Assembly: GCA_028688995.1 (NCBI GenBank)
Contig: JAQTXB010000003.1
Coordinates: 124,001 to 188,000, forward strand
DNA length: 64,000 nucleotides
From: Aliarcobacter sp.
GTDB taxonomy: Bacteria > Campylobacterota > Campylobacteria > Campylobacterales > Arcobacteraceae
Direction of reading: 5' to 3'
Numbering within the stretch: position 1 is the first letter of the stretch; each line of letters opens with the position of its first letter. Made by a program: the position numbers and the translations under genes. The notes under the pieces were generated by a model. That model was not told where the DNA came from. It saw nothing but the letters and a program-made list of their open reading frames with translations, and searched no databases. Of this stretch, positions 1 through 64,000 are shown one piece after another.

Positions 1-3000
1 TTCCTATCAAAATTAGATTTGAATGATAAAGTATTGAAAAGTTTTTTTGATTCAAAAAACAAGAATATTACAATACATGGAAACTATTATTATGATGAAG
101 TAAGTAATAGTTATAAAACTAATGAAGATCCAAATAAAAAAGAGAATAGAAAGCAAAAAGCTAATTTAGTAGATAATCAAAAAGAGTTTAATACAATTGA
201 ACCTGCTGAATTCTTAAAAAAAGAGATACCAATATATAAAGAAGTTACTTTTCTTGATATTAATGGAAATGAAAAATATAAAGTATCTTTATTAAATGAA
301 GAAAAACTAGATGTATCAAATAAGAAAAATACTTATGTAAACTCTGAAACTTATTTTGATGAAATATCAAAATTAAAAAATGGTGAGATTTATGTTTCAG
401 ATGTAATAGGGGAATATATTGGAACAAAAGTGATTGGAACTTTTACAACAGAAAAAGCAACAAAAGCAGGAATTGCATTTGAACCACAAAAATATGGATA
501 TGCTGGAGTTGAAAATCCATTAGGTAAAAGATTTGAAGGAATAATAAGATTTGTAACCCCAGTTTTTAAAAATGGTGAAAAAGTAGGTTATGTGTCAATG
601 GCTTTAGACCATAGCCATATAAGAGAATTTACAGATACAGTAAATCCAACAGGTCAAGAAATAAAACAAAATATTTCAGATGCAACATTGGGAAATTATG
701 CTTTTATGTGGGATTATGAAGGGAAAAGTATTTCTCATCCAAGGGATTATTCAATTGTAGGATATGATAAAAATACAGGACAAAAAGTAATGCCGTGGTT
801 AAGTGCAGATATAGCAGAGAAATATTATGCCTCAAACCAAGATATAAATGAGTTCTTAAAAAATTACCCAATTTTTGAAGAACAAAGTCTAAGTAAAAAA
901 CCAAACTTAAAACAATTAAAAGAAGATGGTAATGTAGGACTTGACTGTAGATACTTAAACTTTGCTCCACAATGTGAAGGATGGATGCAAGTTACACAAA
1001 ATGGAGGATATGGATCTTTTATAATAAATTGGAGTGGAGTATGGAAGTTAACAACCGCAGCAACAATTCCATACTATACGGGTAAATATGGTAAAAGTAA
1101 AAGAGGATTTGGGTTTGTAACCATTGGAGCAAGTGTAGATGATTTTCATGCAGCTGCAAATGAAACAAAAAGAAATGTATCTGAAATATTAAAAGTACAA
1201 ACTAATAATATGGAAGAAATTGTAAATGAGAATAAAATTGAGATAGCTGACTTTATAAAAACATTAATTAATGAATTAATTATTGTTACAGTTGGTATGG
1301 TTTTCATTATTATTTTTATTGCGATTTGGATGTCAAATTACATTTTGTCAAAAATAAACAATTTATTAGTTGGTACAAAAAGATTCTCAAATAAAGAGTT
1401 TGATTATAGAATAAAAGTTAGTTCAAATGATGAAATAGGTAATTTGGAAAAATCATTTAATAATATGGCGTCAGAAATTAATACACTTGTTAATGCTCAA
1501 AAAGATTTAACTGAACACTTAGAGGATAAGGTAAATGAGAAAACAAATGAGTTATTACAAATTAATCAAAATTTGGAAAAAGAGATAGATAAAAGAACAA
1601 TATCTTTAAAAGAAGCACTTTTAAAAGCACAAAATGCAGATAAAGCAAAATCTACATTTTTAGCAAATATGAGTCATGAAATAAGAACTCCATTAAATTC
1701 TATTATAGGATTCTCAGAAGTTATTAGTATTTCAGATAATGTTGATGAAACAAGTAAAAAATATTCAAAAATTATTGAAACAAGTGCAAAATCACTACTT
1801 ACTATCTTAAATGATATTTTAGATATATCAAAAATTGAAAGTGGTAATTTTAAGGTTTCTTTTGAAAAAGTAGATATTAATAAAGTATGTGAAAATAGCT
1901 TTGAACTTTTCTCTAATAGAGCAATTGATAAAAAAATAGATTTCACTTTTGATATGGATAAAAATATACCAAAATGTCTTTTCTCAGATGGTACTAGAAT
2001 TAAACAAGTATTATCAAATATATTAAGTAATGCTATAAAATTTACTCCAGAAAATGGAAAAATAAATTTTAATGTACAACAATTAAGTAAAACAGATGAT
2101 ATTGTTAAAATAAGATTTAGTATTAAAGATAGTGGAATAGGAATATCTGAGGATAAAATCAAAAATATTTTTGAACCTTTTATACAAATTGATAATGAAT
2201 CAAATAGAAAATATGAAGGAACAGGATTAGGTCTTAGTATAAGTAATCACATAATAAATGCTTTAAATTCACAGATTGAGGTAAAAAGTGAGATTAATAA
2301 AGGAACATCTTTTTGGTTTGATTTGGACTTTGAAATTTGCAAAGAAAATATTATTGAATCTCAATTTATAGGAAAAGTTTTAGTAGCTGAAGAGAATCAT
2401 ATAAATCAAGAAGTTTTAAGATATTTACTTCAAACTTTCAATGTTCAATTTGAATTAATAAATAACCCTAAAGACGTACTTGAAGAGTATAAAAGAAGTA
2501 AATATGATTTAATTTTGATTGACAATAACATGAATTTATCTAATGAGATAAAAGTATTTGAAGAGATATTAACTTTTGAAAAAGAGAATAATTTAAATCA
2601 TATTCCATTAGTTTTATTAAGTACAAATAATATAAATGAAATAGATGGGGTGGATTCATATTTAAATAAGCCTATAAAAAAGGATGATTTAAAACAAGTA
2701 TTGGGAACTTATTTAACAAATAAATCTATGAATTCTGAAGATTTAGCTATACCAAATATTATAGAAAATAATGATGCTGAGGTTAATACAGAAAAAGTAG
2801 TATCTTCATACAATAAAAATGATGCAATAAATGCACTCTCTTTAGATGAATCAATTATAGATATGTTATTAGATAATTTCTTTTTGACATTAGATAGTGA
2901 TTTGAAAAAAATTCAAAATGCAATTGATTCTAAAAATAGTATTGAATTAAGAGAATCAGCACATTATTTAAAAGGTTCTTGCGCAAATTTAGTAATGAAA

Positions 3001-3111
3001 GAGGCTGTAGAAATTTTACAAGATATAGAAACAAAATCAAAAGAAGGTGAAACAAATTTTGATTTGAGAAGACTAAGATTATATTTTCAACGTATGAAAG
3101 AAGAACTTTAA
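1..3111 (+). CDS. Hybrid sensor histidine kinase (Cache-HAMP-HisKA-HATPase-REC-Hpt), 5' end outside window
   Basis: The frame is open to base 1, so the start lies upstream; the TTG at 19 is only the first possible start inside the window. Numbering residues from that TTG, an extracytoplasmic Cache-like sensor region is followed by a membrane segment (about 415-440), HAMP, coiled coil, HisKA with MSHEIRTPLN (H553), an HATPase domain with GTGLGLSI, a receiver (likely phospho-Asp D835) and a C-terminal Hpt with HYLKGS (H982). This is the layout of a BarA-like phosphorelay kinase that autophosphorylates and passes phosphate His-Asp-His to a separate regulator. The receiver acidic pocket reads AEEN and the usual MP after the Asp is replaced, but the Asp and a KP lysine remain. 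The sensed ligand is unknown. Domain order is clear; the pathway is not. Confidence 0.9.
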   Translation, partial: FLSKLDLNDKVLKSFFDSKNKNITIHGNYYYDEVSNSYKTNEDPNKKENRKQKANLVDNQKEFNTIEPAEFLKKEIPIYKEVTFLDINGNEKYKVSLLNEEKLDVSNKKNTYVNSETYFDEISKLKNGEIYVSDVIGEYIGTKVIGTFTTEKATKAGIAFEPQKYGYAGVENPLGKRFEGIIRFVTPVFKNGEKVGYVSMALDHSHIREFTDTVNPTGQEIKQNISDATLGNYAFMWDYEGKSISHPRDYSIVGYDKNTGQKVMPWLSADIAEKYYASNQDINEFLKNYPIFEEQSLSKKPNLKQLKEDGNVGLDCRYLNFAPQCEGWMQVTQNGGYGSFIINWSGVWKLTTAATIPYYTGKYGKSKRGFGFVTIGASVDDFHAAANETKRNVSEILKVQTNNMEEIVNENKIEIADFIKTLINELIIVTVGMVFIIIFIAIWMSNYILSKINNLLVGTKRFSNKEFDYRIKVSSNDEIGNLEKSFNNMASEINTLVNAQKDLTEHLEDKVNEKTNELLQINQNLEKEIDKRTISLKEALLKAQNADKAKSTFLANMSHEIRTPLNSIIGFSEVISISDNVDETSKKYSKIIETSAKSLLTILNDILDISKIESGNFKVSFEKVDINKVCENSFELFSNRAIDKKIDFTFDMDKNIPKCLFSDGTRIKQVLSNILSNAIKFTPENGKINFNVQQLSKTDDIVKIRFSIKDSGIGISEDKIKNIFEPFIQIDNESNRKYEGTGLGLSISNHIINALNSQIEVKSEINKGTSFWFDLDFEICKENIIESQFIGKVLVAEENHINQEVLRYLLQTFNVQFELINNPKDVLEEYKRSKYDLILIDNNMNLSNEIKVFEEILTFEKENNLNHIPLVLLSTNNINEIDGVDSYLNKPIKKDDLKQVLGTYLTNKSMNSEDLAIPNIIENNDAEVNTEKVVSSYNKNDAINALSLDESIIDMLLDNFFLTLDSDLKKIQNAIDSKNSIELRESAHYLKGSCANLVMKEAVEILQDIETKSKEGETNFDLRRLRLYFQRMKEEL

Positions 3112-3231
3112 TATTAGTTTATAATAATTTATTTGGATTGATAAATCTAATTTTGTAATAACAAAATATTCTTCACCTGAAGATAAAGATGGAATAAATC
3201 AAAATTTGGTAATTTTTACGATGAACATTGT

Positions 3232-3265
3232 AAAAGTAGTAGATAAATTATCTACTACTTTTTAG
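3232..3265. terminator. Bidirectional terminator between hybrid kinase and exbD
   Basis: A perfect 15-bp inverted repeat (3232-3246 and 3248-3262) built on AAAAGTAGTAGATAA has an A-run on one side and a T-run on the other. It lies between two convergent genes and contains the exbD stop codon, so it can end transcripts from both sides. Confidence 0.8.
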
Positions 3266-3641
3266 TATCAGTTATTAAAGAAATATTGAATAATTGATTA
3301 TTTTGAAGTACTTCTAAAACTTCTATAATTTTCTCATATTTTACTTCTTTATCAATTTTGAAAATAATATTTCTATTTTTATCTTCAACTTTTTCCATTT
3401 CATTTTTAATAGATTCAATGGTTGTTTCTTTTCCATAAATGGCTAGTTTGTCATTATTTAATTCAATAATAATCTCTTTTTCTTTTAATTCAATCTCTTT
3501 AGCACTTGAAGTTGGAAGATTCAAAACAAGAGCTAACTCATCTTTTTTAAATACAGATGAAACTATAAAAAATATTAAAAGAATAAAAACTACATCAATA
3601 AGTGGAGTAACATCAGGAGTTAAAATTTCTCTTTTTTTCAT
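3255..3641 (-). CDS. exbD: ExbD biopolymer transport protein
   Basis: The 128-residue protein has the ExbD layout: a short cytoplasmic N-terminus, one membrane helix beginning PLIDVVFILLIFFIV, and a periplasmic domain of about 90 residues. D16 in that helix matches the conserved Asp needed for proton-driven work in the ExbD/TolR family. It would form the inner-membrane motor with ExbB and TonB that powers outer-membrane receptors. Its start overlaps the exbB stop by 4 nt (ATGA type), so the two are translationally coupled. It is the last gene of tonB-exbB-exbD, and a siderophore receptor lies about 8 kb away. Confidence 0.93.
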   Translation of the reverse strand: MKKREILTPDVTPLIDVVFILLIFFIVSSVFKKDELALVLNLPTSSAKEIELKEKEIIIELNNDKLAIYGKETTIESIKNEMEKVEDKNRNIIFKIDKEVKYEKIIEVLEVLQNNQLFNISLITDTKK

Positions 3642-4147
3642 ATTTTTTTAAGAACCTCTTTTTCAATTCTTAGTTCAATTTCATCTAAAATACCAACAAT
3701 ATAGTTGTATCCCATATAGTGAGGAATTGCAACTATAATTCCAGCAATTGTAGTAATTAGCGCTACAGAAATTCCATTTGAGAAAATAGATGGGTCGCCT
3801 AAACCACTTTTTGTAATAGAGTCAAAAGAGTCTAATACTCCAATTACAGTTCCTAAAAGACCTAATAATGGTGCCATTGAAGCAATTATTTTTACTGTAT
3901 TTAATCCAAATTCTAATTTCTTAATTTTTCTATTTATTATATTTTGTATAGAATCTTTTTTAAATTCACTGCTATTATGTTGAGCAAAAGTTAATATTTC
4001 ACTAACTAATTGTTCTTTATTATTTTTAGAAAGCGCAAGAACTACCAATTTCCAAAACATGATTGTAAAACCAATAACATTTAAAAGAATTAAGATATAA
4101 ACAATAATCCCACCTCTATTTATATAATCTATTAAACTTAACTCCAT
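3638..4147 (-). CDS. exbB: ExbB proton channel (MotA/TolQ/ExbB family)
   Basis: The 169-residue protein has three predicted membrane segments: about 14-37, 85-110 (with the family motif APLLGLLGTVIGV) and 125-150 (ISVALITTIAGIIVAIPHY). ExbB pentamers conduct protons to energise TonB. It lies 3 nt after tonB and overlaps exbD by 4 nt. The protein is shorter than E. coli ExbB (about 244 residues) but in the range of compact MotA/TolQ/ExbB proteins. A TolQ role is possible in principle; the adjoining tonB and the upstream Fur box favour ExbB. Confidence 0.92.
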   Translation of the reverse strand: MELSLIDYINRGGIIVYILILLNVIGFTIMFWKLVVLALSKNNKEQLVSEILTFAQHNSSEFKKDSIQNIINRKIKKLEFGLNTVKIIASMAPLLGLLGTVIGVLDSFDSITKSGLGDPSIFSNGISVALITTIAGIIVAIPHYMGYNYIVGILDEIELRIEKEVLKKI

Positions 4148-4150
4148 TTC

Positions 4151-4846
4151 TTAACTCCTAGTGATTTGATAAACAATTGGTACAGTAATTTCCCAAGAAC
4201 TTTTATTTAGTTTTTCTGGTATTGGCTCAAACTTATATATTCTTGCAAAAATTTCAATTGCCGCTTCGTCTAATTTCTCAAAATCTGATTTTTTTACAAC
4301 TTTTATATCTTTAATTTGTCCATCTTTTGAAATTACAAAACAAACATTAACTTTTCCCATTTGATTTAATCTTTTTGCACTTTTTGGATAAGTTTTATTT
4401 TGTTCAATTAGTTGTTGTAATTTTGATAAATATTCATTTTCTAATAAATCTTTTTCATTAGAATCTATTTTTGTTTCTTTATTTTCAGATGTTAAAGGAG
4501 GTTGTTTTGAAGCTTCTACAACTTTAACATTCTCAACTTTTTTAGGAACATCCTCTTTTTTAACAACTTCGTTTATTTTTTTATGATTTTCTTTAATCAT
4601 ATTTTTACTAAGTGTTTTAGGTAGAGGTTTTGTTTCAATGTTTTTTTCTACAGTTTTTTCAACTACTGGTTCATGAATTGGTTCTGGTTTTTTTATTACT
4701 ACATTTTGTAGATTAATTTTTGAGATATTTTGAACTGGTTTTTCCTCCATAACCATTTCTTCATCCACTTTTAAATTAGCAAAAAGAACCAAATGAGCTG
4801 ATATTGTTAATATCAAGATTGTGATTAAACTTTTTTTATTTTCCAT
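4151..4846 (-). CDS. tonB: TonB energy-transducing protein
   Basis: The 231-residue protein has an N-terminal membrane anchor (about 7-24), a long Pro/Lys/Glu-rich periplasm-spanning region (30-130, with repeats such as KPEPIHEPVVEK) and a C-terminal TonB fold (about 140-231) containing YPKSAKRLNQMGKVNVCFV and a final VPIVYQI strand. It connects the ExbB-ExbD motor to TonB boxes of outer-membrane receptors. It is the first gene of its operon. A strong Fur-type palindrome lies 23 nt before its start codon, so iron repression of the whole operon is likely. Confidence 0.93.
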   Translation of the reverse strand: MENKKSLITILILTISAHLVLFANLKVDEEMVMEEKPVQNISKINLQNVVIKKPEPIHEPVVEKTVEKNIETKPLPKTLSKNMIKENHKKINEVVKKEDVPKKVENVKVVEASKQPPLTSENKETKIDSNEKDLLENEYLSKLQQLIEQNKTYPKSAKRLNQMGKVNVCFVISKDGQIKDIKVVKKSDFEKLDEAAIEIFARIYKFEPIPEKLNKSSWEITVPIVYQITRS

Positions 4847-4868
4847 AAGTAGAAATATATTATAATAT

Positions 4869-4883
4869 TGATAATAATTATCT
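4869..4883. promoter_or_regulatory. Fur box between tonB and tolC
   Basis: TGATAATAATTATCT matches the Fur 7-1-7 consensus (TGATAAT-N-ATTATCA) at 14 of 15 positions, and its core GATAAT-A-ATTATC is a perfect palindrome. It sits 23 nt upstream of the tonB start, where it would overlap the promoter, and 91 nt upstream of the divergent tolC start. Fur binding is inferred from sequence only. Confidence 0.8.
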
Positions 4884-4973
4884 TAATTGAAATAAAATTA
4901 AAGATTTTAATTTTCGTTAAAAAATGATTAAATAAAATTAAATACAATTACCAAAAGAAAAAAGGAGAAACCT

Positions 4974-6170
4974 TTGCGTAGTTTACTAATTTGCTCGTTA
5001 TTTTGCAGTTTTGTTTTTGCTGAAAATTTAGAAATATTACAAAATGAAAAAAAAGAGTTAAGAAATTTAGAAAAAAAATCAATAGAATCCCGTTATGAGA
5101 GTTTAAAAAATGATTGGATTTCTCCAATTACAATAAATTCAGGATTAAGTAGAGACCATTCCTTTTCAAGTAAAAGTGGTTCATTTGATAAAAGTGCATC
5201 AATTGGCTTTACCCAAAGTATCTATGAATCAGGTGGAATTGAATTAAGTATTCAATATGCAAAGGATAAATATGATTCAGAAATGTTAGCTTGGGAAAGT
5301 GATAATTACACAATATTACAAACAGTTTATGAAACCTTACTTGAAATATCAAAAATTAAACTACAAATTGAACAAAGTTCTTATTCTCTTCAAAATAAAG
5401 AGATTGAATTAATATTAAAAAAAATTCAATATGAAGCAGGTTCTGGTGATATCACAGATTTAAATAATGCAATAATTGCAAAAAATTCTCAATATAAAGA
5501 GAATATCTCTTTACAAAATTCTTTAAAAGATAAAGAGTATGAATTATCAAAATATACATCTTTGAAATATGATGAAATAGAGATTTTAGATTTTAAAGGA
5601 ATTAAAAAAGAGGATTTTATAAATCAAAATATTGCATTGCTTGTAGAAAAATCAAAAATAGAAATGTTAAATACAAGTTATAAACAGACAAAAGTTTCGT
5701 ATCTTCCAAAGGTATCAACAACTTTAAAAGCTAATTATTTGGATAGTGAAGATTTTTATTCAAGCACACAAAAGGAAGCAAATAATACTGGATTAGCTTC
5801 TTTGAATTTAACTGTTCCTTTATATGATTATAATAAATCAAATAAAGTTGAAGAGTCAAAGGTAGATTATTTAAAACAAAAAGCCCAAGTAAATGATTTA
5901 AAAAATCAATTGGCTTATGAATATGAACAGATTTTAAATCAAATAGATAGTTATGAAAAATATAATGAAACAATCAAAAATAGTATCAAAATATATGATG
6001 ATTTACTCTCTATAAATAAAATTTCAAATGATGCTGGAATGACTTCTACTTATGATTTAGATATTTTAAAAAATACAAAAAAAATAAATGAATATGATAT
6101 AGCAATAAATGAGATTAATATCAAATTACAATATTCAAAATTATACTTTAAAACAAAAGGTGAACATTAA
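4974..6170 (+). CDS. TolC-family outer-membrane efflux protein
   Basis: The start is a TTG preceded by AAAAAAGGAGAAACC, a strong ribosome binding site. The 398-residue product begins with a signal peptide (about 1-17, ending FVFA) and then shows the long coiled-coil helices of an outer-membrane efflux protein, with tandem helical hairpins (around 90-200 and 280-390). It would be the outer-membrane exit duct for the MacA and MacB-like proteins encoded directly downstream; its stop overlaps macA by 1 nt. It is divergent from tonB across a Fur box. The exported substrate is not evident: a macrolide, peptide or siderophore are all possible. Confidence 0.85.
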   Translation: MRSLLICSLFCSFVFAENLEILQNEKKELRNLEKKSIESRYESLKNDWISPITINSGLSRDHSFSSKSGSFDKSASIGFTQSIYESGGIELSIQYAKDKYDSEMLAWESDNYTILQTVYETLLEISKIKLQIEQSSYSLQNKEIELILKKIQYEAGSGDITDLNNAIIAKNSQYKENISLQNSLKDKEYELSKYTSLKYDEIEILDFKGIKKEDFINQNIALLVEKSKIEMLNTSYKQTKVSYLPKVSTTLKANYLDSEDFYSSTQKEANNTGLASLNLTVPLYDYNKSNKVEESKVDYLKQKAQVNDLKNQLAYEYEQILNQIDSYEKYNETIKNSIKIYDDLLSINKISNDAGMTSTYDLDILKNTKKINEYDIAINEINIKLQYSKLYFKTKGEH

Positions 6171-7438
6171 TGACAAATTCGCAATTACAACAGGATTTAG
6201 ATAGTTATAGTAATAAAAGTTCGAAAAAGATTTATATTTGGGTCGTGATTTTTTTATTGATTAGTGGTTTTTGTGCATACTATTATTTTTTTATAAAAGC
6301 TGATAATAAAAATCAAACAGTTGAATATATTACTACTAAGGTAAAAAAAGGCGATTTATCTGTGGTTGTTAGTGCTACTGGAAATTTAAATCCAACTAAT
6401 AGTGTTGATATTGGTATTGAGGTATCAGGAACAATTAAAGAGATTTATGTTGATTTTAATGATGAAGTTGAAGTAGGGCAAGTTTTGGCAAAACTTGATA
6501 CTAGAAAACTACAAATTGAAGTTGATGGTTCAAAAGCTGCTTTATCAATATCAATGGCAAATCTAAAAGAGAGTGAAGTAACTTTAAAAAATAAAAAAGC
6601 AAGTTACGATAGAACTCAAAAAATGTACAATAGTTCAAATGGAAAATATCCATCAATCAATGAATTGGATAATTCTAAATATACTTATGAAGCAGCACTT
6701 GCATCTTATGAAGCGGCAAAAGCAAAAGTTAATCAATCGGAGTTTAGTTTAAATACAGCCTTACAAAATTTAGATAAGGCAGTTGTAAAATCATCTATAA
6801 AAGGAATTGTTTTAAATAGAGAAGTTGAAGTTGGCCAAACATTAGCAGCTTCAATGAATGCACCAAAACTGTTTACCCTTGCAAAAGATTTAAGTCAAAT
6901 GGATTTAATTGTAAGTATTGATGAGGCGGATGTTTCAGATATAAAAAAAGGTTTAGATGTAACTTTTACAGTTGATGCTTATCCAAATGATAATTTTAAA
7001 GGAAAAATCAAACAAGTAAGGCTAAATCCAGTTGATGTGAATGGTGTTGTAACTTATGAAACAGTAGTTTTAGTTGATAATGAAAAATTACTTCTTCGAC
7101 CAGGAATGACAGCTAATGCAAAGATAATAACAAAAGAGAGTAAAGATAAACTAATTATTCCAAATAGTGCACTTAGATTTAAACCTAAAGAACAAGTTGA
7201 ACAAAAAACAAATACTATGAGTTTAGTGCAACCTCCAAGACGAACACAAAATGGAAATACAACAAAAGAGTTAGGTAAAAAAGAGTTTTCTGCTATTTGG
7301 ATAATGGAAAATAATACTCCAAAAAGAGTTATGGTTAAAGTTCTTGATACAGATGGAAAGTCAACTACAATTGAGTCAAATGATTTAAAAGTTGATGATG
7401 AAGTAATTAGTTCTCAAAAGAGTGGCAATGCAAAGTAG
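6170..7438 (+). CDS. macA: MacA-like periplasmic adaptor (HlyD/RND membrane fusion family)
   Basis: The 422-residue protein has an N-terminal membrane anchor (about 20-42), a lipoyl/barrel-sandwich half (GNLNPTNSVDIGIEVSGTI), a helical hairpin (about 115-200), the second lipoyl half (KSSIKGIVLNREVEVGQTL) and beta-barrel plus membrane-proximal domains. It bridges the MacB-type transporter to the TolC-like channel. The start codon overlaps the tolC stop (TAATG) and its end overlaps the ATPase gene, so tolC-macA-ATPase-permease is one coupled operon. Confidence 0.87.
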   Translation: MTNSQLQQDLDSYSNKSSKKIYIWVVIFLLISGFCAYYYFFIKADNKNQTVEYITTKVKKGDLSVVVSATGNLNPTNSVDIGIEVSGTIKEIYVDFNDEVEVGQVLAKLDTRKLQIEVDGSKAALSISMANLKESEVTLKNKKASYDRTQKMYNSSNGKYPSINELDNSKYTYEAALASYEAAKAKVNQSEFSLNTALQNLDKAVVKSSIKGIVLNREVEVGQTLAASMNAPKLFTLAKDLSQMDLIVSIDEADVSDIKKGLDVTFTVDAYPNDNFKGKIKQVRLNPVDVNGVVTYETVVLVDNEKLLLRPGMTANAKIITKESKDKLIIPNSALRFKPKEQVEQKTNTMSLVQPPRRTQNGNTTKELGKKEFSAIWIMENNTPKRVMVKVLDTDGKSTTIESNDLKVDDEVISSQKSGNAK

Positions 7439-8132
7439 CAAAACTATTATTGAATTTAAAAATATAGTTAAAACTTATGGTGAGGGAGATGCTAAAACTT
7501 ATGCATTAAATGGTGTAAATTTTTCTATAAAAGAGGGTGAATTTGTAGCAATCATGGGTGCAAGTGGAAGTGGGAAATCAACTTCAATGAATATGATAGG
7601 TTGTTTGGATAAACCAACAAGTGGAGAATATTTATTTAATGGAATTAATGTTGAAAATCTAAATAGAAACCAAATGGCACTTTTAAGAAGAAACTTTTTA
7701 GGATTTATTTTTCAAAGTTTTAATCTTTTAGGAAGAACTACAGCTTTAGAAAATGTTGAATTGCCACTTGTATATAGAAAGATTCCAGTAAAAAAAAGAG
7801 AAGAGTTAGCCTTAGATGCTTTAAAAAAAGTTGGACTTGAAAGTGTTGCTCATCATACTCCAGCAGAGCTTTCAGGAGGACAACAACAGCGTGTGGCAAT
7901 TGCAAGAGCCATTGTTACAAAACCTTTAGTAATTCTTGCAGATGAGCCTACAGGAAACCTTGATAGTATAAAAAGTATGGAAATTATGAACTTATTAAAA
8001 TCGTTTAATGAAGATTTTAATATCACAGTTATTATGGTAACCCATGAAGAAGAGATGGCAGCCTTTGCAAGCAGAATCATCTATTTTAGAGATGGACATA
8101 TTGAAGATAGTTTAAAAAAAGGATATAAATAA
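7428..8132 (+). CDS. MacB-type ABC transporter ATP-binding protein (LolD/MacB family)
   Basis: The protein has Walker [10 protein letters not shown] (about 44-52), signature LSGGQQQR (about 148), Walker [13 protein letters not shown] and the H-loop MVTHEEE, typical of the MacB/LolD/FtsE group. The frame also has an in-frame GTG at 7422, but AAAAGAG at 7416-7422 sits at correct spacing for the ATG at 7428, which is chosen here. Unlike E. coli MacB, where ATPase and permease are fused, the two halves are separate genes. It overlaps macA by 11 nt and its stop overlaps the permease ATG by 1 nt. Confidence 0.9.
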
Positions 8133-9346
8133 TGTTAACAAATGCCTTTTTAATTGCTATAAAAGAGATAAAAAGAAATATTTTACGTTCAATATTAACA
8201 ATTTTGGGAATAGTAATTGGAGTGGCTTCAGTAATTGCTATGGTAATGATAGGTGATGGAACAACTGCAAATGTAAAAGAAGGAATCTCTAAACTTGGAA
8301 CTAATATGTTAACTCTTAGAGTTGGACAAGAAAGAAGAGGGCCACCAAGGGAAGATAACAGTTCAAAAGCATTTACAAATGAAGATATTGATGCTTTAAA
8401 AAGTGAAATTCAGAATATAAAAGCAGCAACTGCAGAAAACACATCAACTATAAATGTAGTTTATGGAAATAAAAGTAATAGCTCATCAGTAGTTGGAACA
8501 ACAAATGATTATTTTATAATAAAAGATTGGGAATTAAGTGATGGAAGATTATTTGATGAAAGTGAGTTAAATTCTGGAAAAACATCTTGTATTATAGGAA
8601 CAACAATAGTAAAAGAGCTATATTCTGATAATGAAGATGCAGTTGGTTCAACATTAAGACTAAAAGACTTTTCTTGTAATGTAATTGGTGTTCTAAAATC
8701 AAAAGGAGCAGCAACTTTTGGTCGAGACCAAGATGAAATAGTTATTGTCCCTTTAAAAATGTTTCAAAGAAAAATAAAAGGAAACAAGGATGTTTCTTCA
8801 ATTTTAATTTCAATTACTGAAGGTAAATATATTGAAGATGCAAAAACTGATATTGTTGCTTTAATGCAAGAAAGAAGAGCTATAAAAATTGGTGAGCCTG
8901 ATAATTTTAATCTAAGAGATATGCAAGATTTATTATCAACTATGACATCAACTACAAAAACATTGACTTATCTTTTAGGCTCAATCGCAGCAATTTCTTT
9001 ACTTGTTGGTGGAATTGGGATTATGAATATTATGTTAGTTTCTGTAACGGAGAGAACAAGAGAAATAGGAATAAGATTAGCAATTGGAGCAATGGAGAGC
9101 GAAGTATTATTGCAATTTTTAGTCGAAGCTATTGTTTTATCAACTTTGGGTGGAATAATTGGAATTATTTTAGGTTTAGGTTTTGGTTTTATTGGAGTTT
9201 CAATGCTAGATTTATCATTTATTATAAATAATCAAATAATTCTTATTTCTTTTATATTTTCTACATTAATTGGAGTTGTTTTTGGATATTTTCCAGCACG
9301 AAAAGCAGCGAGATTAAATCCTATTGATGCGTTGAGATATGAATAA
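8132..9346 (+). CDS. MacB-type ABC transporter permease (MacB_PCD and FtsX domains)
   Basis: The 404-residue protein has an N-terminal membrane helix (about 18-42, [19 protein letters not shown]), a large periplasmic MacB-type domain (about 45-270), and three C-terminal helices of the FtsX fold (about 278-305, 325-355, 365-395), ending [17 protein letters not shown], a hallmark of the family. It works with the separate ATPase encoded upstream, the MacA adaptor and the TolC-like duct. MacB transporters drive substrates from the periplasm outward. It is the last gene of its operon and is followed by a strong terminator. Confidence 0.9.
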
Positions 9347-9352
9347 ATTTAT

Positions 9353-9388
9353 AAATAAAATCTTTTCTTTTATGAAAGGATTTTATTT
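9353..9388. terminator. Bidirectional terminator between macB permease and fur
   Basis: A 15-bp stem (AAATAAAATCTTTTC at 9353-9367 and 9374-9388, one G-T pair) with a 6-nt loop has A and T runs on both sides. It separates the convergent efflux operon and fur. Confidence 0.8.
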
Positions 9389-9393
9389 AAAAT

Positions 9394-9864
9394 CTATTTT
9401 TTTAAAGAGTTAGAGTCTTGGCAATTCTCACAAATTCCATAAATACTCATTATGTGTTCTTTTAATATGAAATTGTTTTTTTCAGCAATTTTAATTTGAT
9501 TTAATTCAATTAAATCATCTGTAAACTCTATAATTATCCCACATGAAGTGCAAATTAGATGATCATGGTGTTTTAATCGATTTAACTCATATCTGATAAC
9601 TCCATCGCCAATATCTAATTGATTTACTAATTTCATATCATGAAAAAATTTCATTGCCCTATAAACAGTTGCAATTCCAATTGATACATTAAAATTTTGT
9701 TTAATTTTATTTGAAATCTCTTCAGCTGTTAAGTGTTCTTCTGAAAAATATAAAATTTTTAATATATAATCTTTTTGAATTGAATTTTTCAGACCTATTT
9801 TTAATACGTTATTTTTGAAATTTTTTAAAAAAATATCAAATGATAATTCTTGTGAATCTTCCAT
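9394..9864 (-). CDS. fur: Fur-family ferric uptake regulator
   Basis: The 156-residue protein has a winged-helix DNA-binding domain (about 20-90, with IGIATVYRAMKFF as the recognition region) and a C-terminal metal domain with HHDH (99-102) and two CxxC pairs (C105/C108 and C145/C148) that would hold structural zinc. Fur with ferrous iron represses uptake genes; PerR or Zur are alternatives in this family. The surrounding tonB, hemP and siderophore receptor genes and several Fur-type boxes make iron-responsive Fur the best call. Its ATG overlaps the stop of a 47-codon gene upstream (TAATG), so its translation is probably coupled to that gene. Confidence 0.88.
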   Translation of the reverse strand: MEDSQELSFDIFLKNFKNNVLKIGLKNSIQKDYILKILYFSEEHLTAEEISNKIKQNFNVSIGIATVYRAMKFFHDMKLVNQLDIGDGVIRYELNRLKHHDHLICTSCGIIIEFTDDLIELNQIKIAEKNNFILKEHIMSIYGICENCQDSNSLKK

Positions 9865-10007
9865 TATATAAAGCCTTTTATTAAAATAAAAATAATACCC
9901 AAAGAGAGAGTAAAACTATATAACTTCCATAAATTTTTATGTATTTTAACATTTTGTTTATATAACAATGAATTAGTTAAGTCTTTTTGATTTAATAGCT
10001 CTTTCAC
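9864..10007 (-). CDS. Small membrane protein (47 aa) coupled to fur
   Basis: A short ORF starts with GTG (10007-10005) and is preceded by GGAG at 5-nt spacing, an excellent ribosome binding site. It encodes 47 residues: a charged N-terminal half (KELLNQKDLTNSLLYKQNVK) and a C-terminal hydrophobic segment (about 31-47, SFTLSLGIIFILIKGFI) that could be one membrane helix. The TAA stop shares its last base with the fur ATG. I do not recognise the family. It may be a true small protein of the iron regulon or a leader whose translation controls fur. Confidence 0.6.
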   Translation of the reverse strand: MKELLNQKDLTNSLLYKQNVKIHKNLWKLYSFTLSLGIIFILIKGFI

Positions 10008-10060
10008 AGCAGCTCCTTTTATTGATAAAGTATATTATCATTAGTTATCTTAAAGAATAT

Positions 10061-10075
10061 TGATTGTAATTATCA
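10061..10075. promoter_or_regulatory. Candidate Fur box upstream of fur and fumC
   Basis: TGATTGTAATTATCA matches the 7-1-7 Fur consensus in 12 of 14 arm positions (right arm perfect). It lies 54 nt before the 47-codon gene that leads into fur and 112 nt before fumC. It could mediate autoregulation of fur and iron control of fumC. A second partial match (TTATCATTAGTTATC) begins at about 10036. Confidence 0.5.
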
Positions 10076-10186
10076 TTTTAAGACTGAAATGAATAATTTA
10101 TCTATATAAGAAAATATAAAATTAAATGACAATTAAGACAATATATACAATGATGATAACCTGTATATCATATTTAGGAATAAACA

Positions 10187-11584
10187 ATGGATTTTAGAAT
10201 AGAAAAAGACACAATGGGTGAAATAAAAGTTCCAAATGACAAATATTGGGGTGCACAAACACAAAGAAGTTTAGAAAATTTCCCGATTGGTGATGAAAAA
10301 ATGCCAAAAGAAATAATTGAAGGTTTTGCATATTTAAAAAAAGCATGCGCAATTGTAAATAATAAATTAGATAGATTAGATAAAACTAAAACCGATGCTA
10401 TTTGTATAACTTGTGATGAAATTATTCAAGGAAAATTGGCAGATGAATTTCCTTTAGTTGTTTGGCAAACAGGTTCAGGAACTCAGTCAAATATGAACGT
10501 AAATGAAGTAGTAGCAGCAAGAGCAACACAAAATTTAGGAAAAGATTTTAGAGTTGAAAAACTTATTCATCCAAATGATGATGTAAATAAGGGACAAAGT
10601 TCAAATGATACTTATCCAACTGCTATGAGAATTGCTTTTGTTTTAGATATTCAAAAAAGGTTAATTCCTGCAATAAATGTTTTAAAAACAACTTTTGAAA
10701 ATAAATCAAAAGAGTTTGAAAATATTGTAAAAATTGGAAGAACACATCTTCAAGATGCAACGCCACTAACTCTTGGACAAGAGATTTCTGCTTATGTTGA
10801 AATGTTAGATAAAGCTTTAAATCAAATTGATGATAGTATGAAATATCTTGTTGAATTAGCAATTGGTGGAACTGCTGTTGGAACGGGATTAAATTCTCAT
10901 CCAAATTTTTCACCAATGGTTAGTGAGGTATTAAATATTTTAACTGGAACAAAATATGAGTTTAAATCTCATCCAAATAAATTTCATGCTCTAACTGCTC
11001 ACGATGCAGAAGTAGTTTTAAGTGGAGTATTAACAGCACTTGCTTCAAATCTTATGAAAATTGCAAATGATATAAGATGGCTTTCTTCAGGCCCTAGATG
11101 TGGAATTGGAGAAATTAATATTCCTGAAAATGAACCAGGAAGTTCAATCATGCCTGGAAAAGTAAATCCAACTCAAAGTGAAGCTATGACAATGGTTGCT
11201 GTTCAAGTTATGGGAAATAATACAACAGTTAGTGTAGCTGCAAGTCAAGGGAATTTTGAGTTAAATGTGTTCAAACCTGTAATTGCATTAAATATTTTGC
11301 AGTCAATTAGGCTTTTAAGTGATACGATGCTTGCATTTAACGATAATTGTGCAGTTGGAATAGAACCTAATTTAGTAAATATCAATAAATATTTAAATGA
11401 TTCACTAATGCTTGTAACTGCACTAAATCCATATATAGGATATGAAAAAGCAGCACTTATAGCAAAAACAGCTCATAAAAATGGAACAACACTTAAACAA
11501 GAAGCAGTAAATCTTGGAATTTTAACTCAAGAAGAGTTTGATTCTTATGTAAAACCAGAAAATATGATAAAACCTACTTTATAA
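10187..11584 (+). CDS. fumC: Class II fumarate hydratase
   Basis: The 465-residue protein is full length for FumC and contains the fumarase/aspartase signature [11 protein letters not shown] (about 318-328), plus [14 protein letters not shown] and [16 protein letters not shown]. It interconverts fumarate and L-malate in the TCA cycle in the cytoplasm. Class II enzymes contain no iron-sulphur cluster. The start is ATG after AGGAATAAACA. Its position between fur and hemP, with Fur-type boxes upstream, fits use as the iron-sparing fumarase under iron limitation, as known for E. coli fumC; this is inference. Aspartase (AspA) is a related family, but overall the sequence reads as FumC. Confidence 0.93.
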
Positions 11585-11603
11585 AACAAAGCATAGTTAA
11601 TTA

Positions 11604-11618
11604 TAATAACGATTATCA
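11604..11618. promoter_or_regulatory. Candidate Fur box upstream of hemP
   Basis: TAATAACGATTATCA matches the 7-1-7 Fur pattern with a perfect right arm (ATTATCA) and 5 of 7 in the left arm. It lies 90 nt before the hemP start, suitably placed to repress the hemP-receptor transcript. Confidence 0.6.
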
Positions 11619-11708
11619 ATTTTATTAAAGATTAAGTTTTACTTGGTTAGCATTCCATTAATATTTTGTTAATAGATTTAATAAAATAAATTGAATTAGG
11701 TATTAAAA

Positions 11709-11843
11709 GTGAAAGAAATTAAAGATAAACAAATAGATTCAAAAGAGATTTTCGATAAAGAAAAGAGCATTGAAATTATTCATGATGGACAATCTTATTA
11801 TCTGAAAATCACTAAAGCGAATAAATTAATACTTACAAAATAA
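11709..11843 (+). CDS. hemP: HemP-family haemin uptake protein
   Basis: This 44-residue ORF starts with GTG (11709) after TTAGGTATT and ends at TAA 11841-11843. Its C-terminal half, IEIIHDGQSYYLKITKANK followed by LILTK, carries the HemP family pattern (H-x-G-Q-x-Y-x-L ending K-L-I-L-T-K). HemP proteins are small cytosolic proteins found next to haem or siderophore uptake genes; in other bacteria they promote expression of the TonB-dependent receptor. Here the receptor gene follows after a 159-nt leader and a Fur-type box precedes, so it belongs to the iron-uptake transcript. Confidence 0.85.
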   Translation: MKEIKDKQIDSKEIFDKEKSIEIIHDGQSYYLKITKANKLILTK

Positions 11844-11851
11844 CCACAATC

Positions 11852-11972
11852 TAGCCAGCAAGAGTAAAGTTCTCCTACAAATAGCCAGCCAATTTAAGAC
11901 AAAAGTTTAAGTAATTAATTTACTTTATTGAGCTGGTGTTAAATAAATTTATTTAATTAAATTTATTTGAGA
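11852..11972 (+). promoter_or_regulatory. Structured leader between hemP and the siderophore receptor
   Basis: Two copies of TAGCCAGC (11852 and 11882) can each pair with GCTGGT at 11932-11937. The second copy extends the helix as CCAGC-CAAT with ATTG-a-GCTGG; the first can also pair TAAAG with CTTTA. The two foldings exclude each other. A further 10-bp hairpin (AAATAAATTT and AAATTTATTT, about 11941-11968) lies just before the receptor ribosome binding site. It could be an attenuator, a processing site or an sRNA. Folding was judged by eye only. Confidence 0.4.
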
Positions 11973-12002
11973 ATCACAATGATTTTCTTGGAGGAAAAGA
12001 AA

Positions 12003-14162
12003 TTGAATAAATATATCACAAGTAAAAAACATAAAAACACAAACTATTTTAAGGCATCTGTTGTAACTGCAACAGTTTTATTAATCTCGCCTGCAATGTT
12101 AAATGCAGAATCAACACTTTTATCAGATGTAAAAGTTGTTGAAAAAAGTGAAAAAACTGATTATACACAAAACTACAAAGTAGATAAATCATCTTCATCA
12201 AAAGTTACTCAAGATTTAGTTGATACTCCTCAAACTATCTCTGTAATTACAAAAAAAGTTATTGAAGAACAACAAGCAACAACTTTACAAGAAGCACTAA
12301 GAAATACGCCAGGAATTACTCTACAACTTGGTGAAAATGGTAATACAAACTCTAAAGATAATATTACAATGAGAGGTTTTGATGCTCAAGGAAGTATTTA
12401 TAAAGATGGTATTCGAGATTTAGCAAATGCAAGTAAAGATACATTTAACACAGAAGCTGTTGAAGTTACAAAAGGTGCAGTTGGTGCTGATAATGGAAGA
12501 GGTGTTTCATCTGGATATATAAATCAAGTTACAAAATCAGCTACAAATAAAGATGAAGTTTCTGGAACAGTTGGTTATAGCACGGCTAAGAATGCAAGAT
12601 TAACAGCTGATGTAAATAAAAAATTAAATGAAACTACAGGTGTTAGATTAAATGTAATGAAACAAAATGGCGATGTTGCTGGAAGGGACGAAGTAGAAAT
12701 TGATAGAACTGGAATTGCTGGTTCTGTTGCTTTTGGTATTGGAACGGCAACTAGAACAACAATTAATTATGAACATACAGAACAAGATGATGTTCCAGAT
12801 GGTGGAATTCCAACTGTGGGATTAAATGGAGGTGCACAAAAAGTTGACACTTCTAAATTTTATGGAAGTAATGATGATTATGAAAAATCTCATAGTGATA
12901 CATTTACTTTAAAATTTGAACAAGACATATCTGATAATACTATGTTTACAAACACTGCAAGATATGCAAAAACTAGACAAAGAATGTTATTAACTTCTCC
13001 ATTTAATTATAATACATCTGCAAATACTGTAGATTTAAGAATGCATGCAAAATGGCAAGAAAATGAGATATTAACAAATCAATCAAATTTTACAACAGAA
13101 GTGCAAACTGGTATGTTATTACATAAAATTAGTACGGGAATTGAATTAACAAAAGAGAGTCAACTTACAAAAAATTACACAGCTCAAAATGCTCAAATTA
13201 CAAGTTTATATAATCCAGCAAATATTTCTTGGAATAATTTATCATTTTCAGGGCAAAAAAGTGATGGTGAAACTACAACAGTGGGAGCATATTTATTTGA
13301 TTCAATAAACATTGGAGAAAAATTTATATTTACAGGAGGAGCTAGATTTGATAGATATGATACAACAAATGATATTGTTTCAAGTACATTAGTTCCTTCA
13401 ACATTAGAAGATGAGGGAACTCTAAATAGTTATAAGGCTGGTTTAGTTTATAAACCACTTGAAAATGGAAGTGTTTATATTTCAAGAGCAACAACACAAT
13501 TACCTCCAGGTGGAGCAAACTTTACTTTAAGTGCAACAACTACAAATGCAAATAATCCAAATATGGACCCTCAAAAATCAACTACAGATGAAATTGGTAC
13601 AAAATGGGATTTATTAAATAATAGATTATCTTTAACAACTGCTGTTTATAAAACGGTTGTTGAAAATGAAACTATGACAGAATCAGATGGAAGTACATCT
13701 CAAAATGGAGAAAAAGAGGTTAAAGGTATAGAGCTTGGTGTTGTTGGGGAAATTACAGATAAATGGAATGTAACAGCAGGTGTTGCAAAAATGAACACAG
13801 AATACACACAAGCTACTTCAACAAATGATGGTATGAGCTTAAGATTCTCACCAGAACATACAGCAACTTTATGGTCAACATATAAATTTACTCCTGCAAT
13901 TAATGTGGGAGCAGGGGCAAGATATGTGGGAACTCAAGATGTTAAAATAAGTACAACTTCAACTGAAGTTATTTCAAAAATTGATTCTTATGTGGTTTAT
14001 GATGCAATGGCTTCATATAAATTCAACAAAAATTTAACATATCAATTAAATGTATATAATTTAACTGATGAAGATTATGTTGCAAATATGAATAATTCAG
14101 GTAGAAGATACACTCCAGGAGCTTCAAGAAGTGGGTTATTAACACTTGCATATAAATTTTAA
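12003..14162 (+). CDS. TonB-dependent siderophore receptor
   Basis: The frame is open from 11967, but GGAGG at 11990-11994 lies 8 nt before TTG 12003, giving a 719-residue protein with a basic N-terminus and signal peptide ending near MLNA. Next come a probable TonB box (LSDVKVVEK), the plug domain (VDTPQTISVITKKVIEE, NITMRGFDAQGSIYKDGIRD, VTKGAVGADNGRG) and a 22-strand beta-barrel with a family-type C-terminal strand ending YKF. It fits the siderophore receptor group (FhuE/Fiu/PiuA-like) and would import a ferric siderophore across the outer membrane using TonB. HemP upstream and PiuC downstream support this role. The actual ligand cannot be read from sequence. Confidence 0.9.
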   Translation: MNKYITSKKHKNTNYFKASVVTATVLLISPAMLNAESTLLSDVKVVEKSEKTDYTQNYKVDKSSSSKVTQDLVDTPQTISVITKKVIEEQQATTLQEALRNTPGITLQLGENGNTNSKDNITMRGFDAQGSIYKDGIRDLANASKDTFNTEAVEVTKGAVGADNGRGVSSGYINQVTKSATNKDEVSGTVGYSTAKNARLTADVNKKLNETTGVRLNVMKQNGDVAGRDEVEIDRTGIAGSVAFGIGTATRTTINYEHTEQDDVPDGGIPTVGLNGGAQKVDTSKFYGSNDDYEKSHSDTFTLKFEQDISDNTMFTNTARYAKTRQRMLLTSPFNYNTSANTVDLRMHAKWQENEILTNQSNFTTEVQTGMLLHKISTGIELTKESQLTKNYTAQNAQITSLYNPANISWNNLSFSGQKSDGETTTVGAYLFDSINIGEKFIFTGGARFDRYDTTNDIVSSTLVPSTLEDEGTLNSYKAGLVYKPLENGSVYISRATTQLPPGGANFTLSATTTNANNPNMDPQKSTTDEIGTKWDLLNNRLSLTTAVYKTVVENETMTESDGSTSQNGEKEVKGIELGVVGEITDKWNVTAGVAKMNTEYTQATSTNDGMSLRFSPEHTATLWSTYKFTPAINVGAGARYVGTQDVKISTTSTEVISKIDSYVVYDAMASYKFNKNLTYQLNVYNLTDEDYVANMNNSGRRYTPGASRSGLLTLAYKF

Positions 14163-14164
14163 TT

Positions 14165-14233
14165 AATTCAATCCGAAAGGATTGAATTATTATTCTAAAA
14201 ATAAAATAGATTCTATTTTATTTTTAGAATAAT
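14165..14233 (+). terminator. Tandem hairpins between receptor and piuC
   Basis: Directly after the receptor stop is a 10-bp stem with a GAAA loop (AATTCAATCC, 14165-14188). It is followed by a perfect 22-bp inverted repeat (14189-14210 with 14212-14233) that abuts the ribosome binding site of the next gene. The set may terminate part of the transcripts and so make receptor mRNA more abundant than piuC, or stabilise the receptor mRNA 3' end. Confidence 0.6.
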
Positions 14234-14247
14234 AAAAAAGGAAAAAA

Positions 14248-14928
14248 ATGATTTTACATATTCCAAATGTTTTAAATAGTGAAGAATTACTTTTTTGCAA
14301 AGAGATATTAAATAGTGCAAAATGGATAGATGGAAAATTATCAGCAGGTTCACAAGCTGTAAATGTAAAAACAAATCTTCAATTAGCTTCAAATTCACAA
14401 GAATTAAATCAATTAAGACAAATTGTCACAAAGGCTTTAAATTCTAATCCTATGTTTATCTCTTCAGCTTTACCAAATCATATCATTTCTCCATTTTTTA
14501 ATAGATATGAAAATGGTGCCTTTTATGGAAATCATGTTGATAGTGCAATTTTATATGATGAAACAGTTGGAAAAAGTTTTCGTACAGATGTTTCTGCTTC
14601 TTTATTTTTTACAGACCCTGATGAGTATGAAGGTGGTGAAATGATAATAGAGGATACTTATGGCTTACATGAAATAAAACTTCCAGCAGGTGATTTAATA
14701 CTTTATGATTCAACAAGTTTACACAGAGTCGAACCAGTTACAAAAGGTGTGAGAATGGTGAGTTTCATGTGGATTCAAAGTATGATTAGAGATAGTGCAA
14801 AAAGAGAGATGTTATTTAATCTTGATACTACGATTCAAAATTTAAGAGCAAAATATCAAGAGAGTGAAGAGATTTTATCTTTGAGTATTCATTACCACAA
14901 ATTAATACAACAATGGGCAGAAATTTAA
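14248..14928 (+). CDS. piuC: PiuC/YbiX-type Fe(II)/2-oxoglutarate-dependent hydroxylase
   Basis: The 226-residue protein is the usual length of the PKHD-type hydroxylase family. The iron-binding triad is visible as NHVDS (H96, D98) and LHRVEP (H159), and R169 in KGVRMV is placed to bind 2-oxoglutarate. Members (PiuC, YbiX) are encoded beside siderophore receptors in Pseudomonas and E. coli; their substrate is not settled. ATG follows AAAAAAGGAAAAAA. The next gene begins 3 nt after its stop, so the two are co-translated. Confidence 0.9.
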   Translation: MILHIPNVLNSEELLFCKEILNSAKWIDGKLSAGSQAVNVKTNLQLASNSQELNQLRQIVTKALNSNPMFISSALPNHIISPFFNRYENGAFYGNHVDSAILYDETVGKSFRTDVSASLFFTDPDEYEGGEMIIEDTYGLHEIKLPAGDLILYDSTSLHRVEPVTKGVRMVSFMWIQSMIRDSAKREMLFNLDTTIQNLRAKYQESEEILSLSIHYHKLIQQWAEI

Positions 14929-14931
14929 AAT

Positions 14932-16032
14932 ATGCAAAATAGAGTTTTAGAGCCAAAACTGGATTTTATTCCACAAGAGTTAGTTAGTTTAAAAGATTAT
15001 GAAGAGTTTGCAAAATCAAGAGTAGATGATAATGCTTGGGCATATATTTCAGGTTTTGCAGCAGATGAAATCACAGCAAAAACAAATAAAAAAGCATTTG
15101 AAAATATCTCTTTATTAGGCAGAAGTTTAGAAGATGTAAAAGGTGGAAATACAAAATTAAATCTTTTTGGACAAGAGTTTGATAATCCAATTATTCTAGC
15201 TCCTGTAGCCTATCAAAAATTAGCCCATGATTTAGGAGAAATAGCAACTGCTCAAGCTTCAAAGGCGATGGGAAGTTGTATGGTTGTTAGTGGCTTTTCA
15301 AGTTCCACTTTAGAGGAAATTAGCAATCATGCAGATAATTTATGGTTTCAACTTTATATGCAATATGATATGAATGATAATCTCTCTTTGATAAAAAAAG
15401 CTGAAGATTTAAATTATAAAGCTTTGGTAATTACAATTGATGCTCCAATTTCAGGTGTTAGAAATAAAGAACAAAAAGCAGGATTTTATCTACCAAATGG
15501 AATTGAAGCTGTAAATATAAAAAGCTTTAAACAAGCAAATATGCAAATAAAAGATAATCAAAGTATGGTTTTTGATGGAATTATGGCAACAGCTCCCACA
15601 TGGAAAGATATAGAGTTTATTCGAAAAAATACAAAATTACCAATAATCTTAAAAGGAATTACCCATCCCTCTTATGCAAAAAAAGCCATAGAAATTGGAA
15701 TTGATGGAATTGTAGTTTCAAATCATGGGGGGAGAGTTTTAGATACTTTAGTAACAACTATGGATATTTTGCCAAAAATTGTTGAGCTTGTGGATAATAA
15801 AATTCCAATATTACTTGATGGTGGAATTACAAGGGGAACTGATATTTTAAAAGCTTTAGCTTTGGGTGCAAGTGCTGTAATGATTGGAAAACCAATTATG
15901 TATGGATTAGCAACTGCTGGAGCTTTGGGAGTTGCCCATAGTTTAAAAATTTTAAGAGATGAATTAGAAATTGCCATGGCTCTAACTGGTTGCAAAACTT
16001 TAAAAGATATTAACAAAGATATTCTCTTCTAA
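14932..16032 (+). CDS. FMN-dependent alpha-hydroxy-acid dehydrogenase/oxidase (LldD/lactate oxidase family)
   Basis: The 366-residue TIM-barrel protein contains the active-site motif SNHGGRVLD (catalytic H265, R268) and the FMN phosphate-binding run LLDGGITRGTDILKALALGA followed by IGKPIMYGLA. The family oxidises 2-hydroxy acids such as L-lactate or glycolate to 2-oxo acids. The gene lies 3 nt after piuC in an iron-uptake operon and far from any lactate utilisation genes in this window, so its natural substrate could be a hydroxy-acid group related to a siderophore or to PiuC chemistry. Ordinary lactate dehydrogenation remains possible. Confidence 0.85.
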   Translation: MQNRVLEPKLDFIPQELVSLKDYEEFAKSRVDDNAWAYISGFAADEITAKTNKKAFENISLLGRSLEDVKGGNTKLNLFGQEFDNPIILAPVAYQKLAHDLGEIATAQASKAMGSCMVVSGFSSSTLEEISNHADNLWFQLYMQYDMNDNLSLIKKAEDLNYKALVITIDAPISGVRNKEQKAGFYLPNGIEAVNIKSFKQANMQIKDNQSMVFDGIMATAPTWKDIEFIRKNTKLPIILKGITHPSYAKKAIEIGIDGIVVSNHGGRVLDTLVTTMDILPKIVELVDNKIPILLDGGITRGTDILKALALGASAVMIGKPIMYGLATAGALGVAHSLKILRDELEIAMALTGCKTLKDINKDILF

Positions 16033-16033
16033 T

Positions 16034-16048
16034 TAATAACAAGTATCA
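16034..16048. promoter_or_regulatory. Candidate Fur box upstream of PepSY gene
   Basis: TAATAACAAGTATCA matches the 7-1-7 Fur pattern at 11 of 14 arm positions. It lies 64 nt before the PepSY gene, suggesting that this gene can be transcribed under iron control on its own. Confidence 0.4.
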
Positions 16049-16111
16049 GTTTGTTAAAAAATCGTTAAAATTGATTTGTTAAAATTTCAGCGAAAATAAA
16101 AAAGGAAAAAA

Positions 16112-17296
16112 ATGTATAAAAATATTTGGTTTAAACTTCATTTGATTTTAGGTTTAAGTGCTGGTTTTATTTTACTTATTGTGGGATTCACAGGTGCTAT
16201 GTTATCTTTTGAAAAAGAGATATTAAGTGCTATTAATCAAGATACATACAAAGTTACTGTTTTTGATAAGTCTAAACTTTCAACAAAAGAGTTATTAGAA
16301 AAATTCCAAGAACAAAAACCTCAATCAAAAATTAATGGTATTACAATATCTTCTTTTGAAGATGCTTCTGTTTCTATAAATGTGGCAGGTGAAGGACAAA
16401 ATGCAAGAAAAGGAGTTACATATTATGTGAATCCATATACAGCTGAAATTTTGCCAGAGTTAAAAGGGGTGAGTTTTTTTAAGACAGTTGAAAATATTCA
16501 TAGAAGACTTCTTTTAGATGATTTTGGAAAACAGATAGTTGCTCTTAGTGTGGTTTCTCTTTTAGTTTTAATGTTTACAGGAATTTACACATATTATCCA
16601 AGACTAAAAAAGAATTTTTTACAAAGTTTAAAATTGAATTTTCAATCAAAAGGAAGATTTCTTTTAGCAAATCTTCATAGTGCAATTGGAATGTGGGTAA
16701 TTCCTTTTTATTTAGTGGCAAGTTTAACAGGTCTTTATTGGTCATATGAATTTGTAAGTAATGGTTTACACTCTATAACAGGAGTTGAAAAGCCTAAAAA
16801 ACCACAAATGAAAGCTTCTGCAGAAGGTCAAAATAGAGCACAAGGTGAAAAAAGTGAACAAAAATCAAAAGAGCCAAGAGCTGAAATGCCAATTCAAACA
16901 GGTGAAAAAATCTCATTTGATGATGTTTCATTGGCTGTTGATACTTTTAAAAGTTTAGTAAAAAATGAATATTCAAGTGCAAATTTACGATTTCCTCAAA
17001 AAGGAAGTGTTTATAGTTTTGATTATTTAGCAGTAGATGTTCCCCATGAAAGAGCAAAAAATAAAATTGAGTTTGATATTAAAACAAATGAAGTTTCAAA
17101 ACATGAAAAATATGAAGATAAAACTTTGATTCAGAAATTAATGGGAAGTATTTTACCACTTCATACGGGAGAATATTTTGGAGTGATAGGTCAAACTCTT
17201 ATGTTTTTATCTTCACTTATGATGCCTCTTTTTGCAATAACTGGTTTGATTTTATATGTAAAAAGAACTAAAAATAAGAAATTAATAAAAGGGTAG
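16112..17296 (+). CDS. PepSY-associated membrane protein, probable iron-uptake reductase
   Basis: The 394-residue protein has four strong membrane segments (about 8-38, 142-165, 190-218, 350-380) with a periplasmic PepSY region between the first two and a Lys/Glu-rich linker (230-265). Histidines in or beside the helices (LHLILG, NIHRRL, NLHSAIGMW, LHTGEYFG) resemble haem-ligand positions. PepSY_TM proteins occur in siderophore operons, and some members are ferric-siderophore reductases of the cytoplasmic membrane. Placement after the receptor and PiuC supports that role, but reductase activity is an inference. The start is ATG after AAAAAAGGAAAAA. Confidence 0.8.
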   Translation: MYKNIWFKLHLILGLSAGFILLIVGFTGAMLSFEKEILSAINQDTYKVTVFDKSKLSTKELLEKFQEQKPQSKINGITISSFEDASVSINVAGEGQNARKGVTYYVNPYTAEILPELKGVSFFKTVENIHRRLLLDDFGKQIVALSVVSLLVLMFTGIYTYYPRLKKNFLQSLKLNFQSKGRFLLANLHSAIGMWVIPFYLVASLTGLYWSYEFVSNGLHSITGVEKPKKPQMKASAEGQNRAQGEKSEQKSKEPRAEMPIQTGEKISFDDVSLAVDTFKSLVKNEYSSANLRFPQKGSVYSFDYLAVDVPHERAKNKIEFDIKTNEVSKHEKYEDKTLIQKLMGSILPLHTGEYFGVIGQTLMFLSSLMMPLFAITGLILYVKRTKNKKLIKG

Positions 17297-17315
17297 TTTT
17301 AAACTACTCTTTTTT
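17291..17315. terminator. Bidirectional terminator after the PepSY gene
   Basis: GGGTAGTTT-T-AAACTACTC (one G-T pair) is followed by a T-run on the plus strand and a shorter one on the minus strand. It overlaps the PepSY stop codon and separates it from the convergent acyltransferase gene. Confidence 0.7.
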
Positions 17316-19026
17316 AATTATTTTCTATATATCTTTGACGTGCACTATCTTTTATTTTTGCAACTTCTACTAAAATAAATCCATCTATACAATCACCAAA
17401 ACTATTATCAACATTAAATCCTAAAAATTTAACACCATTGTCTTCAGCGATATCGCTATATTGTTTGTAAAGTGTTGGGACAGAAACACCAATATTTGCT
17501 AAAGTTGATTTTAAAAATTTGAAATCTTTTTTCTTATCTTTTAAATCAAAAGTCTCTTTTATTTCACTTAGATTATTTGAGTAAGAATAAGGAACTTTTG
17601 CTTCAACCATATTCTCAGTATCACCATAATAGTGTGAATAATAAAATATCATCATATCTTTTGCTATTGTAGGAAATGAGGCACTCATAGAAACAGGTCC
17701 AAACATATATTTGATATTTGGATTAGTTTTTAAATATGCACCAATTCCAAACCATAAATAATCCAAAGCTCTTGTTCCCCAATATTTTGGTTGTACAAAA
17801 CTTCTTCCTAATTCAATAGAATCTTTCAAATAAGGTGTAAACTCTTCATTATATTTAAACAAAGTATTTGAATAAAAACCTTTTACTCCAATATTTTTAA
17901 AAATAAAATCAGAGTTTCCAATTCTATAAGAACCTACAATTTCCAAGTCATTTTCATCCCATAAAATAATGTGTTGGTAGTAAATATCATATTTATCGGT
18001 ATCTCTTTTTTTATTAACACCTTCACCAACTTTTCTAAAAGATAACTCCCTTAATCTTCCAAGCTCTTTTAAAACAATAGAATCTTCTGTGTAATCGTAT
18101 AAATAGATTTTTTTACCATCATTAGTTTGACCAATTAGTTTTGACTTTTTTAATTCATTTAATAAATCAATTCGGCTTACTGGATGGGCAATTGCACTTT
18201 GAGTTTCAAAAAATGACTTTTTTCCTTTTTTTAAACTATATAGATGTTTTCTATAAAGATTTAATAAAAACTTTTTATCTATTCCTTTTGGAGCGATATT
18301 TTCATTTGGAATAATTTGCCCAACTTTCATGCCAATTCTTTTTGATTTTTTATTAAACATCTCATGTGATAATAAAAGTGTTGAAAAAGTTTTATTTATT
18401 ACAGAAATTGTATAAAAAGTTTTTGAGTTTTTTGCATCTAAGAAAATTGGCAAAATTGGTGAATTTGTATTTTGTGCAAAGTTTAAAAAACCTTTATTCC
18501 AAACTGGATCTTTTATTCCCTTTGCAGTTGCACGGCTTACTTCTCCAGCTGGAAAAATGATAATTGCTTCTTCATTATTTAAAGCTTCATATATTTTTTT
18601 TATGTCATTTTTTGATTGTCTTAGTTTATAATTATCAATTGGAATCAATAAAGAATGTAAAGCTTCAAAACCTGCTAAAAAGTCATTTGCAACAATTTTT
18701 ACATCTTTTCTCACTTGCGAAATAAGTCTTAATAAACAAAGTGCATCAAGTCCACCTAAAGGATGATTTGCAATGATTACCACTTTTCCACTTGTTGGAA
18801 TATTTTGTAAATCACTACTTGAAACAGTGTAATCAAAATCGAAATAATCTAATACAGCATCTACAAATTCAAATCCTTTTAAGTGTGAGTTTTGTGTTAA
18901 AAATTGATTTATTGAGTCTTCGTGAACTATCTTTTTTGCAATTTTAAATAAAGACTTTTTTAGAAAGTTCTCTTTTTTGTCCATGTTTGGAAATTTTTTC
19001 TCAATCTCTTTTTGAATATCTATCAT
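17314..19026 (-). CDS. Bifunctional acyltransferase: PlsC-type domain fused to OlsB/GNAT-type domain
   Basis: The 570-residue protein has an N-terminal lysophospholipid acyltransferase domain (about 60-250) with NHPLGGLD (H88, D94) and IFPAGEVSRA. The C-terminal part is OlsB/haemolysin-like (about 300-470) with REL-SFRKVGEG, ELGRSFVQPKYWG and LWFGIGAYL. This two-domain order is that of OlsF-type ornithine lipid synthases, in which N-acylation and O-acylation are done by one protein. The acyl acceptor here could be ornithine or another amino acid; sequence alone does not settle it. ATG follows AGGAG at 6-nt spacing. It is a single-gene unit. Confidence 0.8.
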   Translation of the reverse strand: MIDIQKEIEKKFPNMDKKENFLKKSLFKIAKKIVHEDSINQFLTQNSHLKGFEFVDAVLDYFDFDYTVSSSDLQNIPTSGKVVIIANHPLGGLDALCLLRLISQVRKDVKIVANDFLAGFEALHSLLIPIDNYKLRQSKNDIKKIYEALNNEEAIIIFPAGEVSRATAKGIKDPVWNKGFLNFAQNTNSPILPIFLDAKNSKTFYTISVINKTFSTLLLSHEMFNKKSKRIGMKVGQIIPNENIAPKGIDKKFLLNLYRKHLYSLKKGKKSFFETQSAIAHPVSRIDLLNELKKSKLIGQTNDGKKIYLYDYTEDSIVLKELGRLRELSFRKVGEGVNKKRDTDKYDIYYQHIILWDENDLEIVGSYRIGNSDFIFKNIGVKGFYSNTLFKYNEEFTPYLKDSIELGRSFVQPKYWGTRALDYLWFGIGAYLKTNPNIKYMFGPVSMSASFPTIAKDMMIFYYSHYYGDTENMVEAKVPYSYSNNLSEIKETFDLKDKKKDFKFLKSTLANIGVSVPTLYKQYSDIAEDNGVKFLGFNVDNSFGDCIDGFILVEVAKIKDSARQRYIENN

Positions 19027-19092
19027 TTTATACTCCTAATTTATCGTAATTTTATTTTTCTTTGATTACAAAGGGGTGACAAAGATTATTTT

Positions 19093-19142
19093 GTAACTAT
19101 GATTTTTTTTGTTATCAATATGTAATTTTTTATTTTTATACT
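19093..19142 (+). promoter_or_regulatory. Putative activated promoter shared with the gene at 21953 (copy 1)
   Basis: A GTAACTA site (19093) and GTTATCAA (19111) are 18 bp apart. They are followed by TGTAATTT and a -10-like TATACT at 19137, 26 bp after the second site. The same elements with the same spacing precede the lipoprotein gene at 21953, which suggests one activator for both. Confidence 0.5.
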
Positions 19143-19171
19143 ATGCAAAATAAATAAGCAAGGAAAAATTT

Positions 19172-21505
19172 ATGAAGATACAACTAAATGGCCTATTATC
19201 CCTTTATTTGGTGTCTTTATTTGCAGGTTGTGGGGGAGGAAGCTCTTCTTCTAATGGAAATACTTCTTCTAATACAAGTGATACATCAACAACAATAAAT
19301 GTTGAAAGAGGAGCTGTTTTAAATGCAACAGTAAAAGATGCTTCAAATCAAGTAGCTACTTGGAATAAAGGAACAAATAGTTATACCTTTAAAAATAGTA
19401 TAACTTACCCAATTAGTGTAAAGGGTGGTTTTGTTGATATTAATAACGATGGAATTAAAAATAATTCAGATTTTGATTTAGATTTAGAACTAAAATCAAG
19501 TAGTGGGAAAAATATTACTTTAATTTCAACTATTATTTACAATCAAGATGAAACAATCCAAAAGAATAATCTAAATATTTTAAGCAAAGAGTTTTCAATA
19601 AGTGAAGATGAGTTGTTAGATTTACCATCATCAAAAAAAGAGTTAGCACTTTTATCAAATATTATCTATAAAAATCTTGAATTGAATTCCTCAATAAACT
19701 TAGAAAATATTGTTGAATTAATCTCTTCAAATAAATTAGATTTAAAACAAGAATATGAAAAAATAGATTTACAAAACTATGTAAATTTAAGTTCAAAAGA
19801 GTTTTTAGAACAAAATGAATTAGAGACAATCAAAGAGATAAAAAATCTTAAATCTTTAAAAAATACACTACCTATTTATAGTGGAAGGGATTTAACTTCT
19901 ACAGATGTTATAAATGAAAAATCTGCATATATTTCACCTCAATGTTATACAAAAACTCAAGATGAGAATCAAAATGTATATAACCCATGTTTTACTTGTC
20001 ATATAAACTCAGTTGAACCAAATTATGTAAATGATTGGGATTTACAAGAGAGTTATGCTTTTAGTGAGAATAGCTATAAAAATCCTTTTACAAATAGTTT
20101 TAAAGATAGAACAACTTTAGTAAGTGCCATAAATGACACTCAAATACTTGAATATATAAATCAAGACAACTATAAAGATAAAGATAGAAATATTATTCTT
20201 AATACAAAATTAAAATATGATTTACCAAGCCAATGGGATTTTAATTTTGATGGAGTAAAAGATGGAGTTTGGAGTGGTTATGTTCCCGATTGTTATTTCA
20301 ACTTTGATGATGAGGGATTTGATTTGGATAATAGTGGCAATTATACAGGTTGGAGAGCCTTTTCCTATACACCTTTTTTAGGAACATTTTGGCCTACAAA
20401 TGGAAGTACAGATGATGTGTTGATTAGACTTCCAAAATCTATGATGCAAGATAGCAATGGAAATTTTTCAAAAGAAGTTTATAAAATAAATCTAGCAATT
20501 GTAGAATCAATGATAAAAAAAGAGGATATAACTTTGGGATTTGAAGTTGATGAATCAAAATATGGGGTTGATTTAAATCATAATAACATGATTGATAAAA
20601 CATCAAAAATTGTATATCAATGGAGTAAACCAGATGCAAGTACAAACTATCCAAAAGTGATTTATTATAACTATTATGTGGGCCTTGCAAAAAGTAAACT
20701 TGAAACTAATGAGTTAAATATTTCTCCTGGACTTTATCCAAATGGCACAGAATTTTTACATTCAGTTAGATATATAGGAATAAAAGATGATAAAAGTGGA
20801 ATAAAATTAGCCAATAGAATGAAAGAGCTAAGATATGCTAAAAAAACAACTTGGAACAATTATGCACAACTTAGTAATGCAGCATTAAGTGAAGTAAAAG
20901 AGAAAGATACTTTTCCTGATAGATTAAGAATAATTAAGGGAAATATTGAAAGTGGTTTATCAACTGGACTTGGTTGGAATTATCAAGGATTTATAGAAGA
21001 TGCAAGTGGAAATTTAAGACCTCAAAGTTATGAAGAAACTTTATCATGCATTGGTTGTCACTCTGGGATTGGAGCGACTACAGACTCAACTTTTGCTTTT
21101 CCTCGAAAATTTGATAGTGCAGATAGTTGGTATCATTGGAGTAAAAAAGACTTGACAGGCACAAAAGATAGAATTTTGTCAAATGGTAAAGGAGAAATAG
21201 CTTTCTATTTAGAACAAAATAAAGCAGGAGATGAATTTAGAGGAAATGATGAGATAAAAAGTAAATTTTTTGATTCTAATAAAAATTTAATCAAAAGTGA
21301 AGTAGATAAAATTGCAAATGACATTAGCTATTTAATTTTCCCAAGTGTAAACAGAGCAATGAAATTAAATAAAGCATATAAAGTAATTGTAGATGAACAA
21401 AGTTATATTTATGGAAAAGATGCCCATGAAAAACCTTTAAATGATACTGTTTATGATGAGGTTGAAATAGATAAAGATACAGGAATAAGTGCAATTAAAT
21501 TGTAA
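19172..21505 (+). CDS. Large lipoprotein with two CxxCH haem-binding motifs
   Basis: The 777-residue protein begins with a lipoprotein signal (lipobox LFAGC, about residues 16-20) and a Gly/Ser-rich linker. Two haem c motifs, CFTCH (273-277) and CIGCH (626-630), are 350 residues apart. Asp-rich loops such as DINNDGIKNNSDFDLD, DFNFDGVKD and DLNHNNMID look like calcium-binding sites. I do not recognise the family; a dihaem c-type lipoprotein on the cell surface or in the periplasm is the safest description. A decayed partial copy of this gene lies just downstream (21632-21746). Its promoter resembles that of the phosphatase-like lipoprotein gene at 21953. Confidence 0.8.
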   Translation: MKIQLNGLLSLYLVSLFAGCGGGSSSSNGNTSSNTSDTSTTINVERGAVLNATVKDASNQVATWNKGTNSYTFKNSITYPISVKGGFVDINNDGIKNNSDFDLDLELKSSSGKNITLISTIIYNQDETIQKNNLNILSKEFSISEDELLDLPSSKKELALLSNIIYKNLELNSSINLENIVELISSNKLDLKQEYEKIDLQNYVNLSSKEFLEQNELETIKEIKNLKSLKNTLPIYSGRDLTSTDVINEKSAYISPQCYTKTQDENQNVYNPCFTCHINSVEPNYVNDWDLQESYAFSENSYKNPFTNSFKDRTTLVSAINDTQILEYINQDNYKDKDRNIILNTKLKYDLPSQWDFNFDGVKDGVWSGYVPDCYFNFDDEGFDLDNSGNYTGWRAFSYTPFLGTFWPTNGSTDDVLIRLPKSMMQDSNGNFSKEVYKINLAIVESMIKKEDITLGFEVDESKYGVDLNHNNMIDKTSKIVYQWSKPDASTNYPKVIYYNYYVGLAKSKLETNELNISPGLYPNGTEFLHSVRYIGIKDDKSGIKLANRMKELRYAKKTTWNNYAQLSNAALSEVKEKDTFPDRLRIIKGNIESGLSTGLGWNYQGFIEDASGNLRPQSYEETLSCIGCHSGIGATTDSTFAFPRKFDSADSWYHWSKKDLTGTKDRILSNGKGEIAFYLEQNKAGDEFRGNDEIKSKFFDSNKNLIKSEVDKIANDISYLIFPSVNRAMKLNKAYKVIVDEQSYIYGKDAHEKPLNDTVYDEVEIDKDTGISAIKL

Positions 21506-21589
21506 TAGCAATAATTTTAAAGGCTAGTATTAATGACTAAAAGAAAAGTCCTTATTTAAATCTATTTTTATTTTCAATACTATTTATAA

Positions 21590-21620
21590 ATGAAGTTGAT
21601 TTTAAATCTACTTCATTTTG
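21590..21620 (+). terminator. Probable terminator downstream of the haem lipoprotein gene
   Basis: A 13-bp inverted repeat with one mismatch (ATGAAGTTGATTT at 21590-21602 and AAATCTACTTCAT at 21604-21616) is followed by TTTT. It lies 85 nt after the stop codon. Confidence 0.55.
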
Positions 21621-21631
21621 ATACTACTACC

Positions 21632-21746
21632 TCATATATTCCTAGTCAATGTTATACAAAAACAGTAAATGATAAATATGAAAATCTCAATTCGATTTAA
21701 AGTGTTTAAATATACTAAAAAAACTTCATGGAATAAAATTTCATAA
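21632..21746 (+). pseudogene. Decayed fragments of a paralogue of the haem lipoprotein
   Basis: Bases 21632-21688 translate as SYIPSQCYTKTVNDKYENL, matching SAYISPQCYTKTQDENQN of the upstream gene (a 17-nt identical run, CAATGTTATACAAAAAC). Bases 21708-21743, in another frame, give KYTKKTSWNKIS, matching RYAKKTTWNNYA, which lies some 300 residues further on in the intact protein. The middle is deleted and the frame is broken. The rest of the 447-nt interval 21506-21952 shows no other gene; it holds the terminator before these fragments and the promoter after them. Confidence 0.75.
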
Positions 21747-21871
21747 TTATTGTAAGAAATAATTAAAAAAAAGAGATAAATCAGATACCACCATGAATTA
21801 TAAATAAATGTAATCTTTCTCTTATAGCTCCATGTTAAGGGACTTTTAAATTACAAAAAAATTATTTTTTG

Positions 21872-21921
21872 GTTACCACATTGATAAATGTTATCAACTT
21901 GTAATTTGTTGTTTTTATAAT
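21872..21921 (+). promoter_or_regulatory. Putative activated promoter shared with the gene at 19172 (copy 2)
   Basis: GTTACCA (21872) and GTTATCAA (21890) are 18 bp apart. They are followed by TTGTAATTT and TATAAT at 21916, which is 26 bp after the second site, exactly as at 19093-19142. There is no canonical -35 box, consistent with an activator-dependent promoter. Confidence 0.5.
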
Positions 21922-21952
21922 TTAGCCCGTTAAAACTTATAAAGGAAATAAA

Positions 21953-24900
21953 ATGAGAAAGTCGTATTTAAGTCTAAGTGCATGTGCTTTATTGTCCACA
22001 TTTGTATTTGTAGGGTGTGGGGGCTCAGGAAGTTCTTCATCTTCAGGAAGTTCATCTTCAGGAAGTTCTTCATCTTCAGGTAGTACTGATAGTGTTGTTA
22101 CTAATACAGGAACATTACAATTAAATCCATATTTAGCAAATATTGATTATACCTGTGGTACAAAAACTGGAACTACTAGTGCTAGTGGAGAGTATACATA
22201 TATATCAGGAGATAGTTGTACTTTTGTAATAGGTGGAAAATCCCTAACTGCAGCAGGGAAATCGAATCTAACGATTGAAGAATTAGCAAGTCAAAATAAT
22301 GGTGTTTCAAGCGAAGTATTATCTGCTTATATTATTGCAAAGATGTCGGGAAAAACAGGTTTAACTTATGATATAAATAATTTACCAACAACTTTTGAAT
22401 TACCAGATGATATAGAAGGTGAAACATCAAATCCATTATCATTTGATACTTTTGATAATTTAAAAACTAAAATAAGTGATGAAACATTATTATCAAAAAT
22501 TAATGAAATTAAATTTGATGTAGCAAATAGATTTGCAAAAAGAGTATCTTTATCAATAGAAGAAGTTGCAACACCAATAACAGAGGGAGAAAAATTAACT
22601 CAACAAGTTGCAACAAAAGCTTATGTAAATGGTGAAAAACAAGATATTTCATATACGCAAGTTATGAAAACTACTATGAGTGGAAATGGAGAAGTTTTAG
22701 GTCAATCAAAAGATTACCAAGATAATCCTATTACTTTTGGTGATGGAAGTCCTTATATTTGTAATGGTACAAATGCAGGTGAGGGTTCTGGAATGGACTT
22801 CACATCATTACATAATGTTGATGGAAAATTATTTGCAATTTCTCAATTTGAGTGTGCCCTTGGGTCTATGTATATGGTTGAATTAAATCAAGATGAAACA
22901 TCTGGTAAATTAACACCAAAAACAAATACTTTAAAATATATTTCTCAAAAAGCTGGATTTGGTGGATTTGTACACTGTGCTGGTCAAAAAACTCCTTGGA
23001 ATTCTCATCTTTCTTCAGAAGAGTATGAACCAGATGCAAAAGCACCAAATGGAAACTCATATTATACTGAATTAGCAAAATATTGGGGAAATGACGCAAA
23101 TAAAGTTAGTGCATATTATTATGGATGGACTCCAGAAGTTAAAATTGAAAATAGTGAACCTGTATATTCAAAACATTACTCTATGGGAAGATTTTCTCAT
23201 GAATTAGCTTATGTAATGCCAGATAATAAAACTGTATATCTATCGGATGATGGATCAAATGTTGGATTATTTATGTTTGTTGCAGATACAGAAAAAGATT
23301 TAAGTTCAGGAACATTATACGCAGCTAAATGGAATCAAACATCACCTGCTGGAGTAGGTTCTGGAGAAGCAGATTTAACTTGGATTAATTTAGGTCATGC
23401 TACTAATTCTGAAATCAAAACAATCCTAGACTCTGATGGAGATGTATCTACAAATGATGCTCCAACTTTTGCAGATATTTTTGATTCAGTTGCTCCATCA
23501 AGTGGAGTTTGTGATAGTGGATTTACTTCAGTAAATACAAGTGCTGGGCAAGAGTGTTTAAAAGTTAAAGCTGGTATGGATAAAACAGCTTCAAGATTAG
23601 AGACTAGAAGATATGCAGCAATCAAAGGTGCAACTACTGAATTAAATAAAGAAGAAGGAATTACTTTTGATAAAAATTCTGGAAAATTATATGTTGCAAT
23701 AAGTGATGCTAGAAAAGGTATGGAAAATAGTACTACTAGCTCATATGATATAGGTGGAAATAATGATATTAAAATTGCACCTAATAAATGTGGTGCAGTT
23801 TATGCCCTTGATGTTTCAACTACTACAGTAAAAGATACATTAAATGTAGCAATAGATTCAGTTTATGTAGTTAAAAATATGAAAGGTATTGTTGCTGGTA
23901 TACCAACAACTTATGATAGTAGTTCACCATATGTAGGTAATTCTTGTGATGTAAATGGAATTTCAAGTCCTGATAATTTATCTTTTTTAGAAAACTCTAG
24001 TACTTTAGTTATTGGTGAAGATACTTCTTATCACCTAAATAATGTAGTATGGACATATAATACTAAAACAACAGAATTAACAAAAACATTTACTACACCA
24101 CTTGGTGCAGAAACTACTTCTGCATTCTGGTTCCCAAATCTAAAAAATGGATTTAGTTATTTAGGAGTTGTTACTCAACATCCTGATTTAAATACAACAG
24201 ATGGTGGAGAGTCAGCTTATGGATATGTTGGACCATTTAAAAATTTAACAGATTTAAAAGAGAATACACCACAAGTATCTAAAAATGGAGTATCTTTACC
24301 TTATACTGTTTTAAAAGATGACTTATTAGATGGTGCTGGACAAGCTTTTGAGATTAGAAATGGTGGTTATGGTTCTGGTATGTCAGCAGATCCAGCTAAT
24401 GCTAATAACTTCTATGCAATAACAGATAGAGGACCAAATGCAGATTATACAGGAACTCAAGGAAAAGGTAAAAAGTTCCCATTACCTGATTATACTCCAA
24501 AAATTGGTCACTTTAAAGTAACATCAACAGGTGAAGTGGTAAAAATTGAAGAAATTTTACTAAAAGATAGAGATGGAAAAAATATTACAGGTTTACCAAA
24601 TACAAGTGCTTTAGGTGGAACAGGTGAAATTCCTTATGATGTAAATGGAAATGTAATTGTTGATTCAAAAGGAAATATGCGATTAGATGATTATGGTTTA
24701 GATAGTGAAGGTTTAGCTACTCTCAAAGATGGAACATTCTGGATTAGTGATGAATATGGACCACATATTGTTCATTATGATGCAACTGGAAAAGAGATAG
24801 AAAGAATTAATCCATTTGCAAGTGATTCAAGAAATAAATATACTTTGCCAGCTGAGTTTGCTAATAGAAGAGCAAATAGAGGGATGGAAGGTTTAGCTAT

Positions 24901-25558
24901 TACGCCTGATCAAAAAACTTTAGTAGGAATTATGCAATCAACAATGTATAATCCATCAAGTTCAGTGAAAAATCTTGATATTACAAGAATTGTATCTATC
25001 AATTTAGAAAATGGAACAGTTAAACAATACTTATATAAACAAGAGAAAAAACAAAATGCTAACTCAGAATTAGTTGCAATTGACAATGATACTTTCTTAG
25101 TTTTAGAAAGAGATGAAAATTTCTTAAAAGATTCAGGAGTTGCTAATACTCAAAAAAATGTATATAAAATTAAATTAAGTTCAGGTACTGAACTTGAAAA
25201 TGTTACATTATCTAATGGTATGGTTCAAAATGCTTCTTTAGGATTAACTATTGATGGAAGTACGCTAGAAGAGTATGCTTTAGCGAATGGTTGGTCAGGA
25301 TTACAAGCGAAAGGAATAATACCAGTTGAAAAAACTTTAGTGTTAGATATGGTTGCAAAAACAAACTATTCACACGATAAAATGGAAGGTTTATGGCTTA
25401 TTAACAACTCAACACTTGGTATTTTAAATGATGATGATTTTGCTGTAACAGCATCAGATACAGGAGTATTAGAACAAAAATATCTTGATACTAATAAAAC
25501 TGTAATTGACGGTAATTCTTTATATATTATTAAAGGCCTAGATTTAAGTGCAGAATAA
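21953..25558 (+). CDS. Lipoprotein with PhoX-like and phytase-like (esterase-like) domains
   Basis: The 1201-residue protein has a lipoprotein signal (lipobox VFVGC) and a long Ser/Gly linker (about 23-45). A PhoX/DUF839-like region follows (about 230-760, with SGMDFTSLHNVDGKLFAISQ and GRFSHELAYVMPDNKTVYLS). The C-terminal region (about 780-1195) resembles the esterase-like phytase family, with ITDRGPNAD, LDSEGLATLKDGTFWISDEYGPHI, RGMEGLAI and KMEGLWLINN. Both families are secreted phosphomonoesterases or relatives with calcium-dependent propeller folds, so scavenging phosphate from organic phosphates is the likely role. The two-domain fusion on one lipid anchor is unusual. Domain calls are from remembered motifs. 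Confidence 0.78.
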   Translation: MRKSYLSLSACALLSTFVFVGCGGSGSSSSSGSSSSGSSSSSGSTDSVVTNTGTLQLNPYLANIDYTCGTKTGTTSASGEYTYISGDSCTFVIGGKSLTAAGKSNLTIEELASQNNGVSSEVLSAYIIAKMSGKTGLTYDINNLPTTFELPDDIEGETSNPLSFDTFDNLKTKISDETLLSKINEIKFDVANRFAKRVSLSIEEVATPITEGEKLTQQVATKAYVNGEKQDISYTQVMKTTMSGNGEVLGQSKDYQDNPITFGDGSPYICNGTNAGEGSGMDFTSLHNVDGKLFAISQFECALGSMYMVELNQDETSGKLTPKTNTLKYISQKAGFGGFVHCAGQKTPWNSHLSSEEYEPDAKAPNGNSYYTELAKYWGNDANKVSAYYYGWTPEVKIENSEPVYSKHYSMGRFSHELAYVMPDNKTVYLSDDGSNVGLFMFVADTEKDLSSGTLYAAKWNQTSPAGVGSGEADLTWINLGHATNSEIKTILDSDGDVSTNDAPTFADIFDSVAPSSGVCDSGFTSVNTSAGQECLKVKAGMDKTASRLETRRYAAIKGATTELNKEEGITFDKNSGKLYVAISDARKGMENSTTSSYDIGGNNDIKIAPNKCGAVYALDVSTTTVKDTLNVAIDSVYVVKNMKGIVAGIPTTYDSSSPYVGNSCDVNGISSPDNLSFLENSSTLVIGEDTSYHLNNVVWTYNTKTTELTKTFTTPLGAETTSAFWFPNLKNGFSYLGVVTQHPDLNTTDGGESAYGYVGPFKNLTDLKENTPQVSKNGVSLPYTVLKDDLLDGAGQAFEIRNGGYGSGMSADPANANNFYAITDRGPNADYTGTQGKGKKFPLPDYTPKIGHFKVTSTGEVVKIEEILLKDRDGKNITGLPNTSALGGTGEIPYDVNGNVIVDSKGNMRLDDYGLDSEGLATLKDGTFWISDEYGPHIVHYDATGKEIERINPFASDSRNKYTLPAEFANRRANRGMEGLAITPDQKTLVGIMQSTMYNPSSSVKNLDITRIVSINLENGTVKQYLYKQEKKQNANSELVAIDNDTFLVLERDENFLKDSGVANTQKNVYKIKLSSGTELENVTLSNGMVQNASLGLTIDGSTLEEYALANGWSGLQAKGIIPVEKTLVLDMVAKTNYSHDKMEGLWLINNSTLGILNDDDFAVTASDTGVLEQKYLDTNKTVIDGNSLYIIKGLDLSAE
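22025..22080 (+). repeat. In-frame short tandem repeat in the Ser/Gly linker
   Basis: Three tandem units (18, 15 and 18 nt) of TCAGGAAGTTCTTCATCT or a 3-nt shorter form encode SGSSSS. All are multiples of 3, so unit gain or loss would change linker length without breaking the gene. Confidence 0.8.
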
Positions 25559-25588
25559 TTAAGAGTTTACAAATAAAAAACTAACGAA

Positions 25589-25620
25589 TTAATAAAGAGG
25601 TGTTTACCTCTTTATTAAAA
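25589..25620 (+). terminator. Rho-independent terminator of the phosphatase-like lipoprotein gene
   Basis: A perfect 13-bp stem (TTAATAAAGAGGT, GTTT loop, ACCTCTTTATTAA) spans 25589-25618, 30 nt after the stop codon. No long T-run follows. Confidence 0.75.
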
Positions 25621-25714
25621 AATCTCATATAAATTATTTATACTAAATTTTGTTTAGGCACTGTTTTACAAACTTATGCTAAAATCCCAATTATCAAAAT
25701 AAGGAAGATTTAGT

Positions 25715-26422
25715 ATGAACAAATCAGATATTACAAATATAATCACCGTTTTAATCATGGCTTTTGGTTACTCAAATGGAAATGAACTAATTTATATGGT
25801 TGGTCTATTTGCCCTAAGTGGAGCAGTTACAAATAGTTTGGCGATTCATATGTTGTTTGAAAAAGTTCCTTTTCTTTATGGAAGTGGTGTGATTGAAAGT
25901 AAATTTTCACAATTTAAAATCTCAATTCATAATCTACTTATGAACCAATTTTTTACACGTGAACATCTAACAAGATTCTTTCAAGAAGAGATGTCAAGTG
26001 CAAAAAAAACAATAGATTTTGAAAAAATCCTAAACAAAACAGATTTCTCACCAGCTTATGAATCACTAAAAGAATCAGTAATGCAATCATCTTTTGGTGG
26101 AATGTTAGGAATGTTCGGTGGAGAAGCTGCTTTAGAGCCTTTAAGAGAACCATTCACAAAAAAACTACAAGCTTCAATAATCTCAATCTCAGCTAGTGAT
26201 GCTTTCCAAGATGTTGTAAATGAAGCTTTAAAATCAGAAGATTTAAGTGAAGATATTTACAATAAATTAAGCAAAATCGTAAATACAAGACTTGAAGAAC
26301 TAACACCAAAAATGGTAAAAGAGATAGTTCAAGAGATGATAAAAGAACACTTAGGATGGTTAGTTATTTGGGGGGCTGTATTTGGTGGACTAATTGGTTT
26401 GGTTAGTGCATTGGTTTCTTAA
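25715..26422 (+). CDS. DUF445 family membrane protein
   Basis: The 235-residue protein has an N-terminal membrane region (about 8-45) containing GAVTNSLAIHMLFEKVPFLYGSGVIESK, a strong DUF445 signature, then a helical region and a C-terminal membrane helix (about 213-234, WLVIWGAVFGGLIGLVSAL). DUF445 proteins are inner-membrane proteins without a settled function. It is much shorter than typical members of about 400 residues but has both ends of the family pattern. ATG follows AAGGAAGATTTAGT. It is a single-gene unit ended by a strong bidirectional terminator. Confidence 0.82.
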   Translation: MNKSDITNIITVLIMAFGYSNGNELIYMVGLFALSGAVTNSLAIHMLFEKVPFLYGSGVIESKFSQFKISIHNLLMNQFFTREHLTRFFQEEMSSAKKTIDFEKILNKTDFSPAYESLKESVMQSSFGGMLGMFGGEAALEPLREPFTKKLQASIISISASDAFQDVVNEALKSEDLSEDIYNKLSKIVNTRLEELTPKMVKEIVQEMIKEHLGWLVIWGAVFGGLIGLVSALVS

Positions 26423-26439
26423 TATTATTATTTAAATAT

Positions 26440-26477
26440 TTATCTGTATTTCAAAATAATTTTTGAAATACAGATAA
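26440..26477. terminator. Bidirectional terminator after DUF445 gene
   Basis: A perfect 17-bp inverted repeat (TTATCTGTATTTCAAAA at 26440-26456 and 26461-26477) with a TAAT loop lies between convergent genes. Confidence 0.75.
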
Positions 26478-26482
26478 TAACC

Positions 26483-26743
26483 TCACGAATAATGTGGATA
26501 ATGATGATTTTCATCATCTTTAAATTCTAAAATACTTTTTAATGAAATAACTTCATCCTTTAAAGTATCAACTTCTTCTTTTAAATAGATTCTTTCTTGT
26601 TCTATTTTTTTTACTAAAGTTTCTAATCTTTCCACTTCATTATGTAATATTTCATTTCTTCTTTTTAAAATTAGAGCTTCATTTTTTGATTTTTCTGCTT
26701 CTTCTAAAGCTAGTTTACTTAATAATTCGTAGTTCATTTTCAC
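26483..26743 (-). CDS. Small coiled-coil protein, function unknown
   Basis: The 86-residue product is almost entirely a heptad-rich coiled coil (about 8-75, rich in E, K and L) with a polar His/Tyr tail (HHYPHYS). It has no signal peptide and no recognisable family; ZapB- or SlyX-like scaffolds look similar in composition, but no specific homology is claimed. It has a good ribosome binding site (AAGGAGTGAAA before the ATG), which supports a real gene. Confidence 0.6.
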   Translation of the reverse strand: MKMNYELLSKLALEEAEKSKNEALILKRRNEILHNEVERLETLVKKIEQERIYLKEEVDTLKDEVISLKSILEFKDDENHHYPHYS

Positions 26744-26904
26744 TCCTTAGAAACCAAAATCATATAATTTATTTAATAATAACATATAAAACTCATTCTT
26801 ATTATCGTTTTAATTTAAAATCCAACGATTTTATATAAGAGTGTTTACAATCAATTACAAAACTTTTATATGTTAGAATAAGCCAAAATTTTTTTGGGGT
26901 TATT

Positions 26905-27210
26905 ATGGATGGGATTGAAGTATTAGTTTTATTGGATGTTGGTGGTCTGCAAGATAAAGAAAAGTTTGAAAAACATGTAAAAAAAGAGGGATTTACTCCA
27001 GTTGAAGGTGAAGATTTTGTATATACTGCAACTTCAACAACAACAACTTTTTCTACAAAAGCATATATTTTAGAAGTTTTCAAAAAAGGGCTTCAAAAAA
27101 ATGTTTTTAATGATGCAAATTTGATTTTTTTATTAAATGAAACACCATATCCAACATATTATTATGACAAAAATACAAATGATTTTGAGTTAATTCAAGA
27201 AGAGAAATAG
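26905..27210 (+). CDS. Conserved hypothetical protein encoded before mfd
   Basis: The 101-residue soluble protein begins MDGIEVLVLLDVGG and has no signal peptide or membrane helix. Its alternating beta/alpha pattern (VLVLLDVG; FEKHVKKEGFTPV; AYILEVFKKGL; LIFLLNETPYPTYYYD) suggests a small alpha-beta fold, perhaps ferredoxin-like. I do not recognise a named family. Its stop overlaps the mfd GTG start (TAGTG), so the two are translationally coupled, which hints at a related role, but no function can be assigned. Confidence 0.72.
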   Translation: MDGIEVLVLLDVGGLQDKEKFEKHVKKEGFTPVEGEDFVYTATSTTTTFSTKAYILEVFKKGLQKNVFNDANLIFLLNETPYPTYYYDKNTNDFELIQEEK

Positions 27211-30197
27211 TGAAAAATATTTACGAGTTTTTAAAGAATCTAAAAGACGAAAAAAGAACAAAAGAGTGTCAATTACTAATCGTAAATGATGATAGACAAG
27301 CTCAAATAGCTTCAGATATTGTGGCATATTTGGGTTTGAAGCCTTTTGTTTTATCTGATTTTAGAGCAAATTTTGGAGATGATTTATTGTCATTTTCCAA
27401 TGAATTACAAGATATTACTGGAACTTTGAGTTCTTATTACTCTTACAAAAAACAAGACAAAATTCTAATCTCACCAATACGAACTGTTTCTTTCCCACTT
27501 CCAAAAGAGAAATGTTTTGATAGTTTTACAATAAATTTTGCAGATACAATCAAAATTGATGAACTAAAATCAAAACTTTACAATTGGGGATATTACTTTG
27601 TAGATATTGTTACAAGTGAAGGTGAAGTCTCTATTCGTGGAGATATTATTGATATTTGTCCACTTGGAAGTGAGTTTGGATATAGGGTTTCACTTTTTGA
27701 TGATGAAGTTGAGAGTATTAGAAAATTTGACATTGAAGATCAAAAATCAACAAAAGATGAAATAGAAACTTTTACTATAAATCCAGCTTTTTTAGCCCTT
27801 GATGAAAACTCTTTAAGTGCTATAAATGAGCAAATAGAAAATATTTCAAGTGATGCTTTTATCAAAGATATTCACTCTTTAGGATTTTGGTATTTAGATG
27901 AATTAGGCGAATATTTACCTCAAAATCTTAGTTCATTTATAACTCAAGATGCTTTAGATGAACTTGAAGAAGTTTATGTTTTTGAAGAAAAAAGAATAAA
28001 CAAAGATAAATTTTTATTAACACCTCAAATCTACAACAGCAAAAATTTTCAAGAAATTGCTCCTGCAAATGTAAAAGAGTTTATCTCTTTTCACAAAGAG
28101 AAAAAAATTACAATTATTTCAGGAACTGAAGCTAAAGTAAAAGGTTATGAGTTAGATTTAGCTGATAAAAATATCAAATATATTTTTGAAAACTACATCA
28201 TAAATCTTCTTGGAAATGATGAAGTAATTATCTCTTTAAACAAAGAAGTAAAAAAACGAAGAAAGAAAAAAGTAAAACTTGTTCTTGATGAACTTCAATT
28301 AAATGATTATGTAGTTCACGAAAAACACGGAATTGGACAATACAAAGGAATCGAACCCGTAACTGTTATGGGTGCAAAAAGAGACTTTGTAATTGTAATG
28401 TACGCAGGCGATGACAAGCTTTTAATTCCCGTTGAAAATATTGATTTAATCGATAGATATGTGGCTGATGGAAGCTCTTATGCAGTTGTTGATAAGTTAG
28501 GAAAAGGAAGCTTTGCCAAACTAAAAGAGAAAGTAAAAGATAGACTTTTTGCCATCGCAAATGATATTATTAAAATTGCAGCTGCCAGAGAACTTGTCAA
28601 TGGAATTCAAATCAACACAGATAAAAAAATTCTTGAAGATTTCCAAAAAAGTGCAGGTTTTGATTATACAAAAGACCAAAAAAGAAGTATTAGAGAGATT
28701 TTTACAGATTTAAGTAGCGGTCGAGTTATGGATAGACTTCTTTCAGGAGATGTTGGATTTGGTAAAACAGAAGTTGCAATGAATGCAATGTTAGCTGTAA
28801 TTTTGGATGGTTATCAAGCGATTTTTGTTTGTCCTACAACACTTCTTGCAACCCAACACTATCATAGTATGCAAAAAAGATTTTCAGAATTTGGAATAAA
28901 TATCGCCAAACTTGATGGAAAAACACCAGCGAAAGAGAAAACTGCTATTAAAAAAGCACTTGAAAATGGCGATATAAAACTTGTAATTGGAACGCACTCT
29001 TTATTAGAAATTAAAACAAATAATTTAGCTTTAGTAATTATAGATGAAGAGCATAAATTTGGGGTAAAACAAAAAGAAAAACTAAAACACCTAAGAGAAG
29101 ATGTTCATATCTTCTCTATGAGTGCAACGCCAATTCCACGAACTCTAAATCTTGCTTTATCAAAATTAAAAGGTATGAGCTCACTTTTAACTCCACCAAC
29201 AGAGAGATTGGGAGTGCGAACTTATGTAAAAGAGTTTAGTGATAAATTAATCAAAGAGATTATTTTAAGGGAAAAAAGAAGAGGTGGGCAACTCTTTTAT
29301 GTGCATAATAACATAGCTTCAATTGAAGTGAAAAAAGCAGATATTGAGCAAATAGTTCCAGGAATAAAAATCCAAGTTATCCACTCTCAAATCAAACCAG
29401 ACCTTGCGGAAAAAATCATAGATGCCTTTGAAAATAAAGAGTTTGATATTTTACTCGCAACTTCAATCGTTGAATCAGGACTTCACCTACCAAATGCAAA
29501 CTCAATTATTATTGATGGCGCTGATAGATTTGGAATCGCTGATTTACACCAATTAAGAGGAAGAGTTGGAAGAAGTAACAAAGAGGGATTCTGTTATTAC
29601 GTTGTTGAAGATAAAAAACAAATAACAGATGATGCAGTAAAAAGACTTGTTGCTTTAGAGTCAAACTCATACTTAGGAAGTGGAACGGCACTAGCTCACC
29701 AAGATTTAGAAATCAGAGGTGGTGGAAATATCATAGGCGAAGCCCAAAGCGGACACATAAAACAAATAGGATATGGTTTATATCTAAAAATGTTAGAAGA
29801 TGCATTAGCAAGTTTAAGTGGTGAAAATAAACCAGAGAAAAAAACAGTTGATATAAAACTAGCAATTTCAGCATACATCTCAGATGATTATATCCATGAA
29901 GACAGAGTAAGACTTGAACTTTATAGAAGGCTAAGTAAAGCCAATGATATTCAAGATGTGTATAAAATTGAAGAAGAAATGGAAGATAGATTTTGTAAAC
30001 CAGATATTTACACAAAACAGTTTATAGAACTAATCATTATAAAAATCTTAGCGTTAAATCTAGGAATCCAAAGTATCAGCTCTTATGAAATGGCTATTAC
30101 ATTTACAAAAGCAGATGACACAAAAGAGACAATCAAATCACCAAGCAAAGATGATGACGATATTATTGCTACAACTTTGAGGTATTTGAGAAAATAA
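27210..30197 (+). CDS. mfd: Transcription-repair coupling factor Mfd
   Basis: The 995-residue protein has the UvrB-like N-terminal region, the RNA polymerase-interaction (CarD-like) domain (LNDYVVHEKHGIGQYKG), and a RecG-like translocase with Walker A GDVGFGKTE (about 513-520), DEEH (612-615), SATPIPRTL and QLRGRVGRS. A C-terminal TRCF domain follows. Mfd removes RNA polymerase stalled at DNA lesions and recruits UvrA. It starts with GTG overlapping the stop of the 101-residue gene upstream. It is somewhat shorter than E. coli Mfd (1148 residues), as is usual in this lineage. Confidence 0.96.
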   Translation: MKNIYEFLKNLKDEKRTKECQLLIVNDDRQAQIASDIVAYLGLKPFVLSDFRANFGDDLLSFSNELQDITGTLSSYYSYKKQDKILISPIRTVSFPLPKEKCFDSFTINFADTIKIDELKSKLYNWGYYFVDIVTSEGEVSIRGDIIDICPLGSEFGYRVSLFDDEVESIRKFDIEDQKSTKDEIETFTINPAFLALDENSLSAINEQIENISSDAFIKDIHSLGFWYLDELGEYLPQNLSSFITQDALDELEEVYVFEEKRINKDKFLLTPQIYNSKNFQEIAPANVKEFISFHKEKKITIISGTEAKVKGYELDLADKNIKYIFENYIINLLGNDEVIISLNKEVKKRRKKKVKLVLDELQLNDYVVHEKHGIGQYKGIEPVTVMGAKRDFVIVMYAGDDKLLIPVENIDLIDRYVADGSSYAVVDKLGKGSFAKLKEKVKDRLFAIANDIIKIAAARELVNGIQINTDKKILEDFQKSAGFDYTKDQKRSIREIFTDLSSGRVMDRLLSGDVGFGKTEVAMNAMLAVILDGYQAIFVCPTTLLATQHYHSMQKRFSEFGINIAKLDGKTPAKEKTAIKKALENGDIKLVIGTHSLLEIKTNNLALVIIDEEHKFGVKQKEKLKHLREDVHIFSMSATPIPRTLNLALSKLKGMSSLLTPPTERLGVRTYVKEFSDKLIKEIILREKRRGGQLFYVHNNIASIEVKKADIEQIVPGIKIQVIHSQIKPDLAEKIIDAFENKEFDILLATSIVESGLHLPNANSIIIDGADRFGIADLHQLRGRVGRSNKEGFCYYVVEDKKQITDDAVKRLVALESNSYLGSGTALAHQDLEIRGGGNIIGEAQSGHIKQIGYGLYLKMLEDALASLSGENKPEKKTVDIKLAISAYISDDYIHEDRVRLELYRRLSKANDIQDVYKIEEEMEDRFCKPDIYTKQFIELIIIKILALNLGIQSISSYEMAITFTKADDTKETIKSPSKDDDDIIATTLRYLRK

Positions 30198-30220
30198 AAA
30201 ATGGAAGGATGTTTATAGAA

Positions 30221-30739
30221 ATGTTAAATTTAGAATTAGCTGAATATCAACATGAAAATATTGAAGATATTATTAAGTTAATTAATAGTTCATATAGAGA
30301 TAATAAATCTAATAAAGCATGGACAAGTGAATCTCATTTACTTACTGGAAAAAGAATAAATGAAATAATGTTCAAAGAAATATTAAATGACATAAATTCA
30401 AAAATATATATAGCAAAATCTGAAAATAATATTATTGCGTGTATTCAGGCTAAATTAGAAAATCAAGAAATTCATATTGGATTGTTTGCAGTGGATTCAA
30501 ATTTTCAATCTGGGGGTATTGGTAAAAGATTATTAGGATTTGCAGAAACTGAATCTTCAAAAATTTGGAAAGTAAATAGTTTTGTAATGGAAGTAATTTC
30601 AAGCAGGAAAGAGCTAATTGAATTTTATATTAGAAGAGGATATGTAAATACAAATTTATATTTAGATTTCCCCGAATCAAAACTTTGGAATAGAATTTCC
30701 GATGATTTTAAGCTTTTAGTTTTAAGAAAGAGATTTTAA
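30221..30739 (+). CDS. GNAT family N-acetyltransferase
   Basis: The protein has a GNAT fold with the acetyl-CoA loop QSGGIGKRLLGFAE and a C-terminal region with RRGYVNTN. An in-frame ATG at 30209 exists, but GGAAGGA lies right against it and is better placed for ATG 30221, giving 172 residues. The substrate is unknown. It follows mfd by about 20 nt and may be read through from it. The closest general match in style is an acetyltransferase of amino-acid or small-molecule type. Confidence 0.8.
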   Translation: MLNLELAEYQHENIEDIIKLINSSYRDNKSNKAWTSESHLLTGKRINEIMFKEILNDINSKIYIAKSENNIIACIQAKLENQEIHIGLFAVDSNFQSGGIGKRLLGFAETESSKIWKVNSFVMEVISSRKELIEFYIRRGYVNTNLYLDFPESKLWNRISDDFKLLVLRKRF

Positions 30740-30740
30740 T

Positions 30741-30773
30741 AAAAATATTAAAATCTCAACTATAAATATTTTT
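30741..30773. terminator. Weak bidirectional terminator between GNAT gene and cowN
   Basis: AAAAATATT (30741-30749) pairs with AATATTTTT (30765-30773) between two convergent genes; the loop is 15 nt. Confidence 0.4.
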
Positions 30774-31088
30774 TTAACAACACTCCAACTCACAAACACT
30801 CAAAGCTTTCATTCCCGCTTCATCTTGTGCTTTTTCAAACAATTCATCCAAATAAAAAGAGTTTGAACATACAAGATATAATAAAGCCTCTTTTTCATCA
30901 TCTTTTGCGTCTCTTGTGTAGTAAGCTTTTGGAATCATTGGAACTACTTTTTTCCAATAGATATTCATGTTTTTTGGATTTTCAAGAACCCTCAACATAT
31001 TATCAATCACTAAACAAGCATTTTCAAAACAATTTATATTTTTGAAGCTCACATATCTTTCATCAATTCTAATTTCATTATTAGACAT
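30774..31088 (-). CDS. cowN: CowN-family N2-fixation sustaining protein
   Basis: The 104-residue protein contains DERYVSFKNINCFENA near its N-terminus and ends VCELECC. Both match the CowN family pattern as I know it (RYVSF-x2-I-x-C-x2-NA; terminal ECC). CowN protects nitrogenase activity in the presence of carbon monoxide in Rhodobacter and Gluconacetobacter. AAGGAG lies 6 nt before the ATG. No other nif gene is in the window; the presence of this gene suggests a nitrogenase elsewhere in the genome. Confidence 0.8.
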   Translation of the reverse strand: MSNNEIRIDERYVSFKNINCFENACLVIDNMLRVLENPKNMNIYWKKVVPMIPKAYYTRDAKDDEKEALLYLVCSNSFYLDELFEKAQDEAGMKALSVCELECC

Positions 31089-31192
31089 TAAGTCTCCTTC
31101 ATTATTTTATATACAATTGTACTTCTAAATAAGTCTAAAGGCTATGTTATAATCTGAAGAATTAGTGACATTTTACGAAAGAAAAGGGAAAT

Positions 31193-32185
31193 ATGGCGGA
31201 AGTTTCAAGTGTTACCTTTCATTATGTGTTAAAGGCTTTAGAAAAAATAACAAATATTTCTATAGAAAAAATGTTAAATGAAGTTGAGTTATCACCTTTA
31301 GTTTTATCAAAACATGATGGCAAAATTGATAGTAAAAATCTCTCTTTTATTTTTAGATATTGTATGAAAGAATCAAATAATCCAGCTTTAGCTTTACATA
31401 TTGGTCAAGCTGTTTCTTATCAATCTTTGGGACTTTTAGGATATTTACTTTTAAATACAAATAGTTTAAAACAGATGATTGAAAAATTTAATTATTATCA
31501 AAAAGTAATTAGTGGATATTTTAAATTTCAGTTTTTTGATGATGGAGTTTATTATAAATTAGCAATTTATATAAATGAAAATCCAATGATTCCCGTTCCT
31601 AGTTTTCATGCACAAGTTCATTTATCTTCCATTGTTTCAATATTAACTCAAATTTTAGGGCAAAAAGTAACTCCTGAATTTACATATTTTTCTCAAGATG
31701 TTGATGAAAATCTACTGGAATATCAAAAAATCTTTGGAGATAATATCTTTTTTTCAAAAGGTGAAAATGCAATATTTTTTAAAATTGATAGATTAAATAT
31801 TCCAGTTAAAAATCCAAACTCTTCAATGTTGAACTATTTTGAAAATGAAGCGAAAAAGATTTTAGATGAGTTAGAAAATAAAACTTGGTATGCAAAAGTT
31901 GAAAAAGAGATTTTAAAAAATATAGGCGAAAAAGAGGTAACAATAGATTTAATCTCTTCAAATCTTGGAACGACTCCTCGAACTTTACAAAATTATTTAA
32001 AAGCAGAAAACAAAACTTTTAGGGATGCTTTAGGAAAAATTAGACAAAAACTTGCCCAACATTACATAGAAAATACAAAAATGGATTTGGGAACAATCTC
32101 ATTTTTATTGGGTTATAGCGAACCTAGCTCATTTTTTAGAGCATATAAAAAGTGGAACAAAAAAACACCAAAACAAAATAGTTAA
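31193..32185 (+). CDS. AraC family transcriptional regulator
   Basis: The 330-residue protein has an N-terminal ligand-binding domain of the arabinose-binding/QhpR-like type (about 15-195, with ALHIGQAVSYQSLGLLGYLLLNTNSLKQM) and a C-terminal double helix-turn-helix (about 230-328, TTPRTLQNYLKAENKTFRDAL then LGYSEPSSFFRAYKKW). It would regulate a few promoters in response to an unknown small molecule. It is a single gene with its own terminator. The divergent neighbour is cowN, 104 nt away, so control of cowN is possible but unproven. Confidence 0.88.
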   Translation: MAEVSSVTFHYVLKALEKITNISIEKMLNEVELSPLVLSKHDGKIDSKNLSFIFRYCMKESNNPALALHIGQAVSYQSLGLLGYLLLNTNSLKQMIEKFNYYQKVISGYFKFQFFDDGVYYKLAIYINENPMIPVPSFHAQVHLSSIVSILTQILGQKVTPEFTYFSQDVDENLLEYQKIFGDNIFFSKGENAIFFKIDRLNIPVKNPNSSMLNYFENEAKKILDELENKTWYAKVEKEILKNIGEKEVTIDLISSNLGTTPRTLQNYLKAENKTFRDALGKIRQKLAQHYIENTKMDLGTISFLLGYSEPSSFFRAYKKWNKKTPKQNS

Positions 32186-32202
32186 AATTTTAAACTGAAA
32201 AT

Positions 32203-32236
32203 AAAAAAGAGAAAGTATCACTTTTCTCTTTTTTTT
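32203..32236 (+). terminator. Rho-independent terminator of the araC-type gene
   Basis: AAAAAAGAGAAAGT pairs with ACTTTTCTCTTTTTT (one bulged base) around a 3-nt loop and continues into a T-run. Confidence 0.75.
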
Positions 32237-32363
32237 ATAGGAGAGCTTGAACGATGGGTATAAAAGATTAAATTATTTATTTGAGTTGCTCTAATAATAA
32301 ATTGCTGCTAATTTATTATATGAGAAATTATATAAAACCAAAGTGGCATAAAAGTGGCTTTAT

Positions 32364-33365
32364 TTAAAAGATTTCTAATTCACATACAACTTGAGCATGA
32401 TCACTATTTAAAAGTGAACCATTCTGGTTTTTTTGTAAGTGTTTATCAAAAACTTCAAATGAAGTTATTTCACCTAAATGATTTTCTCTATTTTTATCAA
32501 ACATATTTGAAACAAAAATATAGTCTAAAACATTTCCTTTTCCAGCAAAATAACTTGTTGGAGTTCGTTTTATCTCTTTTTGTTCAGGATGTGGATTGTA
32601 AATCTCTTTTTCATAAAAATTATATGGATCAAGTAAGAGATAATCATCTTGCGTTAAATCTTCATCATGGTATCTTTTGTTTGTTAAAGCTTCAATTGTT
32701 ATTGAGAACTCTTTATCGTTTAAATCAGTCATTAAAATAGCTGGATTTGATGTTAGTTTAATATCTGTAAAAAGTGAGCTTGCTTCGCAAAGTCTTTGTT
32801 TTAGTGATAAAGAATAGTTTTCTTCTAAAGATTTTTTTACTTTCTCTTTTTTTTCAACTAGAGTTGAATTTTTTGTAAAAACATATTCAAATTCATTATC
32901 TCTATTAGATTTTAAATGGCAAACATAAACATCTAACTCTTTTTGATTTGGTAATGCAATAGTTGCTTTTATAGGTTCTCTTGCAAATTTAAAAAAGTCA
33001 TTTAAATAATGTTTTTTAAGTGCTGAAAAATCTATTTCAACTCTTTTTAGATTTCTAATGGGATACTTTGAAGCAAGGGCAACAACTGTAGTTGTATAAA
33101 CTTTATCATTTTTATTATCAACTTTTGGACCATCAATTGTTTTAAAATATTTAAAACCTAAATCACTAAGTAGAGTTTTTAGAGCTTTTTTTGAAAAAAC
33201 TTCTTGAAAACCTATAATGTCACAGTTCATTTCAATGATTTGATTTTTTATCCAAGCTGTTTTTTCTTGCCACTGTTCAATATTGAACTTTTCTTTTTTT
33301 GTATACCATGAATATGGTGGTTCAACAAATTGAAAAAGGTTAAATGTTCCTACTCTTATTTTCAT
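32364..33365 (-). CDS. Endonuclease/exonuclease/phosphatase (EEP) family protein
   Basis: The 333-residue protein has the EEP active-site motifs: FNLFQF near the N-terminus, DIIGFQEVFS (metal-binding Glu), VCHLKSNR, LMTDLNDKEFS and a terminal NSDHAQV (catalytic Asp-His). It has no signal peptide, so it likely acts in the cytoplasm as a nuclease or phosphodiesterase; the substrate is unknown. It lies 5 nt downstream of the cyclase gene on the same strand and is probably co-transcribed with it. Confidence 0.82.
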   Translation of the reverse strand: MKIRVGTFNLFQFVEPPYSWYTKKEKFNIEQWQEKTAWIKNQIIEMNCDIIGFQEVFSKKALKTLLSDLGFKYFKTIDGPKVDNKNDKVYTTTVVALASKYPIRNLKRVEIDFSALKKHYLNDFFKFAREPIKATIALPNQKELDVYVCHLKSNRDNEFEYVFTKNSTLVEKKEKVKKSLEENYSLSLKQRLCEASSLFTDIKLTSNPAILMTDLNDKEFSITIEALTNKRYHDEDLTQDDYLLLDPYNFYEKEIYNPHPEQKEIKRTPTSYFAGKGNVLDYIFVSNMFDKNRENHLGEITSFEVFDKHLQKNQNGSLLNSDHAQVVCELEIF

Positions 33366-33370
33366 GTTAT

Positions 33371-35479
33371 TTAAAGTATAAAAATACTATTTCTCCCTAA
33401 TTTTTTAGCTTCATATAAACAATCATCAGCTTCTTTATAAAGTAAAGAACTATTTGTAATTGATTCACCTTCTTTTGAAACAATACCAATTGAAACAGTT
33501 AAATATTTTGATATTTTACTTGTTTTATGTTCAATTTGAAGTTTTTCTATTTCATCTTTTATTAAATTCGCAAATTCTATTACCTTTTCTTTATCTAAAG
33601 TTGTAATAATTCCAAACTCTTCACCTCCAAGTCTAAAGGCAAAATCACTAGCTCGTGAAGTTCTTTTTCTTAAGATATTGGCTACTTTTTCAAGTACAAT
33701 ATCACCTTCTTGATGTCCATAAGTATCATTAAATTGTTTAAAATAATCAATATCCATAATTAAAAATGAGAAAGAATTGTTTTCTCTTTTTGCTCTATTT
33801 ATCTCTTCTTCGATTTTTTTATTAAAAAATCTTCTATTATATAGTTGCGTTAATTCATCTGTAATTGATAAGTATTCAATATGTTTTTTATCTGTTATAT
33901 TTGTTCTAATTGCTGTAAAGCCAACAAGTTCATGATTCTTAAAAATTGGTTTTATAATTGCATATACCCAATAATCTTTTCCTGATTTACTAATATTATG
34001 TATTTCACCTTTCCAAATATTTCCATCAAGAATTGTTGACCACATATCATCATAAAATTTAATCGCTGTTTGAGGATGTCTTACCAATTTATGAGTTTTT
34101 CCTATTAATTCTTCTTTAGAATATTCAGAAATTTTACAAAAAGCTTCACTAACATCAATAATATAACCATTTTTATCAGTTGAAGAGATAATGATATTTT
34201 CATTTATAATTTTTATATAATCTTGTAGTTTTTTCTCTGTTTCATTTTTACTTTCAAGGGTTAAATTTAAATTATTTGCAAGTGAAACAAACTCTTTGTA
34301 AGTTAATTTTTGTGTATCAATTTTCTCATTTTCTTTAGAAGCTTTTTCAAAAGATAAAACAAGATTATTTATATTTGTATCAATAAATTGAGCTATTTTT
34401 TTTGATGTAAGATATAGAGCAATAATCATTAATATGAACATAATTGACATATATATAAGTTGCTCATAAATAGTTTCTTTAAAAAGATCCTCTTTTCTGC
34501 TTAACTCTTTTTCTACTTCATCCAAATACATTCCTGAACCAATTATCCAATTATATTTTTCATATACTTTTACATAAGAAATTTTGTCATACTCTTTTGT
34601 TGTATTTATTTTTTTAAATTTATAAGAAAAAAATCCACCATCTGGATTTTGAGCTGTTTCTAGTTGTCGTTTAAATAGCTCTTCAGATGGATGTTTTGTT
34701 GGAACTTCCATTTTTCTACCATCAAAAACTAAAGTTTTAGCATTTGTAGTATTAACAAAAAGGTAATTATTCCCATCAAATCTAATAGAAGCAATCCACT
34801 CCAAAATTTCATTTTGTGCTTTTGCTCTTATTTCATCAACATATTCACCCATTCCAATATGCCAATTATATGGTTCAAATAGTTTAACATAAGAGATTTT
34901 TGAATATTGTTTATTATCATAAGTATCTGGTTTTACAAAGGTAGTATTTAAAAAACCCTCTTTATTCTCTAAAGCAATTTTAGCTTGTTGTTGAATTATA
35001 TAATTACCATTTTCATCTTTTAAATTCCAAACATCATTGTAGGTATCTAATTTTATTTTTTTGTTAAAAAGTACAGCTTGTCCACTATTGCTATTTATAA
35101 AAAAGTAAGTTTTATCATCCCCATAACTTGAATTATTTAGAGCATCAGCGATTAATAATTGTATTTCTTGTGGTGTTTTTTTATTTTTATTCTCTTCATA
35201 GATATTTGTTGCTAAATTATAAGCTTGATTAACTCGTTCTTTTAATTTATCTTTTATTGAATTTGTTAATATATCTTCTTTGTGGTCTATTAAATTATAA
35301 ACACTTAATACTTCCCTTTTAACTTGCTCTTTTTTTACCTTTGTAAACTCTTCTCTAATATGCAGTTTATCATTTTGGAAATTCTGATATTGAAAAAATA
35401 AAGATATGGCAAATGCTAAGAAAGTTGAAATAAATGCTGTTGTAAAGATAACTCTTGTAATGAAATTTGATAGTTGCAT
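33371..35479 (-). CDS. Diguanylate cyclase with double Cache, PAS and GGDEF domains
   Basis: The 702-residue protein has a membrane helix (about 9-30), an extracytoplasmic double Cache region with two similar modules (YVKLFEPYNWHIGMGEYVDEI and YVKVYEKYNWIIGSGMYLDEV), and a second helix (about 340-362). A PAS domain (about 425-535) is followed by GGDEF (about 540-700) with an intact GGEEF and an RASD inhibitory site exactly 5 residues upstream. It should make cyclic di-GMP from GTP with product inhibition. The Cache_2 type often binds small organic acids. There is no EAL domain. The EEP gene follows in the same unit. Confidence 0.93.
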   Translation of the reverse strand: MQLSNFITRVIFTTAFISTFLAFAISLFFQYQNFQNDKLHIREEFTKVKKEQVKREVLSVYNLIDHKEDILTNSIKDKLKERVNQAYNLATNIYEENKNKKTPQEIQLLIADALNNSSYGDDKTYFFINSNSGQAVLFNKKIKLDTYNDVWNLKDENGNYIIQQQAKIALENKEGFLNTTFVKPDTYDNKQYSKISYVKLFEPYNWHIGMGEYVDEIRAKAQNEILEWIASIRFDGNNYLFVNTTNAKTLVFDGRKMEVPTKHPSEELFKRQLETAQNPDGGFFSYKFKKINTTKEYDKISYVKVYEKYNWIIGSGMYLDEVEKELSRKEDLFKETIYEQLIYMSIMFILMIIALYLTSKKIAQFIDTNINNLVLSFEKASKENEKIDTQKLTYKEFVSLANNLNLTLESKNETEKKLQDYIKIINENIIISSTDKNGYIIDVSEAFCKISEYSKEELIGKTHKLVRHPQTAIKFYDDMWSTILDGNIWKGEIHNISKSGKDYWVYAIIKPIFKNHELVGFTAIRTNITDKKHIEYLSITDELTQLYNRRFFNKKIEEEINRAKRENNSFSFLIMDIDYFKQFNDTYGHQEGDIVLEKVANILRKRTSRASDFAFRLGGEEFGIITTLDKEKVIEFANLIKDEIEKLQIEHKTSKISKYLTVSIGIVSKEGESITNSSLLYKEADDCLYEAKKLGRNSIFIL

Positions 35480-35623
35480 TCTTTGTTCTTATATTATATT
35501 TATATATTATATTGTATCTAAAGATAGATATTTTCCCTATTAAGATTGTGTTAATATTCAATTTATAAATCATTAAAAACCTCATGTCATACTTTCACAT
35601 ATCAAAAATAAAAGGATTAAAAA

Positions 35624-36082
35624 ATGAAAACAAAAAATAAAGTAATATCTGGATTAGTTTTAAGTTTAGTGTTAGCAAGTGGTTTATATGCTGCTAATGA
35701 TAATATGGAAAAAAGAGAAAATTGTGGCATGATGAAAAATGATAAAATGCATAAAATGCAAAATCATAGAGGTGGTTTAGTTCCGATGTTTCAAGAGTTA
35801 AATTTAACAGCTGAACAACAAACTAAAATTGAACAAATCATGGATGAAAGCAGAAAATCTTTTAAATCAACAGATGAAGCTTTCTCAAAAGATGGATTTG
35901 ACAAAACTAAATATGTTCAAATTATGAATGAAAAAAGAGATAATATGATAAAATCGGAAGCAGAAGTGATTGAAAAATCTTATGCTGTTTTAACTCCTAA
36001 ACAAAAAGAGCAGTTAAAAGTTCTTATGGATTTAAGAAAAGAGAAAATGAATCAAAGAATTGAAGAAAAAATAAAAGGGTAA
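35624..36082 (+). CDS. Spy/CpxP-like periplasmic LTxxQ protein
   Basis: The 152-residue protein has a signal peptide (about 1-23, ending LYA) and two LTxxQ motifs, LTAEQ (61-65) and LTPKQ (123-127), which define the Spy/CpxP family. The rest is helical and rich in Met, His and Lys (NCGMMKNDKMHKMQNH), which might bind metal. Family members are periplasmic chaperones or stress sensors that inhibit a CpxA-type kinase. It lies 3 nt before a response regulator and kinase pair, matching that role. ATG follows AAAAGGATTAAAAA. Confidence 0.85.
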   Translation: MKTKNKVISGLVLSLVLASGLYAANDNMEKRENCGMMKNDKMHKMQNHRGGLVPMFQELNLTAEQQTKIEQIMDESRKSFKSTDEAFSKDGFDKTKYVQIMNEKRDNMIKSEAEVIEKSYAVLTPKQKEQLKVLMDLRKEKMNQRIEEKIKG

Positions 36083-36085
36083 ATT

Positions 36086-36766
36086 TTGATTAAAATTGCA
36101 ATGATTGAAGATGATTTAGAATTAGCAGAAGTTCTAACACAATATTTAAAGCAATTTAATATGGAAGTTACCAACTATGAAGAGCCATTTTTGGCTCTTT
36201 CTTCTTTGAAAATGAATAAATATGACCTTATAATTTTAGATTTAACCCTTCCTGGAATGGATGGATTAGATGTTTGTAAAGCAATAGTTAAAAATTTCGA
36301 TATTCCAATTATTATTTCAAGTGCAAGAAGTGACATAACTGATAAAGTTACCGCTTTACAACTTGGAGCTGATGATTATTTACCAAAACCTTATGATCCA
36401 CGGGAACTTGAGATTAGAATAAAAACAATTTTACGAAGATTTAATCACTCAAACATTCAAGAAGATGAACCAGTAAACAAAATTTTTCGTTTAGATAATG
36501 AAAAAAAAGAGATTACTAAAAATGGAAAATATATTAAGTTAACAGCAGCAGAATTTGAAGTTTTGTCCCTTTTATTAAAAAGAGAAGGGTTTATTATCTC
36601 AAGGGAAGATATCTTTGAAAATTCTGATATATTAAATCAAGATTATGAAAGTTCAGGTTCACTTGCAGTTATAATAAATAGAATAAGACATAAAATTGAA
36701 GATAATCCAAAAGAACCACAATATTTACACACAATTCGAGGAATGGGATATAAATTTATACAATGA
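36086..36766 (+). CDS. OmpR/CpxR-type response regulator
   Basis: The 226-residue protein has a receiver (EDD 8-10, phospho-Asp D52 in LIILDLTLPGMDG, KPYDPREL) and a winged-helix output domain (about 130-226, LTAAEFEVLSLLL; INRIRHKIEDNP; YLHTIRGMGYKFI). It starts with TTG and overlaps the following kinase gene by 4 nt. Together with the Spy-like protein and kinase it forms an envelope-stress or metal-response system of the CpxR type; targets are unknown. Confidence 0.93.
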   Translation: MIKIAMIEDDLELAEVLTQYLKQFNMEVTNYEEPFLALSSLKMNKYDLIILDLTLPGMDGLDVCKAIVKNFDIPIIISSARSDITDKVTALQLGADDYLPKPYDPRELEIRIKTILRRFNHSNIQEDEPVNKIFRLDNEKKEITKNGKYIKLTAAEFEVLSLLLKREGFIISREDIFENSDILNQDYESSGSLAVIINRIRHKIEDNPKEPQYLHTIRGMGYKFIQ

Positions 36767-38013
36767 ATAGACAATCAATATTTTTTACAATAGGCGTAAG
36801 CTTTATAATATCAATACTTTTAGTAATAGTTAGTTTTTTAATATTAATTACCCATGATTATAGAATGAAAGAGGGCCAACTTTTAGATAAGTATGTACCA
36901 GTAATGAAAATGGTTAATCGACAAGAAAAAGCTAATTTTGATGAAGATTTTTTGAAAAGTTTGGCAGAGATTAATTATAAACTTTTTACACAAATGAATG
37001 AAGTTAATGCAATAACATATAATCCTCAAACAAAAGTCCTAGTTGAAAAAATCCATCCAAAACATGATGATGTTTTTAGAATTTTAACTTTAAATGATAA
37101 AAATTATATTTACATGAAAAAAAGAGGTGAAACAGTTCTTATTGAAGATAATAATACAACAAATAGTAATAGCCAGATTTATATTATTTTAGTTTTTGCA
37201 ATTTTATTAATTACAATTATTTTAGTATATTTAATTACTTTACGAAAGTTGATGCCTTTAAAAATTTTAAAAGACAAAGTTAAAACTTTAGGGGATGAAA
37301 ATTTTGATTTTGAATGTTGTAATTTAAAAGGAAAAGATGAAGTTTCACTTTTAGCGCAAGAGTTTAAAAAATCAGCGGAAAAATTAAAAAGTTTAAAAGA
37401 AGCTAGAAATATTTTTATTAGAAATATTATGCATGAGCTAAAAACTCCAATTACAAAAGGAAAATTTTTAACTCAATTAGAACATAATGTTGAAAATAAT
37501 GAGAAATTAAAATCAGTATTTAATAGACTTGAATCTTTAATAAATGAATTTGCTTCAATTGAAGAGTTAATTTCATCAAATAAAAATATAGAGAAAAAGT
37601 TTTATTATTTAGATGATGTAATTGATAATGCAAAAGATATTTTAATGATTGAAGATGAACATGTTATTTCAAAATATGAAAATAAAAAACTTGAAATAAA
37701 CTTCAAACTTTTTTCAATAGCAGTTAAAAATCTAATTGACAATGCAGTTAAATATTCTCCAAATAAAGAAGTTCTTATAAAAACCCAAGAACAAAATATA
37801 ATATTTGAAAATAGTGGGGACTCTTTGAAATATCCACTTGAAAACTATTTTGAACCATTTTTTTCAAATGAAGATAAACAAAAAGACTCTTTTGGTTTAG
37901 GTTTATATATTATTTTTAATATTTTAAAAGCAAATAATTATACTTTAGAGTATGAATATATAAATGGAATAAATAGATTCATTTGTAAAAAGGATGAACC
38001 ATCTACGATATAG
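36763..38013 (+). CDS. Sensor histidine kinase (CpxA/ArsS-like)
   Basis: The 416-residue protein has two membrane helices (about 6-28 and 138-162) flanking a periplasmic sensor of about 110 residues. HAMP, a HisKA box IMHELKTPIT (H224), an N-box NLIDNAVKYSPN and a G2-type GLGLYIIFNIL follow. The HATPase domain looks short but complete. It is the partner of the regulator encoded just before it (4-nt overlap). A periplasmic Spy-like protein in the same operon may tune its activity. Its 3' end overlaps the probable start of the next gene. Confidence 0.9.
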   Translation: MNRQSIFFTIGVSFIISILLVIVSFLILITHDYRMKEGQLLDKYVPVMKMVNRQEKANFDEDFLKSLAEINYKLFTQMNEVNAITYNPQTKVLVEKIHPKHDDVFRILTLNDKNYIYMKKRGETVLIEDNNTTNSNSQIYIILVFAILLITIILVYLITLRKLMPLKILKDKVKTLGDENFDFECCNLKGKDEVSLLAQEFKKSAEKLKSLKEARNIFIRNIMHELKTPITKGKFLTQLEHNVENNEKLKSVFNRLESLINEFASIEELISSNKNIEKKFYYLDDVIDNAKDILMIEDEHVISKYENKKLEINFKLFSIAVKNLIDNAVKYSPNKEVLIKTQEQNIIFENSGDSLKYPLENYFEPFFSNEDKQKDSFGLGLYIIFNILKANNYTLEYEYINGINRFICKKDEPSTI

Positions 38014-39149
38014 CAATTATAGGAGCTGGAGCTAGTGCTTTAATGTTAGCTTCAAATTTGGATAAAAAGAAATATAATAATATTTGTTTAATTGATACAA
38101 ATGCAAAAATAGGTTCAAAAATAAAAGTTTCTGGTGGAGCAAAATGTAATATTACAAATGAGCTTGTAACTTCAAATAATTATTTAGGTGATAGGGAATT
38201 TGTAGGAAAAATATTAGAAAAATTCTCTAAAAAAGATTTATTAGCTTTTCTAAATAGAAATGGTGTAATACCTAAAATAAATCCAAAAATTGTAAAAGGA
38301 ACATATTTTTGTAACTCTTCACAAGATGTTATTGATATGTTTACAAAACTAACTACCCATGTAAAAAAATACTTAAATACAACTGTTACAGACATTGATT
38401 TCGATAAACATTTTAAGATAAAAACTGATACTAAAATCATTGAAGCAAAAAAAGTTGTTATTGCAAGTGGTGGTTTGTCATATCCAGTTTTAGGGGCTTC
38501 TTCAATTGCTTTTGATACTGCAAAAAAGTTTGGACACTCAATCATAAAACTCGAACCTGCACTTGTTGGATTTACTGTTCAAAAAGAGCAGTTTTGGTTT
38601 AAAAATCTTTCAGGTATTTCAATGCCAGTTTTTACTTTTGTGGATGAAAAAAGTTTTGAAGGTTCATTATTATTTGCCCATAAAGGATGTTCGGGTCCTG
38701 TTATTTTGACAACTTCTTTATATTGGAAAAAAGGAAAAATAGCAATTGATTTTTTACCAAAACAAAAAATTGAAACTTTTTTTCAAGGAAATAAAATCAT
38801 ATCTTCAGCACTACCACTTCCTAAAAGATTTATACAAGAGTTTTTATTAAGTGTTGAACTTGAAGATAAAAATGTATCTAAATTAACAAATGAAGAAAAA
38901 GATAAATTAAAATTATTAAAATATTATGAATTTCCACCAGCAGGAAATTTTGGTTATACAAAAGCTGAGGTTACAAAAGGTGGAATAAACACAAATGAGA
39001 TAAATCACAATAATTTTGAGAGTCTTAAACAAAAAGATTTGTTTTTTATTGGTGAGTGTTTAGATATAACAGGTGAACTTGGAGGTTTTAATTTTCAAAT
39101 AGCTTTTAGCGAGGGTATGATTTGTGCAAGGGGATTGAATAGTATATAA
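38001..39149 (+). CDS. NAD(P)/FAD-dependent oxidoreductase (BaiN/HI0933-like), non-standard start codon
   Basis: The first ATG (38043) would cut off the FAD-binding motif. Reading upstream in frame gives IYDIAIIGAGASALMLAS from base 38001 after a TGA at 37995. No ATG, GTG or TTG exists in that stretch. The ATC at 38001 lies 6 nt after AAAGGA and fits the expected first codon of this family. The protein (about 382 residues) also has SGGAKCNITN, ASGGLSYPVLGAS, FAHKGCSGPVIL and a C-terminal GECLDITGELGGFNFQIAFSEG split here as the second FAD motif. It is a flavoprotein of uncertain substrate. It overlaps the kinase gene by 13 nt. Confidence 0.8.
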   Translation: MYDIAIIGAGASALMLASNLDKKKYNNICLIDTNAKIGSKIKVSGGAKCNITNELVTSNNYLGDREFVGKILEKFSKKDLLAFLNRNGVIPKINPKIVKGTYFCNSSQDVIDMFTKLTTHVKKYLNTTVTDIDFDKHFKIKTDTKIIEAKKVVIASGGLSYPVLGASSIAFDTAKKFGHSIIKLEPALVGFTVQKEQFWFKNLSGISMPVFTFVDEKSFEGSLLFAHKGCSGPVILTTSLYWKKGKIAIDFLPKQKIETFFQGNKIISSALPLPKRFIQEFLLSVELEDKNVSKLTNEEKDKLKLLKYYEFPPAGNFGYTKAEVTKGGINTNEINHNNFESLKQKDLFFIGECLDITGELGGFNFQIAFSEGMICARGLNSI

Positions 39150-39167
39150 AAGTTATTTTTTTATATA
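39143..39167 (+). terminator. Possible terminator after the flavoprotein gene
   Basis: TATATAAAA (39143-39151) pairs with TTTTATATA (39159-39167); the stem is purely A-T and starts within the stop-codon region. Confidence 0.35.
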
Positions 39168-39228
39168 AGTTTTATAGAATTTTGGTTATTATCATGACTA
39201 ATTCCCTAGATATTAAAAAAGGTTATAT

Positions 39229-40635
39229 ATGTTTTTTGGAAACAACAAGAATTTAGAAGAAAAAGTTTTACTTTTAGATAAAGAGATAGCAGATTTAAAA
39301 AATCAACTACTTTTAAAAGATAAAGAGAAAGAAGAGATTCAAGAGAATTTTTCTAAACAGTTGGAAGATTTATCTATACAAAATGAAAAAAAGCTTGAAG
39401 TGTTTAGACAAATTGCAGCTCATTCTCAAGAAGAGGGTTTAGTTGTTTTTGATAATAACAATAAACTTATTTTTTCAAATACCCTTGCTAGTTCAAATAT
39501 CAAAGATTTTTCAGTTGTTTTAAATGCAGTTTTAGAAAATAGTAATCGTTTAATTATGGAAGATTGCGAAGCTAATATTGTTGTAAAAACATATGAAAAT
39601 TATAAAATTGTTTCATTACGAAGAACATCAATCCATGATAATAAAGATGGTGGATTATTAGATAGACATAATAAAAATATGACTAAATCTTTAGATAATA
39701 CTCAAAAAACATATCTATCTTTACTTGATGAACTTCAAGAGATGTCAAAAGAATCAAAAGAGACAGCATCTGGTTCAACAGAAGGTTTAAATTTAATTAA
39801 TGAAATAGTTTCTGATACAAATAATTTACACAAAGAGATAGAAGTTGAAAATGAAGTTGTAAATTCATTAGTTTCTAAAAGTAAAGATATAGCTCAAGTA
39901 ATTAGTATAATCCAAGAAATTGCTTTCCAAACAAATATTCTTTCATTAAATGCAGCTGTTGAAGCAGCAACTGCTGGTGAAGCTGGTAAAGGATTTGCAG
40001 TTGTTGCAGCAGAAGTGCGAAATCTTGCAAATAGAAGTGCAGATGCAGCAAAACAGATAAAAGATGTTGTAAATTCAATTCAAAATGAAACAGGAAAAAT
40101 AAAAGATAGTTCAGAAACTGTTGTAAGTGTTGTAAATGAAACAAAAGCTAGAATTGATATTTTAAGTAAATTAATGAATACATTCCAAAAAAATTCAAAT
40201 AGATCAGTTTATGAAGTTGAAAGTATTTCAAATAAAATATTTATAAATCTAGCAAAACTTGACCATGTTATTTACAAAAATAATCTATACCAATTAATCT
40301 TCGGCGGAGAGCACAACTTTAATGCAGTTGATCACCATAACTGTAGACTTGGTAAATGGTATGACACAGGACTTGGAAAAGAGCAATTTAGTTATGTTCC
40401 ATCATATAAAGGTTTAGAGAAACATCACCATGTAGTTCACCATGAAGCTAATTTATTAGCAAAAGAGTGTTCAGGGCATAGTGTTTCTTGTTCAAAACAG
40501 TTAATTGAAGATAAAATTGATTTAGTTGAAAATGGAAGTGAGCAAGTATTTATTTACTTAGATAAAATCTTAGAAGAAAAAAATGAAGTTCTTATGAAAG
40601 AGGCTGCAAAAAAATTATTTGATCAAGGAAATTAA
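39229..40635 (+). CDS. Cytoplasmic methyl-accepting chemotaxis protein with CZB domain
   Basis: The 468-residue protein has no membrane helix. It has an N-terminal coiled coil (about 5-60), a possible small PAS-like region (60-135), the receptor signalling hairpin ([35 protein letters not shown] split across about 225-265) and a C-terminal CZB domain (about 355-430) with the zinc site pattern H-x2-C-x-LGKWY and [12 protein letters not shown] domains bind zinc and can sense hypochlorite or zinc in related receptors. It is followed by a CheY-like gene and two PAS kinases, suggesting a dedicated signalling set. ATG follows AAAAAAGGTTATAT. Confidence 0.9.
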
Positions 40636-40636
40636 A

Positions 40637-41014
40637 ATGAATAATGAAAAATACTCTATCGTTATAATAGATGATGAAACAGAAATTCTAAATGTTCTAA
40701 GTAGATATTTAACAAGAAATCCAAATTTTTCAGTAACAACTTATTCAAATCCAATTAGTGCATTAGGTGCTATTGGAAATACAAAAGTTGATTTAGTTTT
40801 ATTAGATATTATGATGCCACAAATGAATGGATTAGAAGTTTTAGAAAAATTAAAAACAAATAATCCTGAACAAAAAGTGATTATGATGACTGCGTATTCA
40901 ACTTTGGATAAAGTTTTAAAGTCACACAAAGAGGGTGCTACAAATTATGTAATGAAACCTTTTGACTCTTTACAAGCTTTAGAGAAAAAGATATTAGAAG
41001 TTTTAAAGTCATAA
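40637..41014 (+). CDS. Single-domain response regulator (CheY-like)
   Basis: The protein is a stand-alone receiver with IDDE at 11-14, phospho-Asp D57 in LVLLDIMMPQMNG, T in MMTAYS and KPF. A TTG at 40619 opens the frame, but AAGGA lies 7 nt before ATG 40637, giving 125 residues. There is no output domain. It starts 1 nt after the chemoreceptor stop and 4 nt before the next kinase, so it is likely the phosphate acceptor or sink of this cassette. Confidence 0.9.
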   Translation: MNNEKYSIVIIDDETEILNVLSRYLTRNPNFSVTTYSNPISALGAIGNTKVDLVLLDIMMPQMNGLEVLEKLKTNNPEQKVIMMTAYSTLDKVLKSHKEGATNYVMKPFDSLQALEKKILEVLKS

Positions 41015-41018
41015 ACTA

Positions 41019-43040
41019 ATGAATAATAAAAGCCTAAGTGCTAGGTACTTTTTTTATTTTCTAATTTCACTTTTTCTAGTAATATTTATTATAAATATGT
41101 TTAAAAAAGATGAAATAGAATACTCTTTAAATAATTACACAAAATTTGTAAATAAAGAGTATTCTAAATACTACAACGAATATAAAACAGATTCAGAATT
41201 AATCTATTTTAATGAGTTCATAAAAAATAAAGAACTTATTAAAATCTTCAAAAATATCAATATTAATAGCATTGAAAATAGTAAAAAAGAGATTTTTAAA
41301 CAGATAAAAGATAGTTATTTTTTTTATAAAACGCTGGATGTAAATGATATAATTTTTTATTCATCTTCTAATGAACTAATATTGAGTATGGAGGAAAAAC
41401 CTACAAATAATGAAAGTTCTAAAATTGTAAATGAAGTTATTACAAGTAAAAAAGAGTTTAATAGTTTCAAAATAATTGATGATAATTATTATTTAGTATT
41501 TTCAAAACCAATATTTGATGAAAATTTGAATTTCTTAGGAGTATTAAATATTGAGTTTGATTTTAACTCATTAATTAAAAATTTAGAATATAACAGTGAA
41601 TTTTCATTTACAAAAGTAGTTTCTAATCAAATTAAATTTAGTAAAGATTTTTACTTTAATTTATCAGATTCACAAAAAAGTTTAATGATTAGTAATATGG
41701 AAAAAATAAAAGAGTTTTCGTTAATCACAAAAAATCATGCTATAGATTTTCCATTGATTTTTTTACCAATTTTAAAATCAGCTACAAATGATAATTTATA
41801 TTTGTTAGCTTATAGTGTAAATGAAGATTCTAATATTGTTAAAATAAATAGATATTTTGATTTTCTTTTTATAATAATAAGCCTTTCAATTTGTATGATT
41901 TTTTATTTTATTTATAAATTAAAATATTATAAGATGCAAAAACAGATTATTAACAAAAAATTTAAAGAGTTATATAATCAGATTGATGATTATGTAATTA
42001 AAGTAGAAACAGATTTAAATGGAATTATAACTTATGCCTCGAAACCATTTTGTAGAATTTCTGGTTATTCACATTCTGAATTAGTAGGTCGAAACATAAA
42101 TCTTTTAAAACATCCAAATATCTCAAGTATCTTTTTTGAAAAACTTTGGAGTGAATTAAGAAAAAATAATATCTGGGAAGGTGAAATAAAAAATCAAGAT
42201 AGATATGGAAACTCTTATTGGATAAAAGGAATAATTTTCCCCAAATATGATTTTGAAAATAAAGTCATAGGTTATACATCAATTCGATCAAATATTACAG
42301 ATACTAAACAGTTAGGGAAGATAAATAAACTTCTAAAAGAGGATTTATCAAATAAATTAAATGAGATAAAAATGAAAGATCAAACATTAATTGATAATAC
42401 AAAAGTTCAATTAATGTCAAAAATCTTAGATTCCCTTGGACATCAGTGGAAACAGCCTATTTTAGATATATCATCACTAATTTATAATTTAAAAGTAATA
42501 ATAAAAAATGAAGAAAATAGTAAAACAACTAATAAAAAATTAGGAATAATTGAACAAACCGAGTTTGAATTAAAAAATTTATCTGAAGTTTTAAATGAAA
42601 TAAAATATCTATTTCAACAAAATCAAGGGGAAAAATCAAAGTTAACGGATGTTATAAAAGAGTCAATTATCTCTACAAAAGAAGAACTTGAACTAAATAA
42701 AATAAAAATTGTTTATGATTTAAAAAGTCAGATTACTACAAACATACCTTTTAATGAACTAAAAAACATTATATTTAATATGCTCAAACACTCTATTGAA
42801 CAAACAAAATTAAATAATCAAGATGAAGTTCGAGTACAAATAAGTGTTATGAAAGAGAACGATTTATTGATTAAAATTGAAGATAATATAAAAGGTGGAG
42901 ATAAAAAAATTGATGAAAGTATTGATAGTTATTTGTATTTAGTAAAACTTTTTGTAGAAAAGAACAAGGGGCTTTTTTGGTTTGAAAATAGAACTTATAA
43001 CACAACATATTTTATAAAATTAAATGAAGAGAGTATTTAG
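41019..43040 (+). CDS. Membrane PAS sensor kinase with weakened ATPase domain
   Basis: The 673-residue protein has membrane helices at about 10-28 and 285-303 with an extracytoplasmic Cache-like sensor between. A PAS domain (about 320-435) with SGYSHSELVGRNINLLKHPN and NIWEGEIKN is followed by an H-box SLGHQWKQPILDIS (H475), the Campylobacterota HQW type. The C-terminal ATPase domain is poor: the N-box reads NIIFNMLKHSIEQ (His in place of the second Asn), G1 reads EDNIKGG and no G2 glycine box is visible. It may be a pseudokinase or depend on the full kinase encoded 2 nt downstream. Confidence 0.8.
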   Translation: MNNKSLSARYFFYFLISLFLVIFIINMFKKDEIEYSLNNYTKFVNKEYSKYYNEYKTDSELIYFNEFIKNKELIKIFKNININSIENSKKEIFKQIKDSYFFYKTLDVNDIIFYSSSNELILSMEEKPTNNESSKIVNEVITSKKEFNSFKIIDDNYYLVFSKPIFDENLNFLGVLNIEFDFNSLIKNLEYNSEFSFTKVVSNQIKFSKDFYFNLSDSQKSLMISNMEKIKEFSLITKNHAIDFPLIFLPILKSATNDNLYLLAYSVNEDSNIVKINRYFDFLFIIISLSICMIFYFIYKLKYYKMQKQIINKKFKELYNQIDDYVIKVETDLNGIITYASKPFCRISGYSHSELVGRNINLLKHPNISSIFFEKLWSELRKNNIWEGEIKNQDRYGNSYWIKGIIFPKYDFENKVIGYTSIRSNITDTKQLGKINKLLKEDLSNKLNEIKMKDQTLIDNTKVQLMSKILDSLGHQWKQPILDISSLIYNLKVIIKNEENSKTTNKKLGIIEQTEFELKNLSEVLNEIKYLFQQNQGEKSKLTDVIKESIISTKEELELNKIKIVYDLKSQITTNIPFNELKNIIFNMLKHSIEQTKLNNQDEVRVQISVMKENDLLIKIEDNIKGGDKKIDESIDSYLYLVKLFVEKNKGLFWFENRTYNTTYFIKLNEESI

Positions 43041-43042
43041 AA

Positions 43043-45541
43043 ATGAAAATCCCATTTTATATAAAACTCTTTTTTACATTTATAATTTTTGCTATTTTAT
43101 TACTTGGTTTTGCATCTTTCGCTTTTAATAATTTTTATAAAATTAATAATGATAATAAAGAAAAAGAAGATATTGTAAATATTTTAAAACATCAAGAAAT
43201 TACCTTTAAATCTTATATAAAATCATTTGATGAGAAGATTTTTTTATTAAGTGAAAAGAATTTTTTAGAAATGGATGATAAAGAAGATACATTAGATTTA
43301 TTAAAAAAGATTCTTTTTAATAATGAGAATATTTTAGAATTTAAAGTTGTATCTTTAGATGCTCAAGAGATTTTAAAAGTAATAAATAAAGATGGAATTA
43401 TAAAAATAGTTGAAAATGATAAACTCCAAAATATTTATTCAAACTCTTATTATAAAAATGTCAGAACCCTAAAAGAACAAGAGATTTGGCATGATAATTC
43501 AAATATTGAAAAACCTTCTATTGTTAATTTTATTTTAAGAGATAAAAATAATTTCTTAGTTTTAAAAGTTGATTTAAGTAACTTTTTTACAGATATTTAT
43601 ACAAATTTTAGTAAAAAAACTTTGGTTATATCTAATAACGATATTGTAATAAATGGTGAGAATAAAAACATTCTTATTGAGAACAAAAAATTTGAACTAT
43701 ATAAAGAAGAACTTTTAAATATAAAAAACAATAACTCTTATTCTACAAATGATTTTATGTCTGTAAAAACTTATTTAAATGAAAATAAATATTTTATTTT
43801 TATTATAAATATAGAACATGAACTAAATAATGGTTATTTCAAAGAGTATTATAAATCAATAATAATTATAGGTTTAGTTTTATCTATTGTTCTGGCACTA
43901 CTTTTTTCAGAACCAATTGCCAAACTAAATAAAAAAATGGAAGATGAAAATAAAAATCTTGATTTAAGTATTAAAAAAAGTTTTATAGAACTAAGTGAGA
44001 ATCAAGAAATAATTGATAAACACATTATGTTTATTAGAATGAATAAAAATAATGTAATTTTAGAAATAAGTTCAGCTTTTTGCTATTTTTTAGGTTTTTC
44101 AAAGGGTGAATTAATAGGTCACAACTACAAAATGTTAATTCATAAAGATACAAAAAAGAAAGAGTATATAAAATTATGGAGATTTGTAAAAGAGGGTAAA
44201 CCTTATGTTGGTGAAATAAAAGGAGTTAAAAAAGATGGTGAATCTTTTTGGGTTGATTTGTTTATTGAGCCAAATTTTAATAATTTACGAGAAATAATTG
44301 GATACACAATTATTACTTATGACACAACAAATAAGAAAAAAATTGAAGATTTATATTTAGATATAAATAATAAAGTTGAACAATATAATGCAATTTTTGA
44401 GAATGTAAATAGTGGAATAGCTTTAATTGATTTAGAAGGAAATTTCAAAAAAATAAATAGAACTTTTACTAAATTTTTAGAGTATAAAAATGAAGAGTTA
44501 TTAGAGATGAAATGTACTGATATTGTTCCTGAAACTTCAAAAGAGTTACTTTCAAAAATATTAAAAGAAGCACGAGATATTGGAGTTATTTCTAAAATAG
44601 AAAAGATTTTTATGAAAAAATATGGAAATCTTATTCATTTAGAATTATCATTGAGTCTTTTATCTGATAAAAAACATTTTGTATTTGTGGTTAACTCTTT
44701 GGAAGATAAAAGAAAACTGCAAGAATTAAATCAAAATCTAGAATTACGAATAAATCAAGAGGTTGAAAAAAGTATCCAAAAAGATAAACTTCACCAACAA
44801 GAACAGATTAAAAATGCAAAATTAACTTCAATTGGTTCACTTGCAGCTGGAATTGCCCATGAAATAAACACTCCACTAACTTACATAAAAGGTAATTTAG
44901 AGTTAATGGAATACGATATTATTGATTTGCCACAAAGTGAAATTCAAGAAAGAATGAAACATGATAGTGAAAAAATAAAAGAGGGAATAAATAGAATTGC
45001 AAATATTGTAGAATCTATGAGAGAAATGTCTCAAAGTAGTAAAGAAATTAAAGAAAAAATAAACATATACGCAACTTTGATTACCTCTTTAACAATGGCT
45101 TACAATCGTTCAAAGCAGGTTTGTAAGATATATTTAAATGATAAATTATTTAGTATTGATTCTATAAATAAAAATGAGTATACGTTTTACTCAAAAATTC
45201 AAAAACAAAGAATAGAACAAGTTTGGATTATTGTTATAAATAATGCTTTAGATGAACTTGTAAAAGTTGAAGATTATGAAAATAGATTTTTAAACATTAA
45301 TGTTTTTGAAGAGAATAATGAGGTAGTTATCAGATTTAAAGATAGTGCTGGTGGAATAAAAGAAGAGATTATAAATGATATTTTCGAGCCATTTATTTCA
45401 TCTAAAGAGCATAGTGGAATGGGTGTTGGATTAAATATTGCCAAAAAAATTGTAGATGAACAAGATGGAATTATAAAAGCTTATAATGAAGATTCTGGTG
45501 CAGTATTTGAGATTAGATTACAAAAGTGTGAAGAAGAATAA
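43043..45541 (+). CDS. Membrane sensor histidine kinase with two PAS domains
   Basis: The 832-residue protein has membrane helices at about 7-27 and 275-293 around a Cache-like sensor. Two PAS domains follow (about 325-440 and 450-560), then a HisKA box AAGIAHEINTPLTYIKGN (H606) and a complete HATPase domain (N-box INNALDEL, G1 KDSAGGI, G2 GMGVGLNIAKKI). It should autophosphorylate normally. It lies 2 nt after a related kinase with a damaged ATPase domain and shares the cassette with a CheY-like receiver and a CZB chemoreceptor. The signal is unknown. Confidence 0.9.
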   Translation: MKIPFYIKLFFTFIIFAILLLGFASFAFNNFYKINNDNKEKEDIVNILKHQEITFKSYIKSFDEKIFLLSEKNFLEMDDKEDTLDLLKKILFNNENILEFKVVSLDAQEILKVINKDGIIKIVENDKLQNIYSNSYYKNVRTLKEQEIWHDNSNIEKPSIVNFILRDKNNFLVLKVDLSNFFTDIYTNFSKKTLVISNNDIVINGENKNILIENKKFELYKEELLNIKNNNSYSTNDFMSVKTYLNENKYFIFIINIEHELNNGYFKEYYKSIIIIGLVLSIVLALLFSEPIAKLNKKMEDENKNLDLSIKKSFIELSENQEIIDKHIMFIRMNKNNVILEISSAFCYFLGFSKGELIGHNYKMLIHKDTKKKEYIKLWRFVKEGKPYVGEIKGVKKDGESFWVDLFIEPNFNNLREIIGYTIITYDTTNKKKIEDLYLDINNKVEQYNAIFENVNSGIALIDLEGNFKKINRTFTKFLEYKNEELLEMKCTDIVPETSKELLSKILKEARDIGVISKIEKIFMKKYGNLIHLELSLSLLSDKKHFVFVVNSLEDKRKLQELNQNLELRINQEVEKSIQKDKLHQQEQIKNAKLTSIGSLAAGIAHEINTPLTYIKGNLELMEYDIIDLPQSEIQERMKHDSEKIKEGINRIANIVESMREMSQSSKEIKEKINIYATLITSLTMAYNRSKQVCKIYLNDKLFSIDSINKNEYTFYSKIQKQRIEQVWIIVINNALDELVKVEDYENRFLNINVFEENNEVVIRFKDSAGGIKEEIINDIFEPFISSKEHSGMGVGLNIAKKIVDEQDGIIKAYNEDSGAVFEIRLQKCEEE

Positions 45542-45587
45542 AAGGTTATTTTAATACAATTATAAAAATTTTTACCAAAGAAGATAG

Positions 45588-46412
45588 ATGAGAATAGGTT
45601 TTATTGGCGATATTGTTGGTCGTCCAGGAAGAAAAATAATAAAAGAAAATTTAACAAAAATAAAAAAAGAGTATGAAATTGATTTTGTAATTGGAAATGG
45701 TGAAAATGCAAGTCACGGTTTTGGTTTAACAATTGAAGGTGCAAAAGAACTTTTAAAAAGTGGAATAGATTTAATAACTGGTGGAAACCATAGTTTCGAT
45801 AAGAAAAAAGATATGATGGTTTTATTAGAAACTGGGAATGTTTTACGACCTGATAATTATCCAGAAGGATTAGTTGGAAGTGGAATTAAAATTTGTGAGA
45901 TTGAAACTTCAAATGGAATTGAAAAATTAGCAGTTATAAATCTGATGGGACAATATGGAATGCCAACGGTCGAAAATCCTTTTAATTGGGCAAAAAAGTT
46001 AGTTTCAAATCTTCATGAACAAGAGATTAAAAATATATTTATAGATTTTCACGCAGAAGTAACAAGTGAAAAAAGAATAATGTTAATGATGTTTAAAAAC
46101 CAAGTGAGTGCAATTTGTGGGACACATACTCATGTGGGAACAGATGATTTACAAATTTTTGAAAACACTGCATATTTAACTGATATTGGTTTAACTGGAT
46201 GTCGAGATAATGTAATTGGAATGGAAAGTAAAATTCCAATTCAAAAAGTAACAACAGGAATTGGTGGACATTTTGAAGTTCCTAACTCTTGTAAATCAAT
46301 TTTACAAATGCTTGTTGTCGATATTGAAGATGGAAAAGCTCAAAGTGCCTTTAAAATAAAAAAATATTGTAATAATCCTAAGTTATTTATTACTGAGGCT
46401 TTTATTGATTAG
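45588..46412 (+). CDS. ymdB: YmdB-type metallophosphoesterase (TIGR00282)
   Basis: The 274-residue protein starts MRIGFIGDIVGRPGR and contains GNGENASHGFG, TGGNHSFDKK, FHAEVTSEK and CGTHTHVGTDD, the metal-binding pattern of the YmdB family. YmdB of Bacillus hydrolyses 2',3'-cyclic nucleotides and affects biofilm and RNA turnover. It is cytoplasmic. Its end overlaps the glycosylase gene by 8 nt, so the two are coupled. Confidence 0.92.
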   Translation: MRIGFIGDIVGRPGRKIIKENLTKIKKEYEIDFVIGNGENASHGFGLTIEGAKELLKSGIDLITGGNHSFDKKKDMMVLLETGNVLRPDNYPEGLVGSGIKICEIETSNGIEKLAVINLMGQYGMPTVENPFNWAKKLVSNLHEQEIKNIFIDFHAEVTSEKRIMLMMFKNQVSAICGTHTHVGTDDLQIFENTAYLTDIGLTGCRDNVIGMESKIPIQKVTTGIGGHFEVPNSCKSILQMLVVDIEDGKAQSAFKIKKYCNNPKLFITEAFID

Positions 46413-47046
46413 TATTTCAAACTCTTATGAGCTTTTAGTATATTTGAAAAACCAAAATTTAATAGATGAAAGTTTAGAATTTTGGTGGCCTTCAAATAAT
46501 GATTTTGAGATTTTAATAGGTGCAATTTTAACTCAAAATACTAAATGGACAAATGTAGAAAAATCTCTAGAAAATCTGAAAAAATTAGATTTGTTAAATT
46601 TAGGAAATCTAGCAAATTGTGATTTAGAACTTTTAATTGATGCTATAACTCCAAGTGGATTTAAAAATCAAAAATCAAAAAGATTAATTCAATTAGCAAA
46701 AAATATACTAAAAGATTTTGAAACTTTTGAGAATTTTTGTAAAAATGTAAATCTAGATTGGCTTTTAAAACAAAAAGGAATTGGACCTGAAACTGCCGAT
46801 GCAATTTTGTGTTACGCTTGCAAACAAGAATATATGGTTGTGGATAAATACACAGCAAAACTATTGGCAAGATTTGGCTATGAGTTTGATTCATATTACG
46901 ATATACAGTCATATTTAGTATATGGAATTAATGATAATTACGATAAAATAAGCCAACTATATGGTTATGAAATCCCATTAAATAAAATTTATGCAAGGTT
47001 TCATGGCAAAATTGTCGAATTTATGAAACGAAATCCCAAAGGCTAA
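46405..47046 (+). CDS. MagIII-type 3-methyladenine DNA glycosylase
   Basis: The 213-residue HhH-GPD protein has WWPSNNDFEILIGAILTQNT, PSGFKNQKSKRL, the hairpin QKGIGPETADAILCYAC, the catalytic Asp in VVDKYTAK (D147) and YARFHGKIVEF, all close to Helicobacter pylori MagIII as I recall it. No C-terminal iron-sulphur cysteines are seen, unlike endonuclease III. It removes alkylated adenine in base-excision repair. The start is TTG after GAGG at 7-nt spacing. Confidence 0.88.
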   Translation: MISISNSYELLVYLKNQNLIDESLEFWWPSNNDFEILIGAILTQNTKWTNVEKSLENLKKLDLLNLGNLANCDLELLIDAITPSGFKNQKSKRLIQLAKNILKDFETFENFCKNVNLDWLLKQKGIGPETADAILCYACKQEYMVVDKYTAKLLARFGYEFDSYYDIQSYLVYGINDNYDKISQLYGYEIPLNKIYARFHGKIVEFMKRNPKG

Positions 47047-47049
47047 TTG

Positions 47050-47841
47050 ATGATTATAATTCCACAAACAAAAGGTGGCGTAGGTAAATCTACTGTTGCA
47101 ATGCAAGTTTTAGCTCCATATTTATATAAAAAACATGGCAAAAAAATTACATACATTGAAATAGATGATGAGAATAATGATTCAAGATCATTTACAAGAA
47201 CCGAAATTGTAAATAAAAAAATGTTAGGAACAAATAGATTAAGTGAATTAGATGAATTAATCTTAATGGATGATAATCATGAAGTTATCGTTGATGTTGG
47301 TGGAAATAAAACTTCATCTTTAGTTCTTGATGAGATTAAAAAAGTTGGCTCTTTTGGAAATGTTAAATGGATTATTCCTTTAGGTGATGGTGAGCTTGAT
47401 GGAAAAAATGCAATTGCAACCATGAAAAAAATCAGAAAAATAGAAAAAAATCCTGAAGATAATATAATTTTTGCATTAAATAGAGCTATTTCAATGGATG
47501 AAGATTATTATAATGAACAATTCATCAACTTTTTTGGACATAAATATTTAGAATCAAACTCTGTAATTTGTGACTTTGTAAAAGACCCAAAATATTTTCC
47601 AGTTAAAAATGATAAAGTAATTACAATGAGTAGATACTTAGGTTCAACCGTTTGGGAAATGGCTTATAACAACACAGATTTTGCAGCAAAAGCTATTCAA
47701 GCAAAAGATGTTGGAGATATTGAAAGTGCCAGAAAATATCTATTTTTTAGAAGAATTCAAACAGAAGCAAAAGATTATGTATTAAACACTTTAAATAAGA
47801 TTTTTTGTGATTTAGATAGATGGATTGAAATTAAAAAATGA
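47050..47841 (+). CDS. ParA-like ATPase, orphan
   Basis: The 263-residue protein starts at ATG 47050 (an in-frame TTG directly precedes it) with a deviant Walker A KGGVGKST, then YIEIDDENNDS and VIVDVGGNKTSS in the positions of the Walker A-prime and B regions. It lacks the usual DTPP and is not a close match to chromosomal ParA or MinD; plasmid StbB/TraL-type ATPases look similar in outline. It lies 3 nt after magIII and overlaps an 82-residue tail-anchored protein gene by 4 nt. There is no parB or visible parS nearby. A role in positioning some complex is the family-level guess. Confidence 0.75.
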   Translation: MIIIPQTKGGVGKSTVAMQVLAPYLYKKHGKKITYIEIDDENNDSRSFTRTEIVNKKMLGTNRLSELDELILMDDNHEVIVDVGGNKTSSLVLDEIKKVGSFGNVKWIIPLGDGELDGKNAIATMKKIRKIEKNPEDNIIFALNRAISMDEDYYNEQFINFFGHKYLESNSVICDFVKDPKYFPVKNDKVITMSRYLGSTVWEMAYNNTDFAAKAIQAKDVGDIESARKYLFFRRIQTEAKDYVLNTLNKIFCDLDRWIEIKK

Positions 47842-48086
47842 GTGATATGAGTTTCAAACAAGCAAAAGAGCTTGTTGAAAGAATGGAATTCTCAGAAATT
47901 GCTTTACGAAAAGCAGCTGATAATTTAGAAAAATCAACACAAAATTTTGGAATAACTTTAAAACATCAAGAAGATATTATAAATAAACTGCCTTATTCTG
48001 ATAAAAAATTGTCATATATGGCTATTGCAGTTGCTGTTAATGTTGGCTTGATTGTTGGCTTGATAATAGGTAAATATATTTTATAA
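47838..48086 (+). CDS. Small tail-anchored membrane protein, partner of ParA-like ATPase
   Basis: The 82-residue product has a helical, charged N-terminal part (FKQAKELVERMEFSEIALRK) and a C-terminal membrane helix (about 58-81, YMAIAVAVNVGLIVGLIIGKY). I do not recognise the family. Its ATG overlaps the ATPase stop (ATGA), so the two are made together; it could tether the ATPase to the membrane. Confidence 0.7.
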   Translation: MSDMSFKQAKELVERMEFSEIALRKAADNLEKSTQNFGITLKHQEDIINKLPYSDKKLSYMAIAVAVNVGLIVGLIIGKYIL

Positions 48087-48113
48087 AATAAGAAAATTAG
48101 GATAAATGTAATA

Positions 48114-48824
48114 ATGGAAAAACAAGAAAAAATCGTATCAATGTTCAATGATATTGCAGGAACTTATGATGTTGCAAATAGAGTTTTATCAATGGGAATT
48201 GATAAATCATGGAGAAATAAAGCTTGTAATTTAGCTTTTAATTTTTATGGTAAAAAAAGTATTAGCAAAATCGTAGATGTTGCGTGTGGAACGGGTGATA
48301 TGATTCTATTTTGGAAAAAAGTTGCAAATGAAAACTCAATTAATTTAGAAAATATCGTGGGAGTTGATCCAAGTGTTGGAATGATGGAAGTTGGTAAAAA
48401 GAAACTTCCTGATGTTGAGTTTATTGAAGCTGGAGCTGCATCAATGCCACTTGATAGCTCTAGTGCTGATATTATTTCAATTTCATACGGAATTAGAAAT
48501 GTAGTACAAAGACAAGAAGCTTTTGATGAATTTGCAAGGGTTTTAAAAAAAGATGGATTAGTTGTAATTTCAGAGTTTACTAAAAATAAAAAAGAGAAAT
48601 TACTTGACCATTTAACAGATTTTTATATGAATAAAATTCTGCCAGTTTTAGGTGGATTAATTTCAAAAAATAAAGAAGCATATACATATTTACCAAACTC
48701 TATAGATGAATTTTTAACAACTGAAAATTTATGTAAAGAGCTTAAAAATGCTGGACTTGAACCAATTCATGTAAAAGCATTTTCTATGAATATTTCAACT
48801 TTAATAATCGCTAGAAAAATTTAG
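48114..48824 (+). CDS. ubiE: Demethylmenaquinone methyltransferase UbiE/MenG
   Basis: The 236-residue SAM-dependent methyltransferase has FNDIAGTYDVANRVLSMGIDKSWR, the SAM motif VDVACGTGD and SYGIRNVVQRQEAFDEFARVLK, all typical of UbiE. It adds the ring C-methyl in the last step of menaquinone synthesis. Campylobacterota use menaquinone only, so the ubiquinone activity of E. coli UbiE is not expected to matter. It lies 27 nt after the tail-anchored gene. Confidence 0.94.
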   Translation: MEKQEKIVSMFNDIAGTYDVANRVLSMGIDKSWRNKACNLAFNFYGKKSISKIVDVACGTGDMILFWKKVANENSINLENIVGVDPSVGMMEVGKKKLPDVEFIEAGAASMPLDSSSADIISISYGIRNVVQRQEAFDEFARVLKKDGLVVISEFTKNKKEKLLDHLTDFYMNKILPVLGGLISKNKEAYTYLPNSIDEFLTTENLCKELKNAGLEPIHVKAFSMNISTLIIARKI

Positions 48825-48841
48825 TTTTCTAGCATTAAAAT

Positions 48842-50095
48842 ATGAATAAACCAATCTCTGTATCAACATTAAATGTTCAAATAAAATCTCTTCTTGAAAC
48901 TACATTTATCCAAGTTTATGTGGAAGGTGAAATTTCAAATCTAACTTATCATAACTCTGGACATATCTATTTTTCCATAAAAGATGAGAGTTCAACACTT
49001 TCATGTGTAATGTTCAAAGGAAATACAAAATATCTAAAATTCCAACTTGAAAATGGTCAAAAAGTTGTAATCAATGGAAATATTACAGTTTATGCACCAA
49101 GGGGAAATTATCAACTTTTATGCAACAAAATTGAACCCTCAGGTCAAGGTGCATTAGCATTTGCCTTTGAGCAATTAAAAAACAAACTTGAGGCAAAAGG
49201 TTATTTTGATGGAAATTATAAACAACCACTTCCTAAATATCCTAAGAAAATTGCACTCGTAACTTCTCCAACGGGTGCAGCAATTGAAGATATGAAAAAA
49301 GTTGCAAATCATAGATGGCCTTTAGTTGAATTTATTTTAGTTCCAACTTTAGTTCAAGGAGAGGGTGCTGCTTTTGATATTGCAAACTCTATTAAATATG
49401 CAGATAAATTACATTGTGATATTATGATTGTTGGACGAGGTGGGGGAAGTATTGAGGATTTATGGGCATTTAATGAAGAAATAGTTGCAATCGCTATTCA
49501 TGAAGCAAGGACTCCAATTATTTCAGCTGTAGGACATGAGGTTGATTATTTGATTTCTGATTTTGTTGCTGATATTCGAGCAGCAACTCCATCAAATGCA
49601 ATTGAAATTGCTTTACCAGATATAAATGAACATAGAATTTATTTGGACTCTTTAAGTAATGAATATAATAATCGATTAAAAAATATTTTGTTTAATAAAC
49701 AGCAAGAACTATCAAATATGAAAAGATTGTTTGAACAAAACTCTATTGAGACAAAATTTAATTATATTCAAACAGAAATAAATCTATTAAAATCATCATT
49801 TAAAACCGACCTATCACAAAAGATTTTAAGCTCTTTAAATGAACTTAATTTATTAAAAAATAGTATGAAAAATAGTTTTTCTGCTATTTTTGTTAAATCT
49901 CAAAATCAAATAGATTTATTAAAATCAAATTTTGAGTTAAATCATCCAGATAAAAAAGATAAAAATGGATTTGTGCAAATTTCTAAAGATAATAAAATAA
50001 TTTCTTTCGAAGATTTAAAAGTTGGTGATGAAATAGATTTACAAACGCCTAAATATATTGCAAGCTGTATTTTAAATAAAATACAAAAACAATAA
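48842..50095 (+). CDS. xseA: Exodeoxyribonuclease VII large subunit
   Basis: The 417-residue protein has the N-terminal OB-fold (about 1-100, VYVEGEISNLTYHNSGHIYFSIKD), the catalytic domain (ALVTSPTGAAIEDM, GRGGGSIEDLWAFNEE, PIISAVGHEVDYLISDFVAD) and a coiled-coil C-terminal part. It degrades single-stranded DNA with the small subunit XseB, which is not in this window. It follows ubiE by 17 nt. Confidence 0.95.
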   Translation: MNKPISVSTLNVQIKSLLETTFIQVYVEGEISNLTYHNSGHIYFSIKDESSTLSCVMFKGNTKYLKFQLENGQKVVINGNITVYAPRGNYQLLCNKIEPSGQGALAFAFEQLKNKLEAKGYFDGNYKQPLPKYPKKIALVTSPTGAAIEDMKKVANHRWPLVEFILVPTLVQGEGAAFDIANSIKYADKLHCDIMIVGRGGGSIEDLWAFNEEIVAIAIHEARTPIISAVGHEVDYLISDFVADIRAATPSNAIEIALPDINEHRIYLDSLSNEYNNRLKNILFNKQQELSNMKRLFEQNSIETKFNYIQTEINLLKSSFKTDLSQKILSSLNELNLLKNSMKNSFSAIFVKSQNQIDLLKSNFELNHPDKKDKNGFVQISKDNKIISFEDLKVGDEIDLQTPKYIASCILNKIQKQ

Positions 50096-50167
50096 AATTT
50101 AAGTTTACTGTAGGTAAAATAATACAAAACAAGTGAAAACTCTTGAAGCGATTAAAAGGAATGTTTT

Positions 50168-50647
50168 ATGGAAAATAATGAAAAAAAAGTTATAGATTAT
50201 GCAAATACAAGTGAGTTTATGACATTTGAGTTAGGTGCGATGAAATACGCTATTGAGTTACCAAAAATTAGAGAAATTTTAACATATCCTGATAATATTA
50301 CTCCACTACCTAATATTTCTAAATGGGTAAAGGGCCTAATTAGTTTAAGAGGTGAAGTTGTTCCTATTTTGGATATTAGACTTAAATTTAATACAGGTCC
50401 TGGAACTTATGATGAGAATACATCTGTAATTGCAGTAATCACTGAAGATAAAAGAATTATAGGAATAGTTGTAGATTTAGTTGATGATGTTCAAAGACTT
50501 GATACAAGTATGTTAGCAGCAGTTTCTGAAATGGGTTCTGCAATTCCATCAAAATACCTAAAAGGTTATATTAGACTTGCAAATAATGAAATGCTTGTTG
50601 TTATGGATATTGAAAGAGTTGTTGCAAAAGACGAGTTACGAGACTAA
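50168..50647 (+). CDS. cheW: CheW chemotaxis coupling protein
   Basis: The 159-residue single-domain CheW has FELGAMKYAIELPKIREIL, GLISLRGEVVPILDIRLKF and VIGIVVDLVDDV-like segments. It links chemoreceptors to the CheA kinase. It lies 17 nt before a PAS-containing response regulator. cheA is not in the window, so this may be an accessory coupling protein or the separated general one. Confidence 0.92.
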   Translation: MENNEKKVIDYANTSEFMTFELGAMKYAIELPKIREILTYPDNITPLPNISKWVKGLISLRGEVVPILDIRLKFNTGPGTYDENTSVIAVITEDKRIIGIVVDLVDDVQRLDTSMLAAVSEMGSAIPSKYLKGYIRLANNEMLVVMDIERVVAKDELRD

Positions 50648-50664
50648 AATAAAAAAGTGAGTAT

Positions 50665-52017
50665 ATGAGTATAGATAAAAATTTGTTAAAAAGATTAACT
50701 CTTTTATATGTTGAAGATGATGATGTAATTAGAGTTGAATTATCTCAATTATTATCAAATTTTTTCTCTACAGTTCATGTTGCAAGAAATGGTAAAGAGG
50801 GATTAAGAACATATCTTGAAAATCAAGATGATATTGATTTAATTTTAACAGATATAAATATGCCTGAATTAAATGGTATCGAAATGATAAAAAAAGTTCG
50901 AGATTTTGATACTAAAATTCCAGTAATTTTAGCAACTGCATATTCTGATAATGAATTTTTAGCAGAAGCAATTAAATTAAGAGTTCAAGAATATATTGTA
51001 AAACCTATTGATGTTAGATATTTATTAGATTTAATGAATGATATTGGTAATAACTTGTATCATGAGTTTTTATTAAAACAACAACAAGATGAACTTGCAA
51101 AATATAAAGAGATTCTTGATAGTAATAATATTGTTATTAAAACAGATACTCATCTAAATATAACTTATGTAAATGAGCTTTTTTGTGAAATATCAGGATT
51201 TGAAAGCTCTGATTTAATTGGAAAAGAATTAAAGTATTTAAAATACCATGATATGGCAAGTGATATTTATACAAATCTATACGCAAATATTTTAAATAAT
51301 AAACCTTGGCAAGGAAAACTTAAAAATATAAAAAAAGATGGAAGCTCTTTTACTACTGATGCTTATGTAATGCCAACGCTTGATGAAGCAGGTGAAATGA
51401 ATGGCGCAATTTCAATTCAAAAAGATATTACAGATGAATTAAATAAAAAAAGAGAAATCCAATTAGCTTTAATGCGAGATAAAAGTGATATTTTTATTAG
51501 AAGTAAAGAGGGAACTTTAGAACAAAATCAAATAATTAATGATTTGAAACATAGACTAGATAGAGCTCAGATTGAGTTAGATCAAGCTTTGAAAAATATT
51601 GATAAATATATTTATAGTAATGAAAAATATAGATTAGAAAATAAAAATCTAAAGACAGAAATTGGATTATATAAGAAAAATTCTAATACTCATGTCGCAT
51701 TTAAATTTTCAAAAGAGAATAGTGATTTAAGATTAGAGAATAAAAAATTAAAAGATAAACTATTTCAACTTGAATTAGATGAGGAAAAGTTACTTTCTCA
51801 ACAAAAAGTAAATTATGATACAAAAGTATCAGAATTAGAAGATAGAATTGCTGAATTATTAGAAAAAATAGATTCAACTCAATCTGATGATGTTTTATTA
51901 CAAAAATTAGAGTATTGGAAAGAAAAAGCAAAACAAGAAACAGCTCGAATAGAGAATCTTGAAAAACAGATAATTGCACATGGAGATAAAACTTTTATGA
52001 GTAAAATATTTGGATAG
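50665..52017 (+). CDS. Response regulator with receiver, PAS and long coiled coil
   Basis: The 450-residue protein has a receiver (VEDDD 16-20, phospho-Asp D63 in LILTDINMPELNG, KPID), a PAS domain (about 150-260, FCEISGFESSDLIGKELKYLKYHD) and a C-terminal coiled coil (about 280-440, rich in K, E and L). It has no DNA-binding, kinase or cyclase domain, so it likely acts by protein contacts, perhaps at the chemoreceptor array since it follows cheW. A terminator follows. Confidence 0.87.
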   Translation: MSIDKNLLKRLTLLYVEDDDVIRVELSQLLSNFFSTVHVARNGKEGLRTYLENQDDIDLILTDINMPELNGIEMIKKVRDFDTKIPVILATAYSDNEFLAEAIKLRVQEYIVKPIDVRYLLDLMNDIGNNLYHEFLLKQQQDELAKYKEILDSNNIVIKTDTHLNITYVNELFCEISGFESSDLIGKELKYLKYHDMASDIYTNLYANILNNKPWQGKLKNIKKDGSSFTTDAYVMPTLDEAGEMNGAISIQKDITDELNKKREIQLALMRDKSDIFIRSKEGTLEQNQIINDLKHRLDRAQIELDQALKNIDKYIYSNEKYRLENKNLKTEIGLYKKNSNTHVAFKFSKENSDLRLENKKLKDKLFQLELDEEKLLSQQKVNYDTKVSELEDRIAELLEKIDSTQSDDVLLQKLEYWKEKAKQETARIENLEKQIIAHGDKTFMSKIFG

Positions 52018-52028
52018 AAAAAAAGGCT

Positions 52029-52057
52029 GAATAAATCAAGAAAATCTTGATTTATTC
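52029..52057. terminator. Bidirectional terminator between response regulator and cyclophilin genes
   Basis: A perfect 13-bp stem (GAATAAATCAAGA, loop AAA, TCTTGATTTATTC) at 52029-52057 lies between convergent genes and contains the cyclophilin stop codon. Confidence 0.75.
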
Positions 52058-52582
52058 TTCAATTTTTATAGATATAATTTTTACATCTTCTAAAGGTTTA
52101 TTTCCTTCATATCTACTTGTTGTTGGAACATTTTCAATTTTTCTTACAACATCAAATCCCTCTTTAACATAACCAAAAATTGTATGTCTTCCATTTAACC
52201 AATATGTAGGAACTGTAGTAATAAAAAATTGACTAGCATTTGTATTTGGCCCAGCATTTGCCATTGCAAGAATTCCAGCTTTATCAAATACAGCATTTGG
52301 AGCAAATTCATCTGCAAATTTTCCACCCCAAATTGACTCTCCACCAGCACCAGTTCCTGTTGGATCTCCACCTTGAATCATAAAATCTTTTATAACTCTA
52401 TGAAATATTAGTCCATTGTAATAACCATTTTTTGAATGTGTAACAAAATTTTCAACAGCTTTTGGAGCTAAATCAGCTCTTAGTTCAACTTTAAAATTTC
52501 CCTTTGAAGTTTCAAATGTTGCAATAGGATTAGCTTCCAAAAGTAAAACAAATGAAAAAAGAGTAAACAATATTTTTTTCAT
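52052..52582 (-). CDS. Periplasmic cyclophilin-type peptidyl-prolyl isomerase
   Basis: The 176-residue protein has a signal peptide (about 1-18, [16 protein letters not shown]) and a cyclophilin domain with [34 protein letters not shown] and HTIFGYV. It speeds proline isomerisation of exported proteins. A TTG two codons upstream is in frame, but AAGGG sits at correct spacing for ATG 52582. It is a single-gene unit. Confidence 0.92.
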
Positions 52583-52728
52583 AAACAACCCTTAATTTAG
52601 TAAATTTGGGAAATAGTATATTATTTTAGATTTAAAGAAACATAAAAGAGATATTTTTAGTATAATTTAAAAAAAAAGTGTTAGAATTCAGAAAAATGTT
52701 ATAAAATGCACATAAAAAAAGGAAAAAT

Positions 52729-53091
52729 ATGGAAATGCCAAGTATCCCACAACCAACATTTTATTTATTCAAATGTGAACAATCTTCACCTCCTGGAATG
52801 CCAAAACCATCATGTGTAAATGAGAATACAAGAGATTTATTTAATCACGCAGCTCAAAGTTTAATGAAATCAGGTGTGATGGGTCCTGTTCAAATTGTTA
52901 GAACTTCATGTTTAGGAAGATGCCAAATGGGACCATTAATGTTGGTAGAACCTGGGCATTTTATGTATGCTTCTCTATCTAAGGAAAAAATAGATAGAAT
53001 TATAGATGAACACATATTAGGTGGAAACCCTGTTGAAGAGTATTTAATCTCTTCTCAATTTTGGGGTGAGCCTGTTAATTTAGTAAAATAA
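52729..53091 (+). CDS. Thioredoxin-like [2Fe-2S] ferredoxin
   Basis: The 120-residue protein has four cysteines in the thioredoxin-like ferredoxin spacing: C16 and C29 (C-x12-C), then C61 and C65 in SCLGRCQMGP (C-x3-C). These should bind one [2Fe-2S] cluster. Similar proteins are electron carriers or NADH-dehydrogenase 24-kDa-like modules; no partner enzyme is adjacent. It lies 15 nt before panD. ATG follows AAAAAAAGGAAAAAT. Confidence 0.85.
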   Translation: MEMPSIPQPTFYLFKCEQSSPPGMPKPSCVNENTRDLFNHAAQSLMKSGVMGPVQIVRTSCLGRCQMGPLMLVEPGHFMYASLSKEKIDRIIDEHILGGNPVEEYLISSQFWGEPVNLVK

Positions 53092-53106
53092 AAAAGGAAT
53101 TAATAT

Positions 53107-53490
53107 ATGACATTTGATATGCTATATAGTAAAATTCATAGAGCAACTGTTACGGATGCAAACTTGAATTACGTTGGTTCAATCACTATTGATGAAGATT
53201 TGATGAAAGCATCTGCATTAAGAGTAGGTCAAAAAGTTGAAATCGTAAATGTTAATAATGGTGAGAGATTTGCTACTTATGTTATAAAAGGAAAGGCTGG
53301 TTCAAAAGATATGTGTCTTAATGGAGCAGCAGCTAGAAAAGTTGAAATAGGTGATAAAATTATCGTTATTTCTTATGCTTCTTATAGTGAAGCTGAACTT
53401 GAAAATTATAAACCAATTGTAGTTTTAGTAGACGATAAAAATAATATAGAATTAATCACTAATGAATTAGTTGGAAGTGACCATGTTTGA
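53107..53490 (+). CDS. panD: Aspartate 1-decarboxylase (PanD) proenzyme
   Basis: The 127-residue proenzyme contains YVGSITID; self-cleavage between G24 and S25 produces the catalytic pyruvoyl group. The enzyme decarboxylates aspartate to beta-alanine for pantothenate and CoA synthesis. The motifs [17 protein letters not shown] and [14 protein letters not shown] are family hallmarks. Its end overlaps the ybaB start by 8 nt. Confidence 0.96.
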
Positions 53491-53803
53491 TGGAATTGAT
53501 TTAAAAAACCTGAATTTAGGTGATATGTTAAATCAATTTCAAGACATGGCAAAAAATGCCAAAGATGAAAATGCTTCAAGAATTTTCACATCAAAAGCTG
53601 GTGGTGGAATGATTGAAATTTCTATTAATGGAAATTCAGAAGTAATAGATTTAAAAATTGATGATTCTTTACTTGAAGATAAAGACTCTTTACAAATTTT
53701 ATTGATTTCATGTATGAATGATGTTATTAAACAAAGTGATGAAAACAAAAAAATGTTGGCTATGAATATGATGGGTGGACTAGGTTCTTTTGGACAAAAA
53801 TAA
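53483..53803 (+). CDS. YbaB/EbfC nucleoid-associated protein
   Basis: The protein starts at ATG 53483 after TTGGAAGTGACC (a TTG at 53471 is also in frame), giving 106 residues. It has the YbaB pattern: an N-terminal helix with [14 protein letters not shown], then the strand region [21 protein letters not shown] and a C-terminal helix. YbaB dimers bind DNA and are often encoded beside recR or dnaX; here the gene is wedged between panD and ispA, overlapping panD. Confidence 0.88.
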
Positions 53804-53807
53804 CTCT

Positions 53808-54668
53808 ATGGAAAAATTATTATCTTCATTTGAAGATTATTTATTAAATAATCTTCCTAAATCAAAAACTTTTCATCCTCATTTTGAGGATGCTTTAGCC
53901 GATATGTTAAAAGCAGGTGGAAAAAGATTTCGGCCTATGCTTTTATTATCTGTTGTAAAATCAAACAAAAGTTTACTAATTCCAAACTCATTTGATGTTG
54001 CTTTAGGTTTAGAGTTTTTACATACATATTCTCTTATTCATGATGATTTACCAGCTATGGATAATGCTGATTTAAGAAGAGGTTTCCAAACTTTACATAA
54101 AAAATATGATGAAGTTACAGCAATTTTAGTTGGGGATGCTTTAAATACTGAGGCATTTGCACTAATTGCAAATGCAGCACTATCGAATGACATAAAAATT
54201 GATTTAATTAAATGTTTAAGCTTCAATGGTGGAATTAATGGTATGATAATTGGTCAAGCGATTGACTGTAATTTTGAAAACCAAAAATTAGAATTATCTC
54301 AATTAGAATTTTTACATATTCATAAGACGGCAAGATTAATAGCTGCAAGTCTTAAAATGGGTGCAATTATTAGTGAATATGATTTATTAACTCAAGAAAA
54401 ACTATATAATTTTGGAATTGATTTAGGTTTACTATTTCAGATTCAAGATGATATTATTGATGAGACTTGTAGTGAAGAAGAAGCTGGAAAAACTACAAAA
54501 AATGATGAAGCAAAAAATTCTTTTGTTAATTTATTAGGGCTTGAAGGTGCAAAAAAGAGTGCTGATGAATTAGCTTTTAAATGTACACAAATACTTGGTA
54601 CATTTGATGAGAATTTAAAACAATCTTTAGAAGAGTTGCTTTTAAAATATATAAATAGACATAAATAA
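53808..54668 (+). CDS. ispA: Polyprenyl synthetase (farnesyl/geranyl diphosphate synthase)
   Basis: The 286-residue all-helical protein has GGKRFRPML, the first Asp-rich motif DDLPAMDNADLRRG and the second DDIIDE with a downstream GKTTKND. It condenses isopentenyl diphosphate with allylic diphosphates to make farnesyl diphosphate (C15), a precursor of the menaquinone side chain and undecaprenyl lipid. ATG 53808 is 4 nt after the ybaB stop; an in-frame TTG at 53790 would overlap ybaB. Confidence 0.9.
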   Translation: MEKLLSSFEDYLLNNLPKSKTFHPHFEDALADMLKAGGKRFRPMLLLSVVKSNKSLLIPNSFDVALGLEFLHTYSLIHDDLPAMDNADLRRGFQTLHKKYDEVTAILVGDALNTEAFALIANAALSNDIKIDLIKCLSFNGGINGMIIGQAIDCNFENQKLELSQLEFLHIHKTARLIAASLKMGAIISEYDLLTQEKLYNFGIDLGLLFQIQDDIIDETCSEEEAGKTTKNDEAKNSFVNLLGLEGAKKSADELAFKCTQILGTFDENLKQSLEELLLKYINRHK

Positions 54669-54704
54669 AAAGTTTAAACTCTTAGTCAAATTAACTCAAA
54701 TCTC

Positions 54705-54733
54705 TTGACAAAATTTCTGAATTTTAATAAAAT
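54705..54733 (+). promoter_or_regulatory. groES-groEL promoter (-35/-10)
   Basis: TTGACA (54705-54710) and TAAAAT (54728-54733) are separated by 17 bp, a good vegetative sigma-factor promoter. It ends exactly where the CIRCE operator begins. Confidence 0.75.
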
Positions 54734-54760
54734 TTAGCACTTAGAATTTATGAGTGCTAA
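54734..54760. promoter_or_regulatory. CIRCE operator (HrcA binding site)
   Basis: TTAGCACTT-N9-GAGTGCTAA is the CIRCE inverted repeat with one change in the left arm (T for C at position 9). It covers the expected transcription start of groES-groEL, so HrcA would repress this operon until heat shock. hrcA itself is not in the window. Confidence 0.9.
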
Positions 54761-54813
54761 ATGTCTAAGTTTTAATAGAAAAAAATATAATTATAATCAA
54801 CAAAGGAAATACT

Positions 54814-56705
<1,892 letters not shown>

Positions 56706-56730
56706 TTTATAATAAAATTACATTTCACAT

Positions 56731-56765
56731 AAAAGGAGAAGGTTTTTTGACCTTCTCCTTTTTTT
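56731..56765 (+). terminator. Rho-independent terminator of groES-groEL
   Basis: AAAAGGAGAAGGT pairs perfectly (13 bp) with ACCTTCTCCTTTT around a 6-nt loop, followed by a T-run. Confidence 0.9.
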
Positions 56766-56838
56766 ATTTTTAAAATAATTCTATCTATAAATAACTTTCT
56801 GTTATAATATTATTACTTAAAAAAATTAGGATTTTATT

Positions 56839-58053
56839 ATGACTTTAAGCCTTAATAAATTTTTATTTTCCATCTCTTTTGCATTAGACTTGGCAGAGAG
56901 TGAAATAAAATGTACTTCTGCAAAACATAGCAAAAGAGTTGCGTATATATGCCTAAAAATCGCTAATATTATAGGTTTAAGTGATGAAGCAAAATTTGAT
57001 TTATGTTCTTATTCTCTTTTACATGATAATGGTTTAATCGAGAGTTATTGTAATTTTACTAATGAATACAAGGATAGTAACTCAGAAGATTATTTTGATA
57101 TTATTAACTTCTCAGAACATTGTATTATAGGTGAAAATAATATTAAAGAATTTCCCTTTTTAACTTTCCAAGAAAATGTTATTTTATATCATCATGAGAA
57201 TTTTGACGGTTCTGGACTTTTTGAGAAAAAAGGTGATGAAATACCTTTATTTGCTCAATTAATTTCATTTGCAGATATTTTAGATACAAATTTTGATTTA
57301 ACAATTATTGATTATGATAAAAAAGAACAGATAAACAGATTTGTATTTGAAAATGAAGAAAAACTTTTTTCAAGAGACTTGGTTCTTGCCTATAAAGAAT
57401 TATCTAATTCATTTTTGTTTTGGGGAGATTTGGAATATTTTGAAGAAGTAAATCCTTTAGAAAATATATTAGCTGATTTTAAAATGGAAGTAAGCCTTGA
57501 TAATTTTTTATATATTACTAAAATATTTTCAAAAATTATTGATGGGAAGTCAAAATTCACAGCTAAACATTCACTTGATTTGGAAGAAAAATCTTTAAAA
57601 CTAGCAGAATATTTCGATTTAGATGAAGAAACAAAATTAAAAATCCAAATTGCATCAAATCTACATGATATAGGAAAACTTGGAACTCCTAATTCTATTT
57701 TAGATAAAGAAGGAAGTTTAACAGAAAGTGAGCTTTTTGAAATAAAAAAACATGCTTATTTAACCCATTCAATTTTAAGTAAGATTGATAATTTTAGTGA
57801 TATTACAAAGTGGGCGTCTGCTCACCATGAAAGATTAGATGGAAGTGGCTATCCTTTTGGTTTGACGTCAAATGAGTTGGGATTAGAAGAAAGAATTGTA
57901 TCTTGTTTAGATTTTTATCAAGCATTAGTTGAAGATAGACCATATAGAAAATCAATGACCCATAATGATGCAATTAGTTTATTACGAAAGAATTTAAGTA
58001 ATCTTGATATTGATGCTGATATTATTGATGGTATTGATGTAGTATTTAGATAA
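56839..58053 (+). CDS. HD-GYP domain protein with a second, degenerate HD half
   Basis: The 404-residue protein has two HD-type halves. The C-terminal half (about 235-404) is a good HD-GYP domain with HD at 276-277 (NLHDIGKLG), HHERLDGSGYP and DFYQALVEDRPYR, so cyclic di-GMP hydrolysis is likely. The N-terminal half (about 25-170) keeps HSKRVAYI, LLHDNGL and HHENFDGSGLF but has lost the GYP proline and spacing. It has no membrane helix. It could pair with the GGDEF cyclase encoded elsewhere in the window. It is a single gene. Confidence 0.87.
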   Translation: MTLSLNKFLFSISFALDLAESEIKCTSAKHSKRVAYICLKIANIIGLSDEAKFDLCSYSLLHDNGLIESYCNFTNEYKDSNSEDYFDIINFSEHCIIGENNIKEFPFLTFQENVILYHHENFDGSGLFEKKGDEIPLFAQLISFADILDTNFDLTIIDYDKKEQINRFVFENEEKLFSRDLVLAYKELSNSFLFWGDLEYFEEVNPLENILADFKMEVSLDNFLYITKIFSKIIDGKSKFTAKHSLDLEEKSLKLAEYFDLDEETKLKIQIASNLHDIGKLGTPNSILDKEGSLTESELFEIKKHAYLTHSILSKIDNFSDITKWASAHHERLDGSGYPFGLTSNELGLEERIVSCLDFYQALVEDRPYRKSMTHNDAISLLRKNLSNLDIDADIIDGIDVVFR

Positions 58054-58064
58054 AATTTTGCCAT

Positions 58065-58094
58065 AAAAAAAGGGGTTGTTGAAACCCCTTTTTA
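58065..58094. terminator. Bidirectional terminator: HD-GYP gene and minus-strand mini-transcript
   Basis: AAAAAGGGGTT and AACCCCTTTTT form an 11-bp stem with a 5-nt loop and have A/T runs on both sides. It can end the HD-GYP transcript on the plus strand and the structured mini-ORF transcript on the minus strand. Confidence 0.85.
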
Positions 58095-58160
58095 TTATTA
58101 TTTTTTAGTAAACAAGACTCTTATTTACCAAGATTTACTATAAAATAAATCTTTTGTATA

Positions 58161-58199
58161 TTAATTTTTAACAACCATAAAAAGTGAAATATTCGTCAT
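58161..58199 (-). CDS. Twelve-codon mini-ORF with very strong ribosome binding site
   Basis: GGAGGTGTGA precedes ATG (58199) at ideal spacing and the ORF encodes MTNISLFMVVKN before TAA. The peptide is hydrophobic in the middle with a basic end. It could be a regulatory leader, a toxin-like peptide or a chance ORF; the unusually good ribosome binding site argues against chance. Confidence 0.4.
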   Translation of the reverse strand: MTNISLFMVVKN

Positions 58200-58228
58200 T
58201 CACACCTCCAAATCGTTTAGATAATGTA

Positions 58229-58256
58229 ATTATAACATCTTTTTAGATTAAAACAA
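58229..58256 (-). promoter_or_regulatory. Promoter for the mini-ORF transcript
   Basis: On the minus strand, TTGTTT (58256-58251) and a perfect TATAAT (58234-58229) are separated by 16 bp. The start would be about 23 nt before the mini-ORF start codon. Confidence 0.5.
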
Positions 58257-58277
58257 ACTGAAACTTTAAAAAATTAT

Positions 58278-59654
58278 TTATTCTTTAAAAACAAGGGTGA
58301 TTATTGTTCCAAGATCAGGTTTACTATTAATTTTTATTAATCCTTTATGTATATCAATTATCTTTTTTACAATTGACATTCCAAGACCAGTTCCCCCTGA
58401 ATTTTTATTTCTACTTTTATCTGTTCTATAAAATTTCTCAAAGATTTTTTCTTGTTCATTTTCTTCAATTCCTATTCCAAAATCTTGAATTGAGATATTA
58501 AGAGTGTTTTCTTGCTTATAACTTTTTACAAGTATTAAAGAATTTTCATGACTAAATTGGATAGCATTTTTTAGAATATTTTTAATTGCTATTTTTAAAA
58601 GATTTGAATATCCTTTAAATTCAATGGCATCAACTAAATCAAATTTGATTTCTATTTGATGTAATTTTGCAAAGTTTTTAACTTCATTTATAGATTCATC
58701 TATAATTTCATCAAAATATAAAATCTCTTTTTCTCTTTTTGTAATTAAATCTTTTTCATTTTTTGCTAAAAATAATAAATCATTTATGGATTGTTCAATT
58801 ACAACAACTTCATCTAAAGAGGTTTTTAGCGTTTGTTTATACTCTTCTACACTTCTGTCTTTTCGTAAGGCTATTTCCATTTCACCTTTTATAATAGTTA
58901 AAGGAGTTTTTAATTCATGGGAAGCATCAGAACTAAATTGAGAAATTCTTTCAAATGAGGATTCTAATCTTTCTAGTAGATTATTTATTCCATTTATTAG
59001 TTGATTTATTTCGTCTTTATTATTTGTGCTTTTTAATCTAGCTGTTAAATCAATAGCAGTTATATTTTTCAACTCTTCCAAAATTTTTTCTATTGGTGAA
59101 AAAGATTTATATATTAAAAAGTTTCCACCAATAACTGAAAATATTAAAATAATTGGAACAATAAAACTTAAAATATAAACTATGTTTTCTAAATTTGCCC
59201 AGAGCATCTCTTTTGTTGTAGCAACTTCAATTACTATTTTTATAGAGGAATTAAAATCTATTTTTATTCTAGTTATTAAATAATTTGGCTGATCTTCAAA
59301 GGTGATAATATTATCTTTTAATTTATTTAGGTAATTATCATCAGTTTTAATATCATCAGGAAAGTTTGGAGTTTGTTTTAATGATTCATGACTTTTATTA
59401 TCTAAAATTCTAATATATAAAGGTTCAAAGTTATACTCTTTATTTTCATCTAGAACTACATCTTCAATTTTTTCTTTTTCTTTAACATCATCTGTAACAT
59501 CAAGAATTATTACTTTTAATGTGGCTTGGAATCTATCAATTGTTGAAATTTCAAGGGCTTTATATAAAGAGTAAGAAAAAATTGAGAGAATTATAAGTTG
59601 TATAAAAAAACTATAAAGTAAAAGTTTTTTTTTAATTGATAGATTAGTTGTCAC
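58278..59654 (-). CDS. Sensor histidine kinase of a two-component system
   Basis: The 458-residue protein has membrane helices at about 10-30 and 158-180 around a periplasmic sensor, HAMP (about 182-235), a HisKA box DASHELKTPLTI (H at about 246) and a full HATPase domain (N-box IKNILKNAIQFSH, G1 IQDFGIGI, G2 GGTGLGMSIVKKI). The start is GTG, overlapping the regulator gene by 11 nt. It is the last gene of a minus-strand operon that begins with a haem-copper-oxidase-like gene, so its signal may be respiratory. Confidence 0.92.
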   Translation of the reverse strand: MTTNLSIKKKLLLYSFFIQLIILSIFSYSLYKALEISTIDRFQATLKVIILDVTDDVKEKEKIEDVVLDENKEYNFEPLYIRILDNKSHESLKQTPNFPDDIKTDDNYLNKLKDNIITFEDQPNYLITRIKIDFNSSIKIVIEVATTKEMLWANLENIVYILSFIVPIILIFSVIGGNFLIYKSFSPIEKILEELKNITAIDLTARLKSTNNKDEINQLINGINNLLERLESSFERISQFSSDASHELKTPLTIIKGEMEIALRKDRSVEEYKQTLKTSLDEVVVIEQSINDLLFLAKNEKDLITKREKEILYFDEIIDESINEVKNFAKLHQIEIKFDLVDAIEFKGYSNLLKIAIKNILKNAIQFSHENSLILVKSYKQENTLNISIQDFGIGIEENEQEKIFEKFYRTDKSRNKNSGGTGLGMSIVKKIIDIHKGLIKINSKPDLGTIITLVFKE

Positions 59655-60312
59655 TTATTTTAAATCCTATTCCTCTTATTGTTTTAATCAATTTTTTATC
59701 GAAATTCTTATCTATTTTATTTCTTAATCTATAAATATATACATTTACAACATTACTCATATTTGAATCTTCAAAAGAGCTAAGTGCTGAATTTATTGCT
59801 GTTTCACTTAAAACTCTATCTTTATTTTTTATTAGATATTCAAGTAAAGTGAACTCTTTTGCAGTTAATATAATATTTTCATTGGCTCTTATTGCAGTTT
59901 TATTTAATAAATCAAGTTCTAAATCAGCAATTGATATTTTTGTTTGTAAAGTGCTTTGTGTTCTTAATTGAACTCTTATTCTTGCTAATAATTCAGCAAA
60001 AGAAAAAGGTTTTGGCAAATAATCATTTGCTCCAATATCTAAGCCTTTTATTTTATCTTCAATTGAATCTTTTGCTGTTAGCATTATAATTGGAGTTTGA
60101 ATATTTGAAGCTCTTAAACTTTTACAAACTTCCATTCCATCTTTTATTGGAAGCATAATATCAAGTAAAATTAAATCATATTCATTTACACTAGCAAGGT
60201 ATAAACCTTCATCACCATTTGTTGAAGAATCAACTGTATAGCATTCTTCTTCTAAACCTTTTTTTAAAAAGTTAATTATTTTTACGTCATCTTCTATTAT
60301 TAAAATTTTCAT
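59644..60312 (-). CDS. OmpR/PhoB-type response regulator
   Basis: The 222-residue protein has a receiver (IEDD at 6-9, phospho-Asp D51 in LILLDIMLPIKDG, KPFSFAEL) and a winged-helix domain (about 125-222, LTAKEFTLLEYLI; VNVYIYRLRNKID; TIRGIGFKI). It pairs with the kinase downstream (11-nt overlap) and lies 3 nt after the phosphoesterase gene. Targets are unknown; the operon itself is a natural candidate. Confidence 0.94.
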   Translation of the reverse strand: MKILIIEDDVKIINFLKKGLEEECYTVDSSTNGDEGLYLASVNEYDLILLDIMLPIKDGMEVCKSLRASNIQTPIIMLTAKDSIEDKIKGLDIGANDYLPKPFSFAELLARIRVQLRTQSTLQTKISIADLELDLLNKTAIRANENIILTAKEFTLLEYLIKNKDRVLSETAINSALSSFEDSNMSNVVNVYIYRLRNKIDKNFDKKLIKTIRGIGFKISDN

Positions 60313-60315
60313 AAA

Positions 60316-61044
60316 TTATTCTACACTTTTTGTTATTAATTTTAGAATAGTTATTTCAGCATTTGCTTTGTATCGTAGGTTAATACCCCAAGTTCCTATT
60401 CCTTTATTTACATAAATAGCTGTATTTTTTTTATAAAAAAGACCTGCTAAAAAAGGTTGAACAATTCTTACAAAATAATGAAAAGGGTAAATCTGTCCAC
60501 CATGGGTATGTCCACATAAAAAAAGATTCGCCTTTGAATCAACTGCAATTTTATAATCTTTTGGTTGGTGGGAAATAAAAATTGAGGGTTCATTTAAAAG
60601 ATAGTTTTTTATTTTTTCATCTTCTCTTTTTATTTTGAAAAATTTTGAAAATCTATCTGGCAATCCAGCTAAATGAATAATTTCATTCTTATAAATAATA
60701 ACAGTGCAATTATTATCCATAAAAATAAAATTAAAAAGCTCTTTTTTTAAATCATTTAAACCATAAAATAGATCATGATTACCACTTATATAATAAACTT
60801 TGCCCTTTAAGCTATTTAAAATTTGAAGTTTCTCTTTTATGAATTTTACTTTTGTATCAATTATATCACCAGTAATAACTATAAAATCAAAAGTTTGTTT
60901 ATTGCATAAAACTACAAGCTCTTCAATTTGTGAAATAGTTGTTTTTTTATTTATATGTAAATCACTTAAATGCAGGATTTTTAGATCATCTAATTTTTTA
61001 TTAGTAACCAATATTTCTACTGTTTGAAGATTAGTAAGAGTCAT
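60316..61044 (-). CDS. Metallophosphoesterase (YaeI-like)
   Basis: The 242-residue calcineurin-like phosphoesterase has all metal motifs: HLSDLHINK, TGDIIDTK, GNHDLFYG, ISHQP and CGHTHGGQIYP. It has no signal peptide or clear membrane helix, while many YaeI-type relatives have one. YaeI-type enzymes act on UDP-diacylglucosamine or other phosphodiesters; the substrate here is not known. It overlaps the gene upstream by 14 nt. Confidence 0.87.
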   Translation of the reverse strand: MTLTNLQTVEILVTNKKLDDLKILHLSDLHINKKTTISQIEELVVLCNKQTFDFIVITGDIIDTKVKFIKEKLQILNSLKGKVYYISGNHDLFYGLNDLKKELFNFIFMDNNCTVIIYKNEIIHLAGLPDRFSKFFKIKREDEKIKNYLLNEPSIFISHQPKDYKIAVDSKANLFLCGHTHGGQIYPFHYFVRIVQPFLAGLFYKKNTAIYVNKGIGTWGINLRYKANAEITILKLITKSVE

Positions 61045-61495
61045 TAAAAACTCTTTCTAACTCTTCTTTTGATGAGATATATTTAATATCTTTTACTTTT
61101 GCATCTTTAATTATATAAACACTTACTTTATGCTCTTTCTCTAAAAATTTTTTACTATTTTCATTATGAATCAATAAAATATCATAGTTATACTCTCTAA
61201 GTTTTGGAATAATAAACATTTTTACAATAAGTGATGAAACTTTTGAAATATCATCTATAAAAACAGTATGATTTTTATCTAAAAAATCATGATTTTTTGA
61301 AGATAAAAAATCATTTATTAACTCTACATTTTCTTTTTGAGAAGTAACAATGATTTTTGAAGTTTCACCATTGATTGTATGAATCTTATCAAATTGATTT
61401 GGCAATGAAAAACTACTTATTTTATCATCTATTTTTAAAGTAGATGCCTTTGCAAAAATACAAATTAGAAGTAATAAAATAAGTCTATTTTTCAT
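61031..61495 (-). CDS. Periplasmic thioredoxin-fold protein without CxxC
   Basis: The 154-residue protein has a signal peptide (about 1-17, ending FAKA) followed by a thioredoxin/peroxiredoxin-like start (IDDKISSFSLPNQFDK) and alternating strands and helices. No cysteine pair is present, so thiol redox chemistry is unlikely; a binding or structural role is more plausible. It lies directly against the YceI gene (stop and start adjacent) in the respiratory-looking operon. Family assignment is tentative. Confidence 0.7.
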   Translation of the reverse strand: MKNRLILLLLICIFAKASTLKIDDKISSFSLPNQFDKIHTINGETSKIIVTSQKENVELINDFLSSKNHDFLDKNHTVFIDDISKVSSLIVKMFIIPKLREYNYDILLIHNENSKKFLEKEHKVSVYIIKDAKVKDIKYISSKEELERVFNDSY

Positions 61496-62020
61496 CTATT
61501 TAGCTTCTAATGTTATATTATAAGAGATATCTGTTTGGTTTCTAACTGTTAAAAACATCATTGTTGGTGGCTCTAGTGAGAAATCAGTAAGATTAAATGA
61601 AAAACCTCCAGTTAATAAGATTTGATTATTTTGTTTGTTAATAGAAATTTTTGCTTTGATATTTCTTTGAACACCATTTAAAGTTAAAACACCTTTTATT
61701 TCATAATCTACATCAGTTTTTACAATACTTCTAATATCAAAAGTGATTGTTTTGAATTTTTCTGCTTGTAGCAATTCATACATGTGTTCATCTCTTGTTT
61801 TTTTATCACTAATTAAAGAAATAGTATCAAAATAGATTTTACCTTTGATTGACTCTATTGTGTCATTCATGATTAAATCAGCTTTTACATCTTTTGTAGT
61901 TGGATTTATTTCACTATCTCCAAAAACTTCTGTGTGAGCAATTATTTCACCAGTTTGTACACTAAGATTACTTGCATTTGCAAATAAAACTAAACTTAAT
62001 ATTATTAATAATTTAAACAT
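61496..62020 (-). CDS. YceI family periplasmic protein
   Basis: The 174-residue protein has a signal peptide (about 1-17, ending ANA) and the YceI lipocalin-like barrel pattern (IKGKIYFDTISLISDKKTRDEHMYELL, FKTITFDIRSI, GVLTLNGVQRNIKAKI). YceI proteins bind isoprenoid lipids such as polyprenyl quinone chains and are often co-encoded with membrane cytochromes. It overlaps the upstream membrane protein gene by 8 nt. ATG follows GGAGATAGAAT. Confidence 0.9.
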   Translation of the reverse strand: MFKLLIILSLVLFANASNLSVQTGEIIAHTEVFGDSEINPTTKDVKADLIMNDTIESIKGKIYFDTISLISDKKTRDEHMYELLQAEKFKTITFDIRSIVKTDVDYEIKGVLTLNGVQRNIKAKISINKQNNQILLTGGFSFNLTDFSLEPPTMMFLTVRNQTDISYNITLEAK

Positions 62021-62981
62021 ATTCTATCTCCTTGTTATTTGGTTTATATTCGCCAATCATTATTTTTAGTATTATTGCTAATAAAACAATTGGAACAAAT
62101 AAAATTAGATTAGCCAAAGCTACAAAAAGCCCAGCACCAGAAGCTACCCAACCAATAAAAATCATATAAAATGTAATTGTTCTAAAATCTTTTTTTACAA
62201 TAGTTTGTAAAATTACAACGTTATAATATGATATTACTACTGGATAAATTATTGATAAAATAAATCCCTCCCTTAGAAAATAAAATAAATATGAAAGTGC
62301 AAACAAACTTATAATTAATAGACTTTTTTGATTTTTTTCAATTTTGAAATATAGTGCAGAAAAAACTCCAACTACATGAAATAAAGCGATTTGAAAACTA
62401 AAGCCATCTCTCCAAATAGAAAGAGTTACATCCCTTGAAAGTGATTCAAAAAGTGTAGAATCTAAAAATACCCATAAAACCATCATTAATATTGGAAACT
62501 CTTGATTTGAGCTTTGATTTAGCTCTTCTTTTGGTAAAAATCTTGAAGCTATCAAGGTAATAGTTGTAAGAACAATTGCAATTATTCCTCTATCATCAAC
62601 TTCATAATTAAACAAAAAAGTTCCAGTTACATACGAAAGACAAAGTGCAAATCCAAGTTCTAATAAAGTTGCTTTTTTTATCTCATTTATAATTAAAGGT
62701 GCCATTGAACCAACTGCAAAGCCTAAAATAAAAAGTGTTAAAAAATTAAAATTTGGGTATAAAAAACTCATTATTAATTGAATAATTAAAAACGTAGAGA
62801 TTTTATTTTTAACATCAATTTTTATATATGAAACAACAATTGAGCCAATAACTCCTCCAATTGGAAGTGGTGCAATTACAAATAAATTTGATGAAAAGTA
62901 TTCAACAATTCCAGTTTGTGCAATTAGAAGATAATAACAAAGTTCACTTGCTATAAAAAGTATTAAGATTAATCTTTGCAT
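62013..62981 (-). CDS. Multi-pass membrane protein (MFS-like)
   Basis: The 322-residue protein is nearly all membrane helices (about ten) with short loops, for example LILILFIASELCYYLLIAQ and MAPLIINEIKKATLLELGFALCL. It resembles half or three quarters of a major-facilitator transporter, but no specific family or substrate motif is clear. It overlaps the oxidase-like gene by 13 nt, indicating tight co-expression with it. ATG follows AAGGATAAATT. Confidence 0.65.
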   Translation of the reverse strand: MQRLILILFIASELCYYLLIAQTGIVEYFSSNLFVIAPLPIGGVIGSIVVSYIKIDVKNKISTFLIIQLIMSFLYPNFNFLTLFILGFAVGSMAPLIINEIKKATLLELGFALCLSYVTGTFLFNYEVDDRGIIAIVLTTITLIASRFLPKEELNQSSNQEFPILMMVLWVFLDSTLFESLSRDVTLSIWRDGFSFQIALFHVVGVFSALYFKIEKNQKSLLIISLFALSYLFYFLREGFILSIIYPVVISYYNVVILQTIVKKDFRTITFYMIFIGWVASGAGLFVALANLILFVPIVLLAIILKIMIGEYKPNNKEIEYV

Positions 62982-64000
62982 AATTTATCCTTTTCATAGA
63001 AATAGATTAAGTAAATAAATACAAAAGTTAAATCAAATAGACAAATTGCTAAGGCTTCAAAACCTAGCTTTCCACTTGCATATAAAGCAAAAAACATGGA
63101 ACTTGCAAATACTCTAATAACTACACTAAGATTTGTTAAAACAATTTGGTTTGATAGATTTTTTAAAGCCATAAAATGAATTACTCCTGTCATACTAACA
63201 AAAGTAAAAACAACATATTCATAAACTCCACTAAAAGTAAAATCAACTAAAGGATATATGAAACTTGCAAGTAAAATTAAAAAAATTCCACCTAATCCAT
63301 CACTTAAAATTCCAGCGATGTTATAAAGTTCTATTTTTGAATAAGTTGTTTTCATTTTTATAAAAGCGAAAATAAAAATTAAAGCAAAAAATCCAAAGGC
63401 AGTTCTTAAAATCCATAACTTTTCAGTTGGAATATTTATAAATCCAGCTTGAACAAATCCAGAGATACTTAAAACTGCAAATATTCCAACAAGTGCAAAA
63501 AGGTATGAGTTTAAATAAATATCTTTTTGAAGCTCTTTTATATAAGAAATAAACATAGCAATAACCATAAAGAATACTGCAATTCCCATTGCCACATGTG
63601 CATGAGCAATGATTAAATCATTTCTATGAAAAAGCCATCTAATTTCAGGAATGAATATAATATTTCCCTCAACATCAACAAACAAAAAAGCTAATATAGA
63701 AATAAATAAAGCTTTTTTTGCATGTGGTTCAATATCGCTATCTTTAAACCATCTATATAAAAGAGGAACATATAAAAGTGTTAAATATTGTAAAAACCAC
63801 TCTTGATTGTAAGTTAGTGGTCCTAAAATGATTCTGTGTAATACTGAACCAAAATAAAAAATAGTTGGAATAATCCATAAAATATTCCATCTAGCTTTAA
63901 ATTCATTTATATTTAATAGTTTAATTATCAAGTAATAAATTGGAATTAAAGCTAAACTCATTCCTAAAGTATTATCACCATGAGGACCAGTAACTGTACT
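62969..64000 (-). CDS. Haem-copper oxidase subunit I-like membrane protein, 5' end outside window
   Basis: The frame is open to the window end; the first internal ATG is at 63961, and upstream codons read STVTGPHGDNTLG, so the true start lies beyond 64000. The visible part has about nine membrane helices and the motif AHAHVAMGI, with a histidine pair typical of cytochrome c oxidase subunit I/NorB-type proteins that bind haem and copper. Without the N-terminal part the subclass cannot be fixed. It leads a tightly overlapping operon with an MFS-like protein, YceI and a two-component system. Confidence 0.7.
   Translation of the reverse strand, partial: STVTGPHGDNTLGMSLALIPIYYLIIKLLNINEFKARWNILWIIPTIFYFGSVLHRIILGPLTYNQEWFLQYLTLLYVPLLYRWFKDSDIEPHAKKALFISILAFLFVDVEGNIIFIPEIRWLFHRNDLIIAHAHVAMGIAVFFMVIAMFISYIKELQKDIYLNSYLFALVGIFAVLSISGFVQAGFINIPTEKLWILRTAFGFFALIFIFAFIKMKTTYSKIELYNIAGILSDGLGGIFLILLASFIYPLVDFTFSGVYEYVVFTFVSMTGVIHFMALKNLSNQIVLTNLSVVIRVFASSMFFALYASGKLGFEALAICLFDLTFVFIYLIYFYEKDKLCKD

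Follow-up and report, generated by a model that had tools for sequence, protein, structure and literature searches.

At this locus a 47-codon open reading frame (ORF) stands directly before a gene of the Fur family, and the question it raises is whether the ORF encodes a protein in its own right or a leader that serves the regulator behind it. The sequence-only reading of the window, the whole stretch of 64,000 nucleotides of Aliarcobacter DNA that was analysed, had offered both options: a regulatory leader peptide of the uof type, or an unstudied iron-regulon protein with one membrane helix. In Escherichia coli, uof is a short ORF that immediately precedes fur, its end overlapping or adjoining the fur start, and the control region contains a Fur box (PMC7867234). 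The layout here is alike, since the end of the small ORF overlaps the start of the downstream gene, fur2, in a TAATG junction whose TAA and ATG have base 9864 in common, as had been read from the letters, and a Fur-box match lies in the control region.

The small ORF and its control region

The small ORF occupies 9864..10007 on the minus strand, from a GTG start at 10007 to a TAA that ends at 9864, and its Shine-Dalgarno (SD) sequence, AAAGGAG at 10013..10019 (minus strand), is spaced 5 nt from the GTG and is identical in close relatives. The length of 47 residues, the GTG start and the GGAG at 5-nt spacing given by the sequence-only reading are thereby confirmed, and the frame, whose interruption in close relatives it had proposed to look for, is uninterrupted there. 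The C-terminal half of the protein is hydrophobic, with a best 19-residue hydropathy window of 1.99, and an AlphaFold2 model, for which the start residue was left out, forms a single long helix over model residues 13-45 of 46 (mean pLDDT 83.6). Searches of the curated families in Pfam and NCBIfam returned 0 matches at E<=1.

Upstream, a Fur-box match, GATAATTACAATCAATATT, is located at 10056..10074 (minus strand), 49-67 nt 5' of the GTG, about where the sequence-only reading had placed a box of this type. It has 15/19 identities to GATAATGATAATCATTATC, compared with 14/19 for the best of 100 dinucleotide-preserving shuffles (p<0.01). A second, weaker Fur-box-like match, AATGATAATATACTTTATC at 10024..10042 (minus strand, 13/19), contains TGATAA-N6-TTATCA and is not significant alone. 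Matches at p<=0.05 were obtained in 36 of the 39 relatives' loci, and Fur boxes are also visible beside the small ORF in genomes G059 and G054. Membership of the small ORF in the iron (Fur) regulon, with a putative Fur box in its promoter region, is supported at the level of the sequence.

The control region is also used by a divergent gene at 10187-11584, which from reading its sequence we take to be fumC, encoding the iron-free class II fumarase; a 12/19 Fur-box-like match lies just 5' of it, at 10149-10167. In relatives, fumC is separated from the small ORF/fur2 pair by a divergent gene of about 130 codons (L116 4712-5128, minus strand, and 26 other loci), which in most of them forms the far border of the promoter region and is absent from the window; its product has a hydrophobic N-terminus, and no matching family was found for it. 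The segment 3' of fumC (11709-14928) is an iron-uptake block comprising hemP (PF10636), a Fiu-like catecholate siderophore receptor (NF007349, just above the cut-off) and a PiuC/YbiX-type dioxygenase, of the Fe2+-dependent type.

Fur2 and its junction with the small ORF

The downstream gene, fur2 (9394..9864, minus strand), encodes a 156-aa protein that belongs to the Fur family by its PF01475 score (112.6 bits, cut-off 23.1), while its score against NF051891, the Helicobacter-type Fur equivalog, is 114.7 bits, below the cut-off of 200. The window genome (G000) holds five FUR-family matches above the cut-off; one of them, on contig C28, reaches a higher score (141.8 bits) and shares 49% identity with that of the window. 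A maximum-likelihood tree was built from 58 proteins, canonical Fur being represented by two of them, the C28 copy and its G021 counterpart; apart from these two, the window-type Fur2 proteins form a single clade with 100/100 support. This separate clade and the NF051891 score rule out the housekeeping fur as the identity of the window gene. The sequence-only reading was thus right that the ORF precedes a Fur-family gene, but that gene is a second paralogue and not the housekeeping fur to which "fur" would refer. Fur2 aligns with Campylobacter jejuni Fur (PDB 4ets, 6d57) over residues 6-152 (E about 5e-33) and shares its HHDH, CxxC and GIATVYR segments, although it differs in branching, within a separate clade, apart from the canonical Fur that its genome also encodes. 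Given these retained segments, Fur2 should bind a box of similar type and a metal. The gene fur2 converges with a macB-like gene, and between their ends lies an A+T-rich inverted repeat with 15-bp arms and a 6-nt loop (9353..9388), possibly a terminator common to both genes; a terminator scan requiring G-C pairs did not report it.

In most loci the stop and start codons of the pair share 1 base (TAATG or TAGTG); elsewhere the small ORF ends a few bases 5' of the fur2 start or overlaps it by eight. An SD sequence for fur2, AAAGG at 9874..9878 (minus strand), lies within the small ORF, where it is formed by the Lys-Gly codons 9 nt 5' of the fur2 ATG, and in most loci the AAAGG supplied by these conserved C-terminal codons sits 8-9 nt 5' of the fur2 start. 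Because the ribosome site of fur2 sits in these codons, the conservation of the Lys-Gly residues may in part be due to it. The fur2 start codon is GTG or TTG in several genomes. In loci that lack the small ORF, fur2 usually retains AAAGG or AAGG at a similar distance, and it can apparently do without coupling. Folding of 39 loci found no conserved RNA structure hiding the fur2 start, whose mean unpaired probability was 0.48 versus 0.46 for the whole region, with below-average openness in 20 of the 39; a sequestering structure over the start was rejected on this near-equality with the region mean. Translational coupling, as the layout suggests, is plausible. The TAATG overlap fits the coupling that had been proposed, whereas an SD of fur2's own, kept where the ORF is gone, and the lack of a hiding structure in the folded loci speak against a dependence of fur2 on it. 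Of the promoter and SD of fur's own, used independently of the ORF, that the sequence-only reading had named as a refutation, the analysis showed an SD, inside the small ORF itself, and no promoter.

Conservation and inheritance of the pair

A profile of the small protein matches 44 of 104 Arcobacteraceae genomes at E<1e-13, with 48 copies in total, and gives only weak matches in two further listed genomes. Carriers include Arcobacter caeni, Malaciobacter halophilus and Poseidonibacter lekithochrous, and the loci closest to that of the window are from Aliarcobacter MAGs. Across 397 genomes of the phylum Campylobacterota, no convincing relative was found outside Arcobacteraceae; the matches obtained there (E>=2e-4) were short, mostly interrupted by stops, and were rejected. 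Within the family, the frame is open and conserved 5' of the orthologous fur2 in most genomes possessing that gene, far above chance, and varies from 38 to 49 aa in length. A conserved motif, LYKxNxKIHxNLWKxY, in which Leu and Tyr are invariant, precedes the helix at the membrane edge, and the best conserved residues lie on the predicted cytoplasmic side and at this edge. Among seven close relatives (21 pairs), summed pS was 0.53 and pN 0.11, and the ratio stayed low after the last five codons were dropped, that is, outside the embedded fur2 SD. Because pN is well below pS along the whole ORF, it evolves as a protein, and the small ORF encodes a genuine membrane protein with one predicted helix, conserved within a single bacterial family, Arcobacteraceae.

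The pair is mostly inherited together. Of the 48 copies of the small ORF, 46 directly precede an intact fur2, and in G017, G053, G067 and G068, which have two fur2 copies, each copy has a small ORF of its own. In G017 the whole set of small ORF, fur2, MamC-like gene and P1B ATPase is present twice (L017 and L054, on contigs C61 and C132), the two ATPases each 84% identical to the same query, which may reflect a duplication or a mixed assembly. When presence of the small ORF is mapped on the Fur2 tree, 46 loci with it and 10 without it are accounted for by five changes, a pattern best read as an ancestral small ORF that was lost several times, about five, while fur2 stayed. The reverse is also observed. 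In G059, an intact small ORF with Fur boxes stands beside a fur2 remnant (47 aligned residues, 57% identity, four stops), and in G054 the small ORF stands alone with its Fur boxes, fur2 and the storage cluster described below both being absent. Both fur2 losses concern single genomes and may be of recent origin. The small ORF of G054 diverges from an operon (L115 5896-9569) whose products are, as we read them, presumably imelysin-like, cytochrome-peroxidase-like and imelysin-like; the three genes also flank the locus in G055, G063, G086 and G088 (clusters c21-c23).

In relatives, the usual order is the divergent gene of about 130 codons, the small ORF, fur2 and then a storage cluster (about 4000-11500 in L119, 5678-9769 in L116). 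After fur2, this cluster encodes a 104-aa protein weakly similar to HMA_2, a ferritin-like protein (DUF2202, just above the cut-off), two small membrane-type proteins flanking a MamC-like protein (NCBIfam MamC, E 6e-7, below the cut-off), a heavy-metal P1B-type ATPase (TIGR01525) with an HMA_2-type N-terminus, and finally a protein of 71-73 aa whose best Pfam match is DUF4405 (E 0.02, below the cut-off). Read from its sequence, the ATPase has Ser-Cys-Ala where many relatives show Cys-Pro-Cys, which we take to be the mark of the P1B-6 (FezB) type. Of the 104 Arcobacteraceae genomes, 64 have the cluster, and the ATPase and the MamC-like gene are found in exactly these. By raw genome counts, uncorrected for relatedness, a P1B ATPase is carried by 39 of the 44 genomes with the small ORF and by 25 of the 60 without it; in 32 of the 39 with both, the two genes lie within 10 kb of each other, and in four genomes (G053, G056, G067, G068) the cluster is distant from the pair. 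Given about five losses of the small ORF and 25 cluster-bearing genomes that lack it, the small ORF is therefore essential to neither fur2 nor the cluster.

Judged from family matches and published descriptions, the Arcobacteraceae cluster resembles the ferrosome (fez) clusters of D. magneticus, C. difficile and others in its P1B-type ATPase, its small protein that may be DUF4405-like (FezC type) and its putative Fur-box control. In ferrosomes, the DUF4405-like component is the cytochrome FezC (PMC10979944), and in C. difficile Fur represses FezA and FezB (PMC12574912). Beyond these clusters, Arcobacteraceae add the MamC-like protein, the DUF2202 ferritin-like protein, the HMA_2 protein, fur2 and the small ORF.

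No cluster ATPase, MamC-like or ferritin-like gene was found in the assembly of the window genome, which is 96% complete. Its gene order is macAB-like genes, fur2, small ORF, fumC, while that of G025 is macAB-like genes, ferrosome-like cluster, fur2, small ORF, divergent gene, fumC. Because G025 has the cluster within the same gene order and the window is without it, the window locus is best read as a deletion derivative in which only the pair was retained. The pair is likewise kept without the cluster in G020, G021 and, in another genus, G083, the absence being weak for G020, whose assembly is only 76% complete; with G054, the small ORF is thus retained without the cluster in five genomes. 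A pair kept in this way must either serve some purpose other than that of the cluster or be in the course of being lost, and the pN of 0.02 and pS of 0.11 between the small ORFs of G000 and G021 are too small a sample to tell whether the pair is still needed or being lost.

Function of the small protein

The explanation that we consider probable is that the small ORF encodes a Fur-controlled, single-span inner-membrane protein of the Arcobacteraceae iron regulon, first in an operon with fur2 and, in most relatives, with the ferrosome-like cluster. The Fur-box promoter region would drive this operon, with the small ORF first, fur2 second and the cluster following in most relatives. As iron falls, Fur or Fur2 would leave the box, the small ORF and fur2 would be made from one mRNA, and ribosomes finishing the former could reload on the latter through the SD in its last codons; Fur2 would then add a second, local iron control of its own operon or of others. 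By the positive-inside rule, the small protein would sit in the inner membrane with its short charged N-terminus inside, so that its conserved juxtamembrane face would point to the cytoplasm and be available for partner binding. It would act at the membrane, where its likeliest role is that of an accessory to iron transport or storage; the first guess for its partner is an iron transporter or storage component, and the second is Fur2. The ORF, its selection as a protein, the Fur box, the junction, the embedded SD, the synteny and the survival without fur2 are read directly from sequences; we infer the steps of co-transcription, coupling, topology and place of action, and any biochemical activity of the protein is a guess. 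Small single-span accessory proteins such as CydX have fewer than 50 residues and one helix, and are encoded at the head or the tail of the operon whose products they assist. The protein described here is like them in its size below 50 aa, its one predicted helix and its first place in the operon, a likeness of architecture. CydX conservation is among the subjects treated in PMC4325964.

A role confined to bringing ribosomes to fur2, in the manner of uof, would account for the one-base overlap in most loci, the strong SD of the small ORF and the GTG or TTG starts of fur2 in several genomes, and the embedded SD would partly explain the conserved Lys-Gly codons. It leaves unexplained the amino-acid-level selection along the whole ORF and the survival of the ORF after decay of fur2 in G059 and its loss in G054; moreover, lineages without the ORF keep an AAAGG-type SD before a fur2 that works, as far as can be seen from its sequence, and folding revealed no conserved structure over the fur2 start. 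A pure leader is unlikely because the small ORF outlives fur2, and we regard this explanation as quite improbable. The uof-like role suggested by the sequence-only reading is accordingly not supported as the main one by the selection and the survival without fur2, and the locus departs from uof in that the downstream gene is a fur paralogue, in that the peptide is conserved family-wide as a protein with a predicted membrane helix, and in that it outlives fur2 in two genomes, contrary to what a leader alone would lead one to expect. The other option it had named, a one-helix iron-regulon protein, is favoured by the protein-level selection, the Fur boxes, the predicted helix and the retention without an intact fur2.

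Two further possibilities concern what such a protein would serve. It could be a membrane-bound partner of Fur2, whose conserved, cytoplasmic half would bind the regulator and hold it at the membrane or tie its activity to it, as a co-translated regulator pair. The 46 of 48 copies directly before an intact fur2, the small ORF that accompanies each duplicated fur2, the intact pair where the cluster is absent (G000, G020, G021, G083) or elsewhere (G053, G056, G067, G068), and the location of the best conserved residues, at the membrane edge and in the part predicted to be cytoplasmic, would all be consistent with this; yet the ORF is kept without Fur2 in G059 and G054, and Fur2 without the ORF in about five lineages, so that we hold such a partnership to be doubtful. 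It could also be a structural part of a ferrosome-like organelle, a membrane component of the iron-storage vesicle, heading as it does the ferrosome-like operon in most relatives and occurring with a P1B ATPase in 39 of 44 genomes. However, it is kept in five genomes without a detected cluster, that of the window included, is missing from 25 with the cluster and is far from the cluster in four, and we think this unlikely. The probable explanation therefore remains the Fur-controlled inner-membrane protein of the iron regulon. A more speculative extension, which we would not expect to hold, is that the protein ties a dedicated second Fur to the iron-storage membrane state, forming a two-part, locally encoded iron regulator at the head of ferrosome-like clusters.

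Literature searches found no paper on ferrosomes in Arcobacter or Arcobacteraceae, nor on a small ORF before fur in Arcobacter. What is new here is the second Fur, the ferrosome-like operon in relatives, the small gene that outlives fur2 and the fur2 SD inside its conserved tail. The locus shows that where C-terminal residues of a small protein are conserved, the SD of the gene that follows can account for part of this. Some genomes have only the pair, others only the small gene or only fur2, each with or without the storage cluster, and together they constitute a natural experiment, at a locus in which ferrosome-like genes of Arcobacteraceae are combined with a dedicated second Fur and an unnamed membrane microprotein.
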